A stretch of DNA of 64,000 nucleotides from Gammaproteobacteria bacterium (GTDB lineage Bacteria; Pseudomonadota; Gammaproteobacteria; Nitrosococcales; Methylophagaceae), in the NCBI GenBank assembly GCA_014859375.1, contig JACUUH010000001.1, positions 124,001-188,000 on the forward strand, read 5' to 3'. The stretch's first letter is position 1, and each line of letters opens with the position of its first letter. The position numbers and the translations under genes were made by a program. Under the pieces are notes generated by a model that saw only the letters and a program-made list of their open reading frames with translations, was not told the origin of the DNA and searched no databases. Shown piece by piece: positions 1 to 64,000 of the stretch.

Positions 1-141
1 AGTTTTAGTGACAGTACTCCTTTTTAATATCCCTCTATTACTGGGGTGACTCATTTTTTTAAAGCCTCATTCTTTATTAAGCATTATTAAGATAGCCCTA
101 ATGTTATTTTTTTGTTTTTAATACATAAAATTCGGTATAAG

Positions 142-163
142 ACTGTAGGTCAATACCTACAGT
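142..163. terminator. stem-loop terminator after the helicase gene
   Basis: Nine-base-pair stem (ACTGTAGGT / ACCTACAGT) with a four-base loop, just past the 3' end of the minus-strand helicase gene. In the minus direction the stem is followed by CTTATACC, a form of the tail seen after many stem-loops here; in the plus direction by CTATTTTTT. The rest of 1-186 is AT-rich and shows no gene. Confidence 0.7.
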
Positions 164-186
164 CTATTTTTTGTTGTAGTAACTTT

Positions 187-1722
187 TTAAAGATCAAACC
201 ATTCTTTAGCTTCACCTGATTCAGCTACCGATGTACCACCCACACTTTTAAGACTTGTATCTTCACCATTAATATCGTCTCTAATACCACCGACGTCATT
301 AAACGGCATAACAAAATACAAATCTTCATTCTTAGTGATGGTAGGTTTACGATGTTTACCACGTTGAACTGTTAGATATGATCCACGTCCTTTTATCTTT
401 TCAATGTGAATATAGATTTCAAGATCCACTTCTTGGTCAATCTGCCGAGAACCTTCATAGTAACCTTTGTTAGCTATTTCTTGAACGAAGTTCTCTACAC
501 CCTGTCTAACTAAACCTTTGGCTTCGGTAGATAACTGGTGAGGTGTAACGAAAGTTATTCCTCTAGTAGCACAGTAGTTTCTAGTTCTTCTAAATAACTC
601 ACGGATCTCTGTACCAGTAGGGCCTGACCTATCCAATCCTTTCTTATCAACCATGGACAAGTAATCTATTACCAAGGCATGTATCTCATACCCGTCGGCT
701 TCATACTTCATGAGGATGTCTAAAAGATCATAGATATTACATAAACCCGGATCAAGACGAATCATTTCTATTTCGTAACCATTAACTCTCATTTTTTCGA
801 TCACGTACTTAGAAGCTTCATCCACATCCACAGTAGTTAGATCACAAGGTTCATTGGTTTCATTTTCTTTTAGGTTAGCGTATAACCACATTAAGTTTGA
901 CTTAACTTCATTCTCTAAAGAAATATGTAACAGCAATGGCTTCTTTGTAGAATCAAACATATAAGGTTTGTTATACAAAGCAAAGTGTTTAAATAGATTT
1001 AGGGTAAATCCAGTTTTAAAGTTGTGCTGCAATGCAGGTACTACTACTTCTTCACCTCGACGGAAACCATTTGCTTCACCAAGCATTCTATTAAGAGCTT
1101 TCCAACCAGTTGTTAAAGCACCTTCGATAGACATCTCTTCCTTAGATTTCTTTAAGAGATCTGTCATCTTATCACTTTCTTTAAAGTTAACACTATCAAC
1201 CACAGATGGATGCTTACCATTACCAGCATCGTGTGTAAACTTCTCTAGTTGCCCGTATACGTCTCTAACGTAATTCTTAAGGTCAACCTCACCTGTATTG
1301 AAATTAGCTTGCTGATAAGCCTTTGTGATGATGCTTTTGATTACTTGACTATCCAAATAATCTTTAAGAGATTTTCTATAACTAAGGATTGTACTCTTTA
1401 AAGCATCTTCCTCACCAATTGGTTGAATACTATCAACAACCGCATTGTATAGATAAGTGTCATCTTTTGTATTGACTCTTAGTCTTTGTAAGAGCTGTGT
1501 TTTATCGCACACGCCTTCTTTACATTGTGAGATCATCCACTTCAATGTGGCTCGTAGTCCTACAATAACTTCTCTGCCAGTTTGGACTTCCATGCTAGTC
1601 TCTGGTAGTTTGATAGAACTAACAACTTCATTGCAAAGATCTGCAGAGTCATTATTTTGACCCAATTCGGATTCGCGATAGAGAAGGGTTATGCATTTAA
1701 CTAAAAGTAATTTCGAATCCAT
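187..1722 (-). CDS. DnaB-like replicative helicase (RecA-fold ATPase)
   Basis: Probable replicative DNA helicase, which would unwind the fork as a ring using ATP. After a ~200-residue N-terminal region, residues 206-240 follow the DnaB layout: GWKALNRML, then FRRGEEVVV, then a P-loop position reading PALQHNFKTG. This is not a canonical GxxxxGKT but keeps the Lys-Thr. Walker B is ALVIDYLSMV (about 349-358), close to the DnaB IDYLQL signature, followed by the helix and a TPHQLS segment that matches DnaB SQLNR. The gene starts at ATG with AAAGGA upstream and diverges from the gene at 1777 across 54 bases. The odd P-loop is shared in style with the ATPase at 58792 (NTFKST). The alternative is a RecA-like recombination ATPase. 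The family is well supported; the exact role is inferred. Confidence 0.7.
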   Translation of the reverse strand: MDSKLLLVKCITLLYRESELGQNNDSADLCNEVVSSIKLPETSMEVQTGREVIVGLRATLKWMISQCKEGVCDKTQLLQRLRVNTKDDTYLYNAVVDSIQPIGEEDALKSTILSYRKSLKDYLDSQVIKSIITKAYQQANFNTGEVDLKNYVRDVYGQLEKFTHDAGNGKHPSVVDSVNFKESDKMTDLLKKSKEEMSIEGALTTGWKALNRMLGEANGFRRGEEVVVPALQHNFKTGFTLNLFKHFALYNKPYMFDSTKKPLLLHISLENEVKSNLMWLYANLKENETNEPCDLTTVDVDEASKYVIEKMRVNGYEIEMIRLDPGLCNIYDLLDILMKYEADGYEIHALVIDYLSMVDKKGLDRSGPTGTEIRELFRRTRNYCATRGITFVTPHQLSTEAKGLVRQGVENFVQEIANKGYYEGSRQIDQEVDLEIYIHIEKIKGRGSYLTVQRGKHRKPTITKNEDLYFVMPFNDVGGIRDDINGEDTSLKSVGGTSVAESGEAKEWFDL

Positions 1723-1776
1723 GGTTAATCTAATCCTTTAATTCGTTTATTTGTTATATATAAAAAGGAGAGCGAA

Positions 1777-2394
1777 TTGTTAAACGTTGTAATATTACCT
1801 GAAAGGGTTCTAGACGCATTTGAAGATGCTAATTTAAACATCTGTGATGTCGTCGACCCAGAAAAAATTTATGCTACATTATCTAAGGACGAAGTAGGGT
1901 TTTACCGTTTCATAAATGTCAGACCCAAAATGGCTTTCCCTAAAGGATGTTCGATAGGGGAGTTACTGAATACTGGTACTATCCCACCAAAAGTCGGTAG
2001 TAGCGTGTCCCACTTCTATAAAACTGTTGATGCATACCAAGTAGATAACGAGTTAGAAGATACTTTCTGGTCATATCAGATCTATTTTGAAGATAACAGA
2101 GAAAAGGAACAATTAAGTAGTACTGTAGCTTATTTGTTTACACACTTAATGGATAAAGAAGATTTATTATCCATAAAGTATGAGGTAAAAACTATAAACC
2201 CAGATACCGTAGTTATTATCCCTCGACTTAGTAAAAAAATATCTGAGTCAACTAATAATGTTGATGACGATAACATGAAACTGTTAGACTGCGATGAAAT
2301 TTTAGATGAACTTATGATACATTTAAATGGCAGAATGCAGTTTGATGAGCTTGCGAAGTTACCCATCTTCAAAGCTGCTGTAAAACTATTATAA
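1777..2394 (+). CDS. unknown protein, 205 aa
   Basis: Not recognised. The start is TTG at 1777, chosen because AAGGAG sits seven bases upstream and no ATG fits. The product is acidic and soluble, with no membrane segment or signal peptide. It lies alone between the divergent helicase gene and the capsid gene, separated from the latter by 145 bases, so it may be its own unit or the first gene of the capsid unit. Confidence 0.6.
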   Translation: MLNVVILPERVLDAFEDANLNICDVVDPEKIYATLSKDEVGFYRFINVRPKMAFPKGCSIGELLNTGTIPPKVGSSVSHFYKTVDAYQVDNELEDTFWSYQIYFEDNREKEQLSSTVAYLFTHLMDKEDLLSIKYEVKTINPDTVVIIPRLSKKISESTNNVDDDNMKLLDCDEILDELMIHLNGRMQFDELAKLPIFKAAVKLL

Positions 2395-2539
2395 AGCTTA
2401 ATGTGTTTTATAGTAAACATTGTATAGATAAGCGTCTCCTTATCAAACCATGGTAACAATGTACCTTAGGGTATAGAAACAATAAATTAAAAATGTCTTA
2501 ATCCCACTTTAAATAACAAAAAAAGGACTGGAAAGAATT
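2395..2539 (+). promoter_or_regulatory. leader of the major capsid gene
   Basis: 145-base gap before the capsid gene. It holds a small inverted repeat GATAAG/CTTATC at 2427-2444, two near-inverted AACATTGTA / AACAATGTA blocks, and a purine-rich AAAAAAAGGA ribosome-binding region. A strong promoter is expected here because the capsid gene should be highly expressed, but I could not identify a consensus with confidence. Confidence 0.35.
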
Positions 2540-4729
2540 ATGTCTCTTTTAAAAATCAACGGTAAAAAAAATACCACTCCATTAAATGAACTAGTTTTAG
2601 GTATCAGTCAAGCTTTGACTGAGCGTGGTTCTGAGTTGGTAACTGCACAATATTCTGGCCAAGTAGCTTCTTTGGAATCTCTTAGCCCTTCTGAATTAGA
2701 AACAATTAACACTGCGGCTGGTGATATTACTGGCACTATCGAATCTGTTTTTGCTAACCTAGCTGACAACGGTCGTAGCTTAGGTTTTGAAAGCCTTTCT
2801 CCACAACAGTTAGAAGCTGGCGTAATGATTGCCTTGGCATCTAAAGACCCTTCTACCTACGCTAAAGCTGCAATGTCTAATAAGGCACAGCCTGGTCAAG
2901 GTATCAATGTTATTAGCTTTGAAACTTCTGGTTCTGCTGGTAGCTTAGATTATCGTGATGAGCCTTCAATGGAAGCGTTCGACGCACAAGAAATGTCGAA
3001 CATGATCCCTTACTCTATCGCATTTAACGTACAAGCTTCTCGCCAAGATGATTTCGGTGAAGCTTTCTATCCAACTGTTGTTGTATCGCCAGACGTAGGT
3101 GGTATTGACATTAGTGTAAATCGCACTACTGTATTCAATGCTGTTAAACATGCCACTACTGGTAAGACCACTAACTTCGATCAGAAGAACTTGTTGGAAG
3201 CAGTTGTTAACTCTAGCATCCTAGCTGACGAGTCTACTGCATTGGTGCCTTTCGTACAACCTAATGGTGAAAACGAAGATAAGTTCGTTGCAGAAACTGA
3301 TGTTGCTCCTTACACTCGTACTGTTGCTGGTGTTGATATTACTACAGCTCCTTTGAAAATCGGTACTGAAGTTGACCTTTTAGGTATTTCACAGCATCCA
3401 CAGTTAACTGGCGCTGGCGTTATTGATCATACAGACGCTATCGACCCACGCATGTTCGTAAGTAACGTTTACTTGAAAGCAGGTAATGCCACTGACGGTT
3501 TCGACGTTATGAAGTTTAACGTTTCTCGTTTACCACGTAATGCTTTCTTGAAATCTATCGAAGGTGTTGGACGTGAAATGTCATTGAACTTCACTACTGA
3601 AGCTTTGGTATTAAACGCAGAAACCACTAACCTAGACGGTTCACAAGTTGGCGTACTTACAGAAGTTCGTACAAACAACTACAGCGTTCGTTTAAAAGTT
3701 GTTATGAGCGGTACCGCACACGTTGAGTTTGGTAGCGTACAAGTTATGGCTCCACAGGTTACTGTAGTTGGAATCGCCAACGAAGATGGCGAAGCTATCT
3801 CTACTGTAACTGGCGCTGGCGCTTCTATCAAAGCTTCTTTGGAAGGCATGCAAGTTATTGGTTATGAACTAGGTGCTTCACGTACTAACTCTAACCGTCG
3901 TACTCGTGGTCTATTGTTGAACAACAATACTGAAACTGAACGTTTCGCTATTCCATTAGGTGCCCCTATTTCAGCTCCTAGCCCTACCGGTTCTAACCGT
4001 GACGCTAGCGATTTGGAATCTTTGATTACCGCTGCTCGTATCCGTAACTCTAACAATGCTGTTACTACATTGTTGAACTACGGTGATACACTACGTGCAT
4101 TTGTTGAAAACCGTCGCCTAGGTCATGGTTCTACACAAATCGAAGGTATTGGTCGCCACGTTGTTGTTCCGTTCTACGAAGAAGTTAACTTAGACTTAAC
4201 TACAGTAGTTAACTCTACTAAGTCTAAAGAACGTGCTGAAGATATCAGCCATGCATTGATTAACGTTATTCGCGACGTTGTTTATCGCATGTACCGTAAC
4301 TCTGGTTACCAAGCTGCTCTAGATGCATCTTCTGTTGGTTCTAAGAAGCCAACCTTACTTGTAGGTACAGATAGCATCATCCAACGTCATTTGATGGTTG
4401 AAGGTGATACTCGTACTTTCGGTATTGCATTTGAAGATTCTGACATTGTTACTTCTTTCGATGCTCGTATGGATGGTAAAATCGTTCTTACTTTCACTCG
4501 TAAGGGTGGCGCTGGTCAAGCAGACGCTTTAAGCTTTGGTACTCACGCTTGGATGCCAGAACTTGCTACTTCAATGCAAGTAAATCGCGAAGGCGCCATG
4601 TACAAAGAATCAATGGTTCAACCTCGTTCTCGTCACATCAACAACCTACCGGTAATGGCTATCATTAACGTAACTGGTCTGAAAGATGTAATGACTACGA
4701 AAATTAAAACCCCTGCATTAGACGCATAA
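2540..4729 (+). CDS. major capsid protein (phiKZ-like)
   Basis: Probable major head protein that forms the icosahedral shell. The 729-aa length matches jumbo phiKZ-type capsid proteins, which are much longer than T4 gp23 and carry an N-terminal part usually removed by a head protease. The N-terminal ~130 residues look like a propeptide or scaffold segment, rich in short helices with S/T/E. The rest is beta-rich with many short loops, ending PVMAIINVTGL. The codon choice is unlike most neighbours: CGT for Arg, GCT and GTT, and few AGA codons, as expected for a very highly expressed gene. It is followed by a strong stem-loop. The call rests on length, composition, codon use and position in a virion gene cluster, not on an alignment. 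Confidence 0.75.
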   Translation: MSLLKINGKKNTTPLNELVLGISQALTERGSELVTAQYSGQVASLESLSPSELETINTAAGDITGTIESVFANLADNGRSLGFESLSPQQLEAGVMIALASKDPSTYAKAAMSNKAQPGQGINVISFETSGSAGSLDYRDEPSMEAFDAQEMSNMIPYSIAFNVQASRQDDFGEAFYPTVVVSPDVGGIDISVNRTTVFNAVKHATTGKTTNFDQKNLLEAVVNSSILADESTALVPFVQPNGENEDKFVAETDVAPYTRTVAGVDITTAPLKIGTEVDLLGISQHPQLTGAGVIDHTDAIDPRMFVSNVYLKAGNATDGFDVMKFNVSRLPRNAFLKSIEGVGREMSLNFTTEALVLNAETTNLDGSQVGVLTEVRTNNYSVRLKVVMSGTAHVEFGSVQVMAPQVTVVGIANEDGEAISTVTGAGASIKASLEGMQVIGYELGASRTNSNRRTRGLLLNNNTETERFAIPLGAPISAPSPTGSNRDASDLESLITAARIRNSNNAVTTLLNYGDTLRAFVENRRLGHGSTQIEGIGRHVVVPFYEEVNLDLTTVVNSTKSKERAEDISHALINVIRDVVYRMYRNSGYQAALDASSVGSKKPTLLVGTDSIIQRHLMVEGDTRTFGIAFEDSDIVTSFDARMDGKIVLTFTRKGGAGQADALSFGTHAWMPELATSMQVNREGAMYKESMVQPRSRHINNLPVMAIINVTGLKDVMTTKIKTPALDA

Positions 4730-4751
4730 CCATAATTCTTTAAGGTTATAC

Positions 4752-4810
4752 CAGTCCTTGTGGGACTATAGACTCCCCTAAAGCGATAATGTCGCTTTAG
4801 GGGTTTATGC
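4752..4810 (+). terminator. terminator after the capsid gene
   Basis: A weak AGTCC/GGACT hairpin (4752-4766) is followed by a strong 11-bp stem, CCCCTAAAGCG (4775-4785) and CGCTTTAGGGG (4793-4803), with a TTTATGCCC tail. It lies directly downstream of the capsid gene and should set its 3' end. Confidence 0.8.
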
Positions 4811-4889
4811 CCTTAATCAAAATATTTACAATTACATACTATCCTAACGAATGCGCGTAAATAAAAAATCAATTTTAAAGGCCTTTAGG

Positions 4890-6077
4890 ATGGAGAAAAT
4901 AAGATATGTGACAAAGGAGAAACCGGTAACAACCGAAGCCGTTGACGTATCTGCAGCGGAGTATAATAGAGGTATTGGTACAGAACATCGAGTATCAATT
5001 TCTCAAAGCTACTACAACCACGGTAGGACACCTGTTATAGTAGTTGATCGCCACGGGTTAAAATATGTCGTTCCTCCTTGCGGCAACACTAACCTAAACA
5101 AAGTAATAATAAGAGTCAAGATCGAAATAATCGGTGATGTAAATATTAACAGCACAGACTTATTAGATAACAGCTCAATGGGTTCTTCGGTTTTGCTAGA
5201 TGTACTAAGCGCTAATCAAAGACCTTTAAGTTTTACCAATGGCTTTGCAAAAACCTATGAGGTAGATTATGCCTACTCTTTTGAAGAGATCGAGTCTAAA
5301 GGTAATTCAGTTTACCTTAAAAACTTGGATATTGTACTTTCAACGCTGAGTCCTTTTATTGTTCCTTTTCACCCGTACAGTGAAAAGGGATGCAGGTCTT
5401 ATGCCATCAAAGCTAGAGAACATGTTAACACGAATACATCATTGGGGTATAATATCGTCATAGCCGATTCTCAAGGTGTGTTTGGTGAGAAGTTCGTAAA
5501 CATTAATGGGAGAGCATATAAGGTTCCTGTAGATGATAGCGGTGAAATGGCCGATGGAGTATGGTTAATAAGTAGTGGAGAGGCTAAAGGTCACTCAAAC
5601 GTACTTAGACCTATATTCCAAAGATATGACTTCCAAGATGCTGAAAAGGAATTGGGGTTATACAAGAGTGTTGAAGAGGCATTAACCTTAGGGGATTTGA
5701 TTTCAGCTAAAGAAGCTGAGATTAAAGAAGTTAACCATGAAATTAAAAAGCTTGAGGCTGAACTTAAAAAGAGACAACTAGAAACTCAGATAGATCATGC
5801 TAAGATACAGCATGATCTTGATAAAGAAAAGAGGGAGAGAGATCGTGACAAAGAACGTAATGATTGGGAATTGGAAAAGCGCAAAAGAGAGTTGGAAGAT
5901 CGACTTGAAGCTTTAGAACACCAAAGGCGTTTAGAGAGAGATCAAATGAAACATGACTACGATAAGGAGAAACAACGTCGTAGTAATTTCGACAGTATCT
6001 TGAAATTCGCACTTGGTGCAGCAACAACAGTTTTAGGTATATACGCGTTATATCTAAAAATTCACTCTTCCAAATAA
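4890..6077 (+). CDS. membrane-anchored coiled-coil protein, unknown
   Basis: Function unknown. The start at 4890 (MEKIRYVTKEK) is chosen because AAAGG lies eight bases upstream; an ATG at 4851 in the same frame has no ribosome-binding site. Residues ~20-235 are a globular, beta-rich region. Residues ~245-365 are an almost uninterrupted charged coiled coil (KKLEAELKKRQLE, DKEKRERDRDKERND). The C-terminus is a single hydrophobic helix (LKFALGAATTVLGIYALYL) with a short basic end, so the protein is probably a C-tail-anchored membrane protein with its bulk in the cytoplasm. It lies between the capsid gene and the RNA polymerase fragment. A virion component is also possible. Confidence 0.7.
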   Translation: MEKIRYVTKEKPVTTEAVDVSAAEYNRGIGTEHRVSISQSYYNHGRTPVIVVDRHGLKYVVPPCGNTNLNKVIIRVKIEIIGDVNINSTDLLDNSSMGSSVLLDVLSANQRPLSFTNGFAKTYEVDYAYSFEEIESKGNSVYLKNLDIVLSTLSPFIVPFHPYSEKGCRSYAIKAREHVNTNTSLGYNIVIADSQGVFGEKFVNINGRAYKVPVDDSGEMADGVWLISSGEAKGHSNVLRPIFQRYDFQDAEKELGLYKSVEEALTLGDLISAKEAEIKEVNHEIKKLEAELKKRQLETQIDHAKIQHDLDKEKRERDRDKERNDWELEKRKRELEDRLEALEHQRRLERDQMKHDYDKEKQRRSNFDSILKFALGAATTVLGIYALYLKIHSSK

Positions 6078-6098
6078 AAAATAAAAAAGGAACTTTTG

Positions 6099-7724
6099 AT
6101 GGATAAAGTTCTCGCTGATCTGGTTGCTACACAAGTACCCAGTATAAATCCAATTATAGCAGAAGGCCTTGCTACTCACGAAATGAAATTCGTAGAGCAG
6201 TATGTGGATAGAATCTTGAGAAGTGGCCAAGATGATTTCCCTGAAGGTTTAAGATATGTACAGTATAGAAGATTAACTCCCTTAGAAGAATATCTTCGTT
6301 TAACTGATACATCAGGTTCTAAGTCATATTACGATATAGCTAGATCTGATGTGTACATGATAAACTTAGAGTTTGACTTTAAAGGAGAAAAGATTAACAA
6401 GCCGTTATACCTCCCTTATGTAAGGGATGGTGGCGTGATCTCTCTTAGAGGTTCATGCTTTGCTGTAAGTCCGGTACTTTGTGATAAAGGGTTATCTATG
6501 TCGACAGATAGCACCTTTGTTCAGATACCTAAAGCTAAAATGACGTTTAAGAAAATTAGGCAGCATTTCATAGCAGACGGGCAGCGAAGAAGTCCTAACG
6601 TGATTTACTCATGGTTACATAACCGTAATCGTAAAAATAATAAACAGGCAGGCAAGCCATTGGTAACAATGAATACTACGCTTGTTCATTATCTTTTCTG
6701 TAAATATGGGTTGAAGGAAACCTTCTCCATGTTTAATGGTTCTGAAATCAAAGTAGGTTATGAGGACACAATTAACTCTACGGAACTATCGTCTGAATGG
6801 GTTATATGCCAATCCATCGGTAATAAACCCAGAGGCGTGAGATCTAATGCGTACAAAGCTTCTAATATTAGATTAGCTATCAGAGAATGTGATTTTGATC
6901 CTATCACAGAATCAATGATTGCTAGTTTCTTCTATGTAGTTGATCATTTCCCTGAAAGACTTTTACCGGAATACCTAGATGGTAGTAAGTATGAAGTTCG
7001 CCTTTGGCGTATTCTACTTGGACATGCCATAGGTGGTGTTACCGGCGGTGAAGGTTCAATAGCGGAAAGCGTAGATGAACATATGGAATCTTTGGATTCC
7101 TACATAGATGCTAGAGCTAAGCGTGATTTAGCTAACGGTGATATTTACGTTGATAATCTCTATCAGTTACTTTACTACTTAGTGGAACTGTTATCCGGTA
7201 TGACTACAATGTCTACTGATTCTGTATCCACCATGTATAATAAAATCCTAGTGGTTCTTAGATATGTGTTGAATGACATTAACGAAAGTGTCTTTAGACT
7301 TATATTTAGACTACGGAAAACTGCAGGTAAAAAGGAGCTTACGTTCAATGATGTAAATAAAATGATACGATCTCATCTTCCTACGGATGCAGTGTTTAAG
7401 ATGAACGGTGCTCGACATGGTGAAGTAACATCCATCTCTTCTCCTGGCGACAATAAGTTCTTCAAGATAACCTCAAACATTCTACTGCAGACAGATTCTG
7501 GTGGGGGCATTAGAGGCTCTAAATCCACGAAGATTGATAAATCAAAGTTTTTACACGCGTCTATTGCAGAGGTTGGTTCTTTTACCGTACTTCCTAAATC
7601 TGAACCTACAGGTAGATCTAGAATCAATCCTTGGGTGCAATTAAATGAAGATGGTACTATTGAAAGAGATCCTTCTAAAGTAGATATTATCGAACAAACT
7701 CAAGTAATGATCCAGCGCGATTAG
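6099..7724 (+). CDS. phage RNA polymerase beta subunit, N-terminal half
   Basis: Probable N-terminal half of the beta chain of a phage multisubunit RNA polymerase of the phiKZ type. Residues 104-135 (YLPYVRDGGVISLRGS, then VSPVLCDKGLSM) follow beta's MTDxGxFIINGxERVVVSQ...SPGV. The last ~58 residues follow the rifampicin-region block: HASIAEVGSFTVLPKSEPTG aligns with HPTHYGRVCPIETPEGPN, and INPWVQLNEDG with INSLSVYAQTNEYG. The chain ends just after that block, as split phage beta subunits do. The catalytic GDKxxGRHGNKG part is absent and must be encoded elsewhere. The start is ATG at 6099, with AAAAGGA upstream. The alignment is by eye; virion versus non-virion polymerase cannot be told from this. 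Confidence 0.65.
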   Translation: MDKVLADLVATQVPSINPIIAEGLATHEMKFVEQYVDRILRSGQDDFPEGLRYVQYRRLTPLEEYLRLTDTSGSKSYYDIARSDVYMINLEFDFKGEKINKPLYLPYVRDGGVISLRGSCFAVSPVLCDKGLSMSTDSTFVQIPKAKMTFKKIRQHFIADGQRRSPNVIYSWLHNRNRKNNKQAGKPLVTMNTTLVHYLFCKYGLKETFSMFNGSEIKVGYEDTINSTELSSEWVICQSIGNKPRGVRSNAYKASNIRLAIRECDFDPITESMIASFFYVVDHFPERLLPEYLDGSKYEVRLWRILLGHAIGGVTGGEGSIAESVDEHMESLDSYIDARAKRDLANGDIYVDNLYQLLYYLVELLSGMTTMSTDSVSTMYNKILVVLRYVLNDINESVFRLIFRLRKTAGKKELTFNDVNKMIRSHLPTDAVFKMNGARHGEVTSISSPGDNKFFKITSNILLQTDSGGGIRGSKSTKIDKSKFLHASIAEVGSFTVLPKSEPTGRSRINPWVQLNEDGTIERDPSKVDIIEQTQVMIQRD

Positions 7725-7731
7725 GAGGCAA

Positions 7732-10158
7732 ATGGTTTCTTACACTAAAGTGAATAGAGACGGAATGGTTAATCTAAATGTACCATTCCCGCCTTTTCCG
7801 ATTAATGTGGATATAGATCCCCAACTAGGGTCTATATTTCCACAGGTGGTCGTGGCGTACCTTAACGATATAATGTCTCATGCAGGGATGAATTCTGTTA
7901 GGACTTATTATTTCAACACGGTATCGACCAACGGTTATCAGAATAAGAAATTCATTGACGATATTATTGCGGTGACACAGTATGCACAATTTTTAATAGA
8001 CGTAGATAAAAAGAATCCTGAGCAGGCCATTAACGAGGCCTCTCAGACTATGTCCCTAATATTGGCATCTTTGCTGGCCAGCAACAACCCAATGGTATTA
8101 CGATCTTTGGATTCTAAACAACAACACTTAGTTAGAACTAAATACGATGAGTATAGAAATATTAGTCGCAGACTAGGTGATTGGATAAAAAACAGGGAGC
8201 AACTTATGCAAAACCAATACAACAATTACAATGCGCCACAGCCACCGGTAGATCAGTTCGGACGTCCTTTACAACCACCGGTAGATCAGTTTGGTCGCCC
8301 TATTAACCCTAACTACCCACAGGGTAATAATTTTAACCAACCACAGCCAAACTGGAATCAACCTAGTTACCCTAATCAAGGTGGTTATGCACCACCTCCA
8401 CAGTTTGATCAGTTTGGTCGCCCTATTAACCCTAGTTATAATCAACCTAATTACAATCAGGCGCCTCAGCCAAATTGGCCTCAGCAACCACAACCAAACT
8501 GGAATCAACCTAGTTACCCTAATCAAGGTGGTTATGCACCACCGCCTCAACCACAACCACAGCCCATGAACCCAGGATTTATCCAAAGCAATAATCCTAA
8601 TCAACCTAGTTACCCTAATCAAGGTGGTAGAAACGTGAATGGTTCTGGTGGTCATCAATCTATGCCTACGCCTGCGGCTTTAAAAGCACAGATGGCTAGA
8701 GAGAATCAGGGTAAAGTACCTCAACCTACAACTGTAAGACCTGATCGCCATGCTAATAGAGCTGTAACTAGTTCGTTTAGTAGTATGGATGGTCACAGCG
8801 ATTACAGTGGTGGAAATAAAACACCAGGTGCTAATCACACATGGAATCAAAACAGACCACAGCAACCACAACCTGATAACTTTCATATGCCTCATAATCC
8901 AAAACAACCTTATCAGAGTGAGGAAGCGTTGTTTAACAACCAACATATGGAAGAACAGCAGTCAAACATTTTCTATTCTGAAGATGGTAATACGGCCTAT
9001 GCGGTTAAAGGTACTGTGGACTGGAAAGTTTCCTACGACCCTAATAAAACATTCGATGCTGCTTACCGTCCAAGTACGCATGTTAAGATGCTAATTAAGG
9101 ATCTCAATACCGGTAATGTTCGCGAAGGTATTATTGAAAAGTGTGATTTAAAAGAATTAGGAGTCGAAATGGATTACGCGCAACATGAGACGGACTTTAA
9201 AATTAAGTCTTCTTTACCATTACCAAACGACGGTATTGTGGTGCCTAACTACGAGCTGTTAAAAGATGCTGTAATTCACCCAGTTAAGGAAGAGGGTGAG
9301 CAAGAAATTCCTGAAGAAAAACGCAAGGATGTGGAAGAAGCTAAAGCTGCTGTAGTAGTAAGTAAAACTATTTACGCTATGAGTGATGCACATGCTGAAT
9401 TCTTAAAAGACTTGTATCTACGGGAAAACAAAATTAATCTTGGTAAAGACCGTGCAGTAGAGTTCAAGACTGTTATAGTAGAACCTGTGGCTGTAGAAGA
9501 TCTAGATAAAGTTACAGAACAAATGTATCAACTATCTAAATCTACCACGGTTACGGAGTTTGTATCTAACGTTACTAAGATGTCACAGTCAACAACTAAT
9601 ACTTTCCCTAAAGATGTATTAGCGCGAATCGTTAAGAAAGCCACTAAGGTAGTGAATGATTCGATGAGAATTTGTTTATCTACTGACATAGAGATTGAAA
9701 ACCTACTAGAGGACTGGGATAGTCTGAAGGGATCTTTAAAGAGACGTGGCGCGACCGGCGAAGCTATTTTAGATCTGTTGGAAGGGCGTGGTATGAAAGC
9801 AATTAAGAATATCGCACTTTACCTTTTAACAAAGAGTGAAGCTGAAGATTTCTTAAAGGATATCAAGTCTGAACTAGTTGATGGCTACAAAGGGAGTCTA
9901 ATGTTAGGTGAAAGAACTTACAGCGTTAAGTTACCTTATTTTGCTGAAGACTTAGACATTAGTTTAGAAAAGGGAGTAGGTGCGGTACTAGAAAAGTATT
10001 TACCTAACCTACACAAGGCTGTTACTGCTATCGCTCAACGAGCTGGTGAGAGTAAAACACCTTTAGTTAAAATCCACACCAAAGAAGGTGTAGTGTTTAA
10101 TCTAAATAGCGGTTGGTTCAATGGCGAGTACTACTTGCTATCATTACCATCTAGCTAA
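7732..10158 (+). CDS. large P/Q/N-rich repeat protein, unknown
   Basis: 808 aa, unrecognised. It has a perfect AGGAGG site and begins seven bases after the beta-subunit gene, so the two are co-translated. Residues ~1-160 form a helical domain. Residues ~163-310 are low complexity, with repeated DQFGRP, PNWNQPSYPNQGG and YAPPP units. The C-terminal ~450 residues are a folded, charged region (KGTVDWKVSYDP..., later GRGMKAIKNIALYLLTK). The linker suggests two domains joined by a flexible, possibly condensate-forming tether. Position after the polymerase subunit allows a polymerase-associated or virion role, but nothing shows this directly. Confidence 0.7.
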   Translation: MVSYTKVNRDGMVNLNVPFPPFPINVDIDPQLGSIFPQVVVAYLNDIMSHAGMNSVRTYYFNTVSTNGYQNKKFIDDIIAVTQYAQFLIDVDKKNPEQAINEASQTMSLILASLLASNNPMVLRSLDSKQQHLVRTKYDEYRNISRRLGDWIKNREQLMQNQYNNYNAPQPPVDQFGRPLQPPVDQFGRPINPNYPQGNNFNQPQPNWNQPSYPNQGGYAPPPQFDQFGRPINPSYNQPNYNQAPQPNWPQQPQPNWNQPSYPNQGGYAPPPQPQPQPMNPGFIQSNNPNQPSYPNQGGRNVNGSGGHQSMPTPAALKAQMARENQGKVPQPTTVRPDRHANRAVTSSFSSMDGHSDYSGGNKTPGANHTWNQNRPQQPQPDNFHMPHNPKQPYQSEEALFNNQHMEEQQSNIFYSEDGNTAYAVKGTVDWKVSYDPNKTFDAAYRPSTHVKMLIKDLNTGNVREGIIEKCDLKELGVEMDYAQHETDFKIKSSLPLPNDGIVVPNYELLKDAVIHPVKEEGEQEIPEEKRKDVEEAKAAVVVSKTIYAMSDAHAEFLKDLYLRENKINLGKDRAVEFKTVIVEPVAVEDLDKVTEQMYQLSKSTTVTEFVSNVTKMSQSTTNTFPKDVLARIVKKATKVVNDSMRICLSTDIEIENLLEDWDSLKGSLKRRGATGEAILDLLEGRGMKAIKNIALYLLTKSEAEDFLKDIKSELVDGYKGSLMLGERTYSVKLPYFAEDLDISLEKGVGAVLEKYLPNLHKAVTAIAQRAGESKTPLVKIHTKEGVVFNLNSGWFNGEYYLLSLPSS
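8228..8640 (+). repeat. in-gene P/Q/N-rich repeats
   Basis: Imperfect direct repeats in the coding sequence. A unit encoding DQFGRPxNP occurs three times (near 8251, 8287 and 8407), and a longer unit encoding NWNQPSYPNQGGYAPPP occurs twice (near 8350 and 8500), with a shorter copy near 8600. The copies are similar at DNA level, so recent unit duplication is likely and copy number could vary. Confidence 0.8.
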
Positions 10159-10167
10159 CTAAATAAA

Positions 10168-10186
10168 GGGTGGGTATTACCCACCC
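10168..10186 (+). promoter_or_regulatory. stem-loop touching a ribosome-binding site
   Basis: GGGTGGGT / ACCCACCC stem with a three-base loop, immediately followed by TAAGGAG and the ATG at 10199. There is no U-rich tail, so it looks less like a terminator and more like a leader structure or processing site. Confidence 0.5.
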
Positions 10187-10198
10187 TAAGGAGTTAAC

Positions 10199-10783
10199 AT
10201 GACTCAAGTTAAAAATATCCAAGGAGGTTTTAGTACAGGTGAAAATACAAAAATCTTCAAAAAGAAAAAAACCTCTATCAGTGTTAAAGATATTAAAGTG
10301 GTAGAGAAAAAGAAAAAGAAGAGCCCGTTTAGAGGCTTTTATTACTGGGGTATATTTGAAGGTGAATCCTCAGCTTTAAAACTAGGTCATTTTGCAGACT
10401 TACCTGCTAATGAACTTTCAGACATGGAGCAGTTAATGGCTTTAACACCTACTCTATTTGAGATGGTTACCATTAGCTACGTTGAACACGATGATTACAT
10501 CGCTAAAATTTATGGGTTTGGTAAAACAAAGGATCTAGTTACATTATCTAACGATGATCTTTTTACACCCATGGCACAAGGTATCTTCGATGAAGTAGAG
10601 GAAGGTATAGAACCTTCTGATATTGTGCAACGCTCTATTATTATTGCTCCTGTAACCGATGGGATGAGTATTTTCCCTATAGTTGTTAGATTAGCTAACA
10701 GCTTAGAGTTGTCTCATTACGAAGTAGGGCAAATTGCCGATTACTTAGAGGTAGACCCTACTAACATAGGTATTGAAATATAG
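10199..10783 (+). CDS. unknown protein with lysine-rich N-terminus, 194 aa
   Basis: Not recognised. Residues 20-42 are very basic (FKKKKTS... EKKKKKSPF), followed by an acidic alpha/beta domain of about 150 residues. No membrane segment. The start is well set by TAAGGAG seven bases upstream. It follows the repeat protein and precedes the lectin-like gene by 15 bases. The basic tail could bind nucleic acid, but this is only a composition argument. Confidence 0.6.
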   Translation: MTQVKNIQGGFSTGENTKIFKKKKTSISVKDIKVVEKKKKKSPFRGFYYWGIFEGESSALKLGHFADLPANELSDMEQLMALTPTLFEMVTISYVEHDDYIAKIYGFGKTKDLVTLSNDDLFTPMAQGIFDEVEEGIEPSDIVQRSIIIAPVTDGMSIFPIVVRLANSLELSHYEVGQIADYLEVDPTNIGIEI

Positions 10784-10785
10784 AA

Positions 10786-10793
10786 GGGGGGGG
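10786..10793 (+). promoter_or_regulatory. G8 tract in the ribosome-binding region of the lectin-like gene
   Basis: Eight consecutive G in GAAGGGGGGGGTAATAATG, directly after the stop of the preceding gene and six bases from the next ATG. The tract contains the only Shine-Dalgarno-like sequence for the gene at 10799. A change in tract length would change its spacing to the start codon. Confidence 0.55.
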
Positions 10794-10798
10794 TAATA

Positions 10799-11368
10799 AT
10801 GTCGGAGGTAGAGGCTAACTCGGACTCAATCAATTTTCATCATGGAGGAGATTTTAAAACTGAATGTTATTCTGAAGGCGAGTTAGTTTTGTCTAAACGT
10901 TTAGCCTCAGGGTGCGGGTTATTAAATTATGAAATTAAACCCGCTAACTGGTTTAGATGTGTAAGTGATGAAGTTGATATGATTTTCCCATCCTCTCCAA
11001 TTATAGATCATATCTCTTGGCAGGATCTTTATTTGGCAGGTGTTGTATTAGGCTGTGATACCGCAGGTGGTGAGCAACCATACATAGCTAATAAAAGAGT
11101 TCAAGATCATATCACTGTCATTAATGACGAGGCTTTTAAAGTAAGATTACTAAAACTCTCGGAAATCTCTACATTGGAAAAGATTGTCAATGCAGATATG
11201 TTCCCGCTACCTCAGGAGTTTTGGTGTTTACCAGAAGTAAAAGACGAGAAGCAAAGTCTAGTTATAGTTAAGACTTTCGCCATAATGAAAGACAAAGGTC
11301 AATATCGTTATAGCTACAAACCTCTATTTCAAAATTCAGGGTGGAGACCTGTTCTGATAAAGATTTAA
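10799..11368 (+). CDS. lectin-like adhesin-type protein
   Basis: 189-aa probable receptor-binding or virion surface protein. It shares a domain with the adhesin at 51128-51865: both have a W-x-x-(L/I)Y-x-AG-(V/M)-V-x-G-x-DT segment, then IT-V-x-(D/E)-x-x-FKVRLLKL, and both end GWRP(V/I)L-type (here SGWRPVLIKI). This layout resembles C-type-lectin or sulfatase-modifying-like folds used by phage and bacterial display proteins; the fold assignment is inferred. It lacks the LLKKG N-terminal motif of its relative. Translation depends on a site inside a G8 tract, and a stem-loop follows the gene. Confidence 0.6.
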   Translation: MSEVEANSDSINFHHGGDFKTECYSEGELVLSKRLASGCGLLNYEIKPANWFRCVSDEVDMIFPSSPIIDHISWQDLYLAGVVLGCDTAGGEQPYIANKRVQDHITVINDEAFKVRLLKLSEISTLEKIVNADMFPLPQEFWCLPEVKDEKQSLVIVKTFAIMKDKGQYRYSYKPLFQNSGWRPVLIKI

Positions 11369-11374
11369 CCTCTA

Positions 11375-11399
11375 AAGGGTTCCCATAATGGGAACCCTT
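11375..11399 (+). terminator. stem-loop after the lectin-like gene
   Basis: Ten-base-pair stem AAGGGTTCCC / GGGAACCCTT with an ATAAT loop, followed by ATATTG. It probably ends the transcription unit that begins near the capsid or polymerase genes. Confidence 0.7.
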
Positions 11400-11444
11400 A
11401 TATTGTAGCAGGTTATTTTTTTTTTGTTTAAAAAGGCTTTATAA

Positions 11445-12041
11445 ATGAATTTACTAAAGAAATATAGCGGGGATATTGTTGTCTCCAATGAAGATATTGA
11501 CGAGTTGGAGTATGAGATATATCTAAAGGTCTCAGATTTTAAACAGTTGAAAAACGCCAAGTACTCAGAGCATCAAGAACAATGGCAAATGAGATTTAAC
11601 AAAGGTCCATTAGCTGTTAAGGTTAGATCAAGGAAATGCATTAGAGATGGTGATATTAAATACTACCTAACTACTAAATTGGATCTTGAAGATGTGGATG
11701 CCGCTTGGGAATTAGAAGATGAAGTAACTCGACTCCATTATGAAGAGATACGGGATTTGTCCGATAACGGTATGATTAAAGAAAGGTATTTCTTCCCTAT
11801 AAACGGTACAGACCTAGTTTGGGAAGTCGACGTCTTTAGTGATGACAACGGTGAGTTTATTGAATGGGTTAAAATTGACCTAGAGGTTCCACATCGTTTA
11901 GCTAAACTCCCTGAATTACCTATCGAAGGTACAGAAGTTATATTAGCTCAAAAAGGTGAGAGAACAGAAGAGGAAATTAACTTGATAGATAAGTTATACT
12001 CGGAGCATTTCATTATTTCTCCAAAAAAGAAAATAAATTGA
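11445..12041 (+). CDS. CYTH-domain protein (triphosphate tunnel family)
   Basis: 198 aa that reads as a CYTH domain, the beta-barrel 'tunnel' fold that binds triphosphates with divalent metal; known members include inorganic triphosphatase, thiamine triphosphatase and class IV adenylate cyclase. Visible blocks in order: YEIYLKV at 23-29 (family EIERKFLV), VKVRSRK at 58-64, YYLTTKLD at 73-80, IKERYFF at 111-117, WEVDVF at 126-131 and WVKIDLEVP at 141-149, then a LPELP...TEV end. The hallmark ExExK appears as E-Y-E-I-Y, with the Lys moved or lost, so activity is uncertain. The gene stands alone between two stem-loops. Substrate and role in infection are unknown. Confidence 0.65.
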   Translation: MNLLKKYSGDIVVSNEDIDELEYEIYLKVSDFKQLKNAKYSEHQEQWQMRFNKGPLAVKVRSRKCIRDGDIKYYLTTKLDLEDVDAAWELEDEVTRLHYEEIRDLSDNGMIKERYFFPINGTDLVWEVDVFSDDNGEFIEWVKIDLEVPHRLAKLPELPIEGTEVILAQKGERTEEEINLIDKLYSEHFIISPKKKIN

Positions 12042-12046
12042 TTAAT

Positions 12047-12070
12047 AGAGTCAGGGTTGCCCCTGACTCT
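12047..12070. terminator. bidirectional terminator
   Basis: AGAGTCAGGG / CCCTGACTCT stem with a TTGC loop, between convergent genes. The plus side continues ATATGTTTTTTTATTT and the minus side ATTAATCAATTTATTTT. Confidence 0.8.
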
Positions 12071-12080
12071 ATATGTTTTT

Positions 12081-12356
12081 TTATTTCTTTAGATAGTCTA
12101 ACTCATTTTGATATCTATGCAACATAGCCTTCTCAACATTATTCAGATTTTCATCCCCTTTAATTTTTAGTTCAAAGATTTTATCTGATAAAGTCTGCAC
12201 ACGAATTTCTGTAGCCACTGAACGTATTTCAGCTTTATTAGCCTCTACGTCCTTGGCTAACGCATATCTATCGTCTATAAGGGCTGCACCGCCCGTTACA
12301 CTACCTATTACAGCTAAAGCAGCTGTTATCTTCTTTAAGTTCTCGGATATACTCAT
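12081..12356 (-). CDS. small membrane protein in the lysis region
   Basis: 91 aa from ATG at 12356 (AAGGA nine bases upstream; an in-frame TTG at 12362 is too close to that site). One hydrophobic helix near the N-terminus (ITAALAVIGSVTGGAALI), then a charged, probably helical region to the C-terminus. It lies just downstream of the endolysin gene in the same unit. The shape suits a holin-class or inner-membrane lysis accessory protein. It is not clearly an i-spanin, because a better spanin pair is at 54887-55730. Confidence 0.6.
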   Translation of the reverse strand: MSISENLKKITAALAVIGSVTGGAALIDDRYALAKDVEANKAEIRSVATEIRVQTLSDKIFELKIKGDENLNNVEKAMLHRYQNELDYLKK

Positions 12357-12373
12357 TTTCAATAATCCTTATT

Positions 12374-13363
12374 CTACCTAGGTAAGCCTTTATGTGTAAT
12401 ATAAGCTCTTAGTAGTTTCTTATCATAGTCTTTATGATTAGGTCCATTATAGATCCTAGCGAAGACTTCCCAATCTTTAGTTTGTATAGCTTCTAGCAAT
12501 AATCTGTTAGATCTAATAAACTTAACAAATAACTCTAGTTGCCCCTCTTTAGTTTTAGCCTCTGAGACAAAGTCATACACGTTCTTGTAACCTAGAGTTC
12601 TCCAATGGAATCCCATGATTTGGTATGTACCCCATGAGGCGCTTTCCAATGCACTAGGCTCATGTATGCTCTTAGCTTGATCTAATCTAATATGTTCTCT
12701 AATACCGCCTTGGTAACCACCAGGTACTCTATTAACAATGTTAGGATATTTATCTTGCCAAACCAAAGGGTCTTTACCTTTAGAATTAAGCATTCTGTAC
12801 ATGATGTGTCTTTCGAACAAGATAGCTACGCTACCATCCTCAAAGAAACCTGAGCCAGACGACTCCACTTCAGCAACTGCTTTAATAGCCTCAACTTCAC
12901 ACAACAGAACCTTGGCTGCCTGCTCCACTGTTCTAATGTCTATGTCAGCAACAAAGTAATTGGATTCCAAAGCCTTTCTAGTCTTAGATCCAACTATACC
13001 GTCGGCTAACATTAGATTTCTAGATTGAAATACTTTTACGGCTCTTTCTGTACCGGGTCCAAATACCCCGTCCACTACAATGACACTTCCTAGATCTAAA
13101 AGCTTCTTCTGCAATACTTTTACAGCTTCACCTCTATTACCCTTTCTTAGTGTATCGGGTAATAGAACCACATTTAACTCTTTGTAAACCTTAGCATCAC
13201 TTCTTGCAAATAATTCCATTAATTGATCTAGTTCATCGGAATTATCTTTATCGAATTTAATGGTTAACTGCTCATCATCCCAGTACCAATAATTATCCCA
13301 CCCTGGATAAGTAATCCTTTCACCTTCTTCTCTAGCTAGCTGATAACTTTCTCTAAATAACAT
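12374..13363 (-). CDS. endolysin: peptidoglycan-binding domain plus N-acetylmuramidase
   Basis: Cell-wall hydrolase for host lysis. Residues ~72-132 form a PG_binding_1 domain (LRKGNRGEAVKVLQKKL, VDGVFGPGTERAVKVFQ, DGIVGSKTRKAL). Residues ~140-325 match the DUF3380 N-acetylmuramidase family: AVAEVESSGSGFF with likely catalytic Glu165 or Glu167, ILFERHIMYR at ~181, and SWGTYQIMGFHW. There is no signal peptide, so export needs a holin or membrane disruption. An extra ~65-residue N-terminal part (LAREEGERITYPGWDNYW...) precedes the binding domain and is not typical of the family. ATG at 13363 follows CAATAGAAG. Neighbours are two small membrane or lipid-anchored proteins. Confidence 0.88.
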   Translation of the reverse strand: MLFRESYQLAREEGERITYPGWDNYWYWDDEQLTIKFDKDNSDELDQLMELFARSDAKVYKELNVVLLPDTLRKGNRGEAVKVLQKKLLDLGSVIVVDGVFGPGTERAVKVFQSRNLMLADGIVGSKTRKALESNYFVADIDIRTVEQAAKVLLCEVEAIKAVAEVESSGSGFFEDGSVAILFERHIMYRMLNSKGKDPLVWQDKYPNIVNRVPGGYQGGIREHIRLDQAKSIHEPSALESASWGTYQIMGFHWRTLGYKNVYDFVSEAKTKEGQLELFVKFIRSNRLLLEAIQTKDWEVFARIYNGPNHKDYDKKLLRAYITHKGLPR

Positions 13364-13388
13364 CTTCTATTGCCCTTTTATTAATGAC

Positions 13389-13402
13389 GTCATAAAATGA
13401 GG
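13389..13402 (-). promoter_or_regulatory. candidate phage promoter element
   Basis: On the minus strand this reads CCTCATTTTATGAC, identical over 14 bases to the plus-strand site at 33547-33560. Both sites are followed by CAATAGAAG before the gene start (endolysin here). It partly overlaps the terminator arm of the upstream lipoprotein gene. Function inferred. Confidence 0.35.
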
Positions 13403-13423
13403 CTGGGATTACCCAGCCTCATT
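13397..13423 (-). terminator. terminator after the lipoprotein gene
   Basis: Twelve-base-pair stem AATGAGGCTGGG / CCCAGCCTCATT with a three-base loop, just past the stop of the minus-strand lipoprotein gene, followed in that direction by TTATGACGTCA. Confidence 0.75.
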
Positions 13424-13431
13424 GGTTATCA

Positions 13432-13632
13432 TTACTCGTTAGCATAACATTGTACTCTAACCACGTGAGGTTGAGTTGCTTTATCTACTTCTTCACGAAG
13501 CACAGCTCTTTTCTCAGGGGTAGTAGTACATACATTGTTTGCACCATATTTAATGGCTTCAACTGTGGTGCTGCAACCTGCAGCTAAGAACAATGCAGGT
13601 ACAATGGCCAAAACCATTAGTAACTTCTTCAT
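13432..13632 (-). CDS. small lipoprotein, lysis-region
   Basis: 66-aa predicted outer-membrane lipoprotein. The start at 13632 (MKKLLMVLAIVP) is chosen for its AGAGGG site and because it yields a clean type II signal peptide; an upstream TTG would add five residues. The lipobox is LAAGC, with Cys about 20 residues in. The short mature part has two more Cys and no proline-rich stretch. Its place just upstream of the endolysin suggests a lysis or superinfection-related envelope role; it could be a second o-spanin-like protein. It has its own terminator, so it is not simply co-transcribed with the endolysin. Confidence 0.65.
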   Translation of the reverse strand: MKKLLMVLAIVPALFLAAGCSTTVEAIKYGANNVCTTTPEKRAVLREEVDKATQPHVVRVQCYANE

Positions 13633-13704
13633 AAACCCTCTCTTCAATTTACTTTTAAGGAAACAATGACTTGCATATAATTACTCAGGTAATAAAGTTA
13701 TTGT

Positions 13705-14412
13705 TTATCTTTCTAAAAATAAAGCAAGTGCTTCACTATCGTTTAACGGTCTATTAAAAATTCTTACTTGATCTATTAAACCAACGTAATAAGTACTTAC
13801 CTCAGTTCCAGTCAAAGGAGACTGTGGGCTACCGCCTATCGAATCTTGATTGGTGCCGTCTTTAAATATCCCTGTGAAATCAGACACTAGTTTCCCGTTA
13901 ACATACAGTTTATTATAATCTGTATTAACTTCCCTAGTGGCAATAACATGATACCAGGTATCTGGTTCTATAACAAAGGAAGTCTCACCAAATGTTAAAC
14001 CTCCGCCTCTAAGACCAAGTCTAATCTTACCTTCGTAGATACCTACAGCCCAGCCATTAGTTTGACCACCAAAATTTAAGAAGGTGGCATGTTGATAAAC
14101 ATTATTAGTTTTAAACCAGCAAGAAGTTGAAAAATCTGTGGCTGGGTCACCAAAAACCCCTTGCACTAATTTTATCCTATTCACCGTGCCGTCAAAGTTA
14201 CCTGATAACCCAACGACGCCATTTACATAACTTACACCTAAGTCCTCGCCGTGATTAACCCCACTTACATTTAGAGCGTTACCGTCTAGAGGGAAAAGAG
14301 CTAAGCCGCTATTATCTTGAAAAGGATCTAGAAGACTTGCTGTGTATTGATATTTAAGACTTGGTTTTTTAACACCTTTTTTCAGTAGGTTAAACACTAC
14401 ATTAGTCAGCAT
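13705..14412 (-). CDS. modular adhesin: LLKKG N-terminal motif plus LamG/ConA-like lectin domain
   Basis: 235-aa probable receptor-binding protein. The first ~15 residues (MLTNVVFNLLKKGVKK) match the short N-terminal motif of five other genes in the window. Residues ~35-235 form a LamG/concanavalin-like domain: LALFPLDGNAL, FDGTVNRIKL, FSTSCWFKTN, EPDTWYHVIATRE, KLYVNGKLV and YVGLIDQVRIFNRPLNDSE are the usual strands of that fold, which binds glycans or proteins. AGAGG precedes the ATG. The motif's A-tract is A6 here and the frame is intact. Confidence 0.75.
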   Translation of the reverse strand: MLTNVVFNLLKKGVKKPSLKYQYTASLLDPFQDNSGLALFPLDGNALNVSGVNHGEDLGVSYVNGVVGLSGNFDGTVNRIKLVQGVFGDPATDFSTSCWFKTNNVYQHATFLNFGGQTNGWAVGIYEGKIRLGLRGGGLTFGETSFVIEPDTWYHVIATREVNTDYNKLYVNGKLVSDFTGIFKDGTNQDSIGGSPQSPLTGTEVSTYYVGLIDQVRIFNRPLNDSEALALFLER

Positions 14413-14434
14413 ACTACCTCTCTAATAGTTATAA

Positions 14435-14464
14435 ACTGTGTAAGAGCATATGCTCTTACACAGT
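14435..14464 (-). terminator. perfect 30-bp palindrome, terminator
   Basis: Uninterrupted inverted repeat with no loop: the ACTGTGTAAGAGCAT arm is followed at once by its exact complement. It lies past the 3' end of the minus-strand gene at 14475, followed by TTATAAC. Loopless perfect palindromes can also be protein-binding sites, so a regulatory role is possible. Confidence 0.6.
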
Positions 14465-14474
14465 GGTTAGTTTA

Positions 14475-15017
14475 TTACCAAGTATAAGCTGGTAACAGAG
14501 CCATTATTTCATCTTCAGTAGTAGGTAGTGCTTTAACACCAGCTTCTACATCAGTTAAATATTGGTGTAATGTTGACCAAGTCAAATCGCGTAACTCTAC
14601 AGCTCTAGCACCTTCTTGGGCATAACTAGGGATAGTACTGTTAGCATAAGAGCAAACAGAAACGATGTTATCATAACCTTTAGTTCTAGCAAATGAATCT
14701 AAAGATTCTTGTGCTTTAGATTTAATTTTAGCTATGACTTCACCTTTAGAACTTTCAATTTCTTCAGGTGTTTTATCTCTAGTTACCCATTCGCAGGTCC
14801 ATTTGTTTTCTGTAGTGTTGAAACCAGGGTTAGTTAACTCTGCTACTTGTAGAAGAGTAACTACTGGGCTAGTCGCAATATGAACCTTTACAATATTTGA
14901 AGGTAGTGAACCTTCTTCTAGATTTCTTGGGAAAGAAGTATTCGGAAATCTAGCTCTCAAATTCTTAATTGGATACTCAAGAATACTTTGAGTAGCAGTA
15001 TCAATTAAAGCATGCAT
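14475..15017 (-). CDS. tail-fibre-associated protein (DUF4376-like)
   Basis: 180 aa starting at ATG 15017 (MHALIDTATQ), which has GAGGTGA eight bases upstream. The C-terminal half (ARTKGYDNIVSVCSYANSTI, then GARAVELRDLTWSTLHQYL) matches the helical region common in phage tail-fibre-associated proteins of the DUF4376 kind, often encoded beside fibres. The N-terminal half is beta-rich. It may be a fibre assembly factor or a minor fibre part. It lies downstream of the fibre-like gene at 15072. Confidence 0.6.
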   Translation of the reverse strand: MHALIDTATQSILEYPIKNLRARFPNTSFPRNLEEGSLPSNIVKVHIATSPVVTLLQVAELTNPGFNTTENKWTCEWVTRDKTPEEIESSKGEVIAKIKSKAQESLDSFARTKGYDNIVSVCSYANSTIPSYAQEGARAVELRDLTWSTLHQYLTDVEAGVKALPTTEDEIMALLPAYTW

Positions 15018-15071
15018 AATTTTAATCACCTCGACTTAGTAGACATTAAATGTTAAATGGAAAGTAGGTTG

Positions 15072-15860
15072 TTAAACAGCTACTTTCATATCAGAGCCTA
15101 CCATAACACCACGCCAAGTAGCACCGTTATCGTAAGTGTAGAATGCCACAGCATCAAGCCCTGCTTCTGTTAAGGTAGGTGCCTTACCTGAATCCCAAAG
15201 AATGTTATCGAACCAAGTAATGGTGTAAGCACCGCCATTTGTGACTTCTAGGATAAAGCTATCTACAATACTTAGTACCTCAACTCCAGTTACAGTGAAC
15301 GATGTGTTAGATGTGATAGTCTTAGTGAACAAAGCGCCGTTTCTAAGATCAATTTCTGTGCCGATAGCTAAATCTAAGTGTTTGTCTTTAAGCTGATAGA
15401 AAACGCTATCTAGCTGGGCTGAGAACGCACCGTAGGCGTAGGCGAACTCTAAAGTCTTACCATCGTACTCGTTAGTACCTAAGATAATATCGTAGGTATC
15501 TATTGTAACAGATGATAGAGCAATGTCGCCTAGGATAACATTGATAGTAGTATCAATTACTTTGATACCCCAAAGCTTACCATCTAAAGGTACGTTATCG
15601 GCCGTTACCTGACCATTAACAATAGTGTGTCTTTCAGTAGCGAACTTCATTGAAATCTTATTATCTACTTGAATAAGCCCCCAACGTGAAAGATCGCCAT
15701 CTTCTATCCACTCGTATTTAGCAAAGCCACCACCGGTTTGTGGATCACCTGTGGCATCTTTAACAGTAACTTGCATGCCAGGAAATTTCTTAGCGATGGC
15801 GTTACGGTCAGCGATAGTATTTACAATTCTATCGCCGTCATTTGCAATAACAATTGACAT
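15072..15860 (-). CDS. tail-fibre-like virion protein
   Basis: 262 aa, beta-rich. The C-terminal ~110 residues follow a domain common at the ends of phage fibre proteins: GALFTKTITSNTSFTVTG, FILEVTNGGAYTITW, then KAPTLTEAGLDAVAFYTYD and GATWRGV. The N-terminal part (IVNTIADRNAIAKKFPGM..., VKDATGD) resembles a fibre attachment segment. AGAGG precedes the ATG. Codon use is moderately biased toward the strongly expressed set. Location with the DUF4376-like and LamG genes supports a host-binding role. Confidence 0.65.
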   Translation of the reverse strand: MSIVIANDGDRIVNTIADRNAIAKKFPGMQVTVKDATGDPQTGGGFAKYEWIEDGDLSRWGLIQVDNKISMKFATERHTIVNGQVTADNVPLDGKLWGIKVIDTTINVILGDIALSSVTIDTYDIILGTNEYDGKTLEFAYAYGAFSAQLDSVFYQLKDKHLDLAIGTEIDLRNGALFTKTITSNTSFTVTGVEVLSIVDSFILEVTNGGAYTITWFDNILWDSGKAPTLTEAGLDAVAFYTYDNGATWRGVMVGSDMKVAV

Positions 15861-15895
15861 TATTATACCTCTAAAATAATTGAAGAAAAAAGTTA

Positions 15896-16156
15896 TTAGT
15901 GATGGATTATTTTGTAACCTCGAATTTTAAGACAAAAGCCTATGGTTACTGCAAGCATTATCCATCCGGTTTTCGGTGAAGGTAAGGACTTAGAAGCTCT
16001 CTCCATTTCACATTTTAAATAAATGATCTTGGAGAGTTTAGATAACTCTCTATGTCTTACCCCCTCAATCAACATGTCTAACATAACACCCTGTTCTTTA
16101 CTAAGCAACCTACGAAGTATAAAACGGCTTGTTATGTTTATAACGAATAAATTCAT
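15896..16156 (-). CDS. small protein with C-terminal membrane helix
   Basis: 86 aa from ATG at 16156 (MNLFVINITSRF), set by GGAAAG seven bases upstream. It overlaps the 3' end of the DUF1353 gene. One strong hydrophobic segment near the C-terminus (GWIMLAVTIGFCLKI). A holin or antiholin role is possible given the overlap with DUF1353 and nearness to the endolysin, but no family match is visible. Confidence 0.5.
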   Translation of the reverse strand: MNLFVINITSRFILRRLLSKEQGVMLDMLIEGVRHRELSKLSKIIYLKCEMERASKSLPSPKTGWIMLAVTIGFCLKIRGYKIIHH

Positions 16157-16601
16157 GTTGTTCTTTCCAGTGGGGGTGTACGTCATCCCTGTTCATTAAA
16201 GTCCAGCCACCACTACCGCCTACCTTAACAGCATTATAAAAAACAGTCTGTGCAAAACGTGATGCGCCATCCATGCTCATGCAAGCTTTCAACGCTTTAT
16301 CCGCAAAGTCCTTAGAGAACTTACGATAAAGGTGACTGTAGATATAATCGTGAACAATTGATCCATGTCTAGCTTCAGAAAAATTTGGTGGGTAAATCCA
16401 CCAAACCGCTCTAGGTATAGAAGACCAGTCACTCACATAACCTTTAGGTACGACAATGTAATGTTCCCAGGCATTTACCTTGAGTAACACTACAAAATCT
16501 TCAACTAATTCTACTTTATTAGCTTTAGGGTCTAACCATGGGGCGTGTGTGTCTCTTGGAACAGGTTTGACGATAAGCGGTTCGATGACTTCTGCTCTCA
16601 T
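16110..16601 (-). CDS. DUF1353 protein
   Basis: 163 aa matching the DUF1353 phage family. Visible hallmarks are VPKGYVSDWSSIPRAVWWIY (family 'P-x-GF-x-TD-x-aSiPr'), then RHGSIVHDYIYSH with the conserved His-Asp and a following Tyr. DUF1353 proteins are small, often encoded next to lysis genes, and have no settled function; a peptidase-like or morphogenetic role has been suggested on weak evidence. It is first in the leftward unit that runs to the lysis genes. Confidence 0.75.
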   Translation of the reverse strand: MRAEVIEPLIVKPVPRDTHAPWLDPKANKVELVEDFVVLLKVNAWEHYIVVPKGYVSDWSSIPRAVWWIYPPNFSEARHGSIVHDYIYSHLYRKFSKDFADKALKACMSMDGASRFAQTVFYNAVKVGGSGGWTLMNRDDVHPHWKEQHEFIRYKHNKPFYTS

Positions 16602-16717
16602 TGTGAAAAAACCTTGTAATAGTGTTGAATTAACTCAGAGAAGAATTTAATATAAAGTCCAGTTATTCTTTCCCCTCTCTCATAAAGATAAGGCTAGCGA
16701 TTTCTCTTTGGGTAATA

Positions 16718-18802
16718 TCATTCTACATCAACCACGTTTAACACTCTAACATTGGAAGTCTCTACTCTCAAATAATCGACACGTTTAGACACCACTCTCA
16801 CAGGCTTAGCTAGTTCCATATTGATGCTTATTTCACCTTTGAAATTAAACTTCTGCGATAAATGTTTGTGAGTGTCAAACTTAACAGTGTGGACGCCACC
16901 TGCCTTTAAAGAGTTAAAGTTTCTACTCAAAACCTTAGTCTTTTGATAGATGTTAGAACTAGAGTACGTATCCCCCGCTCTAATGGAAGGCCAATCCCAG
17001 AATACAATAGGTTCATCGTTTACTTCAGATAGATACTGTACTGTGTAACTACTCATTTGAGAGAGTATACCTAACATTGCCCTTTGAACATCACCTATAG
17101 AAAAGCTACCTGATAAATTAGAACCTGTAACCTTATCCAAAATATCATCAGCCAAGGTAGAATACTCTACGTTTAACATATCGTTAAAATCGTATCCCTT
17201 AGCTTTAAAATAATCCTGATAAGTCATAAGTTGGTCTAAAAGTTCAACCTCTGTTTCCATGTAAAGGTGATCCATTAACGCCTGGACTTGACCACGACCT
17301 ATGTGATGCTCCTGTAGGCTATACACCTCCCTGTGTTCAGCAAACTGCTTATATAACTCACCTATCGTCATAATGAAATTATAAGGAGTTACAATAGGAG
17401 CTTCGCTGATAACTTGGTTAGATGCATGTCTAATGATATCGTCACTTACATATTTACTATTAACCACTCTTCTTAATTCATCAAAACTAGGAGTAGGTGA
17501 CCTTCTAATGCCTTTAGCTACAAACTTAGGCATATCAGTAAGTGTTACTCCCAAAGACTTATTAAAACAGTACATGTAAACAATAAAGGCATCTTTAGTA
17601 TTTAAGTCTATTTGAGCATTGGTGCGTGGATGGGTGGTTCTAACAATAGTACTATATCTACCGGTTGACGCATAGTACAGCCAATGATAGAAAAGAAAGT
17701 CTGGTTTTAACACTACCCCAGATTGAGCCCAGTCGATAACTGAAGACTCTATTATCTTTGTACTTAGTTTAGAACGTTTAGAGTTTTGCATGTGTCTGAA
17801 ACCTTCCACAAGCATCTTCTCTTCTTTTGGCATGTTACTCTTAGCCGCAGGTCTTTGTTTAACCAATGTTTCCTCTAAAGTATGTGCCTCTAGTCTAGAA
17901 CTTCTATGGAATTGATTTATCCCTTCACGCATTAGAATTACATCAGGTCTTAGATTCTCAACCAATTCATCCACTTTATGATTAAGTGTATATTTGGCTA
18001 TGCCGAGACCTCTGTCGGACATTATCTTATCAATTAACCATTCAAAGGTTTCTGACCTACCTGCATTCTTTTCTAAGTACAAAACGTTTCGGTATAAGAA
18101 TAACATTTGAGCCTTAGATAGGTACTCAATATACTTATCTAGTTTACCATGGCTTTTTAAGTACTCTCTAATATGAAAACTATGAGCTTGGGTAGTCTTT
18201 ACTTTAGACAGCCTAATATTCATTATCCAAATAGGTAAGTGTGTATACATAACGCCCAAGTGAGCAGCAAGATATAATTCATCGGTTAGGTTGTAAGCTG
18301 GGTTTAACCATCTATCTCTATAACCGTATAACTGTTCTTGTAATAAAGGTAATAAATCTACTTCATTCGACTCCACCAATGTGTCGTCGACATGTAATAT
18401 CTCGTAATCTTGTGCTTCGATGACTCTTTCTATAGGTACGGGATTAATAATTCCGCGTATTAATAATTCTTGCTCTGGGAATCTAGTCACTAAATCTTTA
18501 TAGAAATTACTACCTGGATAGTAATTAGTTTTAGTAACTATGTGATTAGCTAAATTTTCCTTAGTAAAGTCAATTTGTTCCAGAGTATCTAAACTCGTAA
18601 TAGACATAGGTTGATCTTTCTGATGATACATTCCTGCCATGTTCATATTGAACTTCCAGGTACTAGGGTCATCGCTTATTTTAAAACCTATGAGTTTCAA
18701 GTATTCGTTTACTTTACTTACAGATGTATTGTTCTTAATTGTTATAGACTTAGCTAATTTAAGCGTATTCTCAACATACCTTCTGTAATTTGTAGTTGAC
18801 AT
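16718..18802 (-). CDS. large unknown protein, probably virion-associated
   Basis: 694 aa from ATG at 18802 (MSTTNYRRYV), with GGAG upstream; an open extension to 18859 would overlap the divergent portal gene and is rejected. Mostly helical, basic and Tyr/Arg-rich in the middle, with a beta-rich C-terminus (INMELAKPVRVVSKRVDYL). No motif is recognised. Divergent from the portal gene with only 41 bases between starts, which suggests coordinated late expression. Confidence 0.7.
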   Translation of the reverse strand: MSTTNYRRYVENTLKLAKSITIKNNTSVSKVNEYLKLIGFKISDDPSTWKFNMNMAGMYHQKDQPMSITSLDTLEQIDFTKENLANHIVTKTNYYPGSNFYKDLVTRFPEQELLIRGIINPVPIERVIEAQDYEILHVDDTLVESNEVDLLPLLQEQLYGYRDRWLNPAYNLTDELYLAAHLGVMYTHLPIWIMNIRLSKVKTTQAHSFHIREYLKSHGKLDKYIEYLSKAQMLFLYRNVLYLEKNAGRSETFEWLIDKIMSDRGLGIAKYTLNHKVDELVENLRPDVILMREGINQFHRSSRLEAHTLEETLVKQRPAAKSNMPKEEKMLVEGFRHMQNSKRSKLSTKIIESSVIDWAQSGVVLKPDFLFYHWLYYASTGRYSTIVRTTHPRTNAQIDLNTKDAFIVYMYCFNKSLGVTLTDMPKFVAKGIRRSPTPSFDELRRVVNSKYVSDDIIRHASNQVISEAPIVTPYNFIMTIGELYKQFAEHREVYSLQEHHIGRGQVQALMDHLYMETEVELLDQLMTYQDYFKAKGYDFNDMLNVEYSTLADDILDKVTGSNLSGSFSIGDVQRAMLGILSQMSSYTVQYLSEVNDEPIVFWDWPSIRAGDTYSSSNIYQKTKVLSRNFNSLKAGGVHTVKFDTHKHLSQKFNFKGEISINMELAKPVRVVSKRVDYLRVETSNVRVLNVVDVE

Positions 18803-18843
18803 TATTGTTCTCCTAACCTTAAATAAAAAAGGAGTTTTTTTAA
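18803..18843. promoter_or_regulatory. very short divergent region
   Basis: 41 bases separate two divergent starts. Both ribosome-binding sites (GGAGAAC on minus, AAAAGGAG on plus) fill most of it, leaving an AT-rich CTTAAATAAAA core. There is no room for two ordinary -35/-10 promoters, so either compact phage-polymerase promoters are used or transcripts start inside the opposite gene. Confidence 0.4.
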
Positions 18844-21528
18844 ATGGGTGGTAACACAAATATTGGATTAGAAAGTTCTTCTAAATTTCCAAAACTAAAC
18901 GCAATTAGAAAAAACCCTCAGGCTAACGCCATTCTAAGAAAACTTTCCGTAGACCAAAATAACCGCAGAATGGTTAGAGGTAGAAAAGACGCACCTCCAT
19001 CGGAAAGTTTAATTAGGCAAGTATCTGATCAGACTACTCAGAATATATCAGACATTGATAATATATTTCAGTTATTACCTGACACAGAACTAGCCATGCA
19101 GATACTTATTAGTAGTATTCTATCTCCTAAAGACATGGTAAATGTTGAATTAGGATTTAAAGTAGATAATAGAGTAATTGATGGCGAGCTCTCTGGCCCT
19201 ATGCTGGAAGTTATCAGATCTTATTTTGTGGAAACCTATAAGATTAAAGAGCATCTGCCTTCAATCTTAGAAGAAGCGTTATTTAAGAAAGGTTCTTACC
19301 CTTTATTAATACTACCTGAAAACTCCATTGACGAAATTATTAACGGTGATCAACCGGTGTCGCTGGAAGACATGGCGGGTATTCTAACGGCATCCAATGA
19401 GATAAAACCCAGCGTTGGTATTTTAGGGTCTCCTGCACAAAAACCTAACGTTAGTTGGTCATTAGAATCATTCGGTACGAAAGCTTCAATGGAAGACAAG
19501 GATGCTTTCATAAGTTTCCAAAATGAAGAATTAACTACTATCTTGGGCGATAAGGTTAAAGTACTAGACAACTTTAATGTTTTTAAAATGCCTAAGGTCA
19601 AAAATAAATTTGCTAGATCTAAAGTATTGAATGCATTAGGTGTTTCCTTAGAGGCTAAGCGAACTAAGAAGGATAACATTACAGAAGAAGAAGTCTACAA
19701 TCACTTCTACAAGAACAAGGTTTATCAATCCAAACCGTACGTTTCTGTAAAGAAGAAAGGTGATGTAGAGAAAGCCACTGTGGGTCATCCCTTGGTTATT
19801 AAACTTCCACCAGAGACAACTATTCCTGTGCATGCACCTTCTAACCCAGAAGAGCACATAGGTTATTTTGTTCTATTAGATCAGTTCGGCAATCCTTTAA
19901 ACAGAGTGGCTGAGACTGACTACTATAGAGACCTTAATGTAAACATTAAGAGAAATAATGCTTCTAGTGCTTTACTGCAAGCTGGTAGACAAGCTTCTGT
20001 TGGTGGTTTAACCGATGGGATGACAGATCTTAATACCGCTGAGTCAGTGCGTGTATACGCCGACATTGTAGAGAAGGATTTACTAACTCGTTTAAAAAAT
20101 GGCGTTTACGGTGAAGGTGTAGAAGTAGCCAAACCGCTAGAAGTCTACAGAGTAATGTTGGCTAGAGCTTTATCTAACATGAACACTCAGATTGTTTATG
20201 TACCTGCTGAGTTAGTCACCTACTTTGCATTTAAGTATAACATTTACGGTGTTGGTAAAACTCTTTTAGATGATGCTAAAATTCTTGCATCACTTAGATC
20301 TATGTTAATGTTCTCTAACACTATGGCTGCTATCAAAAACTCTACAGGTAAAACCGGTGTTAAAATAGAGTTAGACCCAGCGGACCCCGATCCTAGTACT
20401 ACTGTTGAAATGTTAATGCATGAATTTGCTAAACATAGACAAACAGCTTACCCACTAGGTGCTTCTAACCCATTGGATATCATTGACTTCTTACAGAATG
20501 CAGGGATTGATATTCAAGTATCTGGTAACTCAGCTTATCCTGAGACTACTTTAAGTGCTGAAGACTATTCTAGCTCTAAAGTTAACATAGATACTGAACT
20601 GGAAGAGAACATCAAACGTAAATACTTCATGACTTTGGGTTTATCCCCAGAAACCGTAGATCAAAGTAGTGATGTAGAGTTTGCGACCTCGATTGTAAGT
20701 AGTAACCTATTGTTAGCTAAGCGTGTTATTATCTACCAGGATATTCTACTTCCATTACTTAAAGATTTCATAGTTAAGTATATCACTAACTCTGAGATAC
20801 TTTGGGACTCCTTGACTAAAATAGTTGAGGAAGGTAAAAGAAGTCTTTCTAAAGAAGATAAGAAACTGGAATTCGGTGAAATAGTTGTTAAGTTCTTAAA
20901 TAGCTTTGAGGTGACTCTACCAAGACCTGACTCTGCTAAACTAGAGAATCAAATTACATCGTTTAATATGTACGTTGACGCACTAGAAATGGCTGTGGAT
21001 GCATACCTAGGTGAAGATGGGTTTGCCATACGTGAATTTGACGATATGGAAGAACACATTAGAGCTGTTAGATCTGCAGTGGTGTCTCACTATAAACGTG
21101 AATGGTTACGGAACAACAACGTTCTACCTGAGCTGATGGAACTTGTTCTAGAAGATGAAAATGGTGATCCTGAATTTGATTTAGGTGAAATCCACGGTAA
21201 TCACCTTGAGTCTATTGGTAAATCCATTATTAAGCTTCTTAAGAAGCTTAAGCGTGATCAAAAGAAACGTGAAAAGCAGTTAGAGAAGATTGAGAACATG
21301 GGTGAAGAACCTGAAGAAGAGGAAGAAACTTTTGGAGATGATTCAGGTGATCCAGAGGATGAGTTAGAATCTGAGGAAAATGAAGGTGGAGGTGAAGTAC
21401 CTGAAGAAGAATTAGAGGGTTCAGAAACTCCTGAGGAAGAACCAATGGAAGAGGGGGGACAAGATGAGTCAGATATTAATGAAGACCCATCTGAGTCGGA
21501 AGATAAAGACACTTCTACTCAAACGTAA
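18844..21528 (+). CDS. portal protein
   Basis: Probable portal vertex protein, the dodecameric ring at one capsid corner through which DNA is packaged and to which the tail attaches. The 894-aa size matches phiKZ-type portals. The N-terminal part has the pattern SDIDNIFQLLPDTELAMQIL, then ISSILSPKDM, typical of jumbo-phage portals. The central region is alpha/beta (PLLILPENSIDEI, VIKLPPETTIPVHAPSN, then FMTLGLSPETVDQSSDVEFA near 600). The final ~90 residues are extremely acidic (runs of EEPEEEEE, DESDINED), possibly a packaging or scaffold contact. AAAAGGAG precedes the ATG. It stands between two stem-loop-bounded units. Confidence 0.75.
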   Translation: MGGNTNIGLESSSKFPKLNAIRKNPQANAILRKLSVDQNNRRMVRGRKDAPPSESLIRQVSDQTTQNISDIDNIFQLLPDTELAMQILISSILSPKDMVNVELGFKVDNRVIDGELSGPMLEVIRSYFVETYKIKEHLPSILEEALFKKGSYPLLILPENSIDEIINGDQPVSLEDMAGILTASNEIKPSVGILGSPAQKPNVSWSLESFGTKASMEDKDAFISFQNEELTTILGDKVKVLDNFNVFKMPKVKNKFARSKVLNALGVSLEAKRTKKDNITEEEVYNHFYKNKVYQSKPYVSVKKKGDVEKATVGHPLVIKLPPETTIPVHAPSNPEEHIGYFVLLDQFGNPLNRVAETDYYRDLNVNIKRNNASSALLQAGRQASVGGLTDGMTDLNTAESVRVYADIVEKDLLTRLKNGVYGEGVEVAKPLEVYRVMLARALSNMNTQIVYVPAELVTYFAFKYNIYGVGKTLLDDAKILASLRSMLMFSNTMAAIKNSTGKTGVKIELDPADPDPSTTVEMLMHEFAKHRQTAYPLGASNPLDIIDFLQNAGIDIQVSGNSAYPETTLSAEDYSSSKVNIDTELEENIKRKYFMTLGLSPETVDQSSDVEFATSIVSSNLLLAKRVIIYQDILLPLLKDFIVKYITNSEILWDSLTKIVEEGKRSLSKEDKKLEFGEIVVKFLNSFEVTLPRPDSAKLENQITSFNMYVDALEMAVDAYLGEDGFAIREFDDMEEHIRAVRSAVVSHYKREWLRNNNVLPELMELVLEDENGDPEFDLGEIHGNHLESIGKSIIKLLKKLKRDQKKREKQLEKIENMGEEPEEEEETFGDDSGDPEDELESEENEGGGEVPEEELEGSETPEEEPMEEGGQDESDINEDPSESEDKDTSTQT

Positions 21529-21565
21529 AATTAAGTCTAGGCTTAAGATAAGATAAAACCTTATA

Positions 21566-21600
21566 ATAACGGTGGGGTAAAAACTACCGTTATTTATACC
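21566..21600 (+). terminator. terminator after the portal gene
   Basis: ATAACGGT / ACCGTTAT stem (21566-21573 and 21586-21593) with an A-rich loop and a TTATACCC tail. Confidence 0.7.
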
Positions 21601-21622
21601 CTTATTTTGGATGGCTGAATAG

Positions 21623-21629
21623 TATGACT
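21623..21629 (+). promoter_or_regulatory. TATGACT element before the collagen-like fibre
   Basis: TATGACT about 40 bases before the ATG of the fibre gene. Similar elements stand before the genes at 28842, 33584, 54887 and (minus) 13363. The function is inferred from recurrence and position only. Confidence 0.25.
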
Positions 21630-21665
21630 TTTCCCGCTCAACTAACATACTGAGGGTTTTATTCA

Positions 21666-24600
21666 ATGAGTGATAATTATGATCCACGGAAAATCTCCGG
21701 AATGCCACCTGCCAGACCTTTAACTGGCGATGAGTGGTTGGAGGTTCTCCAGGAAGGCGAGAACAAAAAGACACAGGTTAACTCTATCGCATCATTAATC
21801 CCGGCTGGTCAAGACGGTGTTGATGGTAAAAATGCATATGAGTTAGCTGTAATGAAAGGATTCACAGGCTCTCTATCTGAGTGGCTTGAATCCTTAAACG
21901 GTACAGACGGTGCCACAGGCGACCAAGGTCCGCGTGGTCCAAACGGTTATTCTAGTTATGAGCTAGCTGTACAGAATGGTTTTGTCGGCACTGTAAGCGA
22001 GTGGTTAGAATCTATTAAAGGTACTAATGGTAAGTCTTCTTATATGCTGGCCGTGCAAGAAGGTTTTGATGGTACTCTATTAGAATGGTTGGCCTCACTT
22101 AAAGGTGATAAGGGCGATCAAGGTATTCAAGGTAGTAAGGGCGACAAAGGCGATATTGGTAACCGTGGTTTGTCTGCTTATGAAGTTGCTGTACAAAATG
22201 GGTATACTGGTTCATTAACCGAATGGTTGATCTCTTTGGTAGGTCCCAGAGGTGAATCTGGTCAAGACGGTGTTGATGGACGTTCTGCTTATCAAGTTGC
22301 TCTATACAACGGCTTCATTGGTACAGAGATAGAATGGTTAGAATCTTTACGCGGTACTAACGGTACTAACGGTGTTGATGGCTCGGATGGTAAATCTTCT
22401 TATCAGTTAGCTGTTGATCGTGGATTTACTGGGTCTGTTCAGGATTACCTAGATTCATTACACGGTGCAGACGGTAAGTCTTCTTATCAGTTAGCAGTAG
22501 ACGCTGGGTTCTTGGGGACCGAACTAGAATACGTAGAATCTCTAAAAGGGGATGAAGGTCCTAGTGCTTACACTATAGCTCTTAATAACGGATTTACTGG
22601 TACCGAAACTGAATGGCTTGAGTCTCTACGTGGTATTGATGGAGCTGATGGCGGTGAAGGTCCACAGGGTGAGCAAGGTCCACAAGGCTTTAGTGCTTAT
22701 GAAATTGCTGTACAACTTGGCTTTACTGGTGATGGTCAACAATGGTTAGATAGTCTCCAAGGTATCGACGGTAAATCAGCGTATGAAATCGCTCTAGACA
22801 ACGGTTACAGTGGTACCGAAACTGAATGGCTCACAAGTATTCAGGGTACTAACGGTGTTGATGGCTCGGATGGTACGGACGGTAAGTCAGCTTACCAGGT
22901 TGCTGTGGACGCAGGTTATCCAGGTAGTGAAACAGAATGGTTGTTATCCCTGGAAGGTTCTGCAGGCGCACCTGGCACTGACGGTGTTGACGGTTCTTCT
23001 GCTTATCAATCAGCACTTGATAATGGTTTCGTTGGTACTGAGCTAGAGTGGCTTGAGTCACTAAAAGGTGCTGATGGTACTCAAGGTATCGACGGTAAAT
23101 CAGCGTATGAAATCGCTCTAGATACAGGTTTCGTTGGAACCGAAGTTGAGTGGTTAGACTCTTTAGTTGGAGCAGACGGACAGAGTGGTCAAGACGGCCT
23201 AGCTGGCGTCGACGGTAGATCAGCTTACCAGGTAGCTGTGGACGCTGGCTTCGTAGGTACTGAGCAAGAATGGTTAGATAGTCTAGTAGGTCCAGCGGGA
23301 GCTGATGGTAAATCAGCTTATGAATTGGCTCTTGAAAACGGGTACGTGGGTACTCTACAAGAATGGTTAGTTCATATTGAAGGTCAAGACGGGGTCGACG
23401 GTTCTTCTGCTTATGAAGTAGCGTTGGAACAAGGCTTCGTAGGTACTGAGGTAGAGTGGTTAGAATCATTAAAAGGTGAACTTAATTTAGGTCTAAACTT
23501 ATTAGGTGCACTGAATGATGTTTCTGAATTACCTGATCAAACCACAATGCAGGAAGGCGATGCCTACAATGTAAACGGCACTATTCACGCTATCGTTGGT
23601 GGTGTTTGGACTGACGTTGGTCAAATTCAAGGCACTGATGGTAAGTCAGCTTACCAGGTAGCTGTGGACGCTGGGTTCATTGGTACTGAAGCTGATTGGC
23701 TAGATTCTTTAGTTGGACCTGAAGGCAAGTCTTCTTATCAACATGCTCTAGACAATGGTTTCGTTGGAACAGAGCAAGAATGGTTAGACTCTTTAGTTGG
23801 AGCATCGGGAGCTGATGGTGCTAGCGCATATGACGTGGCTCTAGCCAATGGGTTTGTAGGCACAGAGGTAGAGTGGCTTGCATCTTTAGTTGGCGTCGAC
23901 GGCACTGCGGGTGCAGATGGTGCAGATGGCATTTCTGCTTACCAGGTTGCTGTCAACAACGGTTTCGTTGGAACCGAAGTTGAATGGATGGCGTCGCTAG
24001 TTGGTGCCGATGGCATTGATGGAGCTGATGGAGTCGCTGGTCTATCAGCCTACGAGATTGCTGTGCAAGAAGGTTTCGTTGGAACCGAGGCTGATTGGCT
24101 GTTATCTTTGAAAGGAACAGACGGTGTTGACGGTGCCAATGGCACAGATGGTGTTGATGGTGCTAGCGCATATGACATCGCCGTGACTCAAGGTTTCGCT
24201 GGCACAGAAGTCGAGTGGTTAGCTTCATTAGTCGGCGAGCAAGGTGTAGCTGGTACTGACGGTATTGATGGTGCACCTGGTGCGGATGGCGCTAGTGCAT
24301 ACGAGTTAGCAGTTGCTAACGGTTTCGTTGGAACAGAGCAAGAATGGTTAGATAGCTTAGCTGCTTCTGGCGGTTCTTTAACTGTTAACACAGTACCTAA
24401 TGTTAATGAACTTGTATTCGCTGGAGATGGTGTTTCTACAACCGATGTTGATGGCGTCACAACAGTTACAATTCCAGGCGGTGGTGCATCTGGAGGTAGC
24501 GGTGATCCTATATCCCCCCTTAGAAGGCATGCGCCTGTTGTTCTTAATGGTTCAACCTCGGACGTTATTCTTATAGGGTATGGTACACAAGCTGATATAG

Positions 24601-24950
24601 ACGCCATTACGGTTCGAGGTCAGTTAGACGGTAGTATCAGTAAACTATTTATTGAGAACGTACCTGCTGGCTTTACTCTGAGATCTTTCCACTTCCACAT
24701 GTTCCAAAACTGGAACGTTGGTACAACTGTAGAAATGATCTATCCAGCACCTTACGGTATAACAGATCACAACTTAGCAGTAATGCCTAGAGTGATGGTT
24801 TATAACTACAGTATCCCTACCTCACCACAGGTAATGGATATGAACCAACCGTTCCCAGCATGGTTACCTAATGCAGATGGAACAATTACAATACAGAAAC
24901 CAGGTTTGAACCCAGGGCAACCTTGGAGATACGCGGTAGAAGTACTGTAA
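21666..24950 (+). CDS. collagen-like tail fibre with 23 SAYE-type repeats
   Basis: 1094-aa probable long tail fibre. The shaft alternates collagen-type G-x-y triplets (GADGTQGIDGK) with a ~24-residue unit of form SAYxxAxxxGFxGTExEWLxSLxG; I count 23 copies. Copies 1-16 and 17-23 are separated by a short non-repeat domain at about residues 607-655 (ELNLGLNLLGALNDVSELPD..., HAIVGGVWTDVGQ). After residue ~905 there is a different C-terminal domain (RRHAPVVLNGST, RSFHFHMFQNWNVGT), likely the receptor-binding tip. Collagen-like triplets suggest a trimer. The repeats are near-identical at DNA level in places, so copy number may change by recombination. A 2-oxoglutarate oxygenase lies 9 kb downstream in the same fibre island. 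Confidence 0.85.
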   Translation: MSDNYDPRKISGMPPARPLTGDEWLEVLQEGENKKTQVNSIASLIPAGQDGVDGKNAYELAVMKGFTGSLSEWLESLNGTDGATGDQGPRGPNGYSSYELAVQNGFVGTVSEWLESIKGTNGKSSYMLAVQEGFDGTLLEWLASLKGDKGDQGIQGSKGDKGDIGNRGLSAYEVAVQNGYTGSLTEWLISLVGPRGESGQDGVDGRSAYQVALYNGFIGTEIEWLESLRGTNGTNGVDGSDGKSSYQLAVDRGFTGSVQDYLDSLHGADGKSSYQLAVDAGFLGTELEYVESLKGDEGPSAYTIALNNGFTGTETEWLESLRGIDGADGGEGPQGEQGPQGFSAYEIAVQLGFTGDGQQWLDSLQGIDGKSAYEIALDNGYSGTETEWLTSIQGTNGVDGSDGTDGKSAYQVAVDAGYPGSETEWLLSLEGSAGAPGTDGVDGSSAYQSALDNGFVGTELEWLESLKGADGTQGIDGKSAYEIALDTGFVGTEVEWLDSLVGADGQSGQDGLAGVDGRSAYQVAVDAGFVGTEQEWLDSLVGPAGADGKSAYELALENGYVGTLQEWLVHIEGQDGVDGSSAYEVALEQGFVGTEVEWLESLKGELNLGLNLLGALNDVSELPDQTTMQEGDAYNVNGTIHAIVGGVWTDVGQIQGTDGKSAYQVAVDAGFIGTEADWLDSLVGPEGKSSYQHALDNGFVGTEQEWLDSLVGASGADGASAYDVALANGFVGTEVEWLASLVGVDGTAGADGADGISAYQVAVNNGFVGTEVEWMASLVGADGIDGADGVAGLSAYEIAVQEGFVGTEADWLLSLKGTDGVDGANGTDGVDGASAYDIAVTQGFAGTEVEWLASLVGEQGVAGTDGIDGAPGADGASAYELAVANGFVGTEQEWLDSLAASGGSLTVNTVPNVNELVFAGDGVSTTDVDGVTTVTIPGGGASGGSGDPISPLRRHAPVVLNGSTSDVILIGYGTQADIDAITVRGQLDGSISKLFIENVPAGFTLRSFHFHMFQNWNVGTTVEMIYPAPYGITDHNLAVMPRVMVYNYSIPTSPQVMDMNQPFPAWLPNADGTITIQKPGLNPGQPWRYAVEVL
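21820..24365 (+). repeat. 23 tandem fibre-shaft repeats
   Basis: In-frame repeats of roughly 75-120 bases, each coding a SAYE/EWLxSL unit plus a variable number of Gly-x-y triplets. Copies late in the array share long identical DNA blocks (for example GGTTTCGTTGGAAC recurs), indicating recent duplication or gene conversion. Confidence 0.85.
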
Positions 24951-24967
24951 TATAATTAGCTTAACTC

Positions 24968-25006
24968 TACTACAGACCCTTATGTTTTGGGTCTGTAGTA
25001 TTTTTT
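24968..25006 (+). terminator. rho-independent terminator after the fibre gene
   Basis: Twelve-base-pair stem TACTACAGACCC / GGGTCTGTAGTA with a nine-base loop, followed by TTTTTT: a classic intrinsic terminator. Confidence 0.9.
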
Positions 25007-25075
25007 ATGTTTTTATTACACGACTGAAGAATTTAATAGATACTTTTTTAACAATAACTATAAGGATGGTTGGAA

Positions 25076-27085
25076 ATGTCTAAGATAGCATTCCAAGGTT
25101 TAGTTTTCCTTGATAGCGCATTACCAGGGGCTGAGGCAGGTACCTGGGAAGCTAAGATATATTTTCAAGACAGTGAAGGTGTTGTTAACCCCTATGCCAT
25201 TAAGGTAGGGGATTATGTGGTGTTTGACACAGCCTCCACTGAGGCTGGAACCATGGGATTCTACGAGATAGAGTCAATCATCCAGTCTGACTGGCAAACA
25301 CCTACTGTCCTATTAAGAGAATTGCCTTACAACTCGTACCTCTACGGAGCACCTAACTTACAATGGGCGTATCAACTAAATGGGATTATAGCTAGGCCTA
25401 GTGAAAAGCATAAACTTATCCCTGTGGTAGCTCCCGACGCTCAGAATACTAGTGATAGATTGAGTACTTATCTCCAAAACTTCAATTTCGTAAAAATGAT
25501 TGATGCAATGGAAACAGGTGGCGACCCTATCAATGGTGGTGTTTTTATAACTGACGTTACACCTGTGTTAGAAACAGATAACGTTGGGGGTAAAGTTTAT
25601 ACTGATAACGACATTACTTTATTAGAATGTTCTTCTACTTCTTTAAATGTCATAGTTAAGGTTGTTGCTTTAACAGGTCACAAAAACTATAAACCATTAG
25701 TTACTGTTAATGATTTACCGGTTACATTGGCACCTAAAGAAGACGCACCTTTATTCGAAGGTACTATTGAACTAACGTTAACAGAAACCGGTTCGATTAC
25801 AGCTTTACATGAAGACGGTGCGGTGTGGTATACGTCTGTTATACAGGATATTCCACCTTCTATTGTTAAGACTGAGTTTTCCTCGCCCTATCCAGTTGGT
25901 CAAACCGAACTTAAACAAGGTGATACTGTCTCCATTACTTATGAAGTAGATAAAGATGTAGTTGCATATGAGATAGATGACTTTGGCGCATTGGAAGCAT
26001 CCAGCGGTAGTTTGACCTTAGGTATGACCGGAACTATAGAAGGTTTAGTTATAGCGGATAGAGGTACTGCTACACAAGACTTAGGTTTTAGATTAAGGGT
26101 ACAAAAGGAAAATGGTGCTTGGTCGAATTGGTTTGATTCTGACAGCACTGGGTTTGTAGACGGTATCAACACAGTTAAGTTAAACGATTTATACCCTACT
26201 ATTACAGTGACTGGGTATACTTACCCTCTAGCTCAATCCGCCATAAAGGTAAGTGAGACAGCTACAGTTGAACATTCAATAGAAAACTTTGACAGTGTAG
26301 AATATATATCATCTGAATTATCAATAGTAAATCCCACCCTTTATGAAATTTCTAAAGTGGTTAGTGACCCTGCGGTAGACTATAGTTATCAAACTAATAA
26401 TTTGACTATTGTTGCAACTAGAGCGGCTAATGGTGCAGTTACAACTAAATATGGTAAAGTAAACATAGCTTCCGTAGCTCCTTCTATAAACATCAGTACT
26501 CCGTTTGCTAGATTAAGATCCGGTGGTAATAACGGAACTCAGGTGCAGACTTACACTATCACTTTAAGTTCTGATCAATATTTGGAAGAAGAACCTATTC
26601 TAAATATACCTGAAGGTACTTGGGTAGATGCTTCGTGGACACCTAATGCAGCTAGAACCATTTGGACTAGAAGAATTATCATTCACGACGATAACGCTAA
26701 AGGTACTTATGCTTTTAACAGTTTAAACGTAATTAATGGCGCAGGGATATTCCAAAGTCTTATTAGCTCTGGTGAAAATTACACTATTGGTGGATTCGTA
26801 TTTAGAACGTTAAGAGTTGATGCATTCCCTAATAGAATGACGGCTATAGGCACTGAGGTAGTGAACACTGCTAAACTTCGTTGTACAAACTTATCTAAAG
26901 GTACTTCTGGTTCATTGAACTATACGTTTAGAGCAGATACCTTAGAAGCGACTAATCAGTACACCATTGTAGATTCTCTTGGTAACTATCAATCTACAGG
27001 TATTCATTGGTATAATAACGATGGTAACAATGCTTCGTCTAATACCGGTGGTGAAATGTACATTGAGTTAGAGGAGGTAGTGTAA
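25076..27085 (+). CDS. tail-fibre-like virion protein with shared N-terminal domain
   Basis: 669 aa from ATG at 25076 (MSKIAFQGLV), set by AAGGATGG about ten bases upstream; a TTG six bases earlier is less likely. Residues ~1-120 resemble the N-terminus of the fibre at 29301: both have VGDYVxF / TGDYIF, then a W- or Y-containing beta hairpin, then a G(I)xAR(P/G) stretch, suggesting a common attachment domain. The rest is a chain of beta-sandwich-like segments (PSIVKTEFSSPYPVGQTELK, DLYPTITVTGYTYPLAQS) with Ig-like spacing. The final part may be the tip. Probably a second fibre or a baseplate-attached adhesin. Confidence 0.65.
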   Translation: MSKIAFQGLVFLDSALPGAEAGTWEAKIYFQDSEGVVNPYAIKVGDYVVFDTASTEAGTMGFYEIESIIQSDWQTPTVLLRELPYNSYLYGAPNLQWAYQLNGIIARPSEKHKLIPVVAPDAQNTSDRLSTYLQNFNFVKMIDAMETGGDPINGGVFITDVTPVLETDNVGGKVYTDNDITLLECSSTSLNVIVKVVALTGHKNYKPLVTVNDLPVTLAPKEDAPLFEGTIELTLTETGSITALHEDGAVWYTSVIQDIPPSIVKTEFSSPYPVGQTELKQGDTVSITYEVDKDVVAYEIDDFGALEASSGSLTLGMTGTIEGLVIADRGTATQDLGFRLRVQKENGAWSNWFDSDSTGFVDGINTVKLNDLYPTITVTGYTYPLAQSAIKVSETATVEHSIENFDSVEYISSELSIVNPTLYEISKVVSDPAVDYSYQTNNLTIVATRAANGAVTTKYGKVNIASVAPSINISTPFARLRSGGNNGTQVQTYTITLSSDQYLEEEPILNIPEGTWVDASWTPNAARTIWTRRIIIHDDNAKGTYAFNSLNVINGAGIFQSLISSGENYTIGGFVFRTLRVDAFPNRMTAIGTEVVNTAKLRCTNLSKGTSGSLNYTFRADTLEATNQYTIVDSLGNYQSTGIHWYNNDGNNASSNTGGEMYIELEEVV

Positions 27086-27086
27086 T

Positions 27087-27509
27087 ATGTCTAGTCCTTT
27101 TGAGAACTTTGTTAACCTAGAGTTACCTAAACGTGTAAGTACGGAACAAAACCCTTTGGGGTTGGATGCAGGTAAGATCCCTATTTCCACAGGTGTGGGT
27201 TTAGGGGTTGAGTTTAAATTACCCAGTGAGATTGAAGGTATTAATGGATCTGGTAACGTAGGATTGGTTACGGCTAGAGAACTACCCGTTGACACTACAG
27301 GTAGAATCATTTTACCTTCATTACCTCTGGGCGATATCCTATTCAATACAGTTATTGTACATTTAAACGTTGACTGTATTGTTGAAATAATTGGCGTCAC
27401 CATGGGATTAGAAGCAGGTCAAGCATTTGTTCAAATACCTGTGGATGACTACAATGCTTTGAAAAATGATATTGCTTCCGCTACTGTTTCTTATTTGAGT
27501 CATTTATAA
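27087..27509 (+). CDS. unknown protein in the fibre island, 140 aa
   Basis: Not recognised. It starts one base after the stop of the fibre-like gene, with GAGGAGG upstream, so it is translated together with it. Beta-rich and mildly hydrophobic, no signal or membrane helix. A short protein directly after a fibre gene is often a fibre assembly factor or a small fibre subunit; here that is only positional. Confidence 0.6.
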   Translation: MSSPFENFVNLELPKRVSTEQNPLGLDAGKIPISTGVGLGVEFKLPSEIEGINGSGNVGLVTARELPVDTTGRIILPSLPLGDILFNTVIVHLNVDCIVEIIGVTMGLEAGQAFVQIPVDDYNALKNDIASATVSYLSHL

Positions 27510-27653
27510 TGACTGGTTGAGGTTAATTGAAAACTTTTTTATCTCTATGTTATGAGACTAGAGTCTTGTTTGATGATTACCCCCCCCCTCTCGAAAACAA
27601 TATCATTAATCTTTTTTTATTTTTTTTTAATGTGATTTAAGGAGATTGACTAA
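27510..27653 (+). promoter_or_regulatory. unusual leader with C9 and T9 tracts
   Basis: 144-base gap. It contains TTATGAGACTAGAG near 27550, a run of nine C (27580-27588), then T7 (27612-27618) and T9 (27620-27628) shortly before AAGGAG and the ATG at 27654. No long inverted repeat is seen, so it is unlike the stem-loops elsewhere. Tract lengths could affect transcription or a structured leader. Confidence 0.4.
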
Positions 27654-28676
27654 ATGTCTATTTTACAACGCCATAAGGATTATATCTACGGTTTGTCAGA
27701 CGAGCTATTGACTCTTTCTGATGCAGATACAGTTCTACAACAAAACATTGATGCAGAAGCTGCTGCACGCGCTGCTGCTGATGGTGACCTAACTACACTA
27801 ACCACAACTGAAAAAGGTTCATTGGTTGGTGCTATTAACGAAGCATTGTCATCTGCACAGGCTGGTTCTTCTTCTGCATTGCAAATTGCTAACAACTTGT
27901 CTGACGTTGCTGATGTTGTCGTTGCACGTACTAACCTTGGTGTTAGTTCAACTGTAGAAATCGACGCTGCTATCCAAGCGGCTAAATTGGCTTTAGGCAC
28001 TAACTTTACTGTTACTACTTTAGCTGAACGTGATGCGATGACGGATCTTGATGACGGTGACCGTGTATTAGTTCGTGACGGCGACGGTGTCGTTGATTCT
28101 GGCAACTGGGTACTATTCAAACCTACTAATATTGTAGATGGCGTACCTGGTGACTGGATGATGCTATCATCTAAAGAATCTTTTGAAGGTTCTACCTCTG
28201 CAGAAGCTATCAAACTAACTTACGAGTCTAACTTAGACACCAATGCTTATACTGATGCAGACAAAGCTAAAGTTGATTTAGTAACTGTTACTCAAGCTAT
28301 TGACTTAGATGATGCTGTTCTTAAGGCTGCTCTTGAGCAAGACCTAGAAGTAGCCGCACCTCTTAACAATGCTCCTTCAGCTGCCGCCGTTAAAGCTTAC
28401 GCTGATGCTGCTGCTACCGCTGGTGGTTCTATTCCTGTGATGGAAACCGTTAGTGTTGTTGGTTCATTAATCACTTTAACTAACACTCCTAAAGAAGGTG
28501 TTAACGGTGTTATGAACTTCGGTATGGTTCGTTACACTGACGTTAACGGCGTTGCATATGACGCTCCAGTTGTAGCTACTGCTACACCTAATGAGTTCAC
28601 TATCTCCACTGATACAGCGGATCAGTGGAATGGCTTCTCAGTGCAGATTCAATATTTGTACGTCCCAGCAGTTTAA
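27654..28676 (+). CDS. tail-fibre-like protein with high-expression codon use
   Basis: 340 aa. Residues ~1-120 are an Ala-rich helical stalk (NIDAEAAARAAADGDL, then KGSLVGAINEALSSAQAG), typical of phage fibres. A short beta domain follows (AERDAMTDLDDGDRVLVRDGD), then a second Ala-rich helix and a C-terminal beta domain (MVRYTDVNGVAYDAPVVATA). It uses CGT, GCT and GTT codons heavily, as the major capsid gene does and unlike most fibre genes here, so it is probably made in many copies per virion. It has its own terminator. Confidence 0.7.
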   Translation: MSILQRHKDYIYGLSDELLTLSDADTVLQQNIDAEAAARAAADGDLTTLTTTEKGSLVGAINEALSSAQAGSSSALQIANNLSDVADVVVARTNLGVSSTVEIDAAIQAAKLALGTNFTVTTLAERDAMTDLDDGDRVLVRDGDGVVDSGNWVLFKPTNIVDGVPGDWMMLSSKESFEGSTSAEAIKLTYESNLDTNAYTDADKAKVDLVTVTQAIDLDDAVLKAALEQDLEVAAPLNNAPSAAAVKAYADAAATAGGSIPVMETVSVVGSLITLTNTPKEGVNGVMNFGMVRYTDVNGVAYDAPVVATATPNEFTISTDTADQWNGFSVQIQYLYVPAV

Positions 28677-28704
28677 TATCTTTAATTAGATAGTTAAATT
28701 TATA

Positions 28705-28738
28705 ATAGTCTAGGGGTGAACTCCCCTAGACTATTTAT
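28705..28738 (+). terminator. terminator after the 340-aa fibre gene
   Basis: ATAGTCTAGGGG / CCCCTAGACTAT stem, six-base loop, TTATGC tail. Confidence 0.8.
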
Positions 28739-28764
28739 GCTGTTTGTTTGTTAGGATTGAATAT

Positions 28765-28801
28765 TATGACTTGATTATCAAGTATTGCTCTAAGGTATAA
28801 T
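28765..28801 (+). promoter_or_regulatory. candidate promoter before the Mtd-type gene
   Basis: TATGACT at 28765-28771 overlaps TTGATT (28771-28776), and TATAAT follows at 28796-28801 with a 19-base spacer. It could be a phage element, a host sigma70-type promoter with a slightly long spacer, or both. The gene starts 41 bases downstream. Confidence 0.4.
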
Positions 28802-28841
28802 AGAACAGTGCTTTTTCCATTAACAAAAGGATAAGAATAAA

Positions 28842-29270
28842 ATGACTAATGAAAGATTTCAATTCGTTCGAGGCACCACTGCTGAAATGAATATGTACAC
28901 TGGCAGAGATGGTGAAATCTCTATTGATAAAGATAAGAAGCAGATTCGTTTACACAACGGTACTAAAAAAGGTGGTGATGTCGTAGGTAGCGATAGCGTT
29001 ACTGTTGAAGTAGAAAGTTGGGCTGGTTCTAATTGGACTGCACCTTTAGGTGTTATTGTAGCTAAAGCTTTAGCAGGTACTTCTTTAAGCATTAAACACA
29101 ACAAAGGTAGATTTCCTATTGGGTGGTTTGCTTTCAATAGAGCTTCTACACCTATGGTTGGTTTAATCCCTTCAGCCACCACTAACATTCAAGTAGTAAA
29201 TGAAAATGAAGTTATTATCACTGGTCTGTCTTCGTTAACTAAGTTTAACGTATCTCTTAACTTCGGTTAA
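28842..29270 (+). CDS. short fibre with Mtd-type N-terminal domain
   Basis: 142 aa. The first ~50 residues match the Mtd N-terminal domain family: RFQFVRGTTAEMNMYTGRDG, then EISIDKDKKQIRLHNGT and KKGGD, a small trimer-forming attachment unit used in tropism determinants and fibres. The remaining ~90 residues are a compact beta domain (RFPIGWFAFNRASTPMVGLI...) likely to be the receptor-binding or capping part. A second Mtd-type fibre is at 31755. No reverse transcriptase or template repeat was seen, so there is no evidence for a diversity-generating element. Confidence 0.7.
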   Translation: MTNERFQFVRGTTAEMNMYTGRDGEISIDKDKKQIRLHNGTKKGGDVVGSDSVTVEVESWAGSNWTAPLGVIVAKALAGTSLSIKHNKGRFPIGWFAFNRASTPMVGLIPSATTNIQVVNENEVIITGLSSLTKFNVSLNFG

Positions 29271-29300
29271 TTTGTAAACAATAAAAAATAGGATTTAAAT

Positions 29301-30203
29301 ATGATTAACGCAGGAGTTAGCATATTAGCATTTGATGGTTCACAAAGCTACAACGCTAGTACTAAAGAATGGGTTAATGTTAAGCTTAAGGTAAATTACC
29401 CTGAAGGGCAAGACATTAATGTTAACCCTGTATCTACAGGGGATTATATTTTTGAACCTAGCGGGTTAATCTGGAGAGTGCAGAGCGTTAGTAAAAGTGG
29501 TGATATCTTCATCGCTAGATTACAAGTTAAATATAGAACAGCTAGTGAAGACATTGCACCTGGGTTTGGTATTACCGCTAGAGGCGCTATTACTACACCA
29601 TCGGTTAAAAACCATCTAAGTGATCTTCATAACGGTATGGTTGCAGAAGACGCCCACAGACTTATGATGACGGCTCTACCTACTATTGTACAAGGTAGGT
29701 TAATGCTTGATTCCGATAAGGTTAAGCTCGATAGGTTAACTCTAGAAACTAATGGTGACCTTAATTTAACTGGTAGACGTTTGTTTTGGAATGAGCATAC
29801 AGATAGCGCCGAGATAGGTTTCCATAACCCTTCAGATGGCGCAGAGACTTACATGTTCTTTAGGACAACTGATAATGGTACCGAGTACTTTAGATGGCTT
29901 CATCGAGATACGTCTGGTTCCGACTCTGAATGGATGAGTTTAAAGAACGGTGTTCTTAGAATTAAAGGTCAGGTTGCTTACCATTCTGGTAATCTACCTA
30001 AGTACTCTTGGATATATGCAGGTCAAAATACTCAAGCGGGTGTCCAAGCTACTTACGCAAATTTCCCAATAGGTACACTTGTAGCTTATTTAGAACATCG
30101 TAGTAATTTTCATAGATCAGCTAACTCAGGGTCTTACTATACTAGTAATTATATTAGAAGATTCCTTGAGAAGGTTTCATCAACAGGATGGGTGCATAGA
30201 TAA
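29301..30203 (+). CDS. tail fibre protein
   Basis: 300 aa. The N-terminal ~100 residues resemble those of the protein at 25076 (GDYIF..., then a G(I/F)GITARG-like end), suggesting a shared baseplate attachment domain. The middle contains fibre-type segments (KNHLSDLHNGMVAEDAHRLM; LDSDKVKLDRL; RIKGQVAYHSGNLP, the last similar to 'v-Y-H-x-G-N' motifs before many fibre tips). The C-terminal ~70 residues are the probable tip. It overlaps the next gene by one base (TAATG), so the two are translationally coupled. Confidence 0.7.
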   Translation: MINAGVSILAFDGSQSYNASTKEWVNVKLKVNYPEGQDINVNPVSTGDYIFEPSGLIWRVQSVSKSGDIFIARLQVKYRTASEDIAPGFGITARGAITTPSVKNHLSDLHNGMVAEDAHRLMMTALPTIVQGRLMLDSDKVKLDRLTLETNGDLNLTGRRLFWNEHTDSAEIGFHNPSDGAETYMFFRTTDNGTEYFRWLHRDTSGSDSEWMSLKNGVLRIKGQVAYHSGNLPKYSWIYAGQNTQAGVQATYANFPIGTLVAYLEHRSNFHRSANSGSYYTSNYIRRFLEKVSSTGWVHR

Positions 30204-30730
30204 TGTTTGATAATGAAGAAAGAAATATTGATGACTTAGGTCAAGGTACTTATTTAGCTCAGTTCAATAAAGCTAATGGGGTTTTTACAACTATTATTGA
30301 TGATGTTGAAGATTTAGAACTACTAAATCATGATTTATTCTACTATAAACGAGTTGTTATAAATCCTAGTACTCAAGTGGTTCTGGGTAACTATGTCAAT
30401 TTTAATGTTGTTAACATTCAAGATTTACCTACGTCTATAACGGAAGAACAGGTAGATGTTTTGGCTAGAGAAAAAATAGTAAGTGTATACCCTATAGAGA
30501 AACAATTAAATATCCTTAGTGGCGCGATTATTTCTTTATCAGAAAAACTAGGTGTAGAAATTCCGGAAATTAAAGAAATGCAATCCTTCATTGAGGAAGT
30601 GCTTAGAATTAACAAGATCAGAAAAATGTCTTATATGGATAATCCCGATTATGATTATAAGACAGAAGATGACGTTAGACTAGAGTTCTACCTTAAACAT
30701 GAAGGTGGTATCTTAGAATACGAAGAATAA
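30203..30730 (+). CDS. possible tail-fibre assembly protein
   Basis: 175 aa, acidic, not firmly recognised. It starts inside the stop codon of the fibre gene at 29301. The central and C-terminal parts are helical (ITEEQVDVLAREKIVSVYPI; EMQSFIEEVLRINKIRKM), resembling the helical halves of phage fibre assembly or associated proteins. Coupling to the fibre gene supports a role as its chaperone. Confidence 0.5.
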   Translation: MFDNEERNIDDLGQGTYLAQFNKANGVFTTIIDDVEDLELLNHDLFYYKRVVINPSTQVVLGNYVNFNVVNIQDLPTSITEEQVDVLAREKIVSVYPIEKQLNILSGAIISLSEKLGVEIPEIKEMQSFIEEVLRINKIRKMSYMDNPDYDYKTEDDVRLEFYLKHEGGILEYEE

Positions 30731-30742
30731 GGAAGTGGTAAA

Positions 30743-31213
30743 ATGTCAGTTGATAAAGTTAAAGTGTTTGACAAGGCTACTAATGCTAAGATATTAGCGA
30801 TGGTTGAAAACATAGATGAATCTAGATGGTTTCACATCTCTAAATTACAGAAAGGTAGAGGTGTAGTGAATGATACTGATGCCTATTATTTTAAATGTAA
30901 AGATTGGAGTATTCCTAAAGAACTTAAAGAACTTCTTTTTAGTCTAGCGCCTAAGTTCGAACCCTTTGAGACTAGTGAAATAGTTATCAACCGATATTTA
31001 CCAGGTGGATTTATTCCAGCGCACACAGATAAGGATAGGTATCTGAAAAATGTAATTGTACCCCTACAGAGCGGTGACGATGGCATCACAATAGAAGATA
31101 CCTTTTATAAGGATGAAGCTGGTATAGGAATAGTCTTTAACGGCACAGGTCCTGTGCATGAAGTAAAAAAAGTAAAAGACTTTAGATACACCGTAATCTT
31201 TTTAATAGGATAA
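30743..31213 (+). CDS. 2-oxoglutarate/Fe(II) oxygenase
   Basis: 156 aa with a double-stranded beta-helix oxygenase core. The segment VINRYLPGGFIPAHTDKDRY gives the HxD iron ligands (His94, Asp96); the distal His is in GPVHEV (His139), and Arg148 in FRYTVIF is placed to bind 2-oxoglutarate. The family includes prolyl, asparaginyl and nucleic-acid oxidases. It lies in the fibre island next to another small protein and between fibre genes, so a structural protein is a plausible substrate, perhaps a fibre side chain; this is inference. A DNA or host target is not excluded. Confidence 0.75.
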   Translation: MSVDKVKVFDKATNAKILAMVENIDESRWFHISKLQKGRGVVNDTDAYYFKCKDWSIPKELKELLFSLAPKFEPFETSEIVINRYLPGGFIPAHTDKDRYLKNVIVPLQSGDDGITIEDTFYKDEAGIGIVFNGTGPVHEVKKVKDFRYTVIFLIG

Positions 31214-31216
31214 AAA

Positions 31217-31723
31217 ATGGATATAGTAGATAAACGCATAGCGTCATTGACTAAATTGACCGATCATCAAATAGATGAATTACTAAAGGTCAATGAAAGC
31301 GTGATGAGTGATATAGACATCACTAAAATAGATGAGCACAATATACCGTGTCACTATTACATGACCAAGTACTTGAATTGGCCTTCAAAAGAAAGGCACT
31401 TATTAATAGAAAATCTCAAGGGTAACGGGTATGAAGATAGTATTTCTAGTTGGATGTTAAATCTACCAGCCGAGGATGGCTTTTTAGGTGTAACGGACAT
31501 TTGGAATGAAAACAGATTTAGATCAGGTATTGTTAAATCTTACTGTCTATCTGATGAATGTGTTATCAACATCGAAGGTGCAGTTTATAAACTAACCAAA
31601 GGTGAAGGTATAAGCTTCTCATTGACCATGACTCATTCTATACCAAAGTCTCCAAATGACCAGAAGTGGGTTTGCACCCTTCACCCGTATGAAGCCAAGT
31701 ATCACCACATGGTAAAAATGTGA
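31217..31723 (+). CDS. unknown protein paired with the oxygenase, possibly cupin-like
   Basis: 168 aa, starting four bases after the oxygenase stop. The C-terminal half has a beta pattern like a cupin or jelly-roll (SDECVINIEGAVYKLTKGEG, ISFSLTMTHSIP), but I do not see a full HxD...H metal site. It could be a degenerate oxygenase relative or a partner of the upstream enzyme. Confidence in the gene is good, in function low. Confidence 0.5.
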   Translation: MDIVDKRIASLTKLTDHQIDELLKVNESVMSDIDITKIDEHNIPCHYYMTKYLNWPSKERHLLIENLKGNGYEDSISSWMLNLPAEDGFLGVTDIWNENRFRSGIVKSYCLSDECVINIEGAVYKLTKGEGISFSLTMTHSIPKSPNDQKWVCTLHPYEAKYHHMVKM

Positions 31724-31754
31724 AAAAAAAAATGAAAAATAAGGATTTGATACG

Positions 31755-33062
31755 ATGGATAAGAATTTACAATTAAAAAGGTGGAAAACATCTATAGGTC
31801 ATGATGCGTATACTGGGACTAGAGGTGAACCTACAGTCATCTTTTCAGAGAAGACCGTTGCCATACACGATGGTTCTACTAAAGGCGGTGCATTCAAATT
31901 AGCTAGTAAAGAAGATGTAGACTCCAAGGCAAATAAACAACATATTCACAATGCAAGTGAAATAACAAGCGGTGTTTTTGACCCTGATAGATTACCTTCG
32001 GCTACTTTATTTGAACAGGGGGCTATGTCCCCTCAAGATAAGGCAAAGTTAGAGGGGTTGTCTAACCCTAACACGGACTTATCTGTTCAGTATAGTGAAA
32101 CGAATTTAACGGTTAACTCTTCTACGGGATCTTCGGCATTAATAGAACCTGCCTCCGAAACTACGGCAGGCGTGATGTCGTCAGATGACAAAGCTAAACT
32201 TAATAGCATTAATGTTTACGAAGGTACGGATTTAAGTGTTGGTGGCAGTGGTGAATACATGACCATTGCTTCTTCTACTGGAGATGGTGCAACACTACCA
32301 ATAGCAAGCACTAATAATGCAGGTTTAATGTCTCCAACTGATAAAAATAAATTGAATTCTTTTGCACCAGATTTACAACTGAAATTAGATTCAATAGAAT
32401 GGGGTGCCCAAGCAAACATTGGCACTGATTTATCAGTATATAGAGACGATGCCAATTATTACATCACTAGCTCCACAGGTAATGAAGTTGCAATTCAACA
32501 GGCTAATGAAGAATCTCCAGGTTTGATGATATCAGAGGATAAAGTCAAATTAGATGGTATCCCTGCAGACACTCAAACTCAATTGGATGGTAAAGCAGCA
32601 TCAAGTCATACACATTCTATTTCAAATGTGTCTGGGCTACAGACAGCTCTGGATGGTAAAGTTGGAACTGGATCTGCTCAATCTTTACATCCAAGTAACG
32701 CGCTTCGTATAAGCGGAACAACTTTAAGTCTTTACAAAGGGGACGGCAGTGCGGAGAATGTTAAGTTAGGAGGCGTTGGCGGATGGTTAAGAACACGTCT
32801 CACAGATCACAGCTTAAATGTTAACTACACTAACACTTATGGGGAGACCATAATCGCTATGGTAACTGTATCCAGAACCACCGCCAGCGGAGTTAACATC
32901 CGTGGTGTAGTAGATGAGACGACAGTATTTATAAATGACATAGGAGGTGACTCTTACGAGAATGGAGGTACTGTTTTTATGGTTGTGCCTCCAGGAGCTA
33001 CGTATCGTGTTGTTGTAAATGGTGGAGCTAGTGCACTTAATTTTTGGGATATATATCGTTAA
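31755..33062 (+). CDS. tail fibre with Mtd-type N-terminus and shaft repeats
   Basis: 435 aa. The N-terminus matches the Mtd-type domain (HDAYTGTRGEP..., KTVAIHDGSTKGG), as at 28842. The shaft has at least three repeats of the form SSTGxxAxxxxAxxxxxGxMSxxDKxKLxxI, each preceded by a DLSV strand, a common phage fibre unit. A stretch SHTHSISNVSGLQTALDGK follows, and the C-terminal ~120 residues form a beta tip domain (GETIIAMVTVSRTT; GGTVFMVVPPGATYRVVV). The assembly-type gene at 33084 follows it. Confidence 0.75.
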   Translation: MDKNLQLKRWKTSIGHDAYTGTRGEPTVIFSEKTVAIHDGSTKGGAFKLASKEDVDSKANKQHIHNASEITSGVFDPDRLPSATLFEQGAMSPQDKAKLEGLSNPNTDLSVQYSETNLTVNSSTGSSALIEPASETTAGVMSSDDKAKLNSINVYEGTDLSVGGSGEYMTIASSTGDGATLPIASTNNAGLMSPTDKNKLNSFAPDLQLKLDSIEWGAQANIGTDLSVYRDDANYYITSSTGNEVAIQQANEESPGLMISEDKVKLDGIPADTQTQLDGKAASSHTHSISNVSGLQTALDGKVGTGSAQSLHPSNALRISGTTLSLYKGDGSAENVKLGGVGGWLRTRLTDHSLNVNYTNTYGETIIAMVTVSRTTASGVNIRGVVDETTVFINDIGGDSYENGGTVFMVVPPGATYRVVVNGGASALNFWDIYR

Positions 33063-33083
33063 AAAGTTGGAGTTAAAAAATAA

Positions 33084-33473
33084 ATGATCTATTTTAAATC
33101 TGATGCTTCTGAAGTTTATGCTTACGAGTCAGAAGAAGATTATAAAAAATATGGCAGGCACGAGTTAAAAAGAATAAGTGAAATTGAAGCCGGGTTATTA
33201 GCGAACCCGCCCCTCACCGAGAGCGAGGTAAATTCTATTGAACGTAAAGAAAAAATGACTACAGGTTTAATTTACACTTTACGAGATGAAGATTATTCAA
33301 TATCTTTTACATCAAAGGATGCGCTTGGTATCTTACAGGTGACTGCAGCCTTTAACACAGGGCTGGAAAAGACTACAATACATTTTGAAAATGGTACTAA
33401 ATTACCCATTACAAATATAGAATTTAAAGACTTTAGTAAGTGGTTTAATCTCGAGCGAAGTAAGTTCTTTTAA
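33084..33473 (+). CDS. tail fibre assembly-type protein
   Basis: 129 aa. The N-terminal ~50 residues (YFKSDASEVYAYESEEDY..., RISEIEAGLLANPPLTESEV) follow the layout of small phage fibre-assembly proteins, in which a beta hairpin with a 'vyay' strand is followed by a helix ending in NPP. GGAG precedes the ATG. It sits directly after a fibre gene and before a terminator, the usual place for such a chaperone. Confidence 0.6.
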   Translation: MIYFKSDASEVYAYESEEDYKKYGRHELKRISEIEAGLLANPPLTESEVNSIERKEKMTTGLIYTLRDEDYSISFTSKDALGILQVTAAFNTGLEKTTIHFENGTKLPITNIEFKDFSKWFNLERSKFF

Positions 33474-33511
33474 TAACAAAAGAAGTTTTAGAAAACATTA
33501 AGTGGTAATTA

Positions 33512-33546
33512 CTAGTGCGGGTTGATGCCCGCACTAGCTTTTATAC
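33512..33546 (+). terminator. terminator with TTTATACCC tail
   Basis: CTAGTGCGGG / CCCGCACTAG stem with a six-base loop, then CTTTTATACCC. Confidence 0.8.
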
Positions 33547-33570
33547 CCTCATTTTATGACTCAATAGAAG
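33547..33570 (+). promoter_or_regulatory. candidate phage promoter element
   Basis: CCTCATTTTATGAC (33547-33560) followed by TCAATAGAAG. The same 14-mer and CAATAGAAG occur before the endolysin gene on the minus strand. It lies 24 bases from the ATG at 33584. Function inferred from this shared layout. Confidence 0.4.
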
Positions 33571-33583
33571 GAATTAAAAAAAA

Positions 33584-34280
33584 ATGAGCGTTAAGAACTT
33601 ATCAAAAGTTATGCGGATGGTGAGCAGGGGACTTAGCAATAAAAAAAAAGAGTATCTATAAATTACTGAACGGAAATCTACCTAATATAAATTTTCTTAG
33701 TGTAAATTCTTTTGAATTTACAAGTGGGTACGACATAGCTTTAGATGGATACGCTAACAGGTGGGATGTTGACTTCCATGGTAATGAAAAAAATTATTCC
33801 GTCCTTTTAACAGAGGACTTAACTGATGATTTTGATCTATCATTTAAACTAACGTCATTAGAATACTTTTCTTTTGGGTATATAGGAGTTATTGCTTTAG
33901 ATGAATATAATCAAATGTATGGTCGTCCGCTCACTGAAATTAACTCCTATGAAGGATGGTACGGTGGCGCACCCTTCATTAGAATATACACTGATAGCGG
34001 CAGCACTACCTATTCTAGTGTTAGATGCGCAAATGGGGGCATTGATTGTTTGAAGGATATCGTTTATGAATTAGTAATTAGTAGACGAGGGAATTCTATC
34101 AACACTAATACCTACATTAACGGTAGTTTAATAATGAGCGTTAATCGCACAATAAGTCCGTCTGTGAAACTTGGTGTGTTTCACGTCTTTAGCTCTAGCG
34201 GTGATAGTAAATATAGAGGTCTAAATGGTGAATATCAATCTACCACGGTTTACGATATACTACTAAATAAGATTATTTAA
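33584..34280 (+). pseudogene. frame-disrupted modular adhesin, ConA-like
   Basis: The start ATG (33584, AAGGAA upstream) encodes MSVKNLSKVMRMVSRGLSNK, a variant of the LLKKG-type N-terminal motif, then stops at 33659-33661. The following 620 bases are open in the +1 frame and encode a beta-rich domain (YELVISRRGNSINTNTYING, FHVFSSSGDSKY) like a concanavalin-type jelly roll. The frames overlap at an A9 tract (33641-33649); with A8 the two parts join into one 231-aa protein with no other change. This could be an inactive gene, slippage-controlled expression, phase variation or sequencing error. The tract follows the motif directly. Confidence 0.7.
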
Positions 34281-34303
34281 ACTAAATGGAGTTAACAAAC
34301 CCT

Positions 34304-34925
34304 ATGAAATCGGCAAATACAGTTTTTAACCTTATAAGGATAGGGACGTCTAAAAAAACAACGCGAGTTACTTACCCTCTTTTAGGTGAAAAATGCAGTG
34401 TATCCAATAAGTGACTTTTCACCAAGTGATTTCCCTACACCTATAACTGGACTGACTTCATCGTATAACAATGGAATAGTCAACATTACATTGAATGCAG
34501 TGCCATACGGATCTAGGCACGGTTGGAAGGTAATAGACGATAACGCGGGGGGTGGTTTCCTAGCTCCTGCTAATAACGCTAACGTTATTTGGACGCCAAT
34601 AGAAAATACCAATCCGGCAAGTATTGACTTTGAATTCCTTAACGATGATGTCGTTGTTAAATCAGCTTTTTTAAGACCATATGGGTTAGGTATCGGATAC
34701 TTACCTAAGAAAGTCATATTCGAAGGTAGTCACGACGGTGTAACTTATGAACCGATTAGTGAAGTGTTATCCCTTCCTGATAACCCATATGGTCAAGTAT
34801 ACATCTTGACACACTACACCCTTAACCCTCTAGGTAAATCTTTTAAACATATAAAATTTACAGCGATTGATGGAACGCCTATTCACTCAGGATTCCAACT
34901 TATAAATGACTTATACTTTTATTAG
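34304..34925 (+). pseudogene. frame-disrupted modular adhesin, discoidin-like
   Basis: ATG at 34304 encodes MKSANTVFNLIRIGTSKKTT, another copy of the N-terminal motif, and the frame stops at about 34412. The rest is open in the +1 frame to 34925 and encodes a beta domain with LPKKVIFEGSHDGVTYEPIS and FKHIKFTAIDGTPIHSG, close to discoidin (F5/8 type C, CBM32-like) glycan-binding domains. Because of a stop in the second frame at 34383, the only joint without other changes is at or near GGTGAAAAATGC (A5, 34389-34393); one A fewer restores a single 206-aa protein. It is the second broken member in a row. Confidence 0.65.
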
Positions 34926-34968
34926 ATGTAATGTTGACCTAGAAATAGATAAATAAGTTAGATATCTT

Positions 34969-35005
34969 TAAGAGTAAGGGTTGACCCTTACTCTTATTTA
35001 TACCC
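34969..35005 (+). terminator. terminator with TTTATACCC tail
   Basis: TAAGAGTAAGGG / CCCTTACTCTTA stem with a TTGA loop, then TTTATACCC. Confidence 0.85.
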
Positions 35006-35055
35006 AATCTTATAGATTAATTTGATCAGAAGCTAACACATAAGGCTTAAATAAG

Positions 35056-35901
35056 ATGCATAATTTAATATTTGATTTTACTAAATCTCCAGAAGATCTT
35101 CTATTTGATCTAATAGAGTTGAAAAATGACTTTAAGATTACAGATACTAACGTTGACATTTCTATACCACAAGCTTTAGGTAGGACTTTTACTAGCGTCC
35201 TATTAACACCTAAATTAAGTTCTAACTTAACAGGTGTGGTAGAAGTGTTCTATGATAGATTAGACTTAAACCGACTATTCTTCGGTTACAACTTATCTTT
35301 TTCTAACATAGAGGTGTTAGATGAAGAAACAATTTCTAATGTAATTTTTGAAAGGTTTAAACTTAGAATATTACCAGAGAATATTAAATTCACTGTGGAA
35401 GACTTCGGTGAAACTTTACCTAAAAGAATATCCATAGGTGTTAAAGACGAATCCATTCTTTGGGTTGGTGAAATTGAAGCTTGGTGGTTACCAGATAATT
35501 ATCTAGGTGAAGTTTTCTTGACTCATGATTTATCAAGAAATGCTACGGTATATAAAAAGAACGCTTACCTGTATTCTATTGAAAAAGAATTTAGTAGTTT
35601 AGACATAGCGTTACAAGACCTTTTTACTGAAGGATATATTTTTAGCACCTTAAATGAACAACACGTTTCGTTCCTAGATTATTTAAATAACAATCTAGAC
35701 GACCCTTGGACATTGGCAGTGGATTCCGAATACTTTAACTTAGCTGGTGCTAAAGTCATTTATAACGGATACCTAACTAATGATCCGATAGATAGAGTTA
35801 TTGTTATATCACTAGGTAGTAAATGTATTAAATTGGAAGGTAACTTAGTAATAAGATACCAAGAAGTCGTAGTGGAGCCTGAAGCCACACCCGAACCTTA
35901 A
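35056..35901 (+). CDS. virion structural protein, unknown
   Basis: 281 aa, not recognised by name. Alternating beta segments with DLTxx-type turns (IPQALGRTFTSVLLTPKLS; VVEVFYDRLDLNRLFFGYN), ending in a short Pro/Glu tail (VEPEATPEP). The composition and the position before another structural-looking gene suggest a baseplate or tail component. AAGG upstream of ATG 35056. Confidence 0.6.
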   Translation: MHNLIFDFTKSPEDLLFDLIELKNDFKITDTNVDISIPQALGRTFTSVLLTPKLSSNLTGVVEVFYDRLDLNRLFFGYNLSFSNIEVLDEETISNVIFERFKLRILPENIKFTVEDFGETLPKRISIGVKDESILWVGEIEAWWLPDNYLGEVFLTHDLSRNATVYKKNAYLYSIEKEFSSLDIALQDLFTEGYIFSTLNEQHVSFLDYLNNNLDDPWTLAVDSEYFNLAGAKVIYNGYLTNDPIDRVIVISLGSKCIKLEGNLVIRYQEVVVEPEATPEP

Positions 35902-35922
35902 ATAATGAAAGAGAGACAATAG

Positions 35923-36762
35923 ATGAGAATTATCCAAAGAACTGTGTATGGTAGCGCCTTACAAACCGCAGCCCTTTTGAAGATACCGCATCGCATAGTA
36001 GAGAACACGACTCTTAATGAAAAGTTTTCCATTGAGGCAGACCTTGAATTAACAGAAGATGATTTCCCTGGAGTTAACTACTACTGCATCGGTAACGGCG
36101 GTCACCGCGTTGTATCTGGTGCGGATGGTATACCTTACACTACGCCTATTAATCACAGAGCCACAGATGCGGCACTATTCAATCATATTCCTTTTGTGGT
36201 GCGGGACTTAGATGACGACCTTACCATTGCACGGAGAGAGAAATACGCGCTTAGAAAAATTATTACCGTTGGCGATAAGAATTACATTGCGTACTATCTA
36301 AAACGCATTGATGTATCTCAGGTTACAACAGAAATGCAACATACTAAAGTAATAGATGGTAATCAAACTACTACGGCGTTTGTCCCTAGTAATGATAACT
36401 TAAACCCTGAACCTCCAGCTTTACCTAATGACGGTATTATTACTACAGATGGTAACTACGTTACTTCTTCTGCAATAGTAACTATCGCATTTGATGAACA
36501 GGACGTTGAAGAGTTAATGGACGTATCCCGCATTCTTTATAATGATGAAGATCACGCAATTATCTCTGAAGTAGGTTTATGTTCAGCAGTAGATAGAGTT
36601 GTGACAACAACTGGTTATGTAGGTACATTCAACTATAGAGAAGCCTTAGGTGCACAAGTGGTTACACATATCACTGGATATTATCCAGTAGGTTATACTA
36701 ACGCTGGGTTTGAACTTAAGATAGAAGCTGGTGCAACCGAACCTATGGTTGGCGAAGCATAA
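35923..36762 (+). CDS. virion structural protein, unknown
   Basis: 279 aa. The segments VNYYCIGNGGHRVV, PFVVRDLDDDL, ARREKYALRK and YIAYYLKRID resemble structural proteins annotated in jumbo phages, but I cannot give a specific name. Beta-rich, no membrane helix. The RuvC-like gene begins 20 bases after its stop. Confidence 0.6.
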   Translation: MRIIQRTVYGSALQTAALLKIPHRIVENTTLNEKFSIEADLELTEDDFPGVNYYCIGNGGHRVVSGADGIPYTTPINHRATDAALFNHIPFVVRDLDDDLTIARREKYALRKIITVGDKNYIAYYLKRIDVSQVTTEMQHTKVIDGNQTTTAFVPSNDNLNPEPPALPNDGIITTDGNYVTSSAIVTIAFDEQDVEELMDVSRILYNDEDHAIISEVGLCSAVDRVVTTTGYVGTFNYREALGAQVVTHITGYYPVGYTNAGFELKIEAGATEPMVGEA

Positions 36763-36781
36763 TAACAATGAAGAGGTCTGG

Positions 36782-37363
36782 ATGTTAGTCTTACCACAAA
36801 CTACAGATATATATCGAATTCTTTCGATAGACCCTGGCACTGCAACAACGGGTGTGGCTATACTAGACCTTAACTTAGTCACTAATACAGTGGATCTAAT
36901 CTTCGTTGACACCATAAAAGCTGGTAGGGGTTACAGGAAATTCGATCACGTAGAAGACGTGCATGGTGGTAGAGAAGCTAAGCTTCAACATCATTTTTGG
37001 TATATAAGTGATATTCTATTTAGAATGCAACCTAATTGCGTAATAAGTGAATCTCCTTACATGGGTAGATTCGCACAAGCTTTTGAAGCTTTAGTTGAAT
37101 GCTTGTATGTAGTCAAAACGGCTATCATGAGTTACGACCCAAGTATGCCTTTGGAAACCATAGATCCACCTAATGTAAAAAAAGCAGTAGGTGCATCTGG
37201 TAGAGGCGGCGATAAAGACGCTGTACGTAAAGCTCTTTACAATCTTAAGGGTTTGACAAACCGCACAGGGATTAGCTTAGATAGTTTGGATGAACACTCA
37301 ATTGACGCTATAGCCGTAGGCTGTTACAAACTCAGAACTATTTCTGATGACATAATTAAATAA
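36782..37363 (+). CDS. RuvC-like Holliday junction resolvase
   Basis: 193 aa from ATG at 36782 (MLVLPQTTDIYR), set by GAGG six bases upstream; an open extension back to 36731 overlaps the upstream gene. RNase H-fold nuclease of the RuvC type: the first acidic residue is in ILSIDPGTATTGVAIL, the Glu in VISESPYMGRF, and the last Asp in DEHSIDAIAVG; the basic helix in ASGRGGDKDAVRKAL is also typical. It would cut branched DNA before or during packaging. Oddly, it sits alone among virion genes. Confidence 0.8.
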   Translation: MLVLPQTTDIYRILSIDPGTATTGVAILDLNLVTNTVDLIFVDTIKAGRGYRKFDHVEDVHGGREAKLQHHFWYISDILFRMQPNCVISESPYMGRFAQAFEALVECLYVVKTAIMSYDPSMPLETIDPPNVKKAVGASGRGGDKDAVRKALYNLKGLTNRTGISLDSLDEHSIDAIAVGCYKLRTISDDIIK

Positions 37364-37385
37364 ACTAAAAGGTAGGTTTAGTATA

Positions 37386-38366
37386 ATGGCTAACAAACCA
37401 CTTATTTTTAAATTCCCTCTAGACTTAACTGGTAAAAGTCCCGATAACTTAGTTATGGGTGAACCACACACTTTACCTACTGGTCAGTTAAATAGAGCTG
37501 TAGTCCCTAACTACGGTGCTTTTTTCAGTGAGTCTTTAGTAGTAACGGATGCCGATACAGGTATCCCGTTAGTTCCGCATGAACAATTTAAAGCTGTACA
37601 ACTTTATCAAGAAGCTACATTAAAAAGCGGGTTAGAGGTTTGCTCCGTTGTTCTTGTTACAGATCCTAATGTAAGTTCTAATATTCTTATAGACTATCAA
37701 GCTATTGGTGGTGAGTTTAGTTACTCTGTAATAGCTTTAAGAATAATGTTGGATGAACTTAACTTAGATGAACGACCAGTGCAATGGGGTGATGTGTTAG
37801 GTAAACCTCTTTACTTTCCACCTTCACCTCACTTGCATGACGCTGGTGATATTTACGGGTTTGAATATCTTGTTGAAGTACTAGAAAGAATACGCTACGC
37901 TATCTTAGTAGGTAATGAAGCTGCTCTATTGGAACTTAGACAATATATTGAAGGTGTTGAGGATGAGATTAAATCTTTCCTCTATCCTAAAGCTACCGAT
38001 GAACAAGCTATTGCTGGTGAAGACTGTGAATCTGTTATTGCTCCTTGTACTGCTAAAAAAGCTTTTGATGTTTGGGCTGATACTTATCTGGAAAATCAAG
38101 AAGAACTAACCAGATTAAACGATCATCTATCTCAATATAATCCACACGGTGATACAGCCGCTAGTATAGGGTTAGGTGCTTTGGAAGGTCAAACTTTAAT
38201 GACAGCTATCCAAGGACATGGTTTTGTAGTTGATCTATTAGGTGGTAGTGAGGCTGGGTTACATAACCTTGAATTGCTACTTTACCCAGGTCGTCTAACT
38301 GAAGGTGGTTACCCTCGTCTAAATGAAGACGATGAACCTCGTTTAAGTGAAACATCATTTGTTTAA
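37386..38366 (+). CDS. virion protein with shared N-terminal domain
   Basis: 326 aa. The N-terminal ~125 residues resemble those of the gene at 47549: both have a FPxDxxG start, (G)E(P/R)H, a FVPHLAPFF / VVPNYGAFF block and an EFSYS / DWTID block after (Y)QAIGG / (Y)QTIGG. This suggests a common attachment domain. The middle is helical, and a NPHGDTAASIGLGALE segment is a degenerate form of the NPHNVTKxxVGLGNV repeat found in 47549-49767. The C-terminus has a short repeat (LTEGGYPRLNEDDEPRLSE). Probably a fibre or baseplate protein. Confidence 0.65.
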   Translation: MANKPLIFKFPLDLTGKSPDNLVMGEPHTLPTGQLNRAVVPNYGAFFSESLVVTDADTGIPLVPHEQFKAVQLYQEATLKSGLEVCSVVLVTDPNVSSNILIDYQAIGGEFSYSVIALRIMLDELNLDERPVQWGDVLGKPLYFPPSPHLHDAGDIYGFEYLVEVLERIRYAILVGNEAALLELRQYIEGVEDEIKSFLYPKATDEQAIAGEDCESVIAPCTAKKAFDVWADTYLENQEELTRLNDHLSQYNPHGDTAASIGLGALEGQTLMTAIQGHGFVVDLLGGSEAGLHNLELLLYPGRLTEGGYPRLNEDDEPRLSETSFV

Positions 38367-38376
38367 CGTTATAAAT

Positions 38377-38402
38377 AAAGACTGGTCTGATGACCAGTCT
38401 TT
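38377..38402. terminator. bidirectional terminator
   Basis: AAAGACTGGTC / GACCAGTCTTT stem between convergent genes. The plus side continues ATTATTTATTACC; the minus side reads ATTTATAACG. Confidence 0.8.
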
Positions 38403-38422
38403 ATTATTTATTACCTTTTTTT

Positions 38423-39586
38423 TTATTTAGAGTCGTGTAACTCAGATAAAGTTTTAGCTTGAAGGTTTGCCTTTTTTTTATTCTTTAAAACCCTATCTAG
38501 AGTTTCCTTTATGCGATGTTGACCCACAGAAGGTAAACTACCCCACAACACGTCTACTTCCTTAGTACTTCTACCCTCTAAAGATTTAGTGATCTTTTTA
38601 ATTTTAAAAGTCCATTCACCTTTATCAGTTAAAACAAAATATAATTTATACCAGTTAGGTATTAATATTTCTGCAGGAGGGAGAATCTCGAATAAAGAAC
38701 AGTACTTTCTCACAAGTGATTCCATTTCATCATGAGATATACGCTTCGAGGTTTCTAAGTTATCTACACCGGTAGCGTTAGTTAGAGCCCTTTTAACTAA
38801 ACTAAAATCTTTATCATCCCTAAATATACAAAAGACTTTATGGTCTATCCAAACTTTCTCAGACTTAATGTAAGTATAAAGTTCAAAACTATAATGAGCT
38901 CTTGAGTTAAAATAGTCTCTATTATTGGATAGATACACAACCAGTTTAGTGGTGGTTTCGGCTAAATCGCTGCTCATTGTTTTAACTGAAGATACGATAA
39001 CGTGCTCCACCATTCTTTTACTTGTAGGTGGAATAACGTTATTATTACTATACACACCGTCTGGTGTATTTCCAATTATCTCAGGTAAAAAGTCAAAGGT
39101 GAAATCCAAAGGTGAAAGGTTTGGTTCTAAAGGCTTAACTTCAGTATCTGCTGGTGTGAAGTATCCTTTAAAATAACCATCGCTATCCGATACTACATTA
39201 AGATCCCAATGCTCATCTGTATACTTAACGTCTATGATCTCCTTTATAATACCATCTATCTTATTCACAGCCTTGCTATTTAAATGATTGAATGAATGCT
39301 CCTCAGACCCGTAAGGTTTAGGTATGCCCTTCACTAGATTAGGTGATTCTATTTTAAGGTCTAAATTATCAGCTATGATAGCAGTAGGTCCTTTACCTTC
39401 CAATAGATCAAATGTCTTTAAGTTTATTTTTTTATTGATTTCATAGTCAACATCACATAAAGAGCTTGTTATAGGACCTAGTATATTAGGGCCTAAATTA
39501 GCATCTAATGTACTTGCTATCGTATTAAGGACTTGTTGGTTTATAGTTAGTTGACTCTTTAAGTCAGATAATGGATTACGGCTCAT
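38423..39586 (-). CDS. unknown protein, paralogue of the 39650 gene
   Basis: 387 aa from ATG at 39586 (AGAGG eight bases upstream; an in-frame GTG nine bases earlier is less likely). It is related to the gene just upstream (39650): both have a G(K/N)(G/S)PTA(I/V) stretch followed by a LDLKIE / LNIKID segment, a central THIVV / HVIVS strand, KLVVxL, and a WGxLxxxxQxRIK end. No enzyme motif is seen. The pair lies upstream in coordinates of the Rad50-like gene in the same orientation. Function unknown; virion or DNA-metabolism roles are both possible. Confidence 0.65.
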   Translation of the reverse strand: MSRNPLSDLKSQLTINQQVLNTIASTLDANLGPNILGPITSSLCDVDYEINKKINLKTFDLLEGKGPTAIIADNLDLKIESPNLVKGIPKPYGSEEHSFNHLNSKAVNKIDGIIKEIIDVKYTDEHWDLNVVSDSDGYFKGYFTPADTEVKPLEPNLSPLDFTFDFLPEIIGNTPDGVYSNNNVIPPTSKRMVEHVIVSSVKTMSSDLAETTTKLVVYLSNNRDYFNSRAHYSFELYTYIKSEKVWIDHKVFCIFRDDKDFSLVKRALTNATGVDNLETSKRISHDEMESLVRKYCSLFEILPPAEILIPNWYKLYFVLTDKGEWTFKIKKITKSLEGRSTKEVDVLWGSLPSVGQHRIKETLDRVLKNKKKANLQAKTLSELHDSK

Positions 39587-39615
39587 TGCACACACCTCTT
39601 TGTTTTGGTTATAAA

Positions 39616-39641
39616 TTAAAGGAGGTCAACACCTCCTTTAA
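39616..39641 (-). terminator. stem-loop between the paralogues
   Basis: Eleven-base-pair stem TTAAAGGAGGT / ACCTCCTTTAA with a CAAC loop after the minus-strand gene at 39650, continuing TTTATAACC in that direction. Confidence 0.75.
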
Positions 39642-39649
39642 TAATATTA

Positions 39650-40828
39650 CTACTCTTCTTCTGAAGAATCTTTATTATTATCTACTTCTTCTAACTTTCG
39701 TAACTCTTCTTCATAACGGTGAAGAATAGAATCTTTAATTCTATTCTGAGCACTATTAGATAACTTACCCCATGGAATAACGTCATCGTATTTATCATTC
39801 ATGTTTTTAAATTGACTATCACACTGCACTCTAAACATCCAACTGTCATTTGATTCTTTGGAGAACACGATAGTGTGCTCCTTGGAAACTTTGATCTGAG
39901 CAGGGAACTCCTTTTCAAATAAAGAACAGTATTTTGTAACTACGTCACCTATAGTCTTTCTATCCACCGGTAGTACATGATTATAACCGTTCGTTTTTAA
40001 CGCCTTAAAGAAAGAAGTTCTTAAGATATTAATATCGCTTTCATTCTTAACAATGGCAAATACGTTATGAGCTAACCAACTCTTATCGGACAAAATGTAA
40101 GTTAGTAGGGTTATGTCAAAGTCGTCCTTTGTTAGACAGACTACAAGCTTTGTAGGAACTCCACCCATGATAGAGTTAGCTACAACTATATGGGTGATTG
40201 GAGACCCATTAATCTTTCCGAGCGCATGGCCGAATTTAGTAACATCATAGACTGCATCTTCCAATGGAGCAACAAGGTCGCTTAACTCCAACACATTACT
40301 TGCGTGCCAACCTTTAGTAACCTTATCAGTTAACACTTTATCTAGACGTCTACATTTTTTAGGATTGGGTTTGAAGTATCCTCTAAACACGTTGTGTACT
40401 GTCGTATACAAATCTTCCTGTTTTGACTTACTTATATTACCATATGAAATATCTAAATACTCCATAATGAAATTGTTTAACTGGACTCTCTTATCATAAC
40501 CGTCGACATATATCGCAGATACTGTGCTAGCTAAGTAATCTTTACTGTAATTTTCTAAGAGATCAATATTATCTATTTTAATATTTAGAGCTCTAGCCAT
40601 CACCGCAGTAGGACTGTTACCACTTAGGTAATCAAACCATTTTCTCAGTAGCATATAACTTATTCTGTCCTCTATTCTATCTGAGAAATTTCCAAGTTGA
40701 GAAGACATGGTAGGTCCAAAGATGGATATTAACGATTCTCCCAATTCCATAAAGCTAGACTGAGTCTGTCTTAACAAAAGAGTCAAGTCTTCTATTTCAC
40801 CTTTTATAACTGGTGCTTTTTCTAACAT
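39650..40828 (-). CDS. unknown protein, paralogue of the 38423 gene
   Basis: 392 aa; AAAAGGA precedes the ATG. It shares a layout with the downstream gene at 38423: an early helix, GNSPTAVMARALNIKIDNI, a beta core (ITHIVVANSIMGGVPTKLVV), and VIPWGKLSNSAQNRIKDSI near the end, followed by an acidic tail (NKDSSEEE). A tandem duplication followed by divergence is the simplest explanation. Each copy has its own stem-loop terminator, which suggests separate control of transcript levels. Confidence 0.65.
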   Translation of the reverse strand: MLEKAPVIKGEIEDLTLLLRQTQSSFMELGESLISIFGPTMSSQLGNFSDRIEDRISYMLLRKWFDYLSGNSPTAVMARALNIKIDNIDLLENYSKDYLASTVSAIYVDGYDKRVQLNNFIMEYLDISYGNISKSKQEDLYTTVHNVFRGYFKPNPKKCRRLDKVLTDKVTKGWHASNVLELSDLVAPLEDAVYDVTKFGHALGKINGSPITHIVVANSIMGGVPTKLVVCLTKDDFDITLLTYILSDKSWLAHNVFAIVKNESDINILRTSFFKALKTNGYNHVLPVDRKTIGDVVTKYCSLFEKEFPAQIKVSKEHTIVFSKESNDSWMFRVQCDSQFKNMNDKYDDVIPWGKLSNSAQNRIKDSILHRYEEELRKLEEVDNNKDSSEEE

Positions 40829-40857
40829 GTCTTATCCTTTTTTTCTGTTCTGGTTAT

Positions 40858-40886
40858 ATTGGGTCGGTTAAGACCCAATGTTTTTT
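40858..40886 (-). terminator. stem-loop after the Rad50-like gene
   Basis: ATTGGGTC / GACCCAAT stem with a six-base loop; minus-direction tail ATAACC, plus-direction TTTTTTT. Confidence 0.65.
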
Positions 40887-40889
40887 TAC

Positions 40890-43364
40890 TTACTCTATCA
40901 CTACATGCTCGTTGTGCTTTTGAGGCACAGTTATATTAGTGGAGTCTAACACTAAAGTTTCGGCTTGGTTAAATACGCCAAACTGAGAAGCGTAATGACT
41001 CACTAAGAATAACTGGGTGTAGTTACCTTGATCTATTAACTGCTTGATAAAACTCATTGCGTTAATGCGATGCTGTTCATCAAAGGATCTGGAGAATTCA
41101 TCTAAATAGATAGGGTATTGTTCCAGACCTAAATAAACCATAGCCACTATTCTAAAAGCAAAGTCTACAATTTCAACCTGAGCCTCTGAACCTTTAGAAA
41201 TATCAGGTACTAGATTAAGTTCACCATTGTTCTTGACAGTTAATGGAAACTTGTAATCTAAATCTCCCGACTCTTTAGCACAAGGTTTAACTTTTAACTC
41301 ATGCGTCCATACACTTTCAATGATTTGATTCATGTGCATTACAAAGGCTTCAATGAAACCTAGTAATTGCTCGGCTATCAAACCATCAACAGGAGATAAC
41401 TCATTGGCTAGAGAAGAAAGTAAGAAGTAATCATCTTTCAATGTTACCTCGTCCTCTTTCAAATCCTTTATGATACCTTCAAGAGTTAGTTTCTCAGCAC
41501 GTTTAGCCTGTACGTCAGCTAACCTAATCTGATGATCTGAAATAAGTTTAGAGATGGACTTATCTCTTAAAGACTTAACAAAAGTTTCTCTTAACTCTTG
41601 TAAATCAGTTAAACTTTTCTCCAAAACTTCAAACTTAGATAAGTAATTGAGTATAGACTTCTTGTGAGATTCTAATCCATCGGTGTTTTCATCTACTTCA
41701 TCAATCAAGGCCAAAGAGCTCTCAAGTTTTTCCTCTAGAGACTTTAATCTAACCTGGATATGTTGAACTTGATTATTCCCCGAGTTAGAATCAAACAACT
41801 TCTCCAATTTATTAACTCTTTCCTTATGACCTTTAATCTTTGAGTGAATCCCCAAGTCATGTATAAACAGACTGATCTGAGGGATTAAACTTTTAGGGTC
41901 TTCCATCAATTCATTAGTACTTAATACATGTTCCCAAAATTCTGATAGAGCAGGATTAGTGTGAGTTAATTGTCTAAGACTATAGAACTTAGATGAGTAT
42001 TCTTCTAATAACTCTAATTGATTAGATAACTCTTCTTTTTTATTTTCAAGAGTAGTTACATTACCGGTTAGAATTTCCACGTCTTTCTTAAACTTATCTA
42101 ATTCATTATCAGATCTACCAGGAACCCATCTGTGACCACACTTAGGACATTCTTGATCCTTTAATGATAAAAGATGTTCTATTTGGCTTTCAGCATAAGC
42201 TTTTCTATTTCTATTCTTTTCCAGAGTAGGCTTTAGATTGTCTAACTCTAGTCTAGTAGAGTCTAAAAGCTTCTTATTGAACTTTCTATCAGGGTTAGGC
42301 GGTAGAGTAGATAAAACACTTATAAGTCTATCTGAGCAACCTCTAATCGACTCTAAGGCTTCATCTGGATCGGCCTTTAACTCTCTCCAAGTATTTATGG
42401 AACGATTCAGTTCATACACTTGCTGTTTTAGTACAATTAGTTCACCTTTAAGTTTATCGAGGTCGTCTAAATCGACATTATCAAAGTCTTTAATAATTTC
42501 ATTTAAACCAGAAATCTCCTCACTCAGATTATTTCTTTGAGATAACAAAACTTCTCTCTGAGTCTTCATTTTAGATAAATTCTGTTCCAAATCTTCTAAA
42601 GAAACAAAATCAAAGTTACCGTTATCCATAGGGTTGGAAGTTATTAAAGAGGACGATAGTTTATGTATCTGCTCTAGATAGTAAGTTATCTCATTCTCTA
42701 AAACTTCGGGATCTTTATAATCATTGTTGTCTTTTTCCCTTAGGAGTGTATTGAGTAGCTCATGAAGCTTTTTATATTCAGCTTCTATGCCCTCTAAATC
42801 TCCCACACTCAATAGTTTATTGGTTTCTGTTGTTATCCTACCGTGAACGTGTTTAAGCGCACCTTGAGCGTCTCTGGCTGCCGACTTTAACTTCTGGAAA
42901 ACTCCTAGAGCATAAGTGAAATCGACATCGCTTAACTTTGTTATCCACTCTCTACGTTTAGCGGGGGATAAGCCTGTGAATTTGACTTCACCTATTAATA
43001 ACTCGTGAATATCTTGGTTAATTCCGAACTCTTTTTTAACTAATTCTTTTTGTACTGAAGTATTGACATCCTCAGCAATCTTCTCACCGTTTTTAATAAA
43101 CGTATGTTTAGCAGAACCCTTGAACTTGGAGATTAACTTATATTCATTACCTCCTGATTCTAGTTCCATAATCTTGTAACCTCCATTAGAATAGTTACTT
43201 CCGTTGGCAGGTAATGGACTCAGCTCAAAGAGTAATGAACTTTTACCAGAACCATTAGTTCCTAAAATAATCTGATATACGCTAGCAGGAGTATAAACAA
43301 TTCTTTCGATGTTGTTCAAGAGCATTCTTTTATATCTAAAAAGTTCTAACTGCTTAATTTTCAA
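40890..43364 (-). CDS. Rad50/T4 gp46-like recombination ATPase
   Basis: 824 aa SMC/Rad50-type ATPase that, with an Mre11/gp47-type nuclease, would process DNA ends for recombination-dependent replication. Walker A ILGTNGSGKSSLLFE (about 33-47); two long coiled coils; a CPKCGHRW zinc-hook at about 405-412; signature region KGSEAQVEIVDF; Walker B YPIYLDEFSRSFD; and an LFLVSHY switch His near the C-terminus. The start is TTG at 43364, chosen for AAGGAG seven bases upstream. No Mre11-like partner is visible in this window. It diverges from the spike gene at 43449. Confidence 0.85.
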   Translation of the reverse strand: MKIKQLELFRYKRMLLNNIERIVYTPASVYQIILGTNGSGKSSLLFELSPLPANGSNYSNGGYKIMELESGGNEYKLISKFKGSAKHTFIKNGEKIAEDVNTSVQKELVKKEFGINQDIHELLIGEVKFTGLSPAKRREWITKLSDVDFTYALGVFQKLKSAARDAQGALKHVHGRITTETNKLLSVGDLEGIEAEYKKLHELLNTLLREKDNNDYKDPEVLENEITYYLEQIHKLSSSLITSNPMDNGNFDFVSLEDLEQNLSKMKTQREVLLSQRNNLSEEISGLNEIIKDFDNVDLDDLDKLKGELIVLKQQVYELNRSINTWRELKADPDEALESIRGCSDRLISVLSTLPPNPDRKFNKKLLDSTRLELDNLKPTLEKNRNRKAYAESQIEHLLSLKDQECPKCGHRWVPGRSDNELDKFKKDVEILTGNVTTLENKKEELSNQLELLEEYSSKFYSLRQLTHTNPALSEFWEHVLSTNELMEDPKSLIPQISLFIHDLGIHSKIKGHKERVNKLEKLFDSNSGNNQVQHIQVRLKSLEEKLESSLALIDEVDENTDGLESHKKSILNYLSKFEVLEKSLTDLQELRETFVKSLRDKSISKLISDHQIRLADVQAKRAEKLTLEGIIKDLKEDEVTLKDDYFLLSSLANELSPVDGLIAEQLLGFIEAFVMHMNQIIESVWTHELKVKPCAKESGDLDYKFPLTVKNNGELNLVPDISKGSEAQVEIVDFAFRIVAMVYLGLEQYPIYLDEFSRSFDEQHRINAMSFIKQLIDQGNYTQLFLVSHYASQFGVFNQAETLVLDSTNITVPQKHNEHVVIE

Positions 43365-43448
43365 CTGTAACTCCTTACTTTTATATTTGATACTATAGTT
43401 TAAGTTACGTTAATACAAAAAAACATTAATTTATAATAGGTAATGCAT

Positions 43449-44321
43449 ATGTTAGAAGAATCTAAATTAAAGTTTTATTCAATGGGGATTGTTTCTCAGA
43501 ACAAACTTTTAGATAGCGACACCGTTTATATCTATCCAATAGAGATGGTTCCTTTTGCAGACGGTGATTTAAAAGCTATGGAGCAAGAAGTAATAGGTGC
43601 TGGTGTCGACAAGAACAATATACCTTATCAGATAGCTGTAAACGTAGATAGTTCTGTAGAAGCCGATTGGTTAAGGTTAGGTAACACTAATAGAAGAACG
43701 TCCCCTGATGTGCGGCGTGGAGAAAGAGTACTGCTATACAGGTACTCTAACTCAGAAAAACTATACTGGGAATCATGGGGTGCTGATGACCATCTAAGAA
43801 AATTAGAAACGGTTATTTACACTTGGTCTGCAACTAGAGATGAAAACGCTGACTCTACCAAACCTGAGAACAGTTACTCACTAGAAGTTTGTACTCACAC
43901 CAAACAAGTTACATTTAGAACATCTAAAGCGGATGGCGAACCTTTTGCGTACACTATGCAGTTCAATACTGAGTATGGAGCCGTGGTCTTGCAAGACGAT
44001 GACGATAACTATTTTGAATTTGATTCAACTGAAAGAAGATTTACTTTTAAAAATAGAGATGAGGCTCATTTCATTATAGATAAAGAAGATATGGATATTT
44101 ATCTACCTAATGATCTAAATATAACTGCCGATAATAATGTTAATGCGACCGTAGGTAATAATCTAACGCTTAAGGTTGGGGAAATATTGGAAACGCAGGT
44201 TGGTAACGAGGGTACTATAGACGTGGCTAACAAACTGTTATTCAAAGTAGGTGGAGCTACAATTGAATTAACTCCTGACCTTATCTCAACCAATGCTAGT
44301 AAAGTTCAAACTAACTCTTAA
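43449..44321 (+). CDS. baseplate central spike/hub protein (gp5- or VgrG-like)
   Basis: 291 aa; the ATG at 43449 is preferred to 43443 for spacing to AGG. The N-terminal half has an OB-fold-like pattern (VYIYPIEMVPFADGD; RGERVLLYRYSNSEKLYWES). The second half is a run of short strands (VTFRTSKADGEPF; AVVLQDDDDNYFEFDSTE; DINITADNNVNATVGNNLTL), the pattern of a trimeric beta-helix spike. It leads a run of four genes that ends with the PAAR tip. No lysozyme domain is present, unlike T4 gp5. Confidence 0.7.
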   Translation: MLEESKLKFYSMGIVSQNKLLDSDTVYIYPIEMVPFADGDLKAMEQEVIGAGVDKNNIPYQIAVNVDSSVEADWLRLGNTNRRTSPDVRRGERVLLYRYSNSEKLYWESWGADDHLRKLETVIYTWSATRDENADSTKPENSYSLEVCTHTKQVTFRTSKADGEPFAYTMQFNTEYGAVVLQDDDDNYFEFDSTERRFTFKNRDEAHFIIDKEDMDIYLPNDLNITADNNVNATVGNNLTLKVGEILETQVGNEGTIDVANKLLFKVGGATIELTPDLISTNASKVQTNS

Positions 44322-44332
44322 GGTAAATAATT

Positions 44333-44938
44333 ATGTCTGTAAGTGCAACGCTTGTTACAGAACCAGATGCAATGATTGAAGGTAGTACTGCTCAGATAGA
44401 TATTATTGCCAGTGACACCTCTATTAACTCTTTAACCTTAAGTGGTTACGATGGTGAGTTTACCTTTACGTTAGGTGACTTAGTTGACCCGGAGACAGGT
44501 GTGAGTGAACACGGTCACCAATTAAGTTTCGTCATTATAGACGATACATTAGTGGACACTACCCGATCTCTTAGCGTAACGAAGGTAAATGGTTCTAGTA
44601 GTATATCCAGTTACAATATTCCTGACCCCCTTATTGTTTATCCAGTAATAGATAATCCTCAGACAGATGGATTTGTACTAAATGGTGAACCTTGGGAATA
44701 CGATGAGATTGAAGGTCTACCAACTTATAAGTGGGTGGTAGAAATAGACGGTGTTTTAAATTTTGATTTAAATATTAATCTGTATTGGCACGGGTGGGTA
44801 ACGATACCTGCCGGTCAAAGTTATATTGAAGTAATTACCTATACTGCCGTTGAAGCCGTTAAGGATTATAACCCTAAAGGTGTGTATGAACAGATAAAAC
44901 CTAACTGGTGGAATCCAGTTTCTTTCTTGGAGGATTGA
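44333..44938 (+). CDS. unknown baseplate-region protein, 201 aa
   Basis: Between the spike and PAAR genes; the next gene starts directly after its TGA. Beta-rich and acidic (AQIDIIASDTSINSLTLSGY; ELDLNIN-type strands; NLYWHGWVTIPAG). Probably a baseplate or spike-associated component by position. No known motif seen. Confidence 0.6.
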   Translation: MSVSATLVTEPDAMIEGSTAQIDIIASDTSINSLTLSGYDGEFTFTLGDLVDPETGVSEHGHQLSFVIIDDTLVDTTRSLSVTKVNGSSSISSYNIPDPLIVYPVIDNPQTDGFVLNGEPWEYDEIEGLPTYKWVVEIDGVLNFDLNINLYWHGWVTIPAGQSYIEVITYTAVEAVKDYNPKGVYEQIKPNWWNPVSFLED

Positions 44939-45487
44939 ATGGGTTTAGCACATTGTCACCCCACTATGTCTTTTGAAGGTAAGAAGCTTAGCGGGTTTTC
45001 CGATTACCAAGCTATAGAGAATAGACCTTACGTTAGCGTTACACTTTATTCTTTATGGCCAGCCACCGCTATTAGTGGCAATTATATATTACAGGGCGAT
45101 TTTCCACCTGGATTAAAATGCATGACACCTGCCGCCCCCATTACGGCTATAGACGGGACACCAGAACCCTTTACAACAACTGAGGTTATGAAAAGCGCCG
45201 TGGGTGAATGGGATAATACTTTTGACAAGATAATGGCAAGAAGTTATTCAGCGCCTGGATCTGATCAAGGTAGTGTAACTATCTCTGGAGAGAACGTAGG
45301 TACTATGGTTAGTCGGACTTATAACTTTACTGTGTTCTGCAGCGGTATGAAAACAGCTGGTTCCTCTGTAGTACCTTGGAGTGCTTCTACGAGCGCTACC
45401 ATTATTGTGTTTAAAGATTGGGAAGCCGATGCCGATGCATCCATGTCAGTTATGGAAGCAATAAAGAATGGCGGCTTTAGAGTTTAA
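44939..45487 (+). CDS. unknown baseplate-region protein, 182 aa
   Basis: ATG follows the previous stop codon with no gap; GGAGG is five bases upstream. Beta-rich with an Ig-like spacing (SVTISGENVGTM, RTYNFTVFCSGM). The N-terminus MGLAHCHPTMSFEGKK resembles the short PAAR-like entry segments of other spike-adjacent proteins, but this is weak. Position supports a baseplate part. Confidence 0.6.
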   Translation: MGLAHCHPTMSFEGKKLSGFSDYQAIENRPYVSVTLYSLWPATAISGNYILQGDFPPGLKCMTPAAPITAIDGTPEPFTTTEVMKSAVGEWDNTFDKIMARSYSAPGSDQGSVTISGENVGTMVSRTYNFTVFCSGMKTAGSSVVPWSASTSATIIVFKDWEADADASMSVMEAIKNGGFRV

Positions 45488-45504
45488 AAAAGGATGAGTT
45501 TATA

Positions 45505-45792
45505 ATGCCCCCACAGTCAAGAAAAAGCGATATATGTATACCAGAACCTTGTTACCCACCATCTCCGGTTATAGAAGGTTCTCCTGATCACTTCGTAAAT
45601 TCTCTACCTGTAGCTAGGGTTGGCGATAAAATACAAGTGCATTGTCTAGGTAGTAGCTGTCATGATAGTGTTGTATCAGGCGGGTCGGGTACGGTATTTA
45701 CTAATTCTAAGCCAAGAGCTAGAGTTGGTGACCCTATTGGATGCGGTGAAATCCTAGCGGCTGGGTCATTCAATACATTAACTGGAGATTAA
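45505..45792 (+). CDS. PAAR-domain spike tip protein
   Basis: 95 aa matching the PAAR family, a small cone that sharpens the central tail spike and often holds a zinc ion. Visible parts are VARVGDKIQVHC, then SGGSGTVFTNSKPRARVGDP (the repeated 'R-x-GD' and 'v-xGs-xtVf-x-N-x-x-xAR' pattern) and ILAAGSFNTL. Cys and His residues (C49, H55 region) are placed for metal binding. It follows the hub and two baseplate genes, as expected. Confidence 0.85.
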   Translation: MPPQSRKSDICIPEPCYPPSPVIEGSPDHFVNSLPVARVGDKIQVHCLGSSCHDSVVSGGSGTVFTNSKPRARVGDPIGCGEILAAGSFNTLTGD

Positions 45793-45797
45793 GTTAG

Positions 45798-46139
45798 ATG
45801 TTTAAATTAGTAAAAAACATGTTTAAAGTATTTAGATTCTTAAATAACTTTGATATCACTGAAGATTCTAAAAACATAATTTTAAGGTCTCCTAAGAATA
45901 TAGTGTTGGAGTCTGATCAGTCTATTTTAATAATGTCTAAGGATGGATATCTAGTTAGTATAGCCAAACAAATTCATGATAACCCTAACTTAGGTTCAAG
46001 ACCTAGAACATGCAGTGCACTTATAGAGAAGTGTGATAAAGCTGTTGAGTTGGAAATGAAAGCAACGGCTAAGAAGATAAGCGACATGAATATGGCTAAT
46101 CGGCTTAAAGCTCGAGAGCAAAGTAGTTGTCATCACTGA
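45798..46139 (+). CDS. unknown small protein after PAAR, 113 aa
   Basis: Starts six bases after the PAAR stop. The first half has a beta-helix-like rhythm (NIILRSPKNIVLESDQSILI), so it may be a short spike or a spike-associated protein. The second half is helical and basic. The C-terminus ends SSCHH. Its operon position supports a baseplate role. Confidence 0.55.
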   Translation: MFKLVKNMFKVFRFLNNFDITEDSKNIILRSPKNIVLESDQSILIMSKDGYLVSIAKQIHDNPNLGSRPRTCSALIEKCDKAVELEMKATAKKISDMNMANRLKAREQSSCHH

Positions 46140-46180
46140 CGGTATAAATAAGAGAGTAGTCCAATGCGGACTACTCTCTT
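46140..46180. terminator. bidirectional terminator with TTTATACC tail on minus
   Basis: Thirteen-base-pair stem AAGAGAGTAGTCC / GGACTACTCTCTT with a five-base loop, between convergent genes. The minus-direction tail reads ATTTATACC. Confidence 0.85.
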
Positions 46181-46188
46181 TTATTACT

Positions 46189-47451
46189 CTAACCTTTTTG
46201 TTTAGATAACTTCAGTAAATAACCTCTGTTAAATTCATACATATTTGAAGGTACTTTAGAATCGTCTATTGAATTAAGACTTCTCCAATGTGTAGTTTCA
46301 TAAATGTAATTAGGTTTTAAATGGTCGCGCATAGACAGCACGTGAATATCTCTTTCCTTTTTCACCCAGTAATCGCTCATAACCCCTAGATAAGTTATCA
46401 TTGGATATTTAGGTTGAGGTCTATAGTAGAACTTACCAGGGAGAGAACTAAACTCAGGAGTTTCTTTATCTACATGAATGGTGGGTGTGTCAACTATAAT
46501 GAAAAAAGACTGACTCATGCTACAGTAATCTTTTATAACGTCATCTGAATAGAGTTCAGCTACAGAAAATTGTTTTGGGTTAACTGTCGACTTTGATAAC
46601 TTCCTAGTTATTCTAGAAGTATCAATTCTTTTCATTAAGTCATAAACTCTAGCTGGTAAATTATAATCCTTAAAGTTTACTCTAACCAACCTTTCGTTAA
46701 CTCTCGATAATACACCACCTTCATCTAAGATGTGTAAGTAACCGCCAAGAGACATCAAAACGGTTTTACCTTCAAGGTTCTCATATCTCTCGTCTATCTT
46801 GATGTAGGCTACTTCACCCAAAGGTTGTTCTAATCCATTGGAATGCACATGCTCCCTTGTAATAGGTACTAACTTTATATTACCTAACATACCTAAGTGG
46901 TATATGCCAAGGTGGTTTTCACCAGATACTTGGTTTGACTTACCACCATCTACAACATGCAAAGCATCCTCCACATAGTTAGTTCTATGTAATATTCCAT
47001 TGACGGTAAATAAACATTCGTTATATAGTTTAAGGTAATCGGTACCTTCCCTTGTTATCCTTAGATCAGTTTGATCATACCTTGCTGAATTAACAGTATG
47101 GTGTTGATTAGGATTAACTAACTGTGCATCGTAACCTGCCTGGAAAGCATTTCTATATTCAGCAGTTACATAGTTTAGATCTGGGAAGAAATCGGTAAGT
47201 TCTAAACCAAAACTACCTATAGACACCAACCACTCTATTAAAGTTTTGAAGCTTCTTTGGGCTTCAAAGTGAGGTGGAAGATCTCGAATGTTTATTGTTT
47301 GAGGTTTTTCAATGAAGGGTGTATCTAACACCAAAAGAACGTCAAGGTAGTTGCTAAAGATATAATTCATGGTTTCTGAAGATATATCTTTTTCTATCCA
47401 AACAGACCTTGGAGTTTTTTCTTTTACGAAAGCATTAATAAATGTATACAT
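46189..47451 (-). CDS. unknown, probably virion protein, 420 aa
   Basis: AGAGG upstream of the ATG at 47451. No recognised motif. The alternation of strands with VNPxQ, TREGTDYLKLYNE and YLGVMSDYW-type segments, and the location between spike and fibre-like genes, suggest a structural role. It is alone on the minus strand here, divergent from 47549 across 97 bases. Confidence 0.6.
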   Translation of the reverse strand: MYTFINAFVKEKTPRSVWIEKDISSETMNYIFSNYLDVLLVLDTPFIEKPQTINIRDLPPHFEAQRSFKTLIEWLVSIGSFGLELTDFFPDLNYVTAEYRNAFQAGYDAQLVNPNQHHTVNSARYDQTDLRITREGTDYLKLYNECLFTVNGILHRTNYVEDALHVVDGGKSNQVSGENHLGIYHLGMLGNIKLVPITREHVHSNGLEQPLGEVAYIKIDERYENLEGKTVLMSLGGYLHILDEGGVLSRVNERLVRVNFKDYNLPARVYDLMKRIDTSRITRKLSKSTVNPKQFSVAELYSDDVIKDYCSMSQSFFIIVDTPTIHVDKETPEFSSLPGKFYYRPQPKYPMITYLGVMSDYWVKKERDIHVLSMRDHLKPNYIYETTHWRSLNSIDDSKVPSNMYEFNRGYLLKLSKQKG

Positions 47452-47548
47452 TTTAATTTATAAACCTCTTTTTTATATACCCATAACACCCGTGCAAAAG
47501 GTTCATCTTATGGATTTTTTTAGTAGACCATAACATTGGAGTCTCTTT

Positions 47549-48544
47549 ATGGCTGAAGAACAACACAGCTACCCTTTTGACCCATCGGGTAGTGCACTTA
47601 CAAATAAGATTATCGGTGAGAGACATGTCATTAACTCTCACGCTTTAAAAGACTACCATTTCTTCGTACCTCACCTTGCTCCTTTCTTTAGAAACGGTTT
47701 AAGAGTTTTCGACGTAACAAGAAACGTCGAAATGCAAGAAGGTATTGATTGGGTAGCGTCTCATCAGTTTATATCTGCATCTAGAGCCACGGCTAGAATC
47801 CTTTATGGTTCTATTAGCTTTCTTAATAAAGAGTTCTCAGGTGTAGTTGAATTACAATACCAAACCATTGGTGGTGATTGGACTATAGACGATGAGAAGA
47901 TCCTGCAAATAATGATGCAAAGACAAACTAACCCTCGTATAACTACTTGGGAGCAGATTGTTGATTTACCATATAGCTTCCCAGCTATAGACCACCAGTG
48001 GCATCTCACTGATATGGTTGGTATGAATGAGATTAAAGGTGAGTTAGAAAACATCCATGATTCACTTATTGAAGCTGCTGACTTTAGAATGGAATTTACT
48101 GACCATCGACTAAATAATCAGAATCCTCATAACGTCACAAAATCTCAAGTTGGCTTAGGTAATGTAGAAAACTATCCGATGGCGATCGAGGGTGATGCGC
48201 AGCTTGGTGAATCCGATGAACTATATATGTCACCGGTAACCACCAGAGCAGCCATTAATAGGTTTGCTATTACGGAATTGCGAGCACATGAGGAAAGAGA
48301 AGATAATCCTCACAACGTTGATAAAAAACAAGTTGGTTTAGAGTTTGTAAATAATTATCCTCTAGCAAGTATCGACGATGCAGAACTCGGTAATCGTAAC
48401 GATAGATATATGACACCTAGGTTAACTAAAGCGCATACAGATAATTTAATGACCAACTATTACACTGCCGACCAAGTAAATGATTTGGTTTCTAATGCTG
48501 CGGGTCTATTGAATTTTAATGTAGACTTAGGTGAAATGGATTAA
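47549..48544 (+). CDS. virion protein with NPHNVTK repeats
   Basis: 331 aa; GGAG seven bases before the ATG. The N-terminal ~130 residues resemble those of the gene at 37386 (FDPSG, FVPHLAPFF, VELQYQTIGGDW). Two repeats follow, each of form DNPHNV(T/D)KxQVGL-x-(N/F)V-x-NYP and then a LG-(E/N)-xDxYM(S/T)P segment; this unit is widespread in phage fibres and baseplate-attached proteins. First of three consecutive genes sharing the unit. Confidence 0.7.
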   Translation: MAEEQHSYPFDPSGSALTNKIIGERHVINSHALKDYHFFVPHLAPFFRNGLRVFDVTRNVEMQEGIDWVASHQFISASRATARILYGSISFLNKEFSGVVELQYQTIGGDWTIDDEKILQIMMQRQTNPRITTWEQIVDLPYSFPAIDHQWHLTDMVGMNEIKGELENIHDSLIEAADFRMEFTDHRLNNQNPHNVTKSQVGLGNVENYPMAIEGDAQLGESDELYMSPVTTRAAINRFAITELRAHEEREDNPHNVDKKQVGLEFVNNYPLASIDDAELGNRNDRYMTPRLTKAHTDNLMTNYYTADQVNDLVSNAAGLLNFNVDLGEMD

Positions 48545-48565
48545 ACAAAAAAGGATTGATTGCAC

Positions 48566-49516
48566 ATGGCAATAGTACATCACATTAATAACATGCAAAA
48601 TCCGCATCAGTTAAGTAAGTGGCATGTAAACTTAGGTAACATTAGAGAATACCCATTGGCTAGTCGAGATGACATCTTAGCTTTAGAAAGAGACGATGTT
48701 TATATTGATATCACAGCTAATGAATTCGTAACAGATGCTTTTGCACACTACTTAGTTAAGGTAGGGTTAGTTGACCACACTGATAGAGTTAAAGTCCCGC
48801 CGTCAGATCCACACGGCGATCCTACTTTTGCATTAACCAGTGAAGGTCAAGTGGTATTGGAAGGTAAACATCCGGATGCGGTGGCAGTTAAAGTTAGAAT
48901 CTATAACGATCAAGAATTGTTATTGGAAGTACCTGAAACTCCAGTCGTATTTGATGCATGGTCGTTAGATGTAAATGATTTAGGTATACAAGCCTTATTT
49001 GGGTTACCTGCAGACCAAAGACCAGAACAGTTTGATATTAAAGCTATAGTAGAATACATGGGTGATGAACTATACCCATTAAGTAGAAATGTTAGGTATA
49101 TCAGAATACCTACACAAAACTTACTTAAGTTCTCTATAGCTAGCGACAGTGGCCTTTTCAAGGTTGAAGGCATTCACAAAGACGTGCATCACATATCTGT
49201 ATTTATAAAAGATTTAGATACTAATCAAATAGTTTATACTGAAGAAAAGATCTTTGCTTTTGATTCCAATCATTGGACTACAAATGCCAATGGTTTAACT
49301 ATTGACATTAAAGACAGATATGAGATTACCGTTAAGGGCTTCATCTATGACACTGAAGTATTCCATACTACAACTAATGTCTTAGAGGATTTTACTGACC
49401 TTGGCACACAGAGACTTTATGATACCAATCTTGAAACTAATTATGTAGATATGAGAGAGTATCAGTACCTAACTAATGAAGATTTAGTATACATTGATTT
49501 AAATGAGGGGGTATAA
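48566..49516 (+). CDS. virion protein with NPHNVTK-type repeat
   Basis: 316 aa from ATG 48566 (MAIVHHINN), with AAGGA upstream; an in-frame TTG six bases earlier is possible. The N-terminus carries one repeat (NMQNPHQLSKWHVNLGNIRE). The rest has repeated beta units with an (F/V)DxxxWxxDVNDLGI / FDSNHWTTNANGLTI pattern, so two homologous sandwich domains are likely. Overlaps the next gene by one base. Confidence 0.65.
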   Translation: MAIVHHINNMQNPHQLSKWHVNLGNIREYPLASRDDILALERDDVYIDITANEFVTDAFAHYLVKVGLVDHTDRVKVPPSDPHGDPTFALTSEGQVVLEGKHPDAVAVKVRIYNDQELLLEVPETPVVFDAWSLDVNDLGIQALFGLPADQRPEQFDIKAIVEYMGDELYPLSRNVRYIRIPTQNLLKFSIASDSGLFKVEGIHKDVHHISVFIKDLDTNQIVYTEEKIFAFDSNHWTTNANGLTIDIKDRYEITVKGFIYDTEVFHTTTNVLEDFTDLGTQRLYDTNLETNYVDMREYQYLTNEDLVYIDLNEGV

Positions 49517-49767
49517 TGAGCGGACATGTAACTATCCAAGAAATCTTACATAATCACATTACGGATCAAAACAATCCTCACAATGTAACTAAGCAAGATT
49601 TAAATTTAGGTAATATAGAAAACTACATTATCCTAACTGAACAAGAAGGTGAATCTGGAACTATTCCTAATCGTTATATAACTCCTCTTAAATTAAAACT
49701 TATCTTTGATGGTATTTTAAAAAGAGAAGGTTTAATGAATGCCGACGGAACTATTCCACTTTTTTAA
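49516..49767 (+). CDS. small virion protein, single NPHNVTK repeat
   Basis: 83 aa; starts in the overlapping TAATG of the previous gene. It consists almost only of the repeat unit: QNNPHNVTKQDLNLGNIENY, then IPNRYITPLKLKLIF. It could be a subunit that assembles with the two upstream proteins or a split-off C-terminal domain. Confidence 0.65.
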   Translation: MSGHVTIQEILHNHITDQNNPHNVTKQDLNLGNIENYIILTEQEGESGTIPNRYITPLKLKLIFDGILKREGLMNADGTIPLF

Positions 49768-49794
49768 ATAGTTAAAGATAGAGAGAGGGGTTAA

Positions 49795-50517
49795 GTGGAT
49801 ATATCAAAGTTTAAAAGAGACGCTAGTAAAGTACACGCTACTCTTAAAGACGCTGGGGATAGAACCATTACAACCACTGGCTGTAGAATTCTTATTCCTG
49901 CCAGATATAAAGAACAGAAGTTAGCTCGAATGAAAGAAGACACTCACATCTTAGGTGTCTTCGCTATTTTACTGGAAGATGGTACGTACGGTGTTAGTTT
50001 AGCGCCGGCTATGATAAAAACTCAACCTGATAAAGTTTTAGAGCTTAAAATAGACGGTGTGTCTTACATTGAATTGAGTTATGACAAGGGATCATCGGTC
50101 ATAGCTAACAATGATGTGGTTCAAGACAATACATTGCTTTATAATGTCTGGAAAGAATTTATTGACGGTGGTCACGTGCCTTGGTTTATCACTTATGAAG
50201 ATTTAGGTAAACTCTTTAGTTTGGCTAAATATTACACAGGGACTAAATTAGGTGCTAACCAGCAAATCATCGAAATGGTTGTTGCTGTAATTAGTAGAGA
50301 TTCAAATAAGTTAAATAAACAATATAGACATTCTATCGAAAAAATGTCTGACGTTATTAACAATCCACCCACTACTATTAAGCTTACAAACGTTTCATAT
50401 GGTGCAACAAACACTACGTCTAAATTGATAGGAGGTTACTGGAAGGAAGGGCTTAACTCAGCTTTGTTAAATCCATCAGATAAAGTAGAACCTATCGAAG
50501 ACCTGTTAAGAAAATAA
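49795..50517 (+). CDS. unknown protein, 240 aa
   Basis: GTG start at 49795, chosen for AGAGAGGGG just upstream; no ATG fits. Mixed alpha/beta (TITTTGCRILIPARYKEQ; HILGVFAILLEDGTYGV). It resembles proteins of unknown function next to structural genes in jumbo phages, possibly an assembly or virion protein. Last gene before a strong terminator. Confidence 0.6.
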   Translation: MDISKFKRDASKVHATLKDAGDRTITTTGCRILIPARYKEQKLARMKEDTHILGVFAILLEDGTYGVSLAPAMIKTQPDKVLELKIDGVSYIELSYDKGSSVIANNDVVQDNTLLYNVWKEFIDGGHVPWFITYEDLGKLFSLAKYYTGTKLGANQQIIEMVVAVISRDSNKLNKQYRHSIEKMSDVINNPPTTIKLTNVSYGATNTTSKLIGGYWKEGLNSALLNPSDKVEPIEDLLRK

Positions 50518-50520
50518 ATG

Positions 50521-50557
50521 TTACTAAAGGAGTCGATGACTCCTTTAGTAATTTATA
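50521..50557. terminator. bidirectional terminator with TTTATACC tail
   Basis: Stem TTACTAAAGGAGTC / GACTCCTTTAGTAA (50521-50551), then TTTATACC in the plus direction, between convergent genes. Confidence 0.85.
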
Positions 50558-51126
50558 CCGGATATTTAATATCGCCACCTACGAATACTTTTAAAGTACC
50601 AGAGCCTGAACCAGCGCTCCTATTACCCATAGTAAGGTAAAGACCACCTTCTAAAGGATAAGTCTTATCCACCGTGTACCCCACGGCCTGTTGACCGTTG
50701 TGATAAAAATCTATGGTTTTATCTATGTTGTTTATAACTATACCTAATCGGTCACCCGCCACTATACCGCTATTATAACTGTAGAACAGAGCGTTGGTTT
50801 GCGTTAGAGTTGTAGATCCGGTTAAGAAAGCATTCTTATCTACTTCGGTTAAAACATAGACTGATAGTAAAGGACTACCGCCAGAGGTCATGTTTTGATT
50901 AGGTTCTAATTCTACATGGACTATATCTTGCTGCTCAAGATTATTTTCAAATACACTGAACCCGCTAGATCTACCAAAACCGAAAACATTAGTTTCTTCA
51001 TTAAATGTGTTACTGCTGCCTCCAGCGTGTATCAGAGACCCCAATAAACTTGTTGGGGAAATAAAAGGTTTTATTTTTTTTACTAAAACCTTTAGATATC
51101 ATTTGAAAAGCTACTTTATTTAACAT
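50553..51126 (-). pseudogene. frame-disrupted modular adhesin, SPRY-like
   Basis: ATG at 51126, one base after the stop of the upstream adhesin gene, encodes MLNKVAFQMISKGFSKK, the shared N-terminal motif, and then the frame ends at ~51010. The rest is open in the +1 frame and encodes a SPRY-like beta domain (GDRLGIVINNIDKTIDFYHN is the typical strand pair). An A8 tract (51074-51081) directly after the motif lies where the frames overlap; with A7 they join into one 190-aa protein through FISPTSLLGSLIHAGG. This is the third broken member of the family, again by one extra base. Confidence 0.7.
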
Positions 51127-51127
51127 A

Positions 51128-51865
51128 TTAAATATCTAACTCCAATATAGGTCTCCAACAAAAGGTGCCGTATGTTGCAGATTTAGTAAAATCAGAAGTG
51201 TGGACATATCCCATTGAATAAAAACCTAGAGGTCTAGTTCTAGCACTACCCTCCATGGTAAATTGCCACTCTACCCCTTCACCTATTATACTCAATGGGT
51301 ATGTTGCCCATTTATCAAACCCCGACTCTGTCTCGTCGATTATGTTAAAGAATATTTTACCGTACTCACTATCTCTAAGAAAATTATATTGCGCATGGCC
51401 TAATTTTCCAGTATAGTCTACGGGTTCAGGTTTATTAAGTTTTAACAACCTAACCTTAAAAACATTATCACCTACGGTTATTCTCTTATCCTGTAAAGTG
51501 TCTATTGTAGATGGATAAGTTCCAAAGGTATCATCGCCATAAACCATACCAGCTGCGTATATGCTGTTCCAGTTAACACTCATTCTTATACGTCGTTTAG
51601 GGTAGAAGATAATTTTGCCGTCTATGATAAACTTTAACCATCCATCTGAATTATCTGTAAGAGTACCTTGGTAATAACCTGTTAAGTCGCAAAGTTCTTG
51701 AGGTGTTATGAAATCTTCGTTAGGGACTTCACCATAGAATCCATGAGTGTCATCGCCCCCTATGAGAACATTAGAACCGGGTGTGATCAAAGAAGGGTTA
51801 AATGATCTTTTGACCTTAATACCTTTTTTTAATAAACTAAAGGCTGCTTTAGTAAATCGTGACAT
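51128..51865 (-). CDS. modular adhesin: LLKKG motif plus lectin-like domain
   Basis: 245 aa. The N-terminus MSRFTKAAFSLLKKGIKVKR carries the shared motif (A7 tract, frame intact). The C-terminal ~120 residues are homologous to the protein at 10799: VNWNSIYAAGMVYGDDT, ITVGDNVFKVRLLKL, and an end CWRPILELDI. A TFGT/WRP-type lectin-like fold is inferred. Downstream it is coupled to the broken adhesin at 51126 (one base between stop and start). Confidence 0.7.
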   Translation of the reverse strand: MSRFTKAAFSLLKKGIKVKRSFNPSLITPGSNVLIGGDDTHGFYGEVPNEDFITPQELCDLTGYYQGTLTDNSDGWLKFIIDGKIIFYPKRRIRMSVNWNSIYAAGMVYGDDTFGTYPSTIDTLQDKRITVGDNVFKVRLLKLNKPEPVDYTGKLGHAQYNFLRDSEYGKIFFNIIDETESGFDKWATYPLSIIGEGVEWQFTMEGSARTRPLGFYSMGYVHTSDFTKSATYGTFCWRPILELDI

Positions 51866-51888
51866 TGTGTTTCATCCTTTCTTGATGT

Positions 51889-52731
51889 TTAAGTTAAAAC
51901 GTATTCGAAAACTGTTTTAAATTCATTACCTAAAATAAAAAATTTATCACCCGTTGGTTTTAAATAAAAACTTACGATATTAGATTCTAGACTTGAGAAG
52001 TCTAAAGCTACATTATCAGCGGAGAAACTTATTGGGTTCTCACTAAAGGTATACTGACTTATAGTAGAGTTTGCGGTGTTTAACTGTAAGAATTTTTCAT
52101 TTGGTGAATATAAGGTGTGAGAAATATATGCTCTCCTTAATGAAGGTCCAGCATATATACCAGTTGTGTATGTAGCATTAGCGATATCAAAAGGTGTGGG
52201 CATTGTAAATACTACTACTTGACCGGTACTGCTACTATTTACAAAAACATACTTTCCATCGGATGAGAACGTTAACGCTCTAGCCGTATTTATGAAATTT
52301 TTAATACTTCTAGATTTAATGATTGCTCCAAGGCTGTTTATATTAAACTTATCATTAACTTCATATTCAACTATATTCGCTGAGGTTGATGTGTCGGATA
52401 AAAGGAAAATTGACAATCCGTCTGCCTTCCAATTAAATGCGTGGTAATTGTGACTTCCGAAGATATAGCTACTCTGTAGAAATACGCTACCCAGGTCGTT
52501 AAGTATAGTAAACGAATATTGATACATTCCTGTACCCGTGAGTATATAGAGAACATCAGCATTGGGATTAAATTGAAAATCCCTAACTGTTTCGCCATCT
52601 AACCCTGGTAGGGTACCTGTATTATTACCTTGGTAGGAAAACTCACTTAAATCCACAGGTCTGGCAGATTTTGGTTGACCACGTAATCCTTTTTTTAATA
52701 AAGAGAATGCTATTTTATTAAAATCTGTCAT
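51889..52731 (-). CDS. modular adhesin: LLKKG motif plus beta-propeller
   Basis: 280 aa. The N-terminus MTDFNKIAFSLLKKGLRG has the shared motif (A7 tract). The remainder is a run of ~40-residue blade-like repeats: FQFNPNADVLYILTGTG, FNWKADGLSIFLLSDTS, LTFSSDGKYVFVNSSST, LYSPNEKFLQLN, FYLKPTGDKFFILGN, each ending near a (Y/F)-x-(Y/F)-x-(L/F) strand, as in beta-propellers. The stop of the upstream gene is three bases before its ATG, so the two are co-translated. Confidence 0.7.
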   Translation of the reverse strand: MTDFNKIAFSLLKKGLRGQPKSARPVDLSEFSYQGNNTGTLPGLDGETVRDFQFNPNADVLYILTGTGMYQYSFTILNDLGSVFLQSSYIFGSHNYHAFNWKADGLSIFLLSDTSTSANIVEYEVNDKFNINSLGAIIKSRSIKNFINTARALTFSSDGKYVFVNSSSTGQVVVFTMPTPFDIANATYTTGIYAGPSLRRAYISHTLYSPNEKFLQLNTANSTISQYTFSENPISFSADNVALDFSSLESNIVSFYLKPTGDKFFILGNEFKTVFEYVLT

Positions 52732-52734
52732 GTA

Positions 52735-53352
52735 TTACTCCAATAACCCATTACTGTCAATTATTTCTTGCAGTATCTGGTTTGTTTCTGTTAAAGACTG
52801 AACTTGAGCTTCTAATTCTAAAACTCTACTTCTATCTGTGCGGTTATTTGATAACTGAGCCATTCTATTACTTTCAGCTACTTTATGTTGAACCTGATCC
52901 AACCATTCAGTTGCTGTGCCGGACTTATGAATCTTAACCACAGAGTCAATACCCAATTTAGCTAAAACTAAATCTTCAATATCTTGAGTAATTGATTCTA
53001 ATACCACAGTTTCAGAAAGAGCACCTAATGAGATAGAAAGTACAGTGTGAATGTAGGGGATCTTAGTTACGTCTGGAAATGACACTACGTAAGTATCTGG
53101 AACATAAACGGTAGACTGAGTATCTGACATAAGAGTCAAGATACTTGCCATATTCCGTTCATCTTGTTCGAACACTTCTCTAGTTATACCCATTGGTTCA
53201 TATAGCTGAATCCAGGGGTCTATACCTTGAAACTTTAAGTCGTCAAAGGACTTAATAGCCTTACACGTATAAATGGCCTCACTATCAACTAGGAATGGGA
53301 GTCTTACCTCCCATTTACCTGCTGTATAGATAGGCGGCGTTCTAATAGCCAT
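52735..53352 (-). CDS. virion protein with C-terminal coiled coil, 205 aa
   Basis: AAGGA upstream of ATG. Residues 1-150 are mixed alpha/beta (YVPDTYVVSFPDVTKI; LSISLGALSETVVLES), and the last ~40 form a coiled coil (SRVLELEAQVQSLTETNQIL). Directly upstream of three adhesin genes in the same operon, so it could be the baseplate or connector part to which adhesins attach; this is positional inference only. Confidence 0.6.
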   Translation of the reverse strand: MAIRTPPIYTAGKWEVRLPFLVDSEAIYTCKAIKSFDDLKFQGIDPWIQLYEPMGITREVFEQDERNMASILTLMSDTQSTVYVPDTYVVSFPDVTKIPYIHTVLSISLGALSETVVLESITQDIEDLVLAKLGIDSVVKIHKSGTATEWLDQVQHKVAESNRMAQLSNNRTDRSRVLELEAQVQSLTETNQILQEIIDSNGLLE

Positions 53353-53377
53353 AGTCTATCCTTATTGTTTTTTCTTA

Positions 53378-54754
53378 TTAACCAGTAGTTGTATCTTCAG
53401 TGAATTCTTCACCATTATCAAATTCAGGCATGTAAGGAGTCTCTATGCCTAAACTATCAACTAACGATTTTCGTGTAACCATGATGTACTGGACATTTTC
53501 AAATTCAACTAATGCATACATGTTACCTTCTCTGAATACTCTAGAGTAACCAAATGGCACAGACGTATACGTATCCATTTCCTGAGCAACTTGCAATAAC
53601 TCAGCAAATTTCAAAACAAAGGCTTGAGTTCTTTCACTCATTCGAGCAAAATCCGAAGTTCCGATAGGTACATCAATGTAATCGGGGAACATCTCATTGA
53701 ATCTAGAAATACCATTTCTGTTAACCGCACTACCTGTGGCTAAGAATCCCATAGTGGTAGAAGGTGCGGTGGCAATAGTAGTGTTCTCTATAATCTGCGC
53801 TGGCGCGTACCCGGTGCCAACACACGTTACCTCTGCTATTTCTCTAGCTCTCTGAATTGTAATAACCGGAGAGTTAAACCCAGCTTGAACTGTTTGGTTA
53901 GGTATTGCGTATTGATGCCAAAGAGGTGTGATTATAAACTCCACTGGGGTAAAAAGATCTGGGAATCTATCTAACCATTGCTCGCGAGTATAATTGGAGT
54001 TAGCAAGAATCCAATCTATTAAACCCATTCTCACCTTATCGTTTTCGCCACCTGCTCTACCATATACTAAAACGGTCCAGTTAGTAAGAATAGCTTCACC
54101 CAATGGATCTGGGTCAATCCACTCATATTCGTTTGTGAATAATAAAGTGTATGGGTCTTTATCACGGGTTTCTACTACTCGTTCCATTAAACGTTTTGTA
54201 TTGTTCTCAGCTATTAGAGAAGCTACAGTAGCACTATCTTTAAAGAAGTCATCAATGTTCTCTATTGGCGCCACTACTTTATATTCATAGATGTCGTATT
54301 GAGTTGAGAAGGCCTCATCCACTAGCCACAGTTTAACGTAGTTATCTTCACCTACTAATCTAAAACTCAACCACTCTGGAACCCAAATATTACCGTCAGT
54401 AACCAAAGGCCCTAATTCAATAGAATGAGCTTGACCCATAGTCTCGCCAACTATCCATTGTTCAACACCGGTTCTATCGGCTGTAAAGGTACCGTCCTTA
54501 GCTTTAGTCAATATAAATAGACCAAGGTTCAAACAGAACTCTACATAGTTCTGAGGGACCTCTACTTTACCCTGACCTTCAATGTGACTGTTGAATGTAT
54601 GTAGTTCAACGCCTGGATAGTTTAGGTCTTTGTAATAACCTGTTTCAATAGCGTAAGTTAGGGAGTCTTTAGAGATTTCCCCTATTGGATGTATTGCTCC
54701 AGGATTATTGTCTGTGAGCTCTTGGTAACCAATAAAACCTTTTAAAATAAACAT
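53378..54754 (-). CDS. virion structural protein, 458 aa, unknown
   Basis: First gene of the leftward adhesin operon; GAGG precedes the ATG. Contains FIGYQELTDNNPGAIHPIGE at the start, and a GTGYAPAQIIENTTI segment with an 'ITVDRAREIAEV'-like strand near residue 300, which is reminiscent of beta-domain modules in large virion proteins. No firm family. Probably a baseplate or tail protein. Confidence 0.6.
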   Translation of the reverse strand: MFILKGFIGYQELTDNNPGAIHPIGEISKDSLTYAIETGYYKDLNYPGVELHTFNSHIEGQGKVEVPQNYVEFCLNLGLFILTKAKDGTFTADRTGVEQWIVGETMGQAHSIELGPLVTDGNIWVPEWLSFRLVGEDNYVKLWLVDEAFSTQYDIYEYKVVAPIENIDDFFKDSATVASLIAENNTKRLMERVVETRDKDPYTLLFTNEYEWIDPDPLGEAILTNWTVLVYGRAGGENDKVRMGLIDWILANSNYTREQWLDRFPDLFTPVEFIITPLWHQYAIPNQTVQAGFNSPVITIQRAREIAEVTCVGTGYAPAQIIENTTIATAPSTTMGFLATGSAVNRNGISRFNEMFPDYIDVPIGTSDFARMSERTQAFVLKFAELLQVAQEMDTYTSVPFGYSRVFREGNMYALVEFENVQYIMVTRKSLVDSLGIETPYMPEFDNGEEFTEDTTTG

Positions 54755-54886
54755 TGTTGTAAACCTCAGTTATATATGCTATTATTAATAGCGAATCTTA
54801 TGACACATAAGATTGAAGCACTTCTCATAAAAAGGAGAGTTTTTGTTAATAAGATGTAAATATAATAGACTAAGGGAACGGACAAA
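54755..54886. promoter_or_regulatory. divergent region before the spanin genes
   Basis: 132 bases between divergent genes. It contains TATGACA at 54799-54805 (plus), flanked by an imperfect inverted repeat (ATCTTATG / CATAAGAT, 54796-54813), and an AAATATAATAG sequence close to the spanin gene. Likely carries promoters in both directions. Confidence 0.4.
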
Positions 54887-55339
54887 ATGACTTTACATAG
54901 TTTAGGTCTCTTTAAAGCTATGTGGTCTTTTTTTAAAGAAACATACATAAAAAACGAAGAGGCTAGAAAGCCATCTTTTCTGAGTAAAGTAATAGTAACC
55001 GTTGGTATGTTTGTTGCGATACTCTGGGGTACTTTTGAAGCAGGCGCATACGTCTATAATGAAGTGTGGGTAAGGCAGAAGGTACTAACGGAGGAAATTG
55101 AAAAACTCAGAGATGAAAAGTGGACGGTGATGCAAGGGAGAAATGAACTTGGAGAAACCTTACACAAAGTTAAGATTGCGTTGATGGATTGTGAGCAACG
55201 GGAGAAACAATGGTCAGAGGCCACGGTTATCTTAAACGAAGTTATAAGGAATGAGGATACTAATTCTAATAAAATCAAAGAGATAGTCGATAAAGTATCA
55301 CCTAGAGCCATAGACCGTTTGGAAGAAATGAAGGAATAG
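54887..55339 (+). CDS. inner-membrane spanin (i-spanin, Rz-like)
   Basis: 150 aa with the i-spanin layout: a cytoplasmic N-terminus, one membrane helix (KVIVTVGMFVAILWGTFEAG, ~36-56), then a periplasmic coiled coil to the C-terminus (TEEIEKLRDEKWTVMQGRNE...KIALMDCEQREKQW). It is followed within seven bases by a lipoprotein gene, the usual two-gene spanin arrangement. Together they would fuse the inner and outer membranes at the end of lysis. It is ~41 kb from the endolysin gene. Confidence 0.75.
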   Translation: MTLHSLGLFKAMWSFFKETYIKNEEARKPSFLSKVIVTVGMFVAILWGTFEAGAYVYNEVWVRQKVLTEEIEKLRDEKWTVMQGRNELGETLHKVKIALMDCEQREKQWSEATVILNEVIRNEDTNSNKIKEIVDKVSPRAIDRLEEMKE

Positions 55340-55346
55340 TTGTACA

Positions 55347-55730
55347 ATGTTTAAAGTATCCGCAGCCATTATTCTAAGTTTATTTCTATCTGGTTGTATA
55401 AGTTCTAACATAGTTATTGTCGTAACTGATAAAGAGACCAAGACTATGTTAGACGGCAGTAGAAAAGAAGATAAGGTTACTGGTGAAAAGAACGAGAATC
55501 AATCGGTGGCTGTGGATAGAGTTAATAATCTCAATGATGTAACTATACCCAACCGACCTCCGTTACCACCTTTACCAAAGTTCTCATCTGCAGATAGAAA
55601 TAACCCAGAGTTAATAGAAAATATATTGGTCGATTACATTATCGAACTCAGAGCTCACATATCTGATTTCTATGAAGACGTAGAAATATGTGAAAGAGAA
55701 TTTAGAGAGCAAAAAGGTTTGAATTGGTAA
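55347..55730 (+). CDS. outer-membrane spanin lipoprotein (o-spanin, Rz1-like)
   Basis: 127 aa. Signal peptide MFKVSAAIILSLFLSGC with lipobox LSGC (Cys17), then a polar linker and a proline-rich stretch (IPNRPPLPPLPKF) typical of Rz1 proteins, and a helical C-terminus. It is longer than lambda Rz1 but similar in order of parts. Expressed with the i-spanin, whose stop is seven bases away. Confidence 0.75.
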   Translation: MFKVSAAIILSLFLSGCISSNIVIVVTDKETKTMLDGSRKEDKVTGEKNENQSVAVDRVNNLNDVTIPNRPPLPPLPKFSSADRNNPELIENILVDYIIELRAHISDFYEDVEICEREFREQKGLNW

Positions 55731-55749
55731 TTTCCATTGTAAAAAAATA

Positions 55750-55785
55750 AATAAGGGCTCTATTATTTAGAGTCTTTATTATTTT
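55750..55785 (+). terminator. terminator after the spanin pair
   Basis: AATAAGGGCTCTA pairs with TAGAGTCTTTATT with G-U wobbles, a five-base loop, then ATTTTATTATTT. Confidence 0.65.
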
Positions 55786-55822
55786 ATTATTTCCTAAAAA
55801 GAAAAAAGAGTTGAGAATACAC

Positions 55823-57349
55823 ATGAGTGATTTGTTAGGAGTTTTTTATACCGATGGAGGGTGTCGACCTTCCAATGGATATGGTGGCTGGGGGTTTCAC
55901 GGTTATGCATATAGTTACGAGGTGGGTAAACAAGGTACTGGTCTAAAGGATTGGCTTATAACACCAATAGGTTATGTTAAAAAGAATGCATTTACAGACA
56001 TCGACCTCATTCACATTTGGGATCATATCACTCGAGACGTAGAACACGATAATACTTTAGTTGAATCCTTGAGAACTAGAAATGTTAAAGTAGATAAATA
56101 TCTAGATGGATTTGGTTCACTAGGCGATAACTCCACTAACAATCAAGCCGAGGTTTGTGGTTTAATTAATGCAATGAAAGAAGTAGAGAAGCATTCTTTC
56201 AAAAAAGTTATGTTCTACATTGATAGTAGATATGTTTTAGATGGTGTCACTGAATGGCATGAAAATTGGGTTAAGAACGGTTGGGTTAAATCTGATGGTA
56301 AGATGGTTTCTAATCACGAACAGTGGAAAGAGTTATTAGAGATTAAGGAAAGTCTTATTAACTCTGGTGTAGAAATCATCTTTGATTGGGTCAAGGGACA
56401 CGTAGGTAACCTAGGTAATGAGAAGGCTGATAATAATGCCACCAAGGGTGTAATAGTAAGTAAGAAGGGTCTAGAGTATAGATCTGTCAAAGAACATCCA
56501 GCTGGCGGTTATTGGAATCCTAGCGTGGATAATAATAGAATGATCTCACATAAGGCTTGGTATTTTAACACTGGAACGGATGTATCTCCTAAAACACCTT
56601 GTGGTAAAACCATCTATCATATTGGCAAGCACGGTAAAGATAGCGACTTCTTAGGTAAACCTATGTCCGATGCTGCGTTCTCCGTTATATTCGCTGAACA
56701 TGAAGAACCTGGATTAGAAGTTGTGCGTAAAGTACAGAACTCGCTAGATGACTCAGGTCTTACATCTATTGTCATAGGTAAACTTGATAATATCAATAAA
56801 CCAGCATATAGCCATGAGATCATAGCGGAGGAAGGTTTAACTCTACAACAAAAAGGTTTTAAGTTCGATCTATACACGCCGGACGATAATCAAATCACCG
56901 AAGAGTTAAGGCCTCCTCGTTTAGCTTTCAACGTTGTTGAAATAATGAATACTCTAGAATCTATACTTTTAGACTTTATGGGCGGTAAAACACGTGAAGA
57001 TTTAGTCTTTAGTGAAATCACTGACATAATTTATGAGAGAATTAATAAGGGTTCTAAGGTAAAAAGTAAACTTTTACCTAACATAGACTCGTTGACAAAG
57101 AGTATTAGTGTTAAGGTACCCTACAATTTATTATCCTCTCAAGGTGAGTCTAATATAAAGTTAACTCTAGGTATGGATATACCTGATAGAAATACTTTAT
57201 CCGCTTTAGCAGGAAAAGACCCACAGGTTTGGGTAGTAACTTGGAGGGAATCTAAGCAGGCTTTTCGCTATGCGTCGATAGTGAAGGCTGGTAACGACTA
57301 TGGTATCTGGGTTGGTTTTTACTCTAATATTCATTTATTAACAAGTTAA
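55823..57349 (+). CDS. RNase H-like protein with extra C-terminal domain
   Basis: 508 aa from ATG 55823 (MSDLLGVFYTDGG); an in-frame TTG at 55811 is possible. The N-terminal ~215 residues are an RNase H type I domain with all four acidic residues: Asp11 (YTDGGCRPS), Glu110 (NNQAEVCGL), Asp134 (FYIDSRYVLD) and Asp203 (NEKADNNA), plus His193 in VKGHVGN. This would cut RNA in RNA:DNA hybrids, e.g. primers. A ~60-residue insertion lies between the first two catalytic residues. The C-terminal ~290 residues are an unknown domain, so the full protein is about three times the usual length. Confidence 0.75.
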   Translation: MSDLLGVFYTDGGCRPSNGYGGWGFHGYAYSYEVGKQGTGLKDWLITPIGYVKKNAFTDIDLIHIWDHITRDVEHDNTLVESLRTRNVKVDKYLDGFGSLGDNSTNNQAEVCGLINAMKEVEKHSFKKVMFYIDSRYVLDGVTEWHENWVKNGWVKSDGKMVSNHEQWKELLEIKESLINSGVEIIFDWVKGHVGNLGNEKADNNATKGVIVSKKGLEYRSVKEHPAGGYWNPSVDNNRMISHKAWYFNTGTDVSPKTPCGKTIYHIGKHGKDSDFLGKPMSDAAFSVIFAEHEEPGLEVVRKVQNSLDDSGLTSIVIGKLDNINKPAYSHEIIAEEGLTLQQKGFKFDLYTPDDNQITEELRPPRLAFNVVEIMNTLESILLDFMGGKTREDLVFSEITDIIYERINKGSKVKSKLLPNIDSLTKSISVKVPYNLLSSQGESNIKLTLGMDIPDRNTLSALAGKDPQVWVVTWRESKQAFRYASIVKAGNDYGIWVGFYSNIHLLTS

Positions 57350-57356
57350 GGTTAGA

Positions 57357-57764
57357 ATGATGAATTTCATAAGAGGATCTTTACTGAAGTTACTCTCATT
57401 CTTATTGCCTAATCATGGAAAGCGAGCTGTGTTCTTAACAACTTTATTTATGGAGATATCTAAAGTATCTCCTAAACATGAAGAGATATTAGAACAACTC
57501 AACAAAGAACTTAAAATCGTTGACGATGTTAGGTCCTTTGGAGTTCCGATAAGTTTGTATAAAGTGATCTGGGGTAATAAGCATATAAACACAGATAACA
57601 TTGACTGTACTCAAAAGGAACAGCAGTTAAATGGTATCTATAGTAGAGTAGTGAAAGAATTAGCCGATTGGAGTCATTATAGCAACGATGAACAAGTTAA
57701 GCAAGAAGTTCGTCTAGTTATTATGGCCGGGATGAAAGCCCGTCAACAGTTGGCAGCAGCATAA
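57357..57764 (+). CDS. unknown helical protein, 135 aa
   Basis: Starts a few bases after the RNase H gene; two adjacent ATGs (57357, 57360) are possible. Basic, mostly helical, with a weakly hydrophobic N-terminus (LLKLLSFLLPNHGKRAVFLT). No known motif. Probably in one operon with the RNase H gene. Confidence 0.55.
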   Translation: MMNFIRGSLLKLLSFLLPNHGKRAVFLTTLFMEISKVSPKHEEILEQLNKELKIVDDVRSFGVPISLYKVIWGNKHINTDNIDCTQKEQQLNGIYSRVVKELADWSHYSNDEQVKQEVRLVIMAGMKARQQLAAA

Positions 57765-57789
57765 GTTAGTATATTCCTTAAAAGGGCAT

Positions 57790-57826
57790 AAAAGGTGGGT
57801 TTAACCCACCTTTTATTTATACCGTT
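57790..57826. terminator. bidirectional terminator with TTTATACC tail
   Basis: AAAAGGTGGGTT / AACCCACCTTTT stem followed by ATTTATACCGTTTTTT, between convergent genes. Confidence 0.85.
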
Positions 57827-57828
57827 TT

Positions 57829-58680
57829 TTATCTTTCTATCTTTTTTATAGTGTCGTTTAATGCGACATTAAGAGAGGTAAGTTGATAAATGACCACAGA
57901 AACAAACTCTAGTTCTCTAGCACATGTGAAAGTAATTTTGTAAAGATTATCTACTGCTCTTTTAGAAACATCTTGATACTCATCTTCACTCATTATCTCA
58001 TATAACTTATCTAGGTAACCACCTATCTCCTCTACCTTACTAATCAACTCACGTTTGTTAATAGTTAGAGCTTTTGAAGAAACAGTAGAGACATTCTTTA
58101 AAACATCAGCTGCGTCTTTATTAGAACTAAAGACATCACCAAATTTAGCTTCGTACTTATTACTACCTCGTTTGAAGCACTTACCTAATTTTAATGACAG
58201 ACCATCTATATCGTGAGGTTCGAAGTCTTTAATGTTAACCCCACCGCCTTTCAATAGACTATCTGGGTCATTGATGTTCTCAGCTAAGTATCTGGCATAA
58301 GGGTTTAGGACTTCTTCCATAACTTTAGTGGCGGCGTCTACCGCTTTATCTAAAGCTTCTACATATTGGTTATATTTAACGTTCATTCCAGGGGGGGTGT
58401 AGACATTAGCAAGACGAATATTAATATACCCTACTTTATCTATAGCCTTCTCAAATTTCTTGGAAGGCATAACTAGGGCTGAACCAGCAAGCCATTCTTC
58501 TGAAAACTTGTTAGTTACTTCACCTTTGGTAAAAAACCCAGCGGCGCTTTTTAAGAAGTTAGTAAAACCTTCTTTTAATTTGTCGATACTTAAAAATTCT
58601 TGCGAGACTACCAAATCTATATGACCCTCTGCAGAGATATTAGGTGAGGTTTGGTTGTCTGGTAGCTTATTATCGGACAT
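57829..58680 (-). CDS. unknown helical protein, possible inner-head protein
   Basis: 283 aa from ATG 58680 (MSDNKLPDNQ), which has AAAAGGA upstream; a longer open frame to 58743 lacks a site. Almost wholly helical and without cysteine-rich or enzyme motifs (QYVEALDKAVDAATKVMEEV; LISKVEEIGGYLDKLYEIM). Similar single helical proteins in jumbo phages are virion or injected proteins, but this is not shown. It contains a G7 run (plus strand) near 58391. Confidence 0.55.
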   Translation of the reverse strand: MSDNKLPDNQTSPNISAEGHIDLVVSQEFLSIDKLKEGFTNFLKSAAGFFTKGEVTNKFSEEWLAGSALVMPSKKFEKAIDKVGYINIRLANVYTPPGMNVKYNQYVEALDKAVDAATKVMEEVLNPYARYLAENINDPDSLLKGGGVNIKDFEPHDIDGLSLKLGKCFKRGSNKYEAKFGDVFSSNKDAADVLKNVSTVSSKALTINKRELISKVEEIGGYLDKLYEIMSEDEYQDVSKRAVDNLYKITFTCARELEFVSVVIYQLTSLNVALNDTIKKIER

Positions 58681-58791
58681 ATATTTTCCTTTTGTATTCC
58701 ATTGATGTTTATAACTAGACCATAAAATTAAACATTTAAACAATATAGTCTGAAAACAATTTAATATTAAATAAATATTGGGAGATGTTAC

Positions 58792-60222
58792 GTGAGTTCC
58801 TTAAAAAAGTTTAACCGGTCGCCATTGATTAGACCGCTGCTCAATGTTGGGTGTCTTTTTGACATACCTACTGGTGTTTACTTAAAAGGCAAACATGGTG
58901 AGAATATCCTTAATGCGGGTCTTCCACACATTACTGGCATTGTGGGTAGAGGTAACACATTTAAATCTACTATTGCCCATTTCATGAATCTAAGATCTTT
59001 GGATAGACACCGAGCTGCAGAAGATATCATCTACGATACCGAAGTTAGTTTGTCTTTAGCTCGTTTAAGACAATTATCCACCAACATGACATTCTTACCA
59101 TTTGAAGATTTCGAAGACGAAGACTCTCGAATTGTACTAACGGATAAAACTCAAGAGTTGGGTAGTGCCTGGTTTGAAAAGTACAAAGAGGTGATGCGTG
59201 ATAGAGCTAAAGATAAAACCACTATCAAGACTACACCTTTTATAAACAAAGATGGCGAGTATGTTAAAGGTATTTATCCTTTCTTGGGTGAACTAGATTC
59301 CTTCAGTCAAATGAGTATTGAAGCTGTAGAGACTCTATTAGATAAAGGACAAATTGGTGACTCCAAGTTAAACACTGAAGCTTTGAAAGAAGGTGCTGCT
59401 AAATCTCAGTTGATGGTTCAGCTTCCAGGATTAACCGGAATGGGCGGTGGTTATCTAGTGATGACGGCGCACGTAGGTGATGAACACCAGTTAGATCCCT
59501 ATGCTCCTCCTTCTAAGAAATTAGCTTTTTTAAAAGGTAAGTCTAAGATTAAACGTGTGCCTGAAAACTTCACGTTCCTTACAAACAACTTATGGTACTG
59601 CGCTAATGCGACAGTATTAATAAACCAAGCTAACAAAACACCCGAGTATCCTAGAGGTCCTGAGGATGATTTGAAAGGCGATACAGATTTAATGATCGTT
59701 ACCATTCAAAACCTTAGAGCTAAAACAGGCCCTACAGGTATTCCATTTGAATTAGTAATTTCACAAAGTGAAGGTGTTCACGTTGGTCTATCCGAATTCA
59801 ATTACATCAAAAATCATGGCCGTTATGGGTTAGGTGGCCACGATAGAAGTTACTATCTTGAATTAGTCCCTGATATCAGCCTACAGCGCACCACAGTGCG
59901 TTCTAAGATTGATGAGAGTCCAAAGTTACGTCGTGCTTTAGAAATCGCCTCAGAGATGTGTCAAATTAAGAATTTGTGGCATCACTTCCCTAAAGAGCTA
60001 TTATGTAGTCCAAAAGAACTATATGACGACCTCGTCAAAAAGGGATATGATTGGGAGCTTCTACTAGATACTCGCGGTTACTGGATGTTTGAAGAAGATA
60101 TTACAAAGGAAGATAAACCTTTCTTATCTACTTTAGACTTAATGGAAATGAGAGTTGGAAAATACCACCCCTATTGGTACCCAACAAGTAAAGATAAAAT
60201 GAAAAAATTAGAGGATAAGTAA
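58792..60222 (+). CDS. RecA/UvsX-like recombination ATPase
   Basis: 476 aa; GTG start with GGGAG upstream. P-loop HITGIVGRGNTFKSTIAHF (about 46-64), where NTFKST replaces the usual GxGKS/T. An acidic strand follows (EDIIYDTEVSLSLARL), and later GGYLVMTAHVGDE fits a Walker B/sensor region. The order and length suit a RecA/UvsX-type or SSAP-associated (Sak4-like) ATPase for homologous recombination. The helicase at 187-1722 has a similarly altered P-loop. Overlaps the SLOG gene by one base. Confidence 0.65.
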   Translation: MSSLKKFNRSPLIRPLLNVGCLFDIPTGVYLKGKHGENILNAGLPHITGIVGRGNTFKSTIAHFMNLRSLDRHRAAEDIIYDTEVSLSLARLRQLSTNMTFLPFEDFEDEDSRIVLTDKTQELGSAWFEKYKEVMRDRAKDKTTIKTTPFINKDGEYVKGIYPFLGELDSFSQMSIEAVETLLDKGQIGDSKLNTEALKEGAAKSQLMVQLPGLTGMGGGYLVMTAHVGDEHQLDPYAPPSKKLAFLKGKSKIKRVPENFTFLTNNLWYCANATVLINQANKTPEYPRGPEDDLKGDTDLMIVTIQNLRAKTGPTGIPFELVISQSEGVHVGLSEFNYIKNHGRYGLGGHDRSYYLELVPDISLQRTTVRSKIDESPKLRRALEIASEMCQIKNLWHHFPKELLCSPKELYDDLVKKGYDWELLLDTRGYWMFEEDITKEDKPFLSTLDLMEMRVGKYHPYWYPTSKDKMKKLEDK

Positions 60223-60716
60223 TGAGTCAAGTGAAACTAATAGTCACGGGTACTAAGACATTTGAAAATAAGAAGCTGGTTATTCAGGTTCTTAATGACA
60301 TGAAATCTAAAATCTCAGAATTAGAAGTTGTGACAGGTGCCGACAAAGGTCCTGAAACAATGGCAGCTGAATGGGCTGAATATAATAACACACCCTCTAA
60401 AATTTTCAAAGTTAACTGGAAAGATATTAACGTTGAAGGTGCTGATGTTGCGGAAGGACCTTACGGTAAATATAATCGTAAAGCAGGTGTTGCAAGAAAC
60501 AGAGAAATGGTTGAGTACGGAACTCATCTATTGGCATTTTGGGACGGTGAAGACATCGGCACTAAAATTCTAATTGAGTTCGCTAAGAAGGCCAACCTTA
60601 AAATTAAAATCTTCATCATTGAAGGCGATAACATTAGACCTCAGGAAGATGAACAACCTGAAGTAGAATTAAAAGCTGAAGCCACTATGGACGATGATGA
60701 CGACCTAGGTTTTTGA
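60222..60716 (+). CDS. SLOG-superfamily protein (DUF2493-like)
   Basis: 164 aa; starts in the TAATG overlap with the ATPase gene. It matches the DUF2493 part of the SLOG nucleotide-binding superfamily: LIVTGTKTFENKKL, VVTGADKGPETMAAEWA, RNREMVEYGTHLLAFWDGE and GT..LIEFAKKA in order. SLOG proteins bind nucleotides or nucleotide-derived signals; here the role is unknown. An acidic C-terminal tail (DDDDDLGF), resembling tails of single-strand-binding-type partners, is unusual for the family and hints at interaction with the DNA machinery. Confidence 0.75.
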   Translation: MSQVKLIVTGTKTFENKKLVIQVLNDMKSKISELEVVTGADKGPETMAAEWAEYNNTPSKIFKVNWKDINVEGADVAEGPYGKYNRKAGVARNREMVEYGTHLLAFWDGEDIGTKILIEFAKKANLKIKIFIIEGDNIRPQEDEQPEVELKAEATMDDDDDLGF

Positions 60717-60730
60717 TAACGGAGTTTTGA

Positions 60731-61039
60731 ATGGGAATATGTCAAAATGAACTAGATCTTAATTTTGAGATCGCAAAAAGGTTAGAACCTTATGGGAAGG
60801 AGGTGGTTGATGCTTGGCTAAGCCACTCCCCCATTAATGGTGCGTCGCACGTTGACTCTGACCTCATCGTAGTTAATACGTTCCTACGCATTCAGCTAGG
60901 TTCACTCAATGTAAATACGGTGGAAATCAGAAGTTATCTAAACGACTCTATCCCTGTCAACATTTGGCTTAAAGGTTTTTCCGAAGCTATCGCACCTTTC
61001 TTAGCAAGAGAAGGTTTGCCAGCATGGACAAAACATTAG
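60731..61039 (+). CDS. unknown small protein, 102 aa
   Basis: Overlaps the next gene by 16 bases. Mixed helical, acidic (AKRLEPYGKEVVDAWL; LRIQLGSLNVNTVEIRSYL). No motif recognised. Lies in a unit of small genes after the ATPase and SLOG genes. Confidence 0.5.
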   Translation: MGICQNELDLNFEIAKRLEPYGKEVVDAWLSHSPINGASHVDSDLIVVNTFLRIQLGSLNVNTVEIRSYLNDSIPVNIWLKGFSEAIAPFLAREGLPAWTKH

Positions 61040-61341
61040 TAATAACAGGTAAAGTACCTGACGGAATGACCTTATCAGCTTCTTATAGGTTAGAAAGAAA
61101 CACATGTTTCGATAAGGTCGTAGTTATGGGCTGCGACCATAATCTACAAGAAGTAGTTAGGGATTATTTCCCAGATAGTAAATTGACGTTCTATCCCTTG
61201 TTTGACATTGGTTATATAGAAAAGAATGATCTTCCAGTCCTAATTTATACAGGACCTAAAATGGAAGACATAAAAGATATTTTAATTTCTGTGTCAGGAT
61301 CAAGCATAGATTTCAACATACACTGTTGTCAAATAGACTAA
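61024..61341 (+). CDS. unknown small protein, 105 aa
   Basis: Starts inside the previous gene. Beta-alpha pattern with VVVMGCDHNLQEVVRDY and LPVLIYTGPKMEDIKDIL, which could be a small Rossmann-like fold. No recognised motif. Confidence 0.5.
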   Translation: MDKTLVITGKVPDGMTLSASYRLERNTCFDKVVVMGCDHNLQEVVRDYFPDSKLTFYPLFDIGYIEKNDLPVLIYTGPKMEDIKDILISVSGSSIDFNIHCCQID

Positions 61342-61369
61342 CAAAAAAAAACGAAGAAGGCGGATTAAT

Positions 61370-61717
61370 ATGTTAAGTACCAATGTTAAAGCTCTTATCA
61401 AAAAGAAATTTGTTAAACCGTATAGACGGTTTAAACATTGGGTTAAGCCTTCTTATCTTAGATTAGAAGTGTATGACGATTGGGATGTTGTTTGGTCAGG
61501 TAAAAGCACCAAAGATTTATACGGTGGGAGAGAATTGTTTAGTTTATTAAGCGAAGATCTATATTACTCTATTGCTTTTAAACAATACGGTAAGACTAGA
61601 TTCTTAGAGGTGAATAGAACATTCGTATTGCACAGCATGACTTTAAATGGTGCTTGTACTGATGCCGATTGGTTTCAACAACACATCAATAGATCGCTTA
61701 GAAAAAGGTGGTTTTAA
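61370..61717 (+). CDS. unknown small basic protein, 115 aa
   Basis: Basic N-terminus (ALIKKKFVKPYRRFKHWVK) followed by an alpha/beta segment with several Trp. No family recognised. Its last base is the first base of the next start codon. Confidence 0.5.
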   Translation: MLSTNVKALIKKKFVKPYRRFKHWVKPSYLRLEVYDDWDVVWSGKSTKDLYGGRELFSLLSEDLYYSIAFKQYGKTRFLEVNRTFVLHSMTLNGACTDADWFQQHINRSLRKRWF

Positions 61718-62394
61718 TGGCTAACAGAAAAAAAGCTACAGAAACGATACTTGAGTACGTTGAGAAGATTTACCCAGGTGGTGGTAATAAAGAAATGTAC
61801 GAAACTATACTGGCTAAAATGTCAGATAAACAATTCGATGCTTACATGAAGAAGTTAGCCTCTGGTGAAGAAACTTTATTCATGGTGGCGCCGAACCTAT
61901 CTAAAGCTCGCCTTAGTGTAGAACGTAATATTAAAATAGCTAAAGAATTGGGACACGAATTCTTTCAAAGACTTTGGTTAACCGATGATGTAACGGGTGA
62001 AGCTTATCTCACCCCCATTCCTTATTTAGTTATAGATCTACCTCTTAGAAGACAAGCGCAACTTTTAAGTAAGAAATCTAGCATACCTCAAAATAATGAT
62101 CAGGTGGATGAACTTACAGGTCAATACTCTGGTAAACCCAGGGGCGCCAGTTTATCATTCCCTGAGCTACAGACTCTCTATGCTCAAGGTTTGGAAAAGA
62201 CTATAGAAGAGTTGATTAAATTCAGAGGTGGTGATGAAGATGCTTTCAGAGCTATGAACAAAGCTATGATAGATGGTGGAGCTGTTAGTCTAGATCAGAT
62301 ATCAAGTAAAATTAATAGCAATGTTAAAAGTACTCAAACTTTATCAACTATTTTGAAAGCTATGCATTTGGATAACACGCTACTTAATAAGTAA
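61717..62394 (+). CDS. RNA polymerase beta C-terminal-like fragment
   Basis: 225 aa from ATG 61717, set by AAAAGG eight bases upstream. From residue ~90 the chain follows the extreme C-terminus of bacterial RNA polymerase beta: [19 protein letters not shown] aligns with [39 protein letters not shown] with LGGKAQFGGQRFGEMEVW; then [20 protein letters not shown] with [20 protein letters not shown]; and [10 protein letters not shown] with KMYKNIVDGN. The first ~85 residues are unrelated. If correct, beta is split into at least three pieces in this phage (see 6099). Alternatively it is a domain borrowed for another role. The alignment is by eye. Confidence 0.55.
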   Translation: [225 protein letters not shown]

Positions 62395-62413
62395 TAGAAA
62401 GGAATGGCGAAAA

Positions 62414-62947
62414 ATGATAGACTCATTACCCTTAAAACACAGAATAAATAACGATGGGTTAGACACCATTCAAGTAGTAGAAATATTCAAAGGTATAGTG
62501 GTTACTAAGTTAGATGAAAGTTTAGTATATTCGGTAACGGTGGATGAACAACTCGAGAAAACTAAAAGAATCACCAACTTTATTCTCACTATTCAGAATG
62601 ACGTTAGGTTATATACCTCTAACGTGGACTCAATACAGAAACTTTGGGAAACTATTAGACAAGACGAAGATATATTAGACTTTGTAATGGATATAAAGAA
62701 TATCCTTTTCTTCAGTATAACTTCTCGCAATGTTAATCTTCTTATTGACGAATTAGCAAAGACTCATTCAAATTATGATTCTAATAGCGTAATGGATGAA
62801 GATACTAATTATAGATTACATAATGAAGAAGGTCTCAGAGATTTGTTAAACGCAAACAAATGGGTAACACCTTTGTTTTTATTAAAACATGTTTCTTTTA
62901 CCAAACAAGTTCTTAATTTGCGGGATATAGAAAAAACCAAGAATTAA
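62414..62947 (+). CDS. unknown protein, 177 aa
   Basis: AAAGGAATGG precedes the ATG. Acidic and mostly helical (DEQLEKTKRITNFILTIQND; EDILDFVMDIKNILFFSITS). It follows the beta-like fragment by 19 bases and may work with it, but no motif supports that. Confidence 0.55.
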   Translation: MIDSLPLKHRINNDGLDTIQVVEIFKGIVVTKLDESLVYSVTVDEQLEKTKRITNFILTIQNDVRLYTSNVDSIQKLWETIRQDEDILDFVMDIKNILFFSITSRNVNLLIDELAKTHSNYDSNSVMDEDTNYRLHNEEGLRDLLNANKWVTPLFLLKHVSFTKQVLNLRDIEKTKN

Positions 62948-62953
62948 GAAAGG

Positions 62954-63682
62954 ATGTCAAATATGAGTGATGCTCTAAAGAAAGTTCTGGTAGACTTGGA
63001 TTCAATTTTAGATACGCGCATTAGTGTTTTGGCTAAAATGAATTCAGATGTCGCATCAGAGTTTGTTTCCGGCGACGACTACTTTAATAGAGATAGCGAT
63101 AACTTTGAAAAGTTGGCTGAGGGTAGAGTTAAGTTAGATGACTTTAAGGATCAATATTCTAAACGAGACAAAGAGATACTAGCTTACTCTAGACCGACCG
63201 ATGTATTAGCTATTTTAAATGAAATGGCTTTAGAGATAGAAAAGCAAAAGTTAGAGACTCCGGATGTCGAAGGTTTTGTTCTTTACGTTAATTACTTCCC
63301 ATATTCATTAACTGAAGATGAGAAAGAAATGTTCATCACTTCTATTATGACCTACGTTGGTATAGAAAGTGAAGTTAGAATGATTAGCTTACCCACTAAA
63401 GATTTGAAACCTTCTTATATTAAAGAAAATTACGATGGTGTAGTGATGTATAACTTAGACGAGTGGCTAGTACTACATTCTAAAGAGTTAAACAAAGTAC
63501 TGCTACCTAGAGTAGCTTTCTTTTGCCCGGCTCTTTTAATAAAAGAACCCGAGAGTTTAGAAGACTTAAAGATAGAAGGGTTAGAAGGGTTAAGTCCTTT
63601 CGTTGCTCTAGAAATGTTAATGGTTGAAAGGATTAATTTAAATTTCTTAAAACCTAAACAGTTTTCCATAATGACAGTATAA
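62954..63682 (+). CDS. unknown protein, 242 aa
   Basis: Begins six bases after the previous stop. Helical N-terminus (LKKVLVDLDSILDTRISVLA) and an alpha/beta middle (VLYVNYFPYSLTEDEKEMFI; GVVMYNLDEWLVLHSKELNK). It is reminiscent of uncharacterised jumbo-phage proteins. Last plus-strand gene before a convergent stem-loop. Confidence 0.55.
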   Translation: MSNMSDALKKVLVDLDSILDTRISVLAKMNSDVASEFVSGDDYFNRDSDNFEKLAEGRVKLDDFKDQYSKRDKEILAYSRPTDVLAILNEMALEIEKQKLETPDVEGFVLYVNYFPYSLTEDEKEMFITSIMTYVGIESEVRMISLPTKDLKPSYIKENYDGVVMYNLDEWLVLHSKELNKVLLPRVAFFCPALLIKEPESLEDLKIEGLEGLSPFVALEMLMVERINLNFLKPKQFSIMTV

Positions 63683-63683
63683 A

Positions 63684-63713
63684 TAATGATAAGGGAACTA
63701 ACCCTTATCATTA
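63684..63713. terminator. bidirectional terminator
   Basis: TAATGATAAGGG / CCCTTATCATTA stem with a six-base loop between convergent genes; the minus-direction tail is TTTATAC. Confidence 0.8.
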
Positions 63714-63718
63714 ATCTA

Positions 63719-64000
63719 TTAGTCTTCAAACTTCTCGCTGAAAGTTTTATAAGTCTCAGTTGATAACCCTATGTCAGTCTCTCCAGGTAAAGGGGAGACT
63801 TCTGGTAATTTTTCTGTCTCTATCGAAGGTATTTTTGTACCTCCCTCTGGAGCTTGATCCATGAAAGGGTTTTGAGAGCCAAAACGAGAAGACAAACCAG
63901 CGATAGCTTGAGCTACCAATGCATCAGATGCAGACTGTTTCTCAGACGCCCCAATTTTCTTATTACCTAATGCAGCCTTATCCATATCTGACAGGGCGGT
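63719..64000 (-). CDS. partial gene at window edge, unknown
   Basis: The frame is open from the stop at 63719 to the end of the window, with no earlier stop in 64000-63986 (TALSD before MDKAALG), so the 5' end lies outside. An in-frame ATG at 63985 exists but may be internal. The visible 94 residues are low-complexity, helical, then Pro/Glu-rich (KIPSIETEKLPEVSPLPGE). Function unknown. Confidence 0.5.
   Translation of the reverse strand, partial: TALSDMDKAALGNKKIGASEKQSASDALVAQAIAGLSSRFGSQNPFMDQAPEGGTKIPSIETEKLPEVSPLPGETDIGLSTETYKTFSEKFED

Follow-up and report, generated by a model that had tools for sequence, protein, structure and literature searches.

We identified a family of seven genes of one layout in the genome of a large phage, each of which joins a short head to a lectin-like or virion domain that varies from gene to gene. 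Besides three intact members there are three in which the frame breaks at the head's longest A-run (A8, A9 and A10), and a further one with a break near an A5. We suggest, with slightly less than even confidence, that these genes encode phage adhesins and act as contingency loci prone to slippage, probably turned ON and OFF by replication slippage. Several observations support this reading: the anatomy of head and body, the breaks at the longest A-runs, the enrichment of A-runs in the heads, and bodies that stay open and have no start signals of their own. In three of the genes a homopolymer in the 5' coding region, at the joint between head and body, sets the reading frame.

The window, which is the whole stretch of 64,000 nucleotides analysed, covers bases 124001-188000 of a 209,130-base contig (C4) that was binned with a 2.35-Mb bacterial assembly. 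Judged by its sequence, C4 is a large phiKZ-like phage: it encodes a phiKZ-type major head protein and virion proteins with matches to phrog_3231 (major head protein, E 5e-193), phrog_3004 (E 4e-214) and phrog_3293 (E 2e-124), and in tblastn searches the head proteins of LucasX, 201phi2-1, Goslar and others are 31-43% identical to that of C4. The closest relative in our searches, a 114-kb fragment from IMG/VR (G95), is largely collinear with C4 and has a head protein that is 59% identical. We found no close DNA relatives of C4 in INPHARED and no close relatives in single-protein scans of IMG/VR and GTDB contigs. Alignment-based scans resulted in 151 loci (71 + 80) from distant relatives, with a head-protein identity above 52% in only one of them. 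A second copy of the phage is absent from the genus, the family and the sampled class of the metagenome-assembled genome, and no near-identical record of C4 is present in the phage collection, IMG/VR or the genome collections. The tract lengths given here are those of one assembled consensus of one phage. The contig ends (C4 1-201 and 208930-209130) have in common only a tRNA-like repeat, with near-identical flanks of 54 and 77 nt and a middle that differs, and a circular contig closed by a 159-bp overlap was rejected. The repeats may represent a tandem pair of tRNA genes where a circular map would close. Elsewhere in the contig (C4 40976-44327) about 1.2 kb, perhaps an intron or intein, interrupts a gene that in G95 (11479-13626) is a single ORF.

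The A8 tract that an earlier note had located at 51074-51081, in the minus-strand gene with its ATG at 51126, lies exactly there, and the head and body of this gene are in different frames. From the ATG the gene reads MLNKVAFQMISKG FSKKNKTFYFPNKFIGVSDTRWRQQ-stop, and the N-terminal stretch carries the motif MLNKVAFQMISKGFSKK. The head ORF (51010-51126, minus strand) has 38 codons and a GGAG upstream of its ATG; the motif MLNKVAFQMISKG is followed by FSKK, 21 out-of-frame codons and a stop. The tract (AGT AAA AAA AAT) covers the SKK codons and the next bases, and forms the head/body joint. The other frame (...KKIKPFISPTSLLGSLIHAGG..., with its stop at 50553) stays open through the A8 and encodes the SPRY/ConA-like body (50553-51074, minus strand), which is open for 163+ to more than 170 codons. 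The head has a start codon with a recognisable ribosome site; none was found for the body. We place the break at or near the A8 because the linker that follows it, KIKPFISPTSLLGSLIHAGG, is similar to the linker KVKRSFNPSLITPGSNVLIGGD of the intact neighbour. The description of the body as SPRY-like is only partly borne out: a Pfam match exists, but it is below the threshold (E 3e-4, 21.2 bits compared with a cut-off of 26.3). A structure search likewise gave only weak SPRY/glucanase-like matches with a low-confidence AlphaFold model, and the AlphaFold models are too poor for a firm fold assignment.

Two of the intact paralogues are neighbours of this gene on the minus strand. The one at 51128-51865 (head MSRFTKAAFSLLKKG) has a phrog_1062/3589 virion-protein body, and the one at 51889-52731 (head MTDFNKIAFSLLKKG) has a beta-propeller-like body with a weak Pfam match. 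Both carry an A7 inside their LLKKG codons, as the earlier note had stated, at 51824-51830 and 52690-52696 respectively. Relative to the motif, this A7 is about four codons upstream of the A8 tract. One inherited run does not account for the pattern, because the run lies inside LLKKG in the intact genes and after the motif in the broken ones. The third intact paralogue (13705-14412, minus strand, head MLTNVVFNLLKKG) has two A6 runs and a Laminin_G_3 body (E 1.7e-20).

The first broken adhesin is on the plus strand, with a head ORF at 33584-33661 (MSVKNLSKVMRMVSRGLSNKKKEYL-stop), an A9 tract at the frame break (33641-33649) and a body at 33651-34280 of about 209 open codons, near whose beginning no start with a ribosome site is found. 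The claim that the A8 gene shows the same break at the same place holds for the offset, which is identical in the two genes, but the position agrees only approximately. Next to it, also on the plus strand, is the head ORF of the fourth off gene (34304-34414, MKSANTVFNLIRIGTSKKTTRV...), which has an in-frame A7 at 34352-34358 and breaks downstream of it, near an A5 at 34389-34393. Its body (34386-34925) has a weak resemblance to F5/8 type C (Pfam E 0.23), and its break looks like plain decay. The A10 gene, with a phrog_1062 body, is outside the window (C4 121844-122619).

Related heads are joined to unrelated bodies in this family. In a leave-one-out scan of all C4 N-termini five heads score 22-27 and 236 other genes at most 10, while the head at 34304 scores 9.3 (rank 2) and the head at 33584 is missed if no gap is allowed. 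With a gapped alignment the latter matches the A8 head best, with a score of 37, and the best other gene scores 32. By these alignment scores, the head motif is statistically real in five members and weaker in two. The strict motif was not found in about 3 Mb of related loci outside C4, and the sole match to the motif pattern in IMG/VR was rejected as unrelated. G95 has one distantly similar head (MGNKMNNGILALIAKG; gene L222:2362-3141, G95 102362-103141), with a different body and no A-run, and the A10 gene is not present in G95. Two adhesin-like genes of G95 (110140-110886 and 112818-113756) have another short repeated head type (NGVxV...NGxxVW) followed by repeat bodies.

The investigation of homopolymers shows no overall excess of AAAAAAA in the window (51 observed, 43 +/- 9 expected). 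Every head of the family carries a run of A6-A10, and runs of such length are almost absent from the bodies of the family genes. Within the first 105 nt, a run of A7 or longer is found in six of the seven family heads compared with 11 of 227 other genes (Fisher p 4e-7), and AAA-AAA is used for all nine Lys-Lys pairs of the heads compared with 18 of 58 in other gene starts (p 1e-4), where both p-values are optimistic because the family genes are paralogues and not independent. AAA-AAA accounts for 62 of the 280 Lys-Lys pairs genome-wide. The longest A-runs inside any gene of C4 are the A9 and A10 of the family, and all other runs of at least 9 are intergenic or at gene ends. Relative to the remaining genome, such tracts are over-represented in the family genes. 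C4 also holds 15 of the 18 A10 runs of the 2.35-Mb assembly, mostly between genes. Truncation by the sequencer was considered for the A10/T10 peak of C4 and rejected, since runs of 9-13 are also found in related phages from other assemblies.

To bring head and body into one frame, a shift of +1 or -2 is needed in the A8 and A9 genes and of -1 or +2 in the A10 gene. The differing directions argue against one programmed ribosomal frameshift, and variable tract length or transcriptional slippage would explain them. Neither a conserved slippery site nor a single direction was found for the family, and we found no orthologue with a conserved site. The bodies broken at A8-A10 stay open for 170-240 codons and show no second lesion. 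Starts with a ribosome site are present at the heads and missing from the bodies. When we scanned C4 for bodies without starts outside the family, only one clear case was found (C4 62329-64298, outside the window). Here a phrog_4585 protein ends just after a T7 (C4 63804-63810), and the -1 frame stays open beyond it over some 160 codons that lack a start (YPSRP...). This looks, from its sequence, like a conserved programmed -1 frameshift site, because G95 has the same layout with a T8 at 31069.

We propose that each gene encodes a modular virion adhesin, in which a short N-terminal head that probably anchors the protein to the virion is followed by a Lys-rich linker and a lectin-like or virion domain, of which there are several kinds. 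The lysines of the linker or motif are encoded as A-runs, and runs of A8-A10 may slip, most likely during replication of the phage DNA. Each gene would then flip between frames and the full adhesin would be made by only a fraction of the phages; the assembled consensus would have caught three genes OFF at such a run and three ON. Slippage in vivo, its reversibility, display on the virion and a benefit against changing host surfaces are what we infer. Some observations count against contingency loci: contingency tracts are usually longer than A8, AAA is in any case somewhat preferred for Lys close to the start of genes, the fourth member breaks near an A5, and G95 has no A-run in its similar head and no A10 gene. 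A bolder version, which we consider somewhat less probable, is that this phiKZ-like jumbo phage possesses a bank of adhesins with a common head and different lectin domains, each with its own poly-A slippage switch, and that single bursts give virions with different adhesin sets.

The observed breaks could also arise by recent and independent loss of dispensable adhesins, if Lys-rich linkers are hotspots for indels and the genes are young pseudogenes that gain nothing from slipping. We consider this unlikely. Adhesin repertoires are presumably redundant, A-runs mutate readily, and the fourth member is broken further downstream; but the bodies have no second lesion, no comparable broken gene was found elsewhere in C4, and the intact heads are enriched in A-runs as well, even though most Lys-Lys pairs elsewhere are not written AAA-AAA. 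The earlier note had argued that two genes broken just past the motif make random decay less likely. This argument gains from the third member with its A10, from the A-run enrichment of the heads and from the lack of comparable broken genes save the one conserved -1 site, but it is weakened by the different direction of the A10 gene, by the motif of the first gene, which needs a gapped alignment, and by the break near A5. Sequencing or assembly error in long A-runs is a much less probable source of the breaks. An error would fit with a single consensus from what appears to be a metagenome-assembled genome (a 106-contig assembly) and with three tracts that are all on the long side. Against it, bacterial contigs from the same assembly (354 kb) have 15 of their 25 A8/T8 runs, and one A10, well inside intact ORFs, and four A8/T8 runs in other phage genes are also in intact ORFs. 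The genes of C4 that are conserved in G95 are in frame, save one insertion and the conserved frameshift site, and related phages from other assemblies also have A/T runs of at least 9. An assembly error is unlikely because of these intact controls and because the scan for frame breaks gave one case outside the family, itself conserved in G95.

A fixed A-tract could also yield a steady small share of full-length adhesin in every phage with the DNA unchanged, by transcriptional slippage or ribosomal frameshifting. We consider this less probable than contingency loci and about as probable as recent loss, but transcriptional slippage has to be taken seriously, above all for the A10 gene, in which one inserted base is enough. 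Slippage at A/T runs gives mainly insertions, which increase exponentially as the run gets longer (PMC5574713). An A/T run of about 9 or more between two frames is present in the A9 and A10 genes, and the A8 is borderline. The A10 gene contains a candidate -1 slippery heptamer (A AAA AAA), a conserved -1 site at T7/T8 exists in another gene of the same lineage, and frameshifts of either direction are known to add Ig-like domains in phages (PMC5009743). On the other hand, slippage in the A8 and A9 genes would have to delete one base or insert two, which are rarer outcomes, and the direction is not the same across the genes. The zero-frame products are peptides of 25-38 aa, unlike the main structural proteins of known cases, and there is no relative in which these sites are conserved. 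The least probable reading is that the A-tract serves as a recombination joint for the capture of new domains, with the out-of-frame genes as failed joints. Unrelated bodies on related heads and the location of the breaks at the head/body joint fit with this, but failed joints should vanish quickly, and the joint of the A8 gene looks old, its post-break linker being like that of the intact paralogue.

If the tracts of these putative contingency loci vary, simple slippage, acting on several genes simultaneously, would give a large phage diversity in its host-binding proteins, with no need of a diversity-generating retroelement or an invertase. Knowledge about poly-G in Campylobacter phages would then extend to poly-A in phiKZ-like phages, and caution would be advisable before such genes are labelled as pseudogenes.

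Receptor-binding genes of Campylobacter phages (Fletchervirus) reportedly contain hypermutable poly-G tracts. That system resembles our family in having a coding-frame homopolymer in adhesin or receptor-binding genes at several loci per phage. It differs in that here the homopolymers are A8-A10, the genes consist of a short head plus a domain, the phage is a phiKZ-like jumbo phage, and the tract lengths come from one consensus. The switching of receptor-binding genes by poly-G tracts in Campylobacter phages is mentioned in passages of PMC10877375 and PMC9311878 that cite Sorensen et al. 2021 (Cell Rep 35:109214). Transcriptional slippage in T. thermophilus dnaX, Shigella mxiE and IS elements (PMC1088944) is similar in that an A/T run of about 9 separates two frames of one protein, but our family shows no site conservation, its offsets differ and its short product has no known function. 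In the case of Ig-like domains joined to phage virion proteins by frameshifting, the frame change likewise leads to a surface domain of a virion protein, but the zero-frame product there is a major structural protein instead of a short peptide. The phiKZ-like virion proteins phrog_1062/phrog_3589, which include the body of the intact gene at 51128-51865 and that of the A10 gene, occur as tandem paralogues in Noxifer, where they are found without the head motif of our family. By analogy, the family would be the same kind of device as the poly-G tracts of Campylobacter phages, with poly-A and modular heads, in another group of phages.
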